A stretch of DNA of 33,025 nt from contig CAIQOK010000076.1 in NCBI GenBank assembly GCA_903873415.1, positions 1-33,025 of the forward strand, written 5' to 3'. The stretch's first letter is position 1, and the number at the start of each line of letters is the position of its first letter. Shown piece by piece: positions 1-33,025 of the stretch. The DNA comes from an uncultured Verrucomicrobiota bacterium (GTDB lineage Bacteria > Verrucomicrobiota > Verrucomicrobiia > Limisphaerales > CAIQOK01). The notes below the pieces were generated by a model. The model was not told where the DNA came from. It was given only the letters and a program-made list of their open reading frames with translations, and searched no databases. The translations under genes were made by a program, and so were the position numbers.

Positions 1-1085
1 ACCAGGGTGAGCTTCAACGGATCCCCCACCCGGACGCTATTGGTGGAGAGCTTGGGCTCATCCCGGGTGAACCTGCCGATGGCCCCGCTGAACCCTGGCA
101 ATCGCCCCTCCGGCGGCAGAGGCCGGACCTGAATCGTTACCGGGTCGGATTCCAAGAGCAGGTATTCCTGAACCCCGCCCGGCTGGAGGCCACCCTGCAG
201 AGTGATCTGGGCGCCAAAACGCATGCCGACGGTGAACCCCTGCGCAAAAAGTGTCGTTGCGCCGCGGACAAAGGGGGTGATGGCGGCGTCATAAACAAAT
301 GCGGGCACCTGCCGCCCGTCAGGCAGCAAGGTGGGCGCAATCGTCTGACGGACATCACTGCGATCCAGCAGAAATCCCTCGCCTTTGAGCTCAACCTGTG
401 CCACACCCTGCACCCCGCCGGCGTTGCCCGGAAGAATGACCCGCGCCCGCAATGACTGGCCGACATAGGCATTCGTGGCGGAAAGCTCAAACCAGAGCCG
501 CCGCTGCGGCGCAGGCGCCTGTCCCCGGGATAACACTTCCAGGCTCGCCGCCGGCACCTTCACCGGCCGACCGTAAATTTCCAGCTCGAATTCAGGCACC
601 ACCACAACCCCGGCCGCAGACGGAGACACATGATAATTAAAGACAGTGACGGGCTGCATCCGGTTCCCGGCCATCCGCATCACTTCGCCGCTGGCACCCC
701 GCTTGAGTTTTATCCCCGACAAAGACACAAGATTGGTGGGCAAGCCGGTGACGGAAGTGAGCAAGGCATTAAGTGTGACCCGGTAAACTGCCGATTCGCC
801 GGGCTGGATCTGGGCGGGATCAAATCCGGCCGAGGCTATGACCGGTGCGGCGGTATCCAACTGCGGAGCCGAAAGCATGAGCGACATGAGCGGATCCTGG
901 GCAGGCGGGGACTGGGCGGGCAGCGCCGCCGGGAGGATCCACAGGCAGAGCGGAGCGCACCGCAGAAGGTTGAAAAGACAAAAAAACAGACGCGACCGCC
1001 CCGCCCCCGGCTCGCGCAACGCGCCATGGACGTGCTGCTCTCGGGTTGTTTCTTTGGTCTTCTCCATGAAACTTTCAGGGTTCAT
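1..1085 (-). CDS. batD: BatD family protein (partial, C-terminus beyond the left edge)
   Basis: The reading frame is open from an ATG at 1085 to the window edge, about 361 residues, so the stop lies outside. The N-terminus is basic and is followed by a hydrophobic stretch (about residues 33-56, ending ...PAALPAQS) that looks like a signal peptide. Next come beta-rich segments typical of BatD, such as GFDPAQIQPGESAVYRV and LWFELSATNAYVGQSLRARV, the two repeated 'x-x-V-GQ/GE-x-x' entry motifs of BatD Ig-like domains. BatD proteins are membrane-anchored periplasmic partners of the VWA proteins BatA and BatB. The gene starts 4 bp after the stop of the TPR gene, so it is the last visible member of the operon. 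A second ATG at 1067 is a possible start. Family assignment rests on fold-like motifs plus context. Confidence 0.8.
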   Translation of the reverse strand, partial: MNPESFMEKTKETTREQHVHGALREPGAGRSRLFFCLFNLLRCAPLCLWILPAALPAQSPPAQDPLMSLMLSAPQLDTAAPVIASAGFDPAQIQPGESAVYRVTLNALLTSVTGLPTNLVSLSGIKLKRGASGEVMRMAGNRMQPVTVFNYHVSPSAAGVVVVPEFELEIYGRPVKVPAASLEVLSRGQAPAPQRRLWFELSATNAYVGQSLRARVILPGNAGGVQGVAQVELKGEGFLLDRSDVRQTIAPTLLPDGRQVPAFVYDAAITPFVRGATTLFAQGFTVGMRFGAQITLQGGLQPGGVQEYLLLESDPVTIQVRPLPPEGRLPGFSGAIGRFTRDEPKLSTNSVRVGDPLKLTL

Positions 1086-1089
1086 CCGG

Positions 1090-2055
1090 TCACCAATCTG
1101 AGCGCGAAGCGTCGCGGGGTTTCTTCTGATCTCCCTGCCCCATGGGCAAAGGCCGGCCGGCCCCGAGCTTGTATCCAGCCAAAATGTCCGCGGCTTCTTG
1201 GGGCGAGATGGGCATTTCCTTGCCCTCGCGGCCCATCCCTTCTTCCTGGCCTGGATTGGGCCCGAAAGGTGAGTCCTCGTCCTGCTCCTCGTCCCCCGGC
1301 GCCCCGGGCGGCATGTTCGGGGCGGGGATCTTCCCCTTGAGCCCCTCCATCTTTTCATCCAGCTTCCCCTTCGCCCCAGCCAGCATGGCCCCGGCCTGCT
1401 GGAGCTGGTTGATCTTGTCCACCAGCCCTGCTATCGCACGATCGGTGGCATCGGCATTGAACTGGGCGTCCTCATCCACTCCCTGCAATTCCACCACACT
1501 TTTAAAATCCGCCGCGCCGCGCTGCCACTTGACCAGAACCGCTCCGTGCTCTTTGAGGGCGCGAGCCACCGCTTCGGTGGCGGCGCGCAGCTCCCGCCGG
1601 CTGCCGCGACCGCGCACATAGGCGGCCACCATTTTCTCCACTTCATTGGAAGCCAGAGCTTCCCCGGCATGCCGTGCCGTTTCGAGGGCGTTGCCGGCGG
1701 CGTCCTGCCCGCGCCCCGCCACCTGACTGCCCGAAGGTTCCTTCTTTAGTATCTCCGCCCCCTGGGCCACGCGGACGTTGCCTAAATTGAAAAGTGCGCG
1801 GGTCTGAATTTGCGGATTCTGGGTGGCCACCGCGTTTTGCAAAAGAGTCTCGGCCTCCTGCAGTTTGCCCGCTGACAGTTGGCGGGTGCCCGCATTGAAA
1901 AAATCACGGGGCGACCGCAGCGCAGCCTCTTGAGACCCAACTTGCTCCGCCTGCAGACTTAACCCAAGGCAAAAAACCATGGCGCAAAGAATCATGCGGC
2001 GGGGCCGGCGGACGGGATGGCAACTGACCCGGCTGATGACAGACCCGGAAATCAT
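1090..2055 (-). CDS. TPR-repeat protein of the Bat operon (BatC-like)
   Basis: This 321-residue protein has a basic N-terminus and a hydrophobic signal segment (about residues 21-36, ending SLQA), so export is likely. Residues 50-110 contain a TPR-like region (FFNAGTRQLSAGKLQEAETL, then TRALFNLGNVRVAQG), the usual signature of the small TPR protein between BatB and BatD. The C-terminal third is Gly/Pro/acidic and low complexity, and it ends in ...SRSDW, reminiscent of the Trp-ended tails of Bat TPR proteins. Its ATG overlaps the batB stop by 4 bp (ATGA, 2052-2055), which implies translational coupling. TPR proteins of this operon are thought to scaffold the VWA complex. The exact Bat letter (C or E) is uncertain. 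Confidence 0.8.
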   Translation of the reverse strand: MISGSVISRVSCHPVRRPRRMILCAMVFCLGLSLQAEQVGSQEAALRSPRDFFNAGTRQLSAGKLQEAETLLQNAVATQNPQIQTRALFNLGNVRVAQGAEILKKEPSGSQVAGRGQDAAGNALETARHAGEALASNEVEKMVAAYVRGRGSRRELRAATEAVARALKEHGAVLVKWQRGAADFKSVVELQGVDEDAQFNADATDRAIAGLVDKINQLQQAGAMLAGAKGKLDEKMEGLKGKIPAPNMPPGAPGDEEQDEDSPFGPNPGQEEGMGREGKEMPISPQEAADILAGYKLGAGRPLPMGQGDQKKPRDASRSDW

Positions 2056-3080
2056 GGACGGCCCTCCCTGCGCCGGGTGCCCAGCAGCGGTTCCACGACA
2101 AGGATCAAGAGCGCGGCGGCCAGCGGGAAATGAAACCGGTCAACCCCCAACTTGCGCTCGCGGGCGGCGTCTTCGCGGGCTGTCAACGCCGTGACGGCCA
2201 ACTCCACCTTGGCCAGACCCTGCCCCGGACCGCCGAGCGGAAAATAGTCACCGCGGGTGGCCCGGGCGATCTGCCCCAGAATCTGCTCATCCAAACGACT
2301 GTGCACAATCCCACCCTTGCGATCCCGCGCCACAACAGATTGCCCGGCCTCGTTCATGAAATGAATCTCCGACCCCGATGGCGTTCCCACCCCGATGGTA
2401 AAAACAACGACACCCTGATTGGCGAGGGATTCGGCCATCTTCACCCCCCCCTGCTCCAGATCTTCGCCGTCGGTGAGCAGAACGATCAACTTGCGCCGGC
2501 TGTCCTTGTCCATGGCCCGAAAGGCCTCCTCCAACCCGCGACCCACGTCCGTACCGGGCACGGTGATGATTCTCTCATCCACGGCACGAAGGGCGTCCTC
2601 AAACGCGCCATAATCAAAGGTCAGCGGACACTGTAAGAAGGCTTGTCCGGCAAAGGCCACCAGGCCGACGCGCCCGGTGCCGCGGCGGCGCACAAAATCC
2701 AGCAGGGCGTAGCGTGCGCGCTCCAGCCGGTTGGGTGCCACATCCGCGGCCAGCATGCTCCGGGAACAATCGAGCACAAACACGACATCTTCCCCGGCCA
2801 ACTGCTGTTCCCTCGAAGCCTCTTCGCCCCATTGCGGGCGGGCCAGCGCCAGGCCAAGGCCGGCCACCGCAGCCACGAGCAAAGCCTCCTTGATCCTGCG
2901 CCGCGCGGGACTGTGGGAGCGGGTCAGCTCCGCCGAAAACCGGGGGCTGGCAAGCAGGGTGAGCTGCCGGCGGCGCGCCCGGGACGCATACCCGTGGAGA
3001 AGGATGAGCAGCAACGGCAGGAGCGCCGGCACCCAGAGCCAGCGCGGGTCGGCGAAATGGGGCTGGGCGAAATCCATCAT
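2052..3080 (-). CDS. batB: BatB-like VWA-domain membrane protein
   Basis: This is a 342-residue protein with N-terminal membrane segments (about 14-29 and 66-80), a von Willebrand factor A domain and a C-terminal membrane helix (FHFPLAAALLILVVEPLLG). The metal-ion-dependent adhesion site is intact: DCSRS at residues 104-108, GTDVG, and LLTDGEDLEQGG. The frame is open further upstream, but the ATG at 3080 (MMDFAQPHFADPRWLW) overlaps the batA stop as ATGA and begins at the usual 'F-x-x-P-x-W-L-W' Bat N-terminus, so it is preferred. BatA and BatB form an inner-membrane complex linked to aerotolerance and stress survival in Bacteroides and Leptospira; the precise substrate is unknown. Confidence 0.9.
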   Translation of the reverse strand: MMDFAQPHFADPRWLWVPALLPLLLILLHGYASRARRRQLTLLASPRFSAELTRSHSPARRRIKEALLVAAVAGLGLALARPQWGEEASREQQLAGEDVVFVLDCSRSMLAADVAPNRLERARYALLDFVRRRGTGRVGLVAFAGQAFLQCPLTFDYGAFEDALRAVDERIITVPGTDVGRGLEEAFRAMDKDSRRKLIVLLTDGEDLEQGGVKMAESLANQGVVVFTIGVGTPSGSEIHFMNEAGQSVVARDRKGGIVHSRLDEQILGQIARATRGDYFPLGGPGQGLAKVELAVTALTAREDAARERKLGVDRFHFPLAAALLILVVEPLLGTRRREGRP

Positions 3081-4117
3081 GGCACGCGACGAAAACGGGT
3101 GTTGGCGAGAACAAGCTCCAGCGCGAAGAGCGCCAGCGCCGCCAGAAGCGGCCACTCAAAGAGCGGCGTGTAGGTGGTATAACGCTTAAGCTTGACCTCT
3201 GTCTTCTCCAACCGGTCTATGTCGTCATAAATCCGGCGCAGCTCGGTCCGGTTGGTGGCCCGATAAAACCTGCCTTTCGAAAGCCCCGCCATTTTGCCCA
3301 GAACCTCGTAGTTGGCAGGCTGCAGCGTCATGGTGGGAATCAAGTTGCCCGCCGCATCCAGCTCCAGCTTCCCGTTGGCCGGATTGAATTTGGGCAGCTG
3401 GCAGGGCTCCTCAATCCCGATGCCGATGGTGTAAATCTTCGCACCCAGTGCCGCCGCGAGCTGCGCCGCCGGCACCGGATCAATGTCACCGCGGTTATTG
3501 TCCCCATCGGTCAGCAGAATGATAATGCGGCTCTTACCCTCCTTGATTGCCGCCAGGCGCTTGGCCGCGCAGGCCGTCGCGTCCCCGATCGCGGTGCCCA
3601 AATCCCGGATCAACCCCACAAACAGACGATCCAGATTCCGGATCAGCCAATCGTGGTTGAGGGTCAGCGGACTGGCGACGTAAGGAACGGCGGAGAAAGC
3701 AATCAACCCAAGCCTGTCATTGGGCCGTTTGTGAATGAAATCTTCCAGCACCTCGCGGGCCAGCTCGAATCGGGACACCCGCTCCTGCGGGCCGCTCATG
3801 TCCTGGGCCATCATGGACCAGGACAAATCAAGCACGAGCATGATATCAACGCCGCTGGTATTGGTTTCAGTGCGGTCATTGGCAAAGCGCGGACCGGCCA
3901 ATGCGACGATGCACAGCCCGGCCACGGGCAATCGCAGGAACATCATCCAGCGCCCTGCCGCGCCTCTGGCCTTGGCCCCGGCGGCGCGGGCCAAATCCGA
4001 ACTGGAGAATCTCAAGGCGGAAGGCCGGCCGATTCTTCCGCGCAAAAACGCATAGATCGGCAGCAGCGCCAGCAGAAGCAGCAACCACGGATATTGAAAC
4101 TGAAAATTCCCGCTCAT
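3077..4117 (-). CDS. batA: BatA-like VWA-domain membrane protein
   Basis: This 346-residue protein has the same architecture as its neighbour: an N-terminal 'FQYPWLLLLLALLPIYAFLR' helix (about 7-26), a second helix near 59-75, a VWA domain and a C-terminal helix (WPLLAALALFALELVLA). MIDAS residues are visible as DLSWS at 97-101, a threonine in DLGTAIGDA, and LLTDGDNN. The two tandem VWA proteins are the diagnostic core of Bat operons and are expected to act with the MoxR ATPase in folding or inserting an envelope complex. The start overlaps the DUF4381-like gene by ATGA (4114-4117). All catalytic-type positions look intact. Confidence 0.92.
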   Translation of the reverse strand: MSGNFQFQYPWLLLLLALLPIYAFLRGRIGRPSALRFSSSDLARAAGAKARGAAGRWMMFLRLPVAGLCIVALAGPRFANDRTETNTSGVDIMLVLDLSWSMMAQDMSGPQERVSRFELAREVLEDFIHKRPNDRLGLIAFSAVPYVASPLTLNHDWLIRNLDRLFVGLIRDLGTAIGDATACAAKRLAAIKEGKSRIIILLTDGDNNRGDIDPVPAAQLAAALGAKIYTIGIGIEEPCQLPKFNPANGKLELDAAGNLIPTMTLQPANYEVLGKMAGLSKGRFYRATNRTELRRIYDDIDRLEKTEVKLKRYTTYTPLFEWPLLAALALFALELVLANTRFRRVP

Positions 4118-4776
4118 GGTTTCTGCTCCGGTCCCGGGCCGCCCCCCCCGCCGGAGGCTCTTTGGGCGCGGCTGCTTTCGGCCAGTTCAACCAAGTGCAG
4201 CGCACCAGCCGCCGCACTGCCACCCTGCGCGGGGGCCGACAGGGCGAATTTCCGCTCGTCGCAGCGCCGCAGAAAATCCCCCACTTGCAACACCAGCCCC
4301 GGATCGAGCCGGTTGCGCGCGGCGATGTCCCGACAGAACTCGGCGGTGGTTCGCTCGCCGGGAGGCAATTCCAGAGTGACGGCGAAATACCGGCAAAGCG
4401 TCCGCGAAATCCGGCTCAAGACCCGGCCGTTTTCCGGCTCGCCTCGCAGCGCTTCCAACCCTTTGCGGGCGGCCATCTCCGCAGGCTCAGGCATCATCTT
4501 CGCTTTACGCATCACCCATCTCAGCCAGATGCACAACCCAACGGCCAGCGAGAGTCCCGCCAACGTCAGCGTCCAGGCATGGCGCTCGCCAAACGAGGGA
4601 ATAATCTCCGGCCTGGGCGGACGCAAAACAGGCAACTCGTCCCCGCCGCCCGCCGGCCCGGCCATCAGGACGTCGACCGCGCCTTGGAGCATCACACCTA
4701 GAAACATCAAGCGCCCCGCCCCCCAGCGCGGGATCCAACTCCAGACCGGAAATCCCCCCCCGTGCCAGGGCTTCAT
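4114..4776 (-). CDS. DUF4381-like membrane protein of the MoxR/Bat operon
   Basis: This 220-residue protein has a hydrophobic N-terminal stretch (about 22-40), a clear transmembrane helix at about 67-89 (AWTLTLAGLSLAVGLCIWLR), and a cytoplasmic helical domain with 'LSRISRTLCRYFAVTLELPPG' followed by 'TTAEFCRDIA'. Small proteins of this layout (DUF4381-type) sit between DUF58 and batA in MoxR operons, and that is the position here. The ATG overlaps the end of the DUF58 gene by 4 bp. Two 8-base C/G homopolymers encode glycine runs near each end of the protein (4142-4149 and 4754-4761). Molecular function is unknown; the assignment is mostly positional and topological. Confidence 0.72.
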   Translation of the reverse strand: MKPWHGGGFPVWSWIPRWGAGRLMFLGVMLQGAVDVLMAGPAGGGDELPVLRPPRPEIIPSFGERHAWTLTLAGLSLAVGLCIWLRWVMRKAKMMPEPAEMAARKGLEALRGEPENGRVLSRISRTLCRYFAVTLELPPGERTTAEFCRDIAARNRLDPGLVLQVGDFLRRCDERKFALSAPAQGGSAAAGALHLVELAESSRAQRASGGGGGPGPEQKP

Positions 4777-5690
4777 CCACGCCTCCTTCCCCGCCGGGTT
4801 TCGAAGAAATGCTGGAGTTTCTGGGCAAACGGCTCGGCGCTGCTGAACCGAAGTGTATCCACCCCGGCCCGGTTGAAAGCGCGGTCCAGTCCGGCCAGTC
4901 GCTCTGAGTTGATGCGGGCGAACTTTTCCCGCACGGCGGCCCGGTTGGAATCCAGTTCCAGCAGCTCCCCCGTTTCGGCATCCTCAATTCCAAGCAGCCC
5001 GGCGGCGGGCAGAACATTCTCGCGGGGATCATGCAGGTGCAGGCAAACCAGATCGTGATGGGCGTTGGTGAGGCCTAATTCCTGAATGGCATCACGCGGC
5101 CCGCTGGAGCGCGCCGCCTCCGGCCCGACACTGTGCAGGAAATCCGTGAGCAGAAAAACCATGGAACGGCGGGGCAAAACGTGGTTGAGAAAGGTCAGCG
5201 CCGCCGTAATGTCCGTCCCCGGACGGCGGGGCTGAAAGGCGAGCAGCTCGCGCAAAATCCGCAGGATATGCCGGCGCCCTTTGCGGGCGGGAACAAACAA
5301 CTCCACCGTCTCACTGAAAAGCAACAGGGCCACCTTGTCGCTGCTGCGGGCCGCGGAAACGGCCAGCGTCCCCGCAATTTCCGCGGCGAACTCCCGCTTG
5401 CTGCGCTGTTGTGAACCAAAGGCCGAGGAGGCTGAAACATCCACGGCCAACACCACCGTCATCTCGCGCTCCTCACGGTAGCGTTTCACAAAAGGCCGCC
5501 CCATGCGATTGGTCACATTCCAATCAATCGTCCGCACATCGTCCCCCGGCATGTATTCCCGGAGCTCCTCGAAATCCATGCCGCGCCCCTTGAAATGACT
5601 CAGATACGCCCCCACCATCATGTCGTTGACCAACCGATTGGTGCGGGCCTCGACACGCCGGACGGATTCGAGCAACTCGGCAAGCGTCAT
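4773..5690 (-). CDS. DUF58 domain protein (MoxR partner, VWA-like)
   Basis: The protein is 305 residues from the ATG at 5690 and carries the canonical DUF58 signatures: RRVEARTNRLVNDMMVGAY near the N-terminus, FKGRGMDF, and REYMPGDDVRTIDWN at about residues 44-58. A VWA-like part follows with DVSAS (84-88), GTDITAAL and LLTDFLHS. The frame continues upstream to a TTG at 5759, which would add 23 residues, but family members normally begin about 10 residues before the 'RRxExRT' motif, so the ATG is preferred. DUF58 proteins work with MoxR ATPases in the same operon. It lies 97 bp downstream of moxR and overlaps the next gene by ATGA. Confidence 0.9.
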   Translation of the reverse strand: MTLAELLESVRRVEARTNRLVNDMMVGAYLSHFKGRGMDFEELREYMPGDDVRTIDWNVTNRMGRPFVKRYREEREMTVVLAVDVSASSAFGSQQRSKREFAAEIAGTLAVSAARSSDKVALLLFSETVELFVPARKGRRHILRILRELLAFQPRRPGTDITAALTFLNHVLPRRSMVFLLTDFLHSVGPEAARSSGPRDAIQELGLTNAHHDLVCLHLHDPRENVLPAAGLLGIEDAETGELLELDSNRAAVREKFARINSERLAGLDRAFNRAGVDTLRFSSAEPFAQKLQHFFETRRGRRRG

Positions 5691-5787
5691 GACATCCAAG
5701 TGACCGGGTTCAAGGACGGGAGCTTCGCCTGGCGACCGCAGCCGGAATGCCCCGGACAAGCTCCAGCTTGGGGCTGATCAGGCATGT

Positions 5788-6768
5788 TCACGGCACGGGC
5801 ACCGCATTGAAAATCTTCTGGATGATCGCATCGCTTGTCACCCCCTGCGCCTCGGCCTCATAGGTGAGAATGACCCGGTGCCGCAAGACGTCCGGACCGA
5901 TGCTCTTGATATCCTCGGGGGTGACATAGGAGCGCCCCTGCAACAAGGCCCAAGCCCGGGCGGCCACCGTCAGGAAGATGGTGGCCCGCGGCGAGGCTCC
6001 GAACTGGATGAAATGCTTGAGATCAAGCTTGTATTTCTCCGGCTGCCGCGTGGCGAACACCAAATGCACTATGTAATCACGCACCTTCTCATCCACATGA
6101 ATCTGATCCACCAGCTTGCGCGTCCGCAATATCTCGTCCAACCCCACCACCGCCTTGACTTTGGTTTCAGGCGCCGTGAAGGCCATCCGGTCCAGTATCT
6201 TGCGCTCCTCCTCGAACGAAGGGTAGTCCAGCAGGACCTTGAACATAAACCGGTCCACTTGCGCTTCGGGCAGCGGATAGGTGCCCTCTTGGTCGATGGG
6301 ATTCTCTGTGGCCAGCACGAGAAAAGGCGAGGGCAGCAGCATGGTCTCGCCGCCCAGCGTGACCTGTCGTTCCTGCATGGCCTCCAGCAACGCCGACTGC
6401 ACCTTGGCCGGCGCTCGGTTGATTTCGTCGGCCAGCAGCAGGTTGGCAAACACCGGCCCGCGCGTGGCATGATACTTGCCGTCCTGAGGATTATAAATCA
6501 ATGTCCCTACAATGTCGGCGGGGAGCAGGTCCGGAGTGAACTGGATGCGATGGAAAGTGGCGTGTATGGCGGAGGCAAGCATCCGCACGGAAAGTGTTTT
6601 GGCGAGCCCTGGAACCCCTTCCAGAAGGACATGGCCGTTGGCCAGCAGCCCCACCAGCAAGCGGTCCACCAGCTGCTCCTGGCCCACAATCACGCGGCCG
6701 ATTTCTTCCCGCAGGTTCTTGATCCAGACGTGGGCCGCCTGAACTTCTTCGTTCAACACTGTGTTCAT
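5788..6768 (-). CDS. moxR: MoxR-type AAA+ ATPase
   Basis: This 326-residue AAA+ protein has a Walker A GVPGLAKT at residues 51-58, Walker B LLLADEINRAP with Asp114/Glu115, the MoxR hallmark ALLEAMQERQVT, sensor 1 'VLATENPIDQEGTYPLPEAQ', and the C-terminal lid with FGASPRATI. The length is typical. MoxR ATPases act as chaperones that mature or insert complexes with VWA-domain partners, and five such partners or accessory genes follow directly. It is the promoter-proximal gene of the operon. A possible promoter is recorded at 6777-6805. Confidence 0.96.
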   Translation of the reverse strand: MNTVLNEEVQAAHVWIKNLREEIGRVIVGQEQLVDRLLVGLLANGHVLLEGVPGLAKTLSVRMLASAIHATFHRIQFTPDLLPADIVGTLIYNPQDGKYHATRGPVFANLLLADEINRAPAKVQSALLEAMQERQVTLGGETMLLPSPFLVLATENPIDQEGTYPLPEAQVDRFMFKVLLDYPSFEEERKILDRMAFTAPETKVKAVVGLDEILRTRKLVDQIHVDEKVRDYIVHLVFATRQPEKYKLDLKHFIQFGASPRATIFLTVAARAWALLQGRSYVTPEDIKSIGPDVLRHRVILTYEAEAQGVTSDAIIQKIFNAVPVP

Positions 6769-6776
6769 TGCGCAGG

Positions 6777-6805
6777 ACTTTAAGGGGCAATCACTGGAAG
6801 CTCAA
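6777..6805 (-). promoter_or_regulatory. Candidate sigma70-type promoter of the moxR/bat operon
   Basis: Reading the minus strand, TTGAGC (6805-6800) is followed after exactly 17 bases by TAAAGT (6782-6777). Each hexamer matches consensus at 4 of 6 positions. The -10 box ends only 8 bases before the moxR ATG, so a transcript from here would be nearly leaderless. Chance occurrence cannot be excluded. Confidence 0.3.
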
Positions 6806-6848
6806 GGACTCTATCAAAACCTGAAGGGGGGATTCCCCGAGGCTTTCA

Positions 6849-6885
6849 GAAAAAGAGCAGCCGGTTGAAGATCCACCGGCTGCTC
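6849..6885 (-). terminator. Intrinsic terminator of the RGG-like protein gene
   Basis: Two 11-base arms (GAGCAGCCGGT at 6855-6865 and its exact complement at 6875-6885) enclose a 9-base loop. On the minus strand the hairpin is followed at once by five T residues (6854-6850). It lies 14 bp beyond the stop codon of the upstream minus-strand gene and insulates that gene from moxR. Confidence 0.85.
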
Positions 6886-6899
6886 GTGATACAGAGAGA

Positions 6900-8576
6900 T
6901 TATTCGGACCGGGCTTCACCGGTGTGAGGGGCATCCACCGCGGGTGGTTGAGCCGCTTCGGCGGGAGCCGAAACTTGCACAGCCACAGGTGCTTCGGGCT
7001 CGGCTGGAAGGGGCTCCACAACGGCATCCAATTCCGCCGACGATTCGGTCAGGGGAGCGTCAACCGGAACCGGATGGGCTGGTATGTTTTCCTGCGCAGA
7101 CACCGGCTTGGCTTGAGCGGCGGGAGACTTCTTGGGTTGCGGGCGGGGCTGCTGAGGCGGCTTGGGCAGCGGCTTCTTGGCAGTCTCCAGCGTGCCGTTG
7201 GCAAATTCAATCACATGGCCTTGATGGATGAGCCAGTGCAAATCCATGATCACCGCAGACTGTTGTGGGCTGGCCTGAGCAGGCTCCGCAGGGGCGGGAA
7301 CCTCTCCGGACGCCGCCTCCGACGCAGCGGCGGGGGCAGTGACCGGGGCCAAGGCCTCAAGCAGCTTGCGCCGGGTGCACTTGGGCGTCTTGTCAATGAA
7401 GGCAATGATTTGCTTGATCATCTCCGAAACCGGAGTTGAATCCAGATCGAGGAAATGCGGACGCGCCACCGAGACATGGGTCAAGGTTTTGTTGACCTTG
7501 AAGAACTGCAATCCGTGTCCGGCAAATTGCTGGCTCAGAATGGTGGCCAACTGGAGGGGGAAGCGGCGCTGATCCTCGCAGGCCTGACGAACCAACTGGA
7601 GCAGGCCCGGGCTGCGCAGATTACGCGCCGCCACACCACCCAGCTTCACCCGGTCCACCGGCTTGATGATCGCGTCCTTGTGCACCTCGCGGAAATGCTT
7701 CTCCACCTCCTCCAAGCTGTGAAGGCGCAGCGGTTCGGGAATGTTCAGCCCGATGTATTCGGTCTTCCAACTCAGTCCCTCGACCCACTTCTTGACCACT
7801 TCCTCGTCGCGGACGATGCGGACCCGGGCCTTGAAGGCGTCGAAGGGCATGCGGGCAAAGCGCTCGGCGTGCAGCTTGCGCAATTGGTTCTGGTAATCGT
7901 GATAATTGGGCGGACCGAGAATCTCGCCGCTGAAGCCGCACTGGGCCACGAAAGTATAACTCCCCTTGGGCGGTTCGGTGGCCGTGCGCTCGGACTGATA
8001 GAAGGTGTCGAAATGCTTCTTGAGCACATGCGTCACAGCCTCGTTCTCAGAAACCCAAAGTGTGTCGTCCATGGCGCAGAGAAAGAGCTGCTGCGCCACG
8101 CTGCCGTCAGGCCGTTTCTCCAAAGCAAAGGAAATTACGTAGCGCTCCGGCTTCTCCAGAATAAGCCGCGCGATGTCAAACAGCGGAAACGCCCGGCCCG
8201 TGGACTTGATTTGACGGGCCAGCGATTCAACCCCTTTTTCCTCCGGCATCAGAGTCACACTCACCTCCGGCAACGCGGGCGGCGGCTCCGGACGCTCGCG
8301 CCTCTCAGGACGGTCCCCGCCCCCACTGCCCATTGGGCCACGGCCACCCTGACCGCCTGGACGGTTGCGGTCGCCCTCGCGCCGTGGAGCGGCACCGCGA
8401 TCCCCTTCCCTCCGGGGAGGCCGCGGACCACCGCGCCGGTCGCGGTCGTCGCCACGCCTAGGGCGCTCGTCGCCACCCTCGAAGTGGGCATAAGATTTAG
8501 GGGTAGCGGACTCCTGCGCCCATGCGGGCAGAAAGAGTTTTTCCAGATCCAGTGCGTTGTCAGGCAATGTGCTCAT
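6900..8576 (-). CDS. Unnamed protein with Arg/Gly-rich N-terminal region
   Basis: The protein is 558 residues from the ATG at 8576 (MSTLPDNALDLEKLFLPAW); the frame stays open 26 codons upstream, but without an ATG or ribosome site. Three parts are visible. Residues about 34-98 are low complexity, with RGG/RRG/RREGDR repeats like RNA-binding tails. Residues about 105-420 are an ordered mixed alpha/beta domain that includes CAMDDTLWVSENEAVTHVL, VAQCGFSGEILGPPNYHDYQ and HAERFARMPFDAFKARVRIV. The tail of about 110 residues is Pro/Ala-rich. No signal peptide or membrane helix is seen, so it is probably cytoplasmic. I do not recognise a named family; similar sequences seem to be confined to Verrucomicrobia (recollection, not a search). 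RNA binding is an inference from composition only. The gene is monocistronic with a strong terminator. Confidence 0.85.
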   Translation of the reverse strand: MSTLPDNALDLEKLFLPAWAQESATPKSYAHFEGGDERPRRGDDRDRRGGPRPPRREGDRGAAPRREGDRNRPGGQGGRGPMGSGGGDRPERRERPEPPPALPEVSVTLMPEEKGVESLARQIKSTGRAFPLFDIARLILEKPERYVISFALEKRPDGSVAQQLFLCAMDDTLWVSENEAVTHVLKKHFDTFYQSERTATEPPKGSYTFVAQCGFSGEILGPPNYHDYQNQLRKLHAERFARMPFDAFKARVRIVRDEEVVKKWVEGLSWKTEYIGLNIPEPLRLHSLEEVEKHFREVHKDAIIKPVDRVKLGGVAARNLRSPGLLQLVRQACEDQRRFPLQLATILSQQFAGHGLQFFKVNKTLTHVSVARPHFLDLDSTPVSEMIKQIIAFIDKTPKCTRRKLLEALAPVTAPAAASEAASGEVPAPAEPAQASPQQSAVIMDLHWLIHQGHVIEFANGTLETAKKPLPKPPQQPRPQPKKSPAAQAKPVSAQENIPAHPVPVDAPLTESSAELDAVVEPLPAEPEAPVAVQVSAPAEAAQPPAVDAPHTGEARSE

Positions 8577-8888
8577 TCCATCACGACAGTCCCGTTGTTT
8601 AAAGGACTCGATTAACCGAGTCTGAATAATGCCGGGTATCAGAAAAGATTGCAAGCCATCAAATCAACGCATCGCGGGCGACCGAACACGCCTGCCGCAC
8701 CGGGCATCCGAGTTAAATTGGATAATTCATTGACATCACGGGTGGCGGCAGGTAATCGACCTGCTTGGCTAATCGATCTCCCGCAGCCAACGTCCGGTCC
8801 TCCCGCTTGGGCGAAGGATACGGCAGGAGCCGGAAGCCCCTGGACCGAGAAGCCGTCGGCCGGATCAAATCTCTTAACACACACAAAC
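8577..8888. promoter_or_regulatory. Divergent intergenic region with an operator-like palindrome
   Basis: This 312-bp region lies between the RGG-like gene (minus) and the RND pump gene (plus). It contains an imperfect 18-bp dyad at 8605-8622, GACTCG-ATTAAC-CGAGTC, with 6-bp perfect arms. A TTGACA hexamer at 8730-8735 points toward the pump gene, but the hexamer 17 bases later (TAATCG, 8753-8758) is a poor -10, so the promoter call is weak. The pump frame remains open upstream of 8889 across most of this region, but the translated sequence has no pump-like features. Confidence 0.4.
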
Positions 8889-11800
8889 ATGAATCTGGTC
8901 AACCTCGCCCTCCGCAGACCTTGGACGGTTGTGGCAGTGGTCCTTGCGGCAGCCTTGGGCGCGGGCGTGGCTGTGCAGCGCATGGCGCGCGATGTCTTCC
9001 CGGCCCTGGGCATCCCCACCCTCTACGTCGCCCAACCCTACGGCGGAATGGATCCCGCGCAGATGGAGGGGTTTCTCACCTACTACTATGAATACCACTT
9101 CCTCTACATCACCGGCATCGAGCATGTGGAAAGCAAGTCGATCCAAGGCGCGGCCCTGATCAAACTGCAATTTCATCCCGGAATGGATATGGCTCAGGCG
9201 ATGGCCGAAACCGTGGGCTATGTCAACCGGGCCCGGGCCTTCATGCCGCCCGGCACAGTCCCCCCTTTCATCATGCGGTTCGACGCGGGGAGCGTGCCGG
9301 TGGGCAACTTGGTCTTCTCCAGCGAGACGCGGACGGTGGGCGAGATGCAGGACGCCGCCCTCAATCTGGTGCGACCTCTCTTTGCCACCTTGCCCGGCGT
9401 GTCCGCCCCCCCGCCCTTCGGCGGCAGCGCCCGCAGCATTGTCGTCAACGCCAAACCCGACCGTCTGCGGGCTTGCAACCTTTCTCCAGACGACCTCGTT
9501 TCAGCCATCGCCTCGGCCAACCTGATCAGCCCGTCCGGAAATCTCGCGCTGGGCGGCAAATACCCAATGGTGCCGCTCAACGCGACGGTGAAAAACATCC
9601 ACGATTTGGAGGCCGTCCCGATCCGTACCGGCACCTATCCGGCGGTGTTCCTGCGCGATGTGGCCACAGTGACCGACGCCTCCGACCTGGTCACCAGCTA
9701 CGCCCTGATCAACGGCAAAAGAACCGTCTACATTCCGGTGACCAAGCGTGCGGACGCATCCACCCTATCGGTGGTGAATCTGGTCAAACAAAACCTGGCC
9801 AAATTCCAAAGCGTGCTCCCCTCCGATGTGAAGGTCGGCTATGAATTCGACCAGTCGCCCTATGTCACCCGCGCCATCGCCGGCCTCACGCTTGAGGGAG
9901 CACTGGGAGCCGTGCTGACGGGCTTAATGATCCTATTGTTCTTGCGGGATTGGCGAAGCGCCTTCGTGGTGGTGGTCAACATCCCGCTGGCTTTGATGAG
10001 CGCACTGCTGGCGCTCTGGCTCACCGGGCAGACCGTCAATCTGATGACTCTGGGCGGGCTGGCCCTGGCGGTGGGAATCCTTGTGGATGAATCCACGGTT
10101 TGTCTGGAAAGCATTCACGCGCATCTTGCCCGGGGAAAATCCCTGGCCCGGGCGGCCTTGGACGCTTCAAATGAAACAGCCGGCCCGCGGTTCCTGAGCA
10201 TGCTTTGCATCCTGGCCCTCTTCACTCCAGCCCTCTTTATGACGGGAGCGGCCAAGGCAATGTTCCTGCCCCTGTCCCTGGCGGTGGGCTTCTCCATGGT
10301 CGCCTCCTTCCTGCTTTCCAGTTCCCTGGTCCCCATTCTCTCAATCTGGTTCCTGCGCGGCCACGAGCGGGCGGACAAAACAGCGGCGCAAGGGCCGGGC
10401 GCTTTCGCCCGATTCCAGAAAGGTTATGCCGGACTGACCGGACGCTTGTTGAGGATCCGCCGGGGTCTCGTGCCGGTGTATCTGGGGGGAGCCGCAGCCC
10501 TGCTGTTTTTCGTCGGCCGCCGCACCGGCACGGAAATCTTCCCCAGCGTCGAAACAGGCCAGCTCCAACTGCGGATCAGGGCGGCGGCAGGCACGCAGGT
10601 GGCCGGCACCGAGGCGCTGGCGCTCCAGGTTTTGGAGCTCATCAAAAAAGAGGCGGGACCGGAAAACATCCAGGTGACCCTCGGCCTGGTAGGCGTTCAC
10701 GCCCCGAACTACCCCATCAATCTCATCCACCTTTGGAGCGGCGGCCAGGAAGAAGGCGTGCTGCAAGTGCAATTGAAAAAAGGCGCCCCGATTGTCATCG
10801 AGGAACTGAAGGAACGGCTGCGCCGCAAATTCGCCGCCCTAATGCCCGGGTCAACCTTTTCTTTCGAACCGGGCGACATCGTCAGCCGGGTCATGAGCCT
10901 GGGCGCCCCCACGCCCATTGAGGTGGCCATCAGCGGCCCCAACCTGGGCGCCGACCGCGAGTTTGCGGAGAAGGTCAAAAACAAACTCCAGACTCTGACT
11001 GGCCTGCGCGACATCCAGTTCGGCCAGACCTTGGATTACCCCACCGTGGAGGTGGCCGTGGATCGCGAGCGGGCCGGACTGATGGGGCTAAAGATGGCCG
11101 ATGTTTCGCGCTCGCTGGTAACCGCCACTGCCTCCAGCCGCTTTGTGACCCCGGTTTATTGGGCCGACCCCGTCAGCGGCGTCGCCTATCAAATCCAAGT
11201 CCAAATCCCCCAAGCGGCAATGAACTCCAGCGAACAGGTCCGCAATCTGCCGGTGGGCTCGCGCAACGGGCAATCCATCCTCCTGCGCGACGTGGCCAGG
11301 CTCACCGAAGGCACGGCCGTAGGCCAGTATGAGCGCTACAACATGCAGCGACTCATCACGGTGACAGCCAACCTGAACGGCGCAGACCTGGGAAGCGTGA
11401 GCAGACAGGTCGAGCAAGCCCTGCTCTCGCTGGGCACCCCGCCACCCAAAGTCAGCGTCACCCTCCGCGGCCAGACCGTGCCGCTGCGACAACTGCTCGA
11501 GGGCTTGAGCACAGGACTCCTCGTGGCAATCGTCGTGATCCTCCTGCTGCTCGCAGCCCATTTCCAATCCCTGAAACTTTCCCTTGTTGTGTTGTCCCCC
11601 ATTCCCGCAGTGCTCGCCGGAGTGGTGCTGACACTCAAACTGACCGGCACCACGCTGAACCTCGAATCGTTCATGGGCGCAATCATGGCCGTCGGCGTCG
11701 CGGTGGCCAACGCCATCCTGATGGTCACGGCGGCCGAGAGCAGCCGACTGGCTGGAAACGACGCCCCCACGGCCGCACTGGATGGAGCGCAATCCCGACT

Positions 11801-12059
11801 GCGCCCCATCCTCATGACGAGCCTGGCCATGATTGCGGGCATGCTGCCTCTGGCCCTGGGCCTGAGCGAAGGCAGCCAGCAAAGCGCCCCGCTGGGCCGG
11901 GCCGTGGTCGGGGGACTAACTCTGGCAACCTTGGCCACGCTGCTGGTTTTGCCCGCAGTGTTCGCACTCATCCAGGCCGGCGCCCATCGCCGCTCCGCCT
12001 CGCTTGACCCGGAAGACCGGACCGGTTCTTGTTACGAACTAAACGGCAGGGCCGCTTAA
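8889..12059 (+). CDS. RND-family efflux pump, inner-membrane permease
   Basis: This 1056-residue AcrB-like transporter starts at ATG 8889 (MNLVNLALRRPWTV), the usual RND N-terminus; an open frame upstream to 8649 is rejected. The two halves each carry a large periplasmic loop and six helices: 'LEGALGAVLTGLMILLFLRD' in the first half, and 'GLLVAIVVILLLLAAHFQS' then 'LRPILMTSLAMIAGMLPLAL' in the second. The proton-relay region is altered: TM4 has VDES with Asp400-Glu401 where AcrB has Asp-Asp, and the TM10 position of AcrB Lys940 is alanine (VAVANAILMV, residue 940). The TM11 Arg and Thr equivalents are kept. It heads an operon with an adaptor and an outer-membrane channel and pumps small molecules by proton motive force. 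Substrate is not predictable from sequence. Confidence 0.95.
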   Translation: MNLVNLALRRPWTVVAVVLAAALGAGVAVQRMARDVFPALGIPTLYVAQPYGGMDPAQMEGFLTYYYEYHFLYITGIEHVESKSIQGAALIKLQFHPGMDMAQAMAETVGYVNRARAFMPPGTVPPFIMRFDAGSVPVGNLVFSSETRTVGEMQDAALNLVRPLFATLPGVSAPPPFGGSARSIVVNAKPDRLRACNLSPDDLVSAIASANLISPSGNLALGGKYPMVPLNATVKNIHDLEAVPIRTGTYPAVFLRDVATVTDASDLVTSYALINGKRTVYIPVTKRADASTLSVVNLVKQNLAKFQSVLPSDVKVGYEFDQSPYVTRAIAGLTLEGALGAVLTGLMILLFLRDWRSAFVVVVNIPLALMSALLALWLTGQTVNLMTLGGLALAVGILVDESTVCLESIHAHLARGKSLARAALDASNETAGPRFLSMLCILALFTPALFMTGAAKAMFLPLSLAVGFSMVASFLLSSSLVPILSIWFLRGHERADKTAAQGPGAFARFQKGYAGLTGRLLRIRRGLVPVYLGGAAALLFFVGRRTGTEIFPSVETGQLQLRIRAAAGTQVAGTEALALQVLELIKKEAGPENIQVTLGLVGVHAPNYPINLIHLWSGGQEEGVLQVQLKKGAPIVIEELKERLRRKFAALMPGSTFSFEPGDIVSRVMSLGAPTPIEVAISGPNLGADREFAEKVKNKLQTLTGLRDIQFGQTLDYPTVEVAVDRERAGLMGLKMADVSRSLVTATASSRFVTPVYWADPVSGVAYQIQVQIPQAAMNSSEQVRNLPVGSRNGQSILLRDVARLTEGTAVGQYERYNMQRLITVTANLNGADLGSVSRQVEQALLSLGTPPPKVSVTLRGQTVPLRQLLEGLSTGLLVAIVVILLLLAAHFQSLKLSLVVLSPIPAVLAGVVLTLKLTGTTLNLESFMGAIMAVGVAVANAILMVTAAESSRLAGNDAPTAALDGAQSRLRPILMTSLAMIAGMLPLALGLSEGSQQSAPLGRAVVGGLTLATLATLLVLPAVFALIQAGAHRRSASLDPEDRTGSCYELNGRAA

Positions 12060-12078
12060 AACTGATTTATAACAACCG

Positions 12079-13155
12079 ATGAAAGCCTTGACTCCCACCC
12101 CCCTGCTCGTGTGCCTCGGCCTTGCGTGCGGACTGCTGTGCGGTTGCAACCCGGCACCAACCCCAACATCCGCCCCCGTAGCGACGGCGCCCGTGGCGGT
12201 CTCCTGCGCGCCCCTGCGCCGGGGCGACATCACCCGCAGCATCTCCCTGCCCGGCTCCATCAACGCCCGCCAATCCGCCATCCTCTGCTCAAAAACCCCC
12301 GGATACCTCAAGACACTCAGCGTGGACAAAGGCGACAGCGTTACAGCTGGGGCGGTCCTGGCTGAGATCGAGGCCCCCGAATTGCTGGCCGAAGCGCCTA
12401 AATATCAAGCTGAGATGGAAGTGGCCGAGGCGGGATTCCGCCGCACCGTCGAGGCGCAAAAGAAAGCACCCGATCTGGTGACACCTGCTTCGGTGGATGA
12501 GGCCCGGGGCAAATACGACGTGGCCCGGGCAAACTTTAAACGAATCCAAGACCTGCTGGCCTACACCAAAATCACCGCCCCATTCTCCGGTATCGTCACC
12601 CGCCGATGGGTGGATCCGGGCGCATTTATTCCAGCAGCCACCGGCGCCGTCGGCGCGGCCGCCGTCGTGACACTCATGGATTTCAGCTCCGTGCGGGTGG
12701 ACGTGGCCGCGCCCGAATCAGAGTCGCCTCTCATCCGTCTGACGCTGCCGGTCACGATCACCCTGGAAGAGCTGCCCGGCCGCAGCTTTAAAGGCAACGT
12801 CACCCGCTTTGAATACGCCTTGGACCCAGCCACAAAAACAATGATCGCCGAAATCGAAATCCCCAACCCGCATCTGGACCTGCGACCCGGGATGTATGCC
12901 AACGTGAAACTGGGCATCGAGCAGAAAACCGGCGCGCTTCTGGCCCCCGCCGACGCGGTCGTTACGGACAAGACAGGCGCTTTTGTTTTCATCGTGGAGG
13001 AATCGAAAGCCAGAAAAACCCCGGTGCAGACCGGGTTCAGCGACGGCACCAGCGTGGAAATTCTCAGCGGGCTCAAGCCGGAGCAACCCCTCATCTTGGT
13101 CGGCAAAAGTTCCTTGACCTCCGGCCAGACCGTCACCGTTCGGGATGGCAAATGA
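12079..13155 (+). CDS. RND efflux adaptor (membrane fusion) lipoprotein
   Basis: This is a 358-residue periplasmic adaptor. The N-terminus is a lipoprotein signal with lipobox LCGC and Cys23 as the predicted lipid-bearing residue. A barrel-sandwich (biotinyl-like) hybrid follows, including ITRSISLPGSINARQSA and KGDSVTAGAVLAEIEAPEL. Then come a short helical hairpin (about 110-165), the second half hybrid motif YTKITAPFSGIVTRRWVDPG, a beta-barrel and a membrane-proximal domain with LRPGMYANVKL. This order matches HlyD/AcrA-type adaptors; the hairpin is rather short. It starts 19 bp after the pump gene and overlaps the channel gene by ATGA, so it bridges the pump and outer-membrane channel of the same operon. 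Confidence 0.94.
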   Translation: MKALTPTPLLVCLGLACGLLCGCNPAPTPTSAPVATAPVAVSCAPLRRGDITRSISLPGSINARQSAILCSKTPGYLKTLSVDKGDSVTAGAVLAEIEAPELLAEAPKYQAEMEVAEAGFRRTVEAQKKAPDLVTPASVDEARGKYDVARANFKRIQDLLAYTKITAPFSGIVTRRWVDPGAFIPAATGAVGAAAVVTLMDFSSVRVDVAAPESESPLIRLTLPVTITLEELPGRSFKGNVTRFEYALDPATKTMIAEIEIPNPHLDLRPGMYANVKLGIEQKTGALLAPADAVVTDKTGAFVFIVEESKARKTPVQTGFSDGTSVEILSGLKPEQPLILVGKSSLTSGQTVTVRDGK

Positions 13156-14501
13156 AAACACCTCCTCAAAATCGAAAATCACCGGGCCCGCTCTGGGTCC
13201 TGTCAATCTTGTTTCTCACCGCCCTGCCCGGCGCTGCGCAGCCGACCGGCGCAACAAACTATCCTATCGACCTCCCCACGGCGCTGCGCCTGGCGCACAC
13301 CCAAAACCTGGATGTCCAGATCGCCCGGGAAGGGCAGCGCGAGGCAGTCGCAAACCAGCAGAGCACCTTCGAGCAGTTTTTCCCGTGGATCTCCGCCGGC
13401 GCAGGCTATCATCGCCGCAATGGAATGGCGCAAGCCGTCCCCGGCGGAACGGTATCCCAGGCCCGCCTGCAATCCTACTCCCCGGGCGGCACGCTGACGG
13501 CGCAACTCGACCTTGGCGACGCCTATTATAAATCGCTGGCAGCCAGGCAACTCGCCACCGCCGCCGCCGCCGCCCTCCAATCCCGCGCACAAGACTCCAC
13601 ACTTGCCGCCGCCCAGGGCTATCTGGACCTGGTCCACGCCGCGGCGCAAGTCGGCGTGTTGGAGGAATCCGTGCGACTGGCCCGGGAATATCAAGACCAA
13701 CTCCACCAAGCCGTCGCCGCAGGCATCGCCTTCAAGGGCGACGAACTCCGGGTTCAGGTGCAGACCCGGCGACGGCAACTCGCCCTCCGTCAGGCCCAGG
13801 AACAACAGCGGGTTAATTCAGCCCGTCTGGCTCAAATCCTGCACCTCGATCCGCTGGTGGAACTTCTCCCTCAGGAGTTGGACCTGGCGCCCCTGAAACT
13901 CATCGGCACCAACTCGGCCTTGGATCATTTGGTGCAAAGGGCCCTGCAGTGCCGCTCCGAACTCAAACAGCGTCAGGCGCTGGTTTCCGCGGCGCGTTCC
14001 GCCAAAAACGGCGCGCTCTATGGAGCGGCTGTTCCATCCCTGAACGCTCAGGCGTTCCTTGGCGGATTTGGCGGCGGACCGGACGGCGGCACCGATCATT
14101 TCGGGGCGGCGCAGGATTATCTGTTCGCTCTGGCCTGGCGCATCGGACCGGGCGGCTTGTTTGATCCCGGCCGGGTCCGGGCCGGCGCGGCGCGCTTTGA
14201 AAGCGCCCGGCTCGGAGCACAAAAAGAGCGAGACCAGGTGATCGGCGAAGTGGTGGAATGTCAGGCCCGAATGCAGTCGTTCGGGGATCAACTCGCCACC
14301 GCGCGGGAAAACCTTGTCACCGCCGCCCAAAGTCTGCGCCTGACACAGGAACGCAAACAGTTCGGCGTGGGAATTGTCCTGGAAGATCTCCAGGCCCAAC
14401 AGGATATCACCCAAGCGCGGTCCGATTATCTGGCTTTGGTCGCCGGCTTTGACAAAGCTCAATATGCCCTGCTCAGAGCCGTTGGAGGGACGGTGGAATA
14501 A
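13152..14501 (+). CDS. TolC-like outer-membrane efflux protein
   Basis: This 449-residue protein has a signal peptide (about 1-29, ending LPGAAQ) and two internally similar halves of outer-membrane efflux protein type. The first is 'LPTALRLAHTQNLDVQIARE' and a long alanine/glutamine-rich coiled helix (about 120-220); the second is 'LDHLVQRALQCRSELKQRQA' and a helix near 350-440 that includes FGVGIVLEDLQAQQDITQAR. This is the known repeat pattern of TolC/OprM trimeric channels. Its start overlaps the adaptor stop by 4 bp, completing a pump-adaptor-channel operon. No terminator-like hairpin was seen in the 100 bp after it. Confidence 0.93.
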   Translation: MKTPPQNRKSPGPLWVLSILFLTALPGAAQPTGATNYPIDLPTALRLAHTQNLDVQIAREGQREAVANQQSTFEQFFPWISAGAGYHRRNGMAQAVPGGTVSQARLQSYSPGGTLTAQLDLGDAYYKSLAARQLATAAAAALQSRAQDSTLAAAQGYLDLVHAAAQVGVLEESVRLAREYQDQLHQAVAAGIAFKGDELRVQVQTRRRQLALRQAQEQQRVNSARLAQILHLDPLVELLPQELDLAPLKLIGTNSALDHLVQRALQCRSELKQRQALVSAARSAKNGALYGAAVPSLNAQAFLGGFGGGPDGGTDHFGAAQDYLFALAWRIGPGGLFDPGRVRAGAARFESARLGAQKERDQVIGEVVECQARMQSFGDQLATARENLVTAAQSLRLTQERKQFGVGIVLEDLQAQQDITQARSDYLALVAGFDKAQYALLRAVGGTVE

Positions 14502-14649
14502 CCCGGTGTCACCTTGACCGCTCCCCGGCCCCCTGCCCGCCAGAAAACGCAGGACTGCCCAGCCTCCAAGGATCCCCTGCTCTTTTGATCAAGCGGACTT
14601 GACTTTCCATCACCCAGAACGAACATTACCGCATCACAATTTAACCACC

Positions 14650-15405
14650 GTGCCCAATCCTCATCCCGCAAAAAAAACTCCGGCCCGCGGCTTCACTTTG
14701 ATTGAACTCCTGGTTGTTATTGCCATCATCGCCATTCTCGCCGCCCTCCTTCTCCCCGCATTGGCCAAGGCCAAGGAAAAAGCCAAGGGGATCAACTGCC
14801 TAAACAATCTCCGGCAAATCGGGATTGGCTTCGTCATGTATGGCCAGGATAACAACGATCTAATCGTTCTGGTCGGCTTGGACAAACCCTCACCTTCCGG
14901 AGCGTGGATTCCCAATGCGGTGTGCACCTTCTGGCCGGACCTGCTGCGGCCTTATATGTCCACCACCAACAGCATCGCCTGCCCGAGCTATTCAAAGGGT
15001 TTCGGGATCGGCTTCAACCACGTTGAAATCGGCGGCTGGCTGGCTAATCCGGATAAGATCAGCAGCATCAAGCACCCCTCAGACACGGTGCCTTTTGCCG
15101 ACACCGGACTGATTGAAAACCCGGCTGAACAGAACCCGGACCTCTGGAGGGAGGTGAAAGATCAGACCTTCAACATGGTTTACCGCACGCCCAACAATTG
15201 GAACTATTACGACTCAGCCCCCACCCGTCCGGTGAACCGTCACGGAAACCGGGCCAACATGGGGTTTGCCGACGGCCATGCCGCGGCGCTTCGGGTCAGC
15301 GTCATGGGGCTCCAGTTCATGCCGGGCGCCAACGGCGCCACAGGCAACACAAAATGGGGCGGCAACGGCGTGAGCGATTCCCGCTGGATGTGGGACCGCG
15401 AGTGA
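14650..15405 (+). CDS. Prepilin-like protein with H-X9-DG motif
   Basis: The protein is 251 residues from a GTG at 14650; a TTG at 14599 would add 17 residues. The N-terminus has a classical type IV prepilin signal, [21 protein letters not shown], with cleavage expected after Gly and methylation of Phe, followed by [20 protein letters not shown]. Near the C-terminus a histidine is followed by nine residues and then Asp-Gly ([12 protein letters not shown]), the H-X9-DG motif of the large prepilin-like families in Planctomycetes and Verrucomicrobia. Such proteins are exported by type II/IV pilus-like machines; their role is not settled. The gene stands alone between the efflux operon and a gene-poor gap. 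Confidence 0.9.
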
Positions 15406-16075
15406 AACGAAAAACCACCATGTGAATCATTCAACCCTCTGTGCATATGCTCTTGACGCCTTAAACCTAAAACCCGCACTTGGGACCAGCCACAGATCTC
15501 CTCCAACCCGAAACCACCTTTGAGAGAAAACTGAATCGCGCATGAAGCGCTGTGTGAGGCCGAAGAATTGCCAACCTTTTTCCGTCTCCATGGTCTTCAT
15601 GAACTCCAGGGTCGATTTGGCTCGGGGCGGTATGTTTGCCATAAAGCCCATGGAGGGCATAAAGTGAGGATGAATGATTTTTCGAAGGCGCAACCCAATC
15701 CGTCTGGGATGGAAGAGGAAACTCAAAACACCCAGGTGCCGGCTCACCGTTTTTCTGCCTTCCACTTTCTATTTTCTGCTTTGCCTTTCAATCGCCGCTG
15801 ACGAGGCATCTCTACAGACCCGGACAACAAAAAAATCACAAACCCGATTTTCAATCAATTGCGCCTGAAGTGGTTGCCGAATCAGTCCCGACCCGAACCC
15901 GATGACCTTGAGAACCGCACTCTGTGCGGGGTGATTAGGAAAGGGCCGATTCCAGAGTCAGGGGCACCGCCCTTTTGCTGACACTCCCGATGGCTGCAAA
16001 CCCGTGTCTTAAGTGCGGCCTTCATTCAGTTTGGAAGCACCAGCAGGGGCGGATTGAGAGCGAACCATCAGGGGC
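15406..16075. other. Gene-poor intergenic region
   Basis: This stretch of 670 bp lies between the prepilin-like gene and hisS and has lower GC and more homopolymers than its neighbours. One minus-strand frame of 112 codons (15427-15765) begins with ATG, but its product (Arg/Phe/Met-rich, no recognisable motif) has no ribosome site or coding-like context, so I do not call it a gene. No tRNA cloverleaf, terminator or clear repeat was found. Confidence 0.5.
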
Positions 16076-17329
16076 TCAGGTCAGATGATTTGCGGCATCC
16101 CGCACCCCGGCAACCACCTCCTGGCGGGTCTTCAGGTTGCGGATACGCACATAGGAATCGTTATCGAGCTTGGCGGTGAAGGATGCTTTCAATTCCTGCG
16201 CCCTTTTGAACTGCTTGTCAGGCTTGGTCGGCGTGAGGGGAAACTCGACAGCCCGCCCGCTGAGGCGCAGGTTCTGCACCAACTGCAGAGTGGCCGGCCG
16301 CAACGACTCCTCTTCTATCAGACAGAAGACATCCACGTTGGCATCGAACGCCGGCAACAAACCGCGGGCCTTGAGCAGCTCCAGCAGCACCACGTCCCCC
16401 ATGCCGAACCCCAATGCGGGCAGGTTCACCTTGCCGCCGCTGATGAGCTTGACCAGGTTGTCATAACGACCGCCTCCGGCAATCGCCCGGAACTCCCCCT
16501 TCCGGTCAAACGCCTCAAAGACCACGCCGGTATAGTAAGCCAGTCCCCGGATCACGTGATAGTCGATCTTCACAAACCCGCCCAGGCCGCGAGCGGCAAG
16601 GTTGTCTAGAATGAACTGCAATTGGGCGGTGGGCTTGCCCCCGGCGATGAAGGCGTTGACATCGTCAAGTTTGAAACCCAGGGCGGCCAACTTCTTGGCG
16701 CTCTCCTCCGGCAACGCCCGCTCCAGCTTGTCGATCACCTGAAAAAACTGGTATTCATGCACCGCATCCGCCTCGGAGGAATCCTGACGACCCCGGTGAT
16801 AAAACTCGTGCCAGGCGTTGCGGCTGCTGAGCCGGACCACGAAATCCTCCGCAGTCAAGCCGAAGGCGCGCAATGAATCGATGAGCAGCGCGATCAATTC
16901 CGCATCCGCCGCCGGGTCGGACTCGCCGATGAGGTCGGCGTTGAACTGGAAGTGCTCCCGCAGGCGGCCCTTCTGCTGGCGTTCGTAACGATAGAGCTGG
17001 GGAACGGCGAACCACTTGATGGGCTTCTTGTAATTCCGCTCATGCGCCGCCACCATCCGCGCCAGAGTGGGCGTCATCTCAGGCCGCAGCGAAACGGAGC
17101 GTTCCCCCTTGTCGGCAAAGTTGTAGAGCTGGCCGACGATTTCCTCACCGCTCTTGGTGGTGAAGAGCTCCAGGGGCTCCAAGGGGGGGCCGTCGTATTC
17201 GCGGAAGCCGTAGGTGCGAGCCGTGGCCCGCCACTTGGCGAAAATATACTGGCGCGCATCGGCGCTCCACACGTCGGGGTGCGGAAGCGGTTCGGGATAG
17301 AAATCGCGGAAACCAGGCAATCGTTCCAT
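16076..17329 (-). CDS. hisS: Histidyl-tRNA synthetase
   Basis: This 417-residue class II aminoacyl-tRNA synthetase charges tRNA-His in the cytoplasm. Class II motif 1 is near LRPEMTPTLARMV (81-93), motif 2 is VPQLYRYERQQKGRLREHFQ (109-128), and the histidine-specific HisA segments are GLAYYTGVVFEAF and AIAGGGRYDNL. A C-terminal anticodon-binding domain follows (from about 320, with DVFCLIEEESLRPATLQLVQ). The N-terminus MERLPGFRDFYPEP fits the family start. The 'RYERQQKGRLREH' motif 2 with Gln-Gln resembles a subset of bacterial/eukaryote-like HisRS enzymes. It stands alone on the minus strand, divergent from the next gene. Confidence 0.96.
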   Translation of the reverse strand: MERLPGFRDFYPEPLPHPDVWSADARQYIFAKWRATARTYGFREYDGPPLEPLELFTTKSGEEIVGQLYNFADKGERSVSLRPEMTPTLARMVAAHERNYKKPIKWFAVPQLYRYERQQKGRLREHFQFNADLIGESDPAADAELIALLIDSLRAFGLTAEDFVVRLSSRNAWHEFYHRGRQDSSEADAVHEYQFFQVIDKLERALPEESAKKLAALGFKLDDVNAFIAGGKPTAQLQFILDNLAARGLGGFVKIDYHVIRGLAYYTGVVFEAFDRKGEFRAIAGGGRYDNLVKLISGGKVNLPALGFGMGDVVLLELLKARGLLPAFDANVDVFCLIEEESLRPATLQLVQNLRLSGRAVEFPLTPTKPDKQFKRAQELKASFTAKLDNDSYVRIRNLKTRQEVVAGVRDAANHLT

Positions 17330-17615
17330 TCGGGCAGATTAGAAAAACCCCAGCCCCGTTGAAAGTCAAAAGCATCCGCCGCCAAAGACTCAGGAATCCA
17401 GAACCCGCATTACGGCTTGAGGCCTCGTGGAAACACCGCCGCACCAAGCCGGATGCCGCCGGCGCCCCTTTAGGACGCGGATTTTTTCCGGATTGAGAAT
17501 TGAGCGTCCTTCCACCGGCAGCCCTGAAGAAGGGCGATTGTGCTTTTCATTGGTTGCCCTCTTCCTAAGCTGGAAACAGTCTGGGGGCGATCAGGAAAAC
17601 CCCTTTCATGCACCG

Positions 17616-18521
17616 ATGAAAATCATTACTGACGAAGCATGCGCCGGCTATTCCAAGGCGGGGCATCCGGAAAAACCGGTGCGGGTGACCCGCACTCTGG
17701 AACGGCTGCGCAACCAAACCGAGTTGCCGCTTCAGTGGGCTGCCCCGGGCGGAATAGCCGAAAGCAGCCTGCTTCGAGCCCACTGCCCCGAGATGATCGC
17801 CCGGCTGTCCGGGCCGGAGGATTTCGACACCGACACGCCAAGCTATCCGGGGATCGCAGGATTCTCACGATCCTCGGCGGGGGCCGCTCTGGAAGCCTTG
17901 CGGGCCGCACGCAATGGGGAAACGGTCTTCAGCCTGATGCGCCCGCCGGGACACCACGCCACCCGGAACAAGTCCATGGGGTTTTGCTTCCTGAATAATG
18001 TAGCCATCGCCGCCCTGGAAGCCTTGGCCACAGGCTTGGAGCGGGTGGCGGTTTTCGATTTTGACATCCACCACGGCAACGGAACAGAGGACATTCTGCT
18101 CTACCATCCTGGAGCCGCTTTTTTTAGCGTTCACCAGCATCCCTGCTATCCCGGCACCGGGTCGGGCAACGTGGGAAACAATTGTTTCAACTACCCCGTG
18201 CCGGCCCAACTGCCCCGGCTCGACTACCGCCGAGTGCTGACCCGTGCGCTGCTGGATCTCAAACAGTTCCACCCCGGACTGGTCGCTGTCTCCGCAGGCT
18301 TCGACGGCTATGCGCGGGATCCCTTGGCCCAAGGCACTCTGGAGGCTGAGGATTACCACTGGCTGGGGCAGCAGATTCGCCAACTCGGCGTGCCTTCCTT
18401 TAGCGTGCTGGAAGGAGGATACAGCCGGGATTTGCCGGACCTGATTCTCGCGTATTTGAAGGGGTTGGAAGGCAATCTCTCACCGGCAAAGCCCGCGCCG
18501 GCATCGCAAAACCGCGTTTGA
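17616..18521 (+). CDS. Histone deacetylase / acetylpolyamine amidohydrolase family enzyme
   Basis: The protein is 301 residues from ATG 17616 (MKIITDEACAGY); the longer open frame upstream lacks family sequence. The zinc hydrolase core is intact: tandem catalytic His113-His114 in RPPGHHATRNKSMGFCFLNN, zinc ligands Asp150 and His152 in DFDIHHGNG and Asp230 in SAGFDGYARDP, and the catalytic Tyr in VLEGGYS. Bacterial members remove acetyl groups from polyamines, acetoin-pathway proteins or other small amides; the substrate here is unknown. It is monocistronic and divergent from hisS across a 286-bp region that shows no convincing promoter. Confidence 0.93.
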   Translation: MKIITDEACAGYSKAGHPEKPVRVTRTLERLRNQTELPLQWAAPGGIAESSLLRAHCPEMIARLSGPEDFDTDTPSYPGIAGFSRSSAGAALEALRAARNGETVFSLMRPPGHHATRNKSMGFCFLNNVAIAALEALATGLERVAVFDFDIHHGNGTEDILLYHPGAAFFSVHQHPCYPGTGSGNVGNNCFNYPVPAQLPRLDYRRVLTRALLDLKQFHPGLVAVSAGFDGYARDPLAQGTLEAEDYHWLGQQIRQLGVPSFSVLEGGYSRDLPDLILAYLKGLEGNLSPAKPAPASQNRV

Positions 18522-18585
18522 ATACAGCACGTTCCTGAATTCCCGCGAAATCCAGCCCCGAAAAAACGGTTCATACTCCCGCTAC

Positions 18586-19124
18586 TTGACACCCGGCCTA
18601 AAACGGATCGTGGCGCTGCCGATCAATTGCCTGGAACAACTGCCCGACAACTCAGCCGGTCCGGATCTGCTGACTCCGCTCCTGCAAAACGAACTGATAA
18701 AATCCCGTCGTTTCGAAGTACGCCCTATTAATGGCGAGTGCCTTCACCGGCTAACCGGCCGGCAGGCCTGGACCCCGACGCAGACCTGCTGCCCGAAGGT
18801 TTCTTCACCGCCCTCACCGCCCAATAAGCCTGCGACGCGGCGCTATTCTGCGAGTTAACCGCCTACCGCGCCTGCGCCCCGCTGGCCTTCGGCTGGCGCC
18901 TGCGCATGATCGATACCAAGACCTGCCGGACGCTTTGCGCGGTGGATGAAATATTCGACGCCGTAAACCCTGTTGTGTCCGGCCAAGCCCGGCGATTCTT
19001 GCACAACACCCAAGCCAAAAACGGCCGCAGGCAACCGGACGCAGACTGGCTGATGCTCCATTCACCCCGCACCTTCGGAGAACACACCCTCCCTGAGGTG
19101 TTAAGCACCTTGCCTCTGCGCTGA
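18586..19124 (+). pseudogene. Frameshifted remnant of a conserved secreted/lipoprotein-like gene
   Basis: Two frames together read as one protein. The first begins near 18586 (LKRIVALPINCLEQLPDN ... LLTPLLQNELIKSRRFEVRP). Around 18760-18770 sense moves to another frame, which continues LDPDADLLPEGFFTALTAQ, meets an in-frame TAA at 18825-18827, and then resumes ACDAALFCELTAYRACAPLA ... WRLRMIDTKTCRTLCAVDE ... to a natural stop at 19124. One frameshift and one nonsense codon mark decay. The pattern (a beta strand 'RIVALP', a DUF-like alpha/beta body, 'L-W/C-A-V-D-E-x-F-D-A') suggests an envelope protein of the kind found beside flagellar genes, but I cannot name the family. Confidence 0.65.
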
Positions 19125-19218
19125 AAACGCAGCTAATGTTCCCCACCCGTTTCCCGATGACAATGTGTCAGGTGGAACGTCCGCCTCCCCCGCCTGACAG
19201 AAAGCCGAGCAAGGCGTC

Positions 19219-19482
19219 ATGAAAATAGATTTTAATGCCAGCCGCATCACCCACCCTGAACCGTCCTCCGCCCTTCCGCGCCCCGGCCCAGCCGCCGGCA
19301 ACAAGCCGGGTTCGGGCTTCATTTCCACCGGCAGTCTCAACCCTCAACTGGAAACCCTTTCCCTGCTCCGCCACGACAAAATCCAAAAGACGGTAGAACT
19401 CTTAAAGAGCCCGGTCTTCCCGCCCGAACAGACCATGCGTGCCCTGGCCAACCTCCTGGCTTCACACCTCACCACCGACTAA
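19219..19482 (+). CDS. Small FlgM-like protein (anti-sigma-28 candidate)
   Basis: This is an 87-residue ATG-started frame with AAGG four bases before the start. It begins MKIDFNASRI, has a low-complexity Pro/Gly middle, and ends in a helical segment (DKIQKTVELLKS then PEQTMRALANLLASHL) resembling the C-terminal sigma-28-binding part of FlgM (an 'R/K-V-x-x-L-K' helix, short turn, then an 'A-x-A-L/M-x-x-L' helix). The FliS-like remnant directly downstream in the same frame supports a flagellar origin. FlgM inhibits the flagellar sigma factor until hook completion. Since its neighbours are decayed, it may be a non-functional survivor. Confidence 0.4.
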   Translation: MKIDFNASRITHPEPSSALPRPGPAAGNKPGSGFISTGSLNPQLETLSLLRHDKIQKTVELLKSPVFPPEQTMRALANLLASHLTTD

Positions 19483-19500
19483 CCATCCCGCCTCCCCTCC

Positions 19501-19665
19501 AAGTGCGATTGCAACCCTTGGGAATGCTTCCGGCAAACCGCAACACTGACCTCCCCGCCCGGACGGATTGTCCTGATGCTCTTTGACGGAGCCATGCACG
19601 ACCTCAAACGCATCCGCCACTCCTACGCCACGGAGCCGCCCTCCACTTTGAGTTTCTTTTCATAA
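19501..19665 (+). pseudogene. Truncated FliS-like flagellar chaperone remnant
   Basis: The frame reads NPWECFRQTATLTSPPGRIV followed by LMLFDGAMHDLKRIR, a close match to the N-terminal FliS signature (N-P-W/Y-x-x-Y-R-x-x-x-x-x-T-x-x-P-G-x-L-V-x-M-L-Y/F-D-G-A). No start codon precedes it: it runs directly from the TAA of the previous ORF in the same frame. Similarity ends after about 35 residues, and a stop follows at 19663-19665. The rest of a normal FliS of about 125 residues is not seen in any frame. FliS is the export chaperone of flagellin. Confidence 0.62.
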
Positions 19666-19873
19666 GGGCCAGCCGCAAACCCGAGTGCAGTCCCGATGAA
19701 ATCGACCACCGCCAAATCGTTTGAAAATCCGAAGGGAAAAAGTCGATCCACTCTGGCAGCGGTTTCCAGCCAGACCGCCCAAGTTGAACCGCATCCTTCA
19801 AGCAGCCCGCCATTTCATTTGGACGATCAAGCCGCCTGCATAAATCCCGCCTTTGCATGACGGGATTGGAACC
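19666..19873. other. Non-coding decayed stretch after the fliS remnant
   Basis: I see no intact gene, RNA or repeat here. All plus-strand frames have several stops and no flagellar-like residues that I can recognise, which fits continued decay of the locus. Confidence 0.4.
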
Positions 19874-19914
19874 AGAAAAAGAAAAAGGCGCGAAGGAAAA
19901 AAATCCCTCGCGCC
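19874..19914 (-). terminator. Intrinsic terminator of the glutaredoxin gene
   Basis: GGCGCGA (19887-19893) pairs with TCGCGCC (19908-19914), and after one mismatch three more pairs lead to an A-rich loop. On the minus strand the hairpin is followed by TTTTTCTTTTT (19886-19876). It lies 27 bp past the stop of the minus-strand glutaredoxin gene. Confidence 0.85.
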
Positions 19915-19941
19915 AGTTGGAATGGAGAATGGAGAAACCGA

Positions 19942-20280
19942 TTAGCGGCGGAACTGCAGAGGGGCCGAAACAGGCATCTCATGCGCGCAAGGCTGGTTGG
20001 TCGGGGCATCGGGTTGAACCGAGGAGGGATTCACCAAGGCTTTGGCCAACAGATAAGCCTCCACCTCGTCGCCGCTGATATCCGGCAGCATGTGACCGTT
20101 GACCTCGACGCACGGACTGAGCATCTGCCCGCTTTTCTCGATCATTTCCTGGCGTTGCAGGGGGTTGTTGATGATGTCGCGGTCCTCAAACGGCAGGTCG
20201 TATTTGCGCATGATGGCGCGCACTCCCTGGCTCCATCCGCAACTGGGTTTTAAATAGGCAATGATTTTCGGTTTTTGCAT
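19942..20280 (-). CDS. Glutaredoxin-like protein with CGWS active site
   Basis: The protein is 112 residues from ATG 20280 (MQKPKIIAYLKPSCGWSQGV). The thioredoxin-fold active site is Cys14-Gly-Trp-Ser17, a monothiol arrangement, at the end of the first strand. The cis-proline region LSPCVEVNGHMLPDISGDEV follows at about residues 54-73, and the tail of about 28 residues (after AYLLAKALV) is polar. Glutaredoxins reduce mixed disulfides or, in monothiol form, handle iron-sulfur clusters. An upstream frame extension to 20433 exists but lacks a good start and is disfavoured. It is divergent from the pilus ATPase gene. Confidence 0.85.
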   Translation of the reverse strand: MQKPKIIAYLKPSCGWSQGVRAIMRKYDLPFEDRDIINNPLQRQEMIEKSGQMLSPCVEVNGHMLPDISGDEVEAYLLAKALVNPSSVQPDAPTNQPCAHEMPVSAPLQFRR

Positions 20281-20417
20281 AAAGTTCTCTGGAATTCTCT
20301 GTTTCGGCACAAAATCCGTCTCCAACATGACACAGGGCCCGCATTTGGCAACGTTTTCCTTCGCCGCCGCCAGCCGGTCGCCCCAAAAAGCGACGCCGCC
20401 TTTTTCAATGAATAATT

Positions 20418-20446
20418 TTGACCGCGCGCGCAACTTTCCCTACTGT
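20418..20446 (+). promoter_or_regulatory. Candidate sigma70-type promoter of the pilus/secretion operon
   Basis: TTGACC (20418-20423) and TACTGT (20441-20446) are separated by 17 bases and lie 32 bp upstream of the ATPase start codon. The -35 matches consensus at five positions and the -10 keeps the key T-A-...-T. It is the best promoter-like pair in the 198-bp divergent region. Confidence 0.45.
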
Positions 20447-20478
20447 CCCGTGTTCGGTAATGGAAACAGTTTGATGTA

Positions 20479-22215
20479 ATGGCGTCCTTTGTATCTCTAA
20501 AAGAATTCTTCGCGCAGCTCGGCCTGGTCTCACCAGGACAGTTCGATGAACTGACCAGTGCCTGGCGTGTGGCTGCCGACAATGGGTCTCAAGAACCGCT
20601 CCTGGCTTTTCTCTGCCGCGAGCGGGGACTGGCCGAGGACGTCTTTCTCCAAAAACTCGCCCAAGCCCTCAACTGGCCCTATCTGGAAATGGGCAAACTG
20701 GAAATCCCCGCCTCCGCCCGCAGCAAGGTGTCCACCAAGGTCGCCTTCCAATATTCCGTCATGCCCACCGACCTGCTCGACGGCACGGTGCAGGTCGCCG
20801 TCAGCAACCCTTTCGACGCGGCCATGCTCAACGCCGTCCGCTTTGACGCCCACGGCCCGGTGCAGTTCGCCTTGGCCGCAAAAATCGAAATCGAAAAAGC
20901 CCTCAAAAAATACTACGGCGTCGGCGCGGAAACCCTCGACGAAATGGGCAATGACGAGGACGAACCCATCGAATTGCTCGTCGGCGACAAGGAGATCACC
21001 GAAGGCGACCAGGAAGCCAGCGTCATCAAGTTCGTCAACCAGGTGATCTGGGAGGCCTTCAAGGACCGGGCCACGGACATTCACCTCGAACCGCAGGAGG
21101 ACGAACTGCGGATCCGTTACCGCATTGACGGGATCCTGCATCAGACGCCGATGCCCCCGCAGCTCAAGCGCTTTCAGGCCGCCATCATTTCCCGCATCAA
21201 GGTCATGAGCGGGATGAATATCTCCGAAAAACGCCTCCCACAGGACGGCCGTATCAATGTCCGAATCAAAGGCGAGGAGATCGACATCCGCGTCTCCACC
21301 GTCCCCACGGTGTATGGTGAGAGCGTCTCCCTGCGGCTGCTTTCCCGCGGAAAGATTTTTCTCAGTCTGGACAAACTGGGTTTTTCACCCCCCGACGAGA
21401 AGGCCATCCGCGAAATCATCATCAAGCCCCACGGCATCCTCATGGTCACCGGCCCCACCGGTTCGGGCAAGTCCACCTCCCTTTACGGGATGCTCAGCAC
21501 CATCAACTCGGTGCAGAAACGCATCATCACCATCGAGGAACCGGTGGAATACGAGTTGAAGGGCATCAACCAGATCGCCGTCCGCCCGGAGATCGGCCTG
21601 ACCTTCGCGATGGGCTTGCGCCATATCCTCCGCCAGGACCCCAACGTGATCATGGTCGGCGAAGTCCGCGATCTGGAGACGGCGGAAATCGCCATCCGGG
21701 CCGCGCTCACCGGGCATTTGGTCTTCTCCACCCTCCACACCAACGACGCCCCCAGCGCATTCACCCGCTTGATCGACATGGGCATCGAACCCTTCCTGGT
21801 CGCCTCATCGGTCGAAGCCATCATGGCTCAGCGCCTGGTCCGCACCATCTGCCCCCATTGCAAGACGGAGCAAAAGGTCGAGCGCTCGTTCCTGACCAAG
21901 ATCGGGTTCCCCGAGGATCAGGTGGCGACGACGCGGTTCATGCACGGCGTGGGATGCGAGGCCTGCCGCCAGCTCGGCTACCAGGGACGTCTGGCCATTT
22001 ACGAACTGCTCGTCCTCAACGAGGCGATCCGCCCCTTGATCCTGAGCCGGGCCGCCTCCTCCACCATTGCCCAGCGGGCCGTCGAGCAAGGGATGCGCAC
22101 CCTGCGCGAGGACGGGTGGCGCAAGGTCATGAACGGCGTCACCACCATCGAGGAGGTCCTGCGCGTGACCCAGATTGAGGAGCATCTCGACGCCCTGATG
22201 GAGGCCAAGAAATGA
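20479..22215 (+). CDS. PilB/GspE-type assembly ATPase
   Basis: This is a 578-residue secretion ATPase. The N-terminal MshEN-like domain (about 1-150) includes LAQALNWPYLEM and VSNPFDAAML. The catalytic core has ATDIHLEPQ, Walker A GPTGSGKST (325-333), the Asp box ITIEEPVEY, Walker B VIMVGEVRD, and the His box LVFSTLHTNDA. A four-cysteine zinc motif is complete, with CPHC (458-461) and CEAC (493-496). It powers pilus or pseudopilus extension at the inner membrane. It is the first gene of an operon with GspL-, GspM- and GspD-like genes; no retraction ATPase or PilC-like gene is in the window. Whether it belongs to a pilus or a secretion system is unclear. Confidence 0.95.
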   Translation: MASFVSLKEFFAQLGLVSPGQFDELTSAWRVAADNGSQEPLLAFLCRERGLAEDVFLQKLAQALNWPYLEMGKLEIPASARSKVSTKVAFQYSVMPTDLLDGTVQVAVSNPFDAAMLNAVRFDAHGPVQFALAAKIEIEKALKKYYGVGAETLDEMGNDEDEPIELLVGDKEITEGDQEASVIKFVNQVIWEAFKDRATDIHLEPQEDELRIRYRIDGILHQTPMPPQLKRFQAAIISRIKVMSGMNISEKRLPQDGRINVRIKGEEIDIRVSTVPTVYGESVSLRLLSRGKIFLSLDKLGFSPPDEKAIREIIIKPHGILMVTGPTGSGKSTSLYGMLSTINSVQKRIITIEEPVEYELKGINQIAVRPEIGLTFAMGLRHILRQDPNVIMVGEVRDLETAEIAIRAALTGHLVFSTLHTNDAPSAFTRLIDMGIEPFLVASSVEAIMAQRLVRTICPHCKTEQKVERSFLTKIGFPEDQVATTRFMHGVGCEACRQLGYQGRLAIYELLVLNEAIRPLILSRAASSTIAQRAVEQGMRTLREDGWRKVMNGVTTIEEVLRVTQIEEHLDALMEAKK

Positions 22216-22261
22216 TTCCGGCCCCGTGTTCAAACCGTAATCCGCAACCCCCCATTTCCTA

Positions 22262-23638
22262 ATGGCACGCTGGAATTCTTGCAATGTGCTGCACGTCGGC
22301 CCGGGCTCCCGGAGCTTGTGGCAGTTTGATGCCAAATCCGGCGGGTTCAAGCTCGGTCGCGAACTGAACATCCCCGACAACCTGCCCCTCCCTGCAGCCA
22401 TGGTCTCCAAGAGCTGGAGCGCTCTCTGGCAGCCCAAACTCAACGTCGCCTATCTCCCCCCGGAAACCGTCTTCATCCGGGTCGCACAGTTCCCACTCAG
22501 CACCCCGGACGAAACCCGCTCCATGGTCGAGCTCCAGCTCGAAAAATTATCCCCCATCCCACTCACCCAGGCGGTCTGGAGTATGCATATCCTGCCCCAC
22601 GCCCAGGGCAGCATGCAGACCGTGGTTCTGGTCGTGTCCGAACGCAAAGTCGTGGAAGAGTTTCTCGGCCGTCTGGAAGCGGCCGGTTTCCTGGCCGACC
22701 GGCTGGAGGTCCCGCTGCTCGACCAGCTCGGCACCATGTCGCCCCAAGAGGACGGTGCCTGGGTCTGCCCGGAACCCCACAGCGCATCCAACTCAGCCCT
22801 CGTGGCTTGGTGGTGCGGCGGTGTCCTCCAAAACCTCGCCCTCCTGACGGCCGTGCCCAGCCCCAACCGCGCCGCCAACCTGCGCGATCAACTCGCTCAA
22901 ATGGCTTGGGCCGGCGAACTGGAAGGCTGGCTCAAAGCTCCGCCCCGCTGGCATCTTCTGGCCGATGCGGCCACCGCATCCCGATGGGAACCGGCGCTGC
23001 GCGAAGGCCTCGAACAACCATTGGAACTCTCCGCCCCGCGGGCGGGCGCCGAACTGGCCGCCCTGACCGCCACACGCGCCGCACAATCCAGCGCCCCAAA
23101 CAACCTCCTGCCCGCCGAGTTCGGCACCCGCTACCGGCAACAGTTCACCGACCGCCTCTGGATCCACGGCCTGCTCTGGGTCGGCGCGACTTATCTGGCC
23201 GGCGTCGCCATTTATTTCATCATGGTCTCCATCGCCTATCTCAAGACCGATAGTGTCGAGAGCCAGGTGACCGCCCGCGGCCCGGGCTTCACCAACTCCA
23301 TGCAGCTCAAGGCGCGCTTCGACGTGCTCAAAAACCGTCAGGATCTCAAGTTCGCAGCTCTGGATTGCTGGCGCTCCACCGCCGAACTTATGCCCACCGG
23401 GCTGACCCTCGATTCCCTAAGTTTCGGCGACGGCCGCAAACTCAAACTCGACGGTACCGCCCCGGCTGTGGATGTGTCCAACGTGATCGATTTCAGTTCC
23501 CGGCTGCGCAAGGCCAAGCGCAACGACCAGCCCCTGTTCGACCCGACGGAGGGAGATCAGTTGCAGACCCATGTCAACCCCGGCGGCAACACCGTCAGCT
23601 GGAGCTTCAGCCTCATCCTCAAGCGAACCGAAGACTGA
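22262..23638 (+). CDS. GspL / PilM-PilN-like inner-membrane assembly protein
   Basis: This 458-residue protein has a cytoplasmic actin-like N-terminal part (about 1-280) in the style of PilM/GspL, with VAQFPLSTPDETRSMVELQL and WSMHILPH. A single membrane helix lies near 299-326 (LWIHGLLWVGATYLAGVAIY), and a periplasmic ferredoxin-like domain resembles PilN (LMPTGLTLDSLSFGDGRKLK). So the PilM and PilN roles appear in one polypeptide, as in GspL. Canonical nucleotide-binding residues of PilM are not obvious, so ATP binding is doubtful. It starts 46 bp after the ATPase gene and overlaps the next gene by one base. It should connect the ATPase to the periplasmic scaffold. Confidence 0.78.
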   Translation: MARWNSCNVLHVGPGSRSLWQFDAKSGGFKLGRELNIPDNLPLPAAMVSKSWSALWQPKLNVAYLPPETVFIRVAQFPLSTPDETRSMVELQLEKLSPIPLTQAVWSMHILPHAQGSMQTVVLVVSERKVVEEFLGRLEAAGFLADRLEVPLLDQLGTMSPQEDGAWVCPEPHSASNSALVAWWCGGVLQNLALLTAVPSPNRAANLRDQLAQMAWAGELEGWLKAPPRWHLLADAATASRWEPALREGLEQPLELSAPRAGAELAALTATRAAQSSAPNNLLPAEFGTRYRQQFTDRLWIHGLLWVGATYLAGVAIYFIMVSIAYLKTDSVESQVTARGPGFTNSMQLKARFDVLKNRQDLKFAALDCWRSTAELMPTGLTLDSLSFGDGRKLKLDGTAPAVDVSNVIDFSSRLRKAKRNDQPLFDPTEGDQLQTHVNPGGNTVSWSFSLILKRTED

Positions 23639-24219
23639 TGAACAGCTATTTCGCCAAACTCAACCCCAGCGAGCGCCGCTTCGTCGTCGGCGTCACCACC
23701 GTCCTCTTCCTCGTGGTCAATATCTTTTTCGTCTGGCCCCATTTCTCCGACTGGGAGATGTACCAAACCCGGCTCGCCCGGGCCCAAACCAAACTCACCA
23801 CCTATCAGACCGCCATCAACCAAGTCCCCCGCATGGAAGCGGAGGTCAAAAAAATGCAGAGCGAAGGCAGCGAAGTCCCCCCGGAAGATCAGGCCACCGA
23901 TTTCCTGCGCACCATTCAGGCGCATATGGCGCAGACCGGGGTGGGGTTTGTCGGCAATTCGCGCCAGATCGGCAGCACCAACCTCTTTTTCATGGAGCAG
24001 CGCCAGACCATTCAGGTCCAAGCCACCGACCAACAACTGGTTAACTTCCTTTACACCCTCGGCTCGGGCAACTCCCTCATCCGGGTGCGCGACCTCTCCG
24101 TGCGCCCCGACCCGAACCACTACACCTTGAACGCCAGCATCACCCTGATGGCCAGCTACCAGAAGAAAACGCCGGCCAAATCCCAGCCGGGCAAAGCCGC
24201 CTCGCCGATCAAAAAATGA
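23638..24219 (+). CDS. GspM / PilO-like inner-membrane assembly protein
   Basis: This is a 193-residue bitopic protein with start ATG 23638, which shares one base with the preceding TGA. It has a short cytoplasmic N-terminus (MNSYFAKLNPSERRFVVGV), a membrane helix at about 14-34, a coiled-coil region (YQTRLARAQTKLTTYQTAIN, about 44-75), and a ferredoxin-like periplasmic domain with VQATDQQLVNFLYTLGSGNS, the pattern of PilO/GspM. A longer frame open from 23365 is out of context and overlaps the GspL-like gene. It dimerises with the PilN/GspL partner in the alignment complex. The Lys/Pro-rich C-terminal tail is low complexity. Confidence 0.78.
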   Translation: MNSYFAKLNPSERRFVVGVTTVLFLVVNIFFVWPHFSDWEMYQTRLARAQTKLTTYQTAINQVPRMEAEVKKMQSEGSEVPPEDQATDFLRTIQAHMAQTGVGFVGNSRQIGSTNLFFMEQRQTIQVQATDQQLVNFLYTLGSGNSLIRVRDLSVRPDPNHYTLNASITLMASYQKKTPAKSQPGKAASPIKK

Positions 24220-26588
24220 AAACGACCTTTCTCGTCCTGTTGCTCACCGGCCTGAGTGCTTGGGCTCAACTCCCCACCCCGCCCGCCACCAGCCCCACCG
24301 CCCCCAACCGGGGGGGGGAGGCCTTTCTGAGGCGCATGCGCACCAACCTCTCCGGCCAGACCAACTCCGCAACAGCCGCCAAAGCCGCCACAGACGCCCT
24401 GAAAAGCATGACGCCCTTTGCCGGTAGCAGCACCGGCACCGGCACCCCCACCACCGCCACTCCTGGTGCCAACAGCAAAAACGCCAACGCCCCAACCATC
24501 GCCATCGCCCCCGGCACCACTTCCACCGATGAAATCATCCCGGCGGGCATGATCGACTTCAGGGCTGTGGATCTCAATGACGTCCTCAAGGTCTACGCCA
24601 ACCTAGTCCAACGCACCATCCTGCGCCCCGCCGCCCTGCCCGCCCCCCAAATCGTTCTCAAAACCCAGACCGACTTGACCCGCACCGAGGCCATTCAGGC
24701 TATCGACGCCGTGCTCGCCCTCAACGGCATCACCATGATCAATTTCGGGGACAAATTCGTGAAAGCCGTGCCGGTAGGCCAGGCAAACACCGAGGGCGCA
24801 CCACCCAACCTGATGGATGCCAAAGACCTGCCTGAGTTCGGGCAATACGTGACCCATGTCGTCCAGCTCAAATACGCCAAGCCCAGCGAGGTCATCCCCG
24901 TGCTCCAGCAGTTCGCCAAAATCCCCAACTCAATCCTCCCGATTGAAAGCAGCGGCATGATCGTCATCCGTGACTTCACCGAAAACGTCAAGCGCATGCT
25001 CGAAATGATCGCCCGCATCGACTTGACTGTGCCCTCCGAATGGGTCTCCGAGGTCATCCCGATCAAATACGCCAAGGCCAGCGAGATTTCCGATGCGCTC
25101 AACAGTCTGGGCGGGGTGACCGGTGGCACGATGGGTTCCCGCAGCAGCGGTGTTGGCGGCACGGCCATGAGCGGTGCCCGCACAGGCGGCTCAGGCATGG
25201 GCGGCATGGGCGGCATAAACCGCGGTGGATTCGGCTCAGTCGGCGGCATGCAGTCCGGCAACTCGCCCTTCGGCAGCACTGCCGGCATCTCCGGCGGCGC
25301 GGCCGGAACCTTGGGCAGCTCCACCGGCGGCAGCTTCACCGACCGCTTGAAAAGCCTCGTCAGCAAAGCATCCTCCTCCGGCTCCGGCGACATCCAGATT
25401 TTCGGCCAAATGAAAATGCTCGCCGACGAGCGCTCCAATTCCCTGCTCGTCTTCGCATCCAAACAGGACATGGAGATGCTCAAGAGCGTCATCGCCAAGC
25501 TCGACGTCGTTCTGGCCCAAGTCCTCATCGAAACCCTCATCCTGGATGTGCAGGTCGGACGCGGATGGAATTTCGGGGTCAGCGCCGGACAAAACCCCAA
25601 GGGTGGTGAGTTTCAACGCGGAGGCGTGGCCAACAACGGAGGAAATTCGCTAGGCACTTTGGGCCAGTTTTTCGGTGGCGCCATCCCCATAGGAACCAAT
25701 TCCTCCGGCACTGCCAGCTTCCCCGCATCCTCCGGCCTGAGCTACTTCGGCCGTTACAAAGGAAACCTCGATGTCGCCGTTCAGGCTGCGGCCTCTGACT
25801 CGCGGGTCAACGTCGTGCAACGCCCCCAAATCCTGACCACCCATGCCAAGCCCGGCTCCATCTTTGTCGGCAGCACCGTTCCCTATGTCACCAGCAGTTC
25901 CTACGGCGGTGCCTATGGCAATGGCAATTCCTATCAGCAGCTGCAAGTTGGTATCGGACTCCAAGTCACCCCCTACATCAATCAGGAGGGCCTAGTCGTC
26001 ATGCAAATCGATGAAACCATTGACGAAATCAGCGGTTCTCAGGAAATCCAGGGGGTCGGCGCCGTCCCTACCACCACCAGCCGCAAGCTATCCGCCGAAG
26101 TCGCCGTCAAGGATGGCGAAACAATCATTCTAGGCGGCTTTATCCGCAACGACGAGACCAAGAGCAGCTCCGGCGTCCCCTACCTGATGGATATCCCGCT
26201 TCTGGGTAATCTCTTCAAAAGCAAATCAAATCAGAAAGACCGCAAAGAGTTGATGGTTCTCATGCGCCCCAAAGTGCTGAAAACCCCCGAACTTGCGGCC
26301 ATCGCCAGTAATGAGCAGAAACAAACTTTGCCCGGAATCCTCCGTGCCGAAGCCGAACTCAAGACCGAAGAAAACCGGGAGTTGGATGAGGACAAAAAGA
26401 TCATGGACGCTGAAAACCGGAAGAATGCCAAACGCAAGAAATCCGCCGCCAAAGACCCGGCCGTCCAGGAACCTGCCGCCCAAAAGCCCGTCAGTGCCGC
26501 CGATGACTCCATGTATATCAAGCCTGCAACCAGCGCGGCTGACGACTCCTTTTACGCCAAACCCAAGACCTCGGCCAAGCCGCTCTAA
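24216..26588 (+). CDS. Secretin (GspD/PilQ family)
   Basis: This is a 790-residue outer-membrane secretin. It has a signal peptide of about 17 residues (MKTTFLVLLLTGLSAWA), then a Pro/Thr/Ala linker that contains a nine-base G run (24310-24318). The N0-type domain starts near 108 (MIDFRAVDLNDVLKVYANLV), and N-domain repeats follow with YAKPSEVIPVLQQF and YAKASEISDALNSL. A long Gly/Ser/Met-rich loop at about 298-385 interrupts the last N domain, as in GspD. The secretin core includes VAVKDGETIILGGFI and VPYLMDIPLLGNLFKS. The tail is highly charged and ends in two copies of a DDSxYxKPxTSA unit. It overlaps the GspM-like gene by ATGA and forms the exit pore of the machine. Confidence 0.94.
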   Translation: MKTTFLVLLLTGLSAWAQLPTPPATSPTAPNRGGEAFLRRMRTNLSGQTNSATAAKAATDALKSMTPFAGSSTGTGTPTTATPGANSKNANAPTIAIAPGTTSTDEIIPAGMIDFRAVDLNDVLKVYANLVQRTILRPAALPAPQIVLKTQTDLTRTEAIQAIDAVLALNGITMINFGDKFVKAVPVGQANTEGAPPNLMDAKDLPEFGQYVTHVVQLKYAKPSEVIPVLQQFAKIPNSILPIESSGMIVIRDFTENVKRMLEMIARIDLTVPSEWVSEVIPIKYAKASEISDALNSLGGVTGGTMGSRSSGVGGTAMSGARTGGSGMGGMGGINRGGFGSVGGMQSGNSPFGSTAGISGGAAGTLGSSTGGSFTDRLKSLVSKASSSGSGDIQIFGQMKMLADERSNSLLVFASKQDMEMLKSVIAKLDVVLAQVLIETLILDVQVGRGWNFGVSAGQNPKGGEFQRGGVANNGGNSLGTLGQFFGGAIPIGTNSSGTASFPASSGLSYFGRYKGNLDVAVQAAASDSRVNVVQRPQILTTHAKPGSIFVGSTVPYVTSSSYGGAYGNGNSYQQLQVGIGLQVTPYINQEGLVVMQIDETIDEISGSQEIQGVGAVPTTTSRKLSAEVAVKDGETIILGGFIRNDETKSSSGVPYLMDIPLLGNLFKSKSNQKDRKELMVLMRPKVLKTPELAAIASNEQKQTLPGILRAEAELKTEENRELDEDKKIMDAENRKNAKRKKSAAKDPAVQEPAAQKPVSAADDSMYIKPATSAADDSFYAKPKTSAKPL
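24310..24318 (+). repeat. Nine-guanine homopolymer within the secretin gene
   Basis: An uninterrupted run of nine G lies at codons 32-35 (Arg-Gly-Gly-Glu) of the secretin, just after the signal peptide. Runs of this length are prone to slippage and an indel would truncate the protein. Confidence 0.9.
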
Positions 26589-26880
26589 CCAAGGTGGGGA
26601 AGTTGAAAGTTGAAAGGGGCAAGAGCATAGGCTTTTGATTTGCGCGGTTTTTATAACTCTCAGCTTTGCCTTTTCAATTTAGCCCCGTTTTTTCTGCTCG
26701 AGGCTCGGCGGTCACAGACCGGCGCTAAAGTATTGCCCCCCTGAGCAGGTTCTTCAAAAGGGCATTTTTTGAAAAATAGCGCTCAAGAACCATTGGTTTT
26801 TCGGCATCATTTTCCACCTGAAAAATCAGTTTTCAAAAGCCTGTTGGCGGTTGGGCTACCTAAATCCCCCCCTGTCTTCA

Positions 26881-26907
26881 AGCTCCAGGGCAGCAACCTG
26901 TCTATAG
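26881..26907 (+). repeat. Dispersed 27-bp repeat, copy 1
   Basis: It ends in ACCTGTCTATAG. It matches copy 3 at 23 of 27 positions. It lies just before the 29-bp palindrome. Confidence 0.75.
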
Positions 26908-26927
26908 GCAAGTGGACCTTTACCCCG

Positions 26928-26956
26928 ACCCTCTTCCCGCCGGGCGGGGAGAGGGT
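26928..26956. repeat. 29-bp near-perfect palindrome
   Basis: ACCCTCTTCCCGCC (26928-26941), one central G, then GGCGGGGAGAGGGT (26943-26956). All 14 pairs form if one T-G pair is allowed. Sequences of the CCCTCTCCCCGC...GCGGGGAGAGGG type are common dispersed intergenic elements in bacteria; this looks like one of them. Confidence 0.8.
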
Positions 26957-27041
26957 GACCGCAGGCCGGGTGAAGGGCGATTTGCAGAGAAACCGCCTGT
27001 GCCGCCCCTGCGGGGCTGGGGATTTATTTTAGGACGCCTTT

Positions 27042-27070
27042 CTATAGACATGCCGCGCCTCCGGCGCTGG
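27042..27070 (-). repeat. Dispersed 27-bp repeat, copy 2 (inverted)
   Basis: On the minus strand it ends in GGCATGTCTATAG. Over the last 27 bases it matches copy 3 at 21 positions. The core GGAGGCGCGGCATG differs mainly in the middle. Confidence 0.7.
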
Positions 27071-27216
27071 ATTTACCCCTTTGCCCTTCGCGCTTGGCGC
27101 TGTGATAAACGCCTCCTTACGTCGGCGTCCACAGGTTTCGATCTCGAATCCTGCCCCTTGACCGCGCGCATTTTCCAGTTCCAAGTCTCGTCCTTCCGCC
27201 CTACCCTGCGCAGTCA

Positions 27217-27243
27217 AGTTCCAGAGGAGCGACCTGTCTATAG
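27217..27243 (+). repeat. Dispersed 27-bp repeat, copy 3
   Basis: It contains TCCAGAGGAGCGACC and ends in TGTCTATAG. It is the best representative of the three copies and is in the same orientation as copy 1, 336 bp away. Confidence 0.75.
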
Positions 27244-27394
27244 CAACCCAGATCCAAAAGAAAATCCAAGCTCCGTAGGGGCGTTAGGGGACGTTTTGGG
27301 TTCTGCGGCAAATCGGCGGTGTATTGGTTTGACCTCCGACCTATTGCCTTGCTTTGAGATTGCGCAACCCTCCTCCCAGTGGTCATAAAGAGGC

Positions 27395-28567
27395 GTGCGA
27401 CTCAACGTCCTGATTGTCCCAGACAAGTTCAAAGGCACGCTCACCTCGGCCGCAGCGGCCACAGCCATGGCGCGAGGCTGGCAATCGGCCCGACCTACAG
27501 ACACGCTGACCCTGCTGCCGATGAGCGACGGCGGCGACGGTTTCGGCGCAGTGTTCAGCCAACTTCTTGGCGCAAAACCCAACAACCTCCGCACCCTGGA
27601 TGCCGCCCATCGTCCGCATCGGGCCAAATGGTGGTGGGCGCCCGAGTCGAAAACGGCCATTCTGGAATCAGCCAATGTGATCGGACTGGCTATGCTGCCC
27701 CCGAAACAATTTCACCCGTTCCAACTGGACACCTTCGGGCTGGGCTTGGCCCTGCAAGCCGCCGCAAAAAAAGGCGCCCGCCGTTGCCTGCTCGGCATTG
27801 GCGGCAGCGCCACCAATGACGGAGGATTCGGCCTGGCCCGCGCGCTGGGCTGGCAATTTCTCGACTCCGCCGGCAACCCGCTGGAGAAATGGACGGATTT
27901 GCAGGCGCTCACCCGGATCATGCCACCCGGAAAGCGACGTTGGTTTGAAGAGCTATTGGTCGCCGTGGACGTGCAAAATCCGCTGTTGGGAATGAGCGGA
28001 GCAACCCGTACCTACGGCCCCCAGAAAGGCATCCGCCCCGAGGACCAAGCCCTGGCGGAACGCTGCCTGCGGCGTCTGGCCAAGGTGGTTCAGTCCGAGC
28101 TGGGTGTCGACTACGCGCGAAGCCCCGGGGCCGGGGCGGCGGGCGGACTGGGATTCGGCCTGCCCGCGTTCCTTGGCGCCAGGCTCACCCCGGGCTTTGA
28201 ACTGTTCGCCAAACACTCCGCTCTGGCCAGACACCTCCGCAATGCCGACATCGTCGTCACCGGCGAGGGCAGGCTCGACAACTCCAGCCTCATGGGCAAA
28301 GGCGTGGGACAACTGGCTCAATCCTGCCTCAACTTCAACATCCCCTGCCTGGGGCTGGCTGGACAGACAGCCGACACCAAAAAACTGGAGCGCATCTTCA
28401 CCCGCGTTGCCGCGCTGACGGATCTGACCGACCCGGCGCAAGCGCAGGCCCAGCCGGCCCTTTGGCTTAAGCGCCTGACCCGGGGCTGCGCCTTGCAATT
28501 GAACGCCGAGTCCGCACCCAAACCATCCACGCCGGGCCGATCCCCAAGAACCGCAGCCAAACGCTGA
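27395..28567 (+). CDS. Glycerate 2-kinase (GlxK/GarK family)
   Basis: This 390-residue enzyme phosphorylates D-glycerate with ATP to 2-phosphoglycerate, linking glyoxylate/serine-type routes to glycolysis. Family motifs are in order: VLIVPDKFKGTLTSAAAA (5-22), LLPMSDGGDGF, LLGIGGSATNDGGFGLARAL, ATRTYGPQKGI, GAGAAGGLGFGLPAFLGA and TGEGRLDNSSLMGKG. The length is near the usual 375-385, with a short extra basic tail. The start is a GTG at 27395; the only purine-rich stretch (AAAGAGG) is one base upstream, too close for a normal ribosome site, so the start is set by the family N-terminus. It is followed 52 bp later by the HTH-MBL gene. Confidence 0.93.
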   Translation: MRLNVLIVPDKFKGTLTSAAAATAMARGWQSARPTDTLTLLPMSDGGDGFGAVFSQLLGAKPNNLRTLDAAHRPHRAKWWWAPESKTAILESANVIGLAMLPPKQFHPFQLDTFGLGLALQAAAKKGARRCLLGIGGSATNDGGFGLARALGWQFLDSAGNPLEKWTDLQALTRIMPPGKRRWFEELLVAVDVQNPLLGMSGATRTYGPQKGIRPEDQALAERCLRRLAKVVQSELGVDYARSPGAGAAGGLGFGLPAFLGARLTPGFELFAKHSALARHLRNADIVVTGEGRLDNSSLMGKGVGQLAQSCLNFNIPCLGLAGQTADTKKLERIFTRVAALTDLTDPAQAQAQPALWLKRLTRGCALQLNAESAPKPSTPGRSPRTAAKR

Positions 28568-28619
28568 AATTCCAAGCTAGGACTTGCGAGTGGAACGGGT
28601 GTGCCGCTACCGTGGCTGC

Positions 28620-29444
28620 ATGCATCTTGAAGACCATTTGGGCGATATCCTCAGCAAGGCACGGGCAATGACGGGCGTTTCGACCACTGTCGCCGCCAAA
28701 GCCGCAGGATTGACCGAGGCAGAATGGGCGGCCTTGGAACAGTCCGGCAAACCGGCCCGGGCAATTCACTTTTCCGCTCTCGCCCCGCTGCTCGGTTTAG
28801 ACGCCGCAAAACTCGAGTCCATCGCCAAGGGCTGGACCCCTGCGGAAACAGATTTGGCTCAGTGGCGCGAACTGCGCCCCTTCACTTCCAGCGCCGAGGG
28901 CCTCACGGTCAACTGCTATCTGGTCTGGGATGAAGTCACACGCGACGCGGCGCTTTTCGACACCGGAGTGGAAGCCCAACCCATCCTCGACTGCCTTGCG
29001 GAAAACCAACTCCAACTGCGGCATATTTTCATCACCCATTCCCATTGGGATCACGTTCAAGCGCTGCCGAAAATCCGCGAGGTCTGGCCCAAGGCCCGGG
29101 TGCATTCCGGCTCCAAGACCGCCCCGGTCGATCAGCGCAACAAGACGGCCGAAATCATCCATCTGGGAGGCCTGCGGGTCACCCACCGCGAGACCCCCGG
29201 TCACGCCGAGGACGGCGTCACCTATCTGGTCGGCAACTGGCAGGAAGACGCCCCCCATGTGGCACTGGTGGGCGATGCCATTTTTGCAGGGTCCATGGGA
29301 CGCGGCAACACATCGTGGGATCTGGCGCGGCAGAAAGTGCGCGAACAACTCCTCACCCTTCCGGCTGACACCGTGCTTTGCCCCGGGCACGGCCCGCTGA
29401 CCACCGTCGCGCAGGAAAAGGCCCACAACCCGTTTTTCAGCTGA
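28620..29444 (+). CDS. HTH (XRE-like) plus metallo-beta-lactamase fusion hydrolase
   Basis: The protein is 274 residues from ATG 28620; a TTG at 28584 would add 12 residues. Residues 1-70 resemble an XRE-type helix-turn-helix: LGDILSKARAMTGVSTTVAA, then AGLTEAEWAALEQSG and a LAPLLGLDAAKLESIA helix. From about 85 a metallo-beta-lactamase fold follows with the glyoxalase-II-type metal site intact: THSHWDH (His140, His142, Asp144, His145), His195 in TPGHAEDG, Asp219 in VGDAIFAGSMGRG, and His257 in LCPGHGPLT. This site binds two metal ions and hydrolyses thioesters in related enzymes. The combination suggests a DNA- or protein-sensing domain attached to a hydrolase; the true substrate is unknown. 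Confidence 0.88.
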   Translation: MHLEDHLGDILSKARAMTGVSTTVAAKAAGLTEAEWAALEQSGKPARAIHFSALAPLLGLDAAKLESIAKGWTPAETDLAQWRELRPFTSSAEGLTVNCYLVWDEVTRDAALFDTGVEAQPILDCLAENQLQLRHIFITHSHWDHVQALPKIREVWPKARVHSGSKTAPVDQRNKTAEIIHLGGLRVTHRETPGHAEDGVTYLVGNWQEDAPHVALVGDAIFAGSMGRGNTSWDLARQKVREQLLTLPADTVLCPGHGPLTTVAQEKAHNPFFS

Positions 29445-29555
29445 GCCCCCTTAGAAAACCCCTTTGCCTCCCACTGTTTGATTGATCGGCCCGGAGATTC
29501 CCGGCAATACTATGCCCGTTCACCCGGCTAAAGGCCTGATAATTTGAGCACCAAC

Positions 29556-32500
29556 ATGAGTCTGCCAAATAAAAAACTGCTCGTTGCCAACCGCAGCGAA
29601 ATCGCGATCCGCGTCTTCCGCGCCGCCACCGAACTGGACTTCCGCACCGTGGCGATCTACGCCCAGGAAGACAAGCTCTCCGTCCACCGCTTCAAGGCCG
29701 ATGAGGCCTATCTCGTGGGCGAAGGCAAAGGCCCCGTCGCGGCCTACCTCGACATCGAAAGCATCGTCACCCTGGCCAAGGCCAAGGGTGTGGAGATGAT
29801 CCATCCCGGCTACGGGTTCCTGTCCGAGAACGCGGATTTTGCGGAAGCCTGCCAAAAGGCTGGAATCTCCTTCGTGGGGCCGCGCCCCGAACTGCTGCGT
29901 TTGATGGGCGACAAGGTGGCCGCCCGCGATCTGGCCCGCAAGGTCGGCGTGCCAATCCTGCCGGGCACGGAAAACCCGGTGGAAGACCGCGCTGAGGCGC
30001 TGAAGATCGCCAAGGAAATCGGGTTCCCTCTTATCATCAAAGCGGCCTTTGGCGGCGGCGGCCGCGGCATGCGCGTCGTCACCAAGGCGGCCGACCTGGC
30101 GGATCTGCTCGACGAGGCGCGTAATGAGGCGGGCCGCGCCTTCGGCAACTCCGCCGTGTTCCTGGAGAAATACATCCCCCGCGCCAAACATCTCGAGGTC
30201 CAAATCCTCGGCGACCGCCATGGCAACGTCCTCCACCTCCACGAGCGCGACTGCTCCGTGCAGCGCCGGCATCAGAAGGTGGTGGAGATCGCCCCATCGG
30301 TGGCACTGGATGAAAAGGTGCGCGGCGAGCTGTGCCAGGCGGCGGTGGAAATCGCCCGGGCCATCAAATACGACAACGCCGGCACCGTCGAGTTCCTGCT
30401 CGACCTGGACACCAACGAATGGTTCTTCATCGAGATGAACCCCCGCATCCAGGTGGAACACACCGTGACGGAGGTCATCACCGGCGTGGATCTGGTGCGG
30501 TCGCAGATTCTTGTGGCGCAGGGGCATACCTTGTTCGGACCGGAGATCGGCCTGCCGCCCCAAGCGGAGATGCCGCGCAACGGCTTTGCCGTCCAATGCC
30601 GCGTCACGACCGAGGATCCGGAAAACAAATTCACGCCCGACTACGGCAAAATCCTCACTTACCGCTCGGCCGGCGGCTTCGGCATCCGGCTCGACGGCGG
30701 AATGGGCGCGGGCGGCAGCGTCATCACCCCCTTCTACGACTCGCTCCTGGTCAAGGTCACCGCCTCCGGCCGCACCTTTGAGATGGCCTTGCAACGCATG
30801 GACAGGGCTCTGCGCGAATTCCGGATCCGCGGGGTCAAGACCAACATTCCCTTCCTGGAAAACGTGATCAGCCACGACACGTTCCGTTGCGGCGGGGCCA
30901 CCACCACGCTCATCGACACCACGCCCGATCTGTTCAAGTTCACCGCGCGGCGGGACCGGGCCACCAAGCTGCTCACCTTTCTGGGTGACGTGGTGGTCAA
31001 CGGCAATCCAACCGCCAAGGGCTACAAACCTAAAACCAACCCGCCGACCGTGGAGAGCCCGGCCTTCGACCCCAAGCAGCTTCCGCCTGAAGGAACGCGG
31101 CAGTTGCTGCTCCGACTTGGCGCGAAGAAATTCGCCGAGTGGACCCTCAAACAAAAACAACTGCTCGTCACCGACACCACCTTCCGCGACGCACACCAGT
31201 CCCTCATGGCCACGCGGATGCGGAGCTATGACATGATCCGGGTGGCCGATGCCCTGGCCCGACGCGCCCCGAACCTCTTCAGTCTGGAAATGTGGGGCGG
31301 CGCCACGTTCGACACCACCATGCGTTTCCTGCATGAGGATCCTTGGGCGCGGCTGCGCGAACTGCGGCAGCGGATTCCCAACGTCTGTTTCCAGATGCTC
31401 TTCCGCGGCTCCAACGCCGTGGGCTACTCCAATTATCCCGACAATGTGGTCGCGGGTTTTGTGAAGCATTCCGCCTCGGCCGGCATGGATATCTTCCGCA
31501 TTTTCGATTCCCTGAATTATCTCCCGAATCTGAAGGTGGCCATGGAGGCCGTCCAAGACACCCACGCCATCTGCGAGGCATCCCTCTGCTACACCGGCGA
31601 CATTCTAGATCCGCGCCGAACCAAGTATTCCCTGAAATACTATGTGAAACTCGCCAAGGAACTCGAGCAGATGGGCGCCCACTTTATCGCCATCAAAGAC
31701 ATGGCCGGCCTGTGCCGACCCTACGCGGCCCATGCCCTGGTCAAAGCCCTCAAGAACGAAGTGGGCTTGCCCATCCACTTCCACACCCACGACACCAGCG
31801 GGATAGCCTCCGCATCCATTTTTGAGGCGAGCGACGCCGGGGTAGATGTGGTGGATTTGGCTCTGGCCTCCATGTCGGGCTCCACCAGCCAGCCCAACCT
31901 CAACTCCACAGTGGCGGCACTCCAAAACACCCGCCGCGACACGGGCCTCGATCTGGCCGCACTCAATGAGTTCTCCGATTACTGGGAACAGGTCCGCCTG
32001 ATATACGCCCCGTTCGACACGGCGCCCAAGACCGGCAGCGCGGAGGTTTATCTGCACGAAATGCCCGGCGGGCAATACACCAACCTCAAGGAACAGGCCG
32101 CTTCGATGGGCCTGTCCAGCCGCTGGCCGGAGATTGCCCAAACCTACGCCGAGGTCAACGAACTCTTCGGCGACATTGTCAAAGTGACCCCCAGCAGCAA
32201 AGTGGTGGGCGACATGACCATGTTTCTGGTTACCCGCGGCATCAAACCCGCCGACGTGGTCAATCTGGAACCGGGCACGACCCCATTCCCCGAGTCGGTG
32301 GTCGACATGTTGCAGGGCGGGCTGGGCCAGCCGATGGGCGGGTGGCCCAAGAAACTGCAGCAGGTGGTTCTGGGCAAACGCAAGCCGCTGCGCGGGCGGC
32401 CCGGGGCATCGCTCAAACCGCTAAACCTCAAAAAGACCCAAACCGAACTCTCCGCCAAACTCAAACGCGAGGCCAGCGCCGACGACCTCTACAGCCACCT

Positions 32501-33011
32501 CATGTATCCCGAGGTGTTTGCCAGCTTTGCCAAACAGACCCGCGACTTCGGCGACCTCTCCGCTCTTCCCACCACGGCGTTCTTCTACGGACTCAAGGAG
32601 CGGGAGGAAATAAGCGTGAACATTGAGGAGGGCAAAACACTCTTCGTCCGCCTGATCAATGTGGGCCAGGTGGATGCCGACGGGCGCCGGGTGGTGCTCT
32701 TTGAATTGAATGGCGTGACCCGCCAAACCACCATCGCCGACCGCTCCGTCACACCCAAAACCAAAGCCCGCATCAAAGCCGACCCGGCGGTCCCCACCGA
32801 AGTGGGCGCCCCCATCCCAGGCCTCATCACCGCCCTTTCCGTGGGCGTGGGGGCCAAGGTCACCAAGGGCGACCGCATCGCCATGATGGAAGCCATGAAA
32901 ATGCAAACCACCATCTACGCCCCCTGCGACGGGGTGATCGGGGAGATTCCCGTGAAGGTGGGCGACACCGTGGAGAGCAAGGATCTGCTGATGCGGATGA
33001 AGCCGGTTTAA
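29556..33011 (+). CDS. pyc: Pyruvate carboxylase
   Basis: This 1151-residue biotin enzyme converts pyruvate and bicarbonate to oxaloacetate with ATP. Domains in order are as follows. Biotin carboxylase has KKLLVANRSEIAIRVFRAA, HPGYGFLSENADFA, the AFGGGGRGMR ATP-grasp loop and EMNPRIQVEHTVTE. The carboxyltransferase has VTDTTFRDAHQSLMATRMRS, FRGSNAVGY and the metal/lysine motif IKDMAGL. An allosteric linker follows, and then a C-terminal biotin carrier with the biotinylated lysine in MMEAMKMQT. Length and order are those of full single-chain PYC. A TTG at 29544 with AAAGG nine bases before it is an alternative start adding four residues; the ATG is chosen by the family N-terminus. The stop lies 14 bp from the window end. 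Confidence 0.97.
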   Translation: MSLPNKKLLVANRSEIAIRVFRAATELDFRTVAIYAQEDKLSVHRFKADEAYLVGEGKGPVAAYLDIESIVTLAKAKGVEMIHPGYGFLSENADFAEACQKAGISFVGPRPELLRLMGDKVAARDLARKVGVPILPGTENPVEDRAEALKIAKEIGFPLIIKAAFGGGGRGMRVVTKAADLADLLDEARNEAGRAFGNSAVFLEKYIPRAKHLEVQILGDRHGNVLHLHERDCSVQRRHQKVVEIAPSVALDEKVRGELCQAAVEIARAIKYDNAGTVEFLLDLDTNEWFFIEMNPRIQVEHTVTEVITGVDLVRSQILVAQGHTLFGPEIGLPPQAEMPRNGFAVQCRVTTEDPENKFTPDYGKILTYRSAGGFGIRLDGGMGAGGSVITPFYDSLLVKVTASGRTFEMALQRMDRALREFRIRGVKTNIPFLENVISHDTFRCGGATTTLIDTTPDLFKFTARRDRATKLLTFLGDVVVNGNPTAKGYKPKTNPPTVESPAFDPKQLPPEGTRQLLLRLGAKKFAEWTLKQKQLLVTDTTFRDAHQSLMATRMRSYDMIRVADALARRAPNLFSLEMWGGATFDTTMRFLHEDPWARLRELRQRIPNVCFQMLFRGSNAVGYSNYPDNVVAGFVKHSASAGMDIFRIFDSLNYLPNLKVAMEAVQDTHAICEASLCYTGDILDPRRTKYSLKYYVKLAKELEQMGAHFIAIKDMAGLCRPYAAHALVKALKNEVGLPIHFHTHDTSGIASASIFEASDAGVDVVDLALASMSGSTSQPNLNSTVAALQNTRRDTGLDLAALNEFSDYWEQVRLIYAPFDTAPKTGSAEVYLHEMPGGQYTNLKEQAASMGLSSRWPEIAQTYAEVNELFGDIVKVTPSSKVVGDMTMFLVTRGIKPADVVNLEPGTTPFPESVVDMLQGGLGQPMGGWPKKLQQVVLGKRKPLRGRPGASLKPLNLKKTQTELSAKLKREASADDLYSHLMYPEVFASFAKQTRDFGDLSALPTTAFFYGLKEREEISVNIEEGKTLFVRLINVGQVDADGRRVVLFELNGVTRQTTIADRSVTPKTKARIKADPAVPTEVGAPIPGLITALSVGVGAKVTKGDRIAMMEAMKMQTTIYAPCDGVIGEIPVKVGDTVESKDLLMRMKPV

Positions 33012-33025
33012 GACGGGGCAAATCT

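Follow-up and report, generated by a model that had tools for sequence, protein, structure and literature searches.

An undescribed Verrucomicrobiota protein family with an Arg/Gly-rich arm, a zinc-finger-like unit and a winged helix as a candidate nucleic-acid-binding protein

For zinc fingers and winged helices, DNA is as frequent a ligand as RNA, and the winged helix is a common fold. Verrucomicrobiota are plentiful in soil, in water and in the gut, and to our knowledge little has been learned about which proteins handle RNA specifically in this phylum. Among eukaryotes, RGG-box RNA-binding proteins of the CIRP/RBM3 type place an Arg/Gly-rich disordered segment beside a folded nucleic-acid-binding part. 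Among bacteria, the Ros/MucR family (Ros, MucR, Ml1-Ml5) carries a C2H2-type finger in which the second cysteine can be replaced by aspartate, giving CysAspHis2 fingers, or in which zinc can be lost and the fold kept (PMC9779718).

The protein described here resembles both of these systems in part. It is encoded on the minus strand of the window, a stretch of Verrucomicrobiota DNA of 33,025 nucleotides, by an open reading frame that starts with an ATG at 8576 and runs for 558 codons plus a stop. The features of the gene and its product are as follows.

6900-8576, minus strand: the gene, 558 aa plus stop, from the open reading frame list and translation; orthologues show 46-65% identity across the order
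8514-8552, minus strand: N-terminal motif F/L-x-P-x-W-A, residues 9-21 (LDLEKLFLPAWAQ), from conservation across relatives
8277-8477, minus strand: Arg/Gly/Pro/Asp-rich disordered arm, residues 34-100, from composition and shuffles; mostly pLDDT below 50
7449-8276, minus strand: central ordered domain, residues 101-376, without a recognised fold as a whole, from model pLDDT and structure searches
8013-8078, minus strand: zinc-finger-like unit C167-x2-D170-x12-H183-x4-H188, from the ligand pattern in relatives, weak zf-C2H2 matches and a Kaiso alignment
7842-7970, minus strand: best conserved module, residues 203-245 (PPKGSYTFVAQCGFSGEILGPPNYHDYQ...MPFDAF), from conservation across the phylum
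7167-7439, minus strand: predicted C-terminal winged-helix domain, residues 380-470, from VIA Z scores of 8.0-8.8; low-confidence insert at about 412-436
6903-7166, minus strand: Pro/Ala-rich, partly acidic disordered tail, residues 471-558, mostly of low pLDDT and poorly conserved
6850-6885, minus strand: intrinsic terminator, an 11-pair stem followed by UUUUU, folding at -23.4 kcal/mol

The gene is present in a single copy in its own genome. Its upstream neighbours are RND efflux genes in divergent orientation and its downstream neighbours a MoxR/DUF58/VWA cluster, and both sets look unrelated to it. Because the upstream genes are divergent and the terminator divides the gene from the downstream cluster, the gene looks monocistronic in the window genome. 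A sequence-only reading of this DNA had proposed a monocistronic gene with a strong terminator, as expected for an abundant product. The terminator was indeed strong (-23.4 kcal/mol, z -4.0, with a U-run; 0 of 200 shuffles were equally stable), and the single-gene arrangement holds for the window genome but not for the 35 of 106 loci of the order in which a helicase gene comes directly after it. Abundance found no support, since codon usage is uninformative in this genome, where the genes for ribosomal proteins do not score above ordinary ones. The downstream MoxR, DUF58 and VWA-domain proteins are encoded in one cluster (1090-6768, minus strand), which we take to be of the kind called Bat/aerotolerance operons.

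Orthologues were found in 37 of 39 near relatives. Profile searches detected the family in 109 of 141 genomes from the class and, across the phylum, in 86 of 145, lineages of other classes included. Scanning genome contigs with patterns taken from one sequence yielded a list of 80 loci, almost all of them titled Verrucomicrobia or subgroups; a scan of this kind is no test of distant phyla. In some lineages of the phylum the searches did not find the family, including genomes of 0.9 Mb and a family with genomes of 2.2-2.5 Mb, and no viral copies of the gene were found. The central domain gave no significant family-wide match to Pfam, NCBIfam or PHROGs, for the window protein or its relatives; the weak domain-library hits were to unrelated families, each in only 1-4 members. 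No PDB sequence matched the protein or either of the profiles A1 and A2, and the Pfam and NCBIfam scans matched neither a catalytic family nor the RNA-binding families RRM, KH, S1, cold-shock, Hfq and ProQ. The expectation that the domain belongs to no recognised family was thus borne out in Pfam, NCBIfam, PHROGs and PDB sequences, with no significant match in the domain collections to a characterised non-RNA family, and its lineage-limited character is supported by the genome counts. A literature search found no paper on the family, nor was it identified in the portion available of a paper on PVC signature proteins (PMC3444138). The TSR3 paper (PMC4275035) was set aside; it has RGG arms and zinc fingers, but deals with a different domain. 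Judged from sequence, this appears to be an undescribed, phylum-restricted family assembled from known kinds of parts. The single copy and the retention in near relatives and across the class are what a housekeeping factor would show, and a single-copy family found in most of a class and in other classes, for which no curated entry was found, is a candidate for a core function outside the model bacteria.

The arm had been likened to eukaryotic RGG tails, and its composition fits that description. Across its 67 positions (residues 34-100) there are 19 Arg, 17 Gly, 12 Pro and 13 Asp/Glu, with no aromatic residues in the window copy. Among relatives, 98 of 115 have a 60-residue stretch in which R+G make up at least 45%, against 3 of 471 neighbouring ORFs of at least 200 aa, and some of those three resemble wrong-frame ORFs. 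In other classes the arm persists with about 28% Arg+Lys. The arm keeps its positive net charge (+4 to +14); what is conserved is composition, not sequence. Against composition shuffles, the arm contains one RGG (1.2 expected) and four RG (4.8 expected), whereas its two RREGDR units, and DR, exceed the shuffled expectation. The same pattern holds when 91 relatives are summed: RG falls below expectation (302 observed, 368 expected), and DR (279 observed, 143 expected) is the only pair clearly over-represented. The Arg/Gly richness, the RREGDR units and their conservation therefore stand, but the RGG box does not, as RG and RGG are not above composition, and the likeness to eukaryotic tails extends to composition and not to motif enrichment. 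Unlike the eukaryotic proteins, the Verrucomicrobiota protein has no RRM or KH domain, and its arm combines a lack of RG/RGG enrichment with many Asp/Glu/Pro and few or no aromatics. By its sequence it is a cationic Arg/Gly/Asp-rich arm, a real and conserved trait, and no true RGG box.

The parallel with the Ros/MucR proteins lies in residues 167-188. Of 116 relatives in the order, 107 show the ligand pattern CxxD..HxxxxH. An intact CxxC..Hx3-5H is seen in 17 of the 20 that come from other classes (and at the locus L145), and in most other orders of the class at least one zinc ligand is gone. The Pfam zf-C2H2 profile matches relatives at this site below threshold, the best at 18.1 bits against a cut-off of 25.2, so that neither the best relative nor the window protein, which drew no match in the scan and has CxxD..HxxxxH in place of Cx2C-x12-Hx3-5H, reaches the curated score. 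In the predicted model, 39 residues can be superposed on a Kaiso zinc finger at 1.7 A (Z 3.7). No single one of these observations is decisive, but jointly the ligand patterns, the sub-threshold profile matches and the Kaiso alignment make a zinc-finger origin likely. The CxxD form of this order may still bind zinc, by analogy with the CysAspHis2 fingers of some Ros/MucR proteins, and in several other orders, where the ligands are gone, the fold probably stands without metal. No Ros/MucR profile matched in Pfam and NCBIfam scans of the window protein and of sets of 41, 34 and 9 relatives, and the two families share no sequence kinship. Moreover, the present proteins are 500-600 aa long and combine an Arg/Gly arm with a GPPNxH module and, at the C-terminus, a winged helix, and their hosts are Verrucomicrobiota, not alphaproteobacteria. 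The shared change in the zinc finger looks convergent. The family forms a natural bacterial C2H2 series, from CxxC through CxxD to no ligands, in which the protein is still conserved; it parallels the Ros/MucR measurements and makes the metal-independence of the fold testable. A second His-x4-His pair, H294 and H299 (residues 294-299, window 7680-7697), is invariant or nearly so in the order (116 and 114 of 116 relatives, respectively) but not outside it, and might be what is left of a second finger-like unit.

The ordered region as a whole proved more extensive than first supposed. The sequence-only reading had placed a conserved ordered domain of about 300 residues at 105-420; such a region exists, but its limits are about 101 to 470, and three features had gone unnoticed: the N-terminal motif, the zinc finger and the winged helix at the C-terminus. 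Modelled alone, residues 101-378 gave a mean pLDDT of 87 and a pTM of 0.65. Foldseek searches with the full model and with residues 101-378 returned nothing below E 0.2 (rows for MHC class I and the proteasome were discarded, with TM below 0.15), and the best VIA Z for residues 101-378 was 4.1. In these searches no PDB structure matched the predicted central domain as a whole, though such weak rows cannot prove a new fold. Within it, the module at residues 203-245 follows the pattern PPKG..C..SG..LGPPNxHxYQ, in which G221, P222, N224 and H226 vary little or not at all across the phylum. A catalytic Cys-His-Asn triad of C213, H226 and N224 was considered and dropped, as the cysteine is missing in some relatives.

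Residues 380-470 of the predicted model match many winged helices, among them those of MarR, MecI, Fur, ScpB and Rpa2, at VIA Z 8.0-8.8 over 60-70 residues, which identifies the fold. Identity to these known domains is about 7-19%, without clear sequence kinship, and the Verrucomicrobiota domain differs in its low-confidence insert.

At the other end of the protein, the motif F/L-x-P-x-W-A is found in 112 of 116 relatives in the order, in 20 of 20 from other classes and in 13 of 19 from other orders (16 of 19 in a looser form), and L11, P17 and W19 are invariant in alignment A1. A short conserved peptide ahead of a disordered arm is a typical docking site, and from its sequence residues 9-21 are likely to be a docking peptide.

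The surroundings of the gene in other genomes offer a further clue. Among the 106 loci of the order with enough flanking sequence, the next gene on the same strand encodes an orthologous RhlE-like DEAD-box RNA helicase in 35, with an ATGA stop-start overlap in 7 of these; there were no downstream helicase copies on the opposite strand. These helicases, which are frequent neighbours and not homologues of the protein studied here, are one set of orthologues, at 77-87% identity if the query's own locus is set apart. In the window genome the orthologue (79% identity) is located elsewhere. The recA gene lies upstream in 23 of the 106 loci, and 14 have both neighbours. On the tree, 14 changes are needed for the helicase neighbour and 8 for recA, which fits an ancestral order recA-gene-helicase that was broken many times; the 35 helicase loci are clustered on the tree and so are not independent events. 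No neighbours recurred among the loci sampled outside the order. Nor is there a strict co-occurrence of gene and helicase across genomes: three genomes have the helicase with the gene not found (G024, G025 and G133), and two have the gene with no close helicase found (G016 and G021). In five others (G045, G051, G054, G063 and G068) neither a close DEAD-box helicase nor the gene was found, an observation confounded by lineage and genome size.

The protein probably binds RNA or DNA, and RNA is the more likely ligand. RNA binding is plausible, as read from sequence, given the cationic arm, the zinc-finger remnant, the winged helix and the DEAD-box helicase neighbour, and it is this neighbour, sometimes translationally coupled, that tips the balance toward RNA. 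We give about equal weight to belief and doubt in the reading that this protein, restricted to the phylum, binds nucleic acid without being an enzyme and most likely serves a DEAD-box RNA helicase as an RNA-binding partner. The N-terminal peptide would dock on a protein partner, while the arm would make loose, sequence-independent contacts with RNA and increase local concentration. The folded core, with its zinc-finger-derived unit, GPPNxH module and winged helix, would supply the specific contact, probably to a structured RNA (rRNA or mRNA hairpins, for example) that the helicase might then remodel. The anatomy and the distribution are what the sequences and models support directly, and every one of these functional steps is conjectural. 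Counting against a partner of the helicase that binds RNA, the helicase link is confined to this order, absent in the window genome and not accompanied by strict co-occurrence, no RNA-binding family is matched, RG pairs occur at the level of composition, and recA is upstream in 23 of 106 loci.

That same recA neighbour, together with the tendency of zinc fingers and winged helices to bind DNA, keeps DNA in consideration as the ligand. A nucleoid or transcription protein, in which zinc finger and winged helix sit on duplex DNA and the arm adds non-specific affinity after the logic of Ros/MucR, is in our estimate somewhat unlikely. The winged-helix matches are mostly to DNA-binding regulators (MarR, MecI, Fur), and CysAspHis2 fingers do occur in the DNA-binding Ros/MucR proteins (PMC9779718); yet the helicase is a commoner neighbour than recA and partly coupled in translation, the Ros/MucR profile goes unmatched and the zinc ligands have been freely lost in several orders.

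A phylum-specific ribosome-associated or assembly factor, whose arm would grip rRNA while its N-terminal peptide attaches to a ribosomal or assembly protein, would account for the broad single-copy retention and the helicase neighbour, and residues 205-270 recurrently, if very weakly, resemble eukaryotic ribosomal protein eL20 (E 0.5-3, Z about 3). However, these structural rows are at noise level, no ribosomal Pfam profile hits and in several genomes of the phylum the searches did not find the gene; eL20 identity was rejected and kept only as a lead, and such a factor appears improbable. That the protein is chiefly a scaffold, whose zinc finger and winged helix make protein contacts and whose arm is a spacer, is very improbable, for although the N-terminal W motif is kept more widely than the zinc ligands and the structural neighbours include winged helices of ScpB, ESCRT-II and cullins, a mere spacer has no need of a net positive charge.

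The preferred reading, of an RNA-binding helicase partner, can be carried further. It is possible, though we advance it tentatively, that the family is a phylum-wide RNA-remodelling factor not described before. It would act as a cofactor of the helicase, and its C2H2 finger, still intact in other classes, would have turned CysAspHis2 or metal-free and be joined to an Arg/Gly arm and a winged helix. If true, such a cofactor would be an architectural bacterial counterpart to eukaryotic RNP assembly proteins.

Arg/Gly-rich extensions in this genome are not confined to the protein studied here. On contig C92 of the same genome, a gene at 5861-6524 on the minus strand (L192), which by position and sequence looks like that of ribosomal protein uS5, carries GGPRGGQQGGRGRRK in an extension at its N-terminus. 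A second DEAD-box helicase of this genome, on contig C60 (L183), has an Arg/Gly-rich tail at its C-terminus (QGGRTQGRGGGGG), while L181, the orthologue of the neighbouring helicase, has no such tail.
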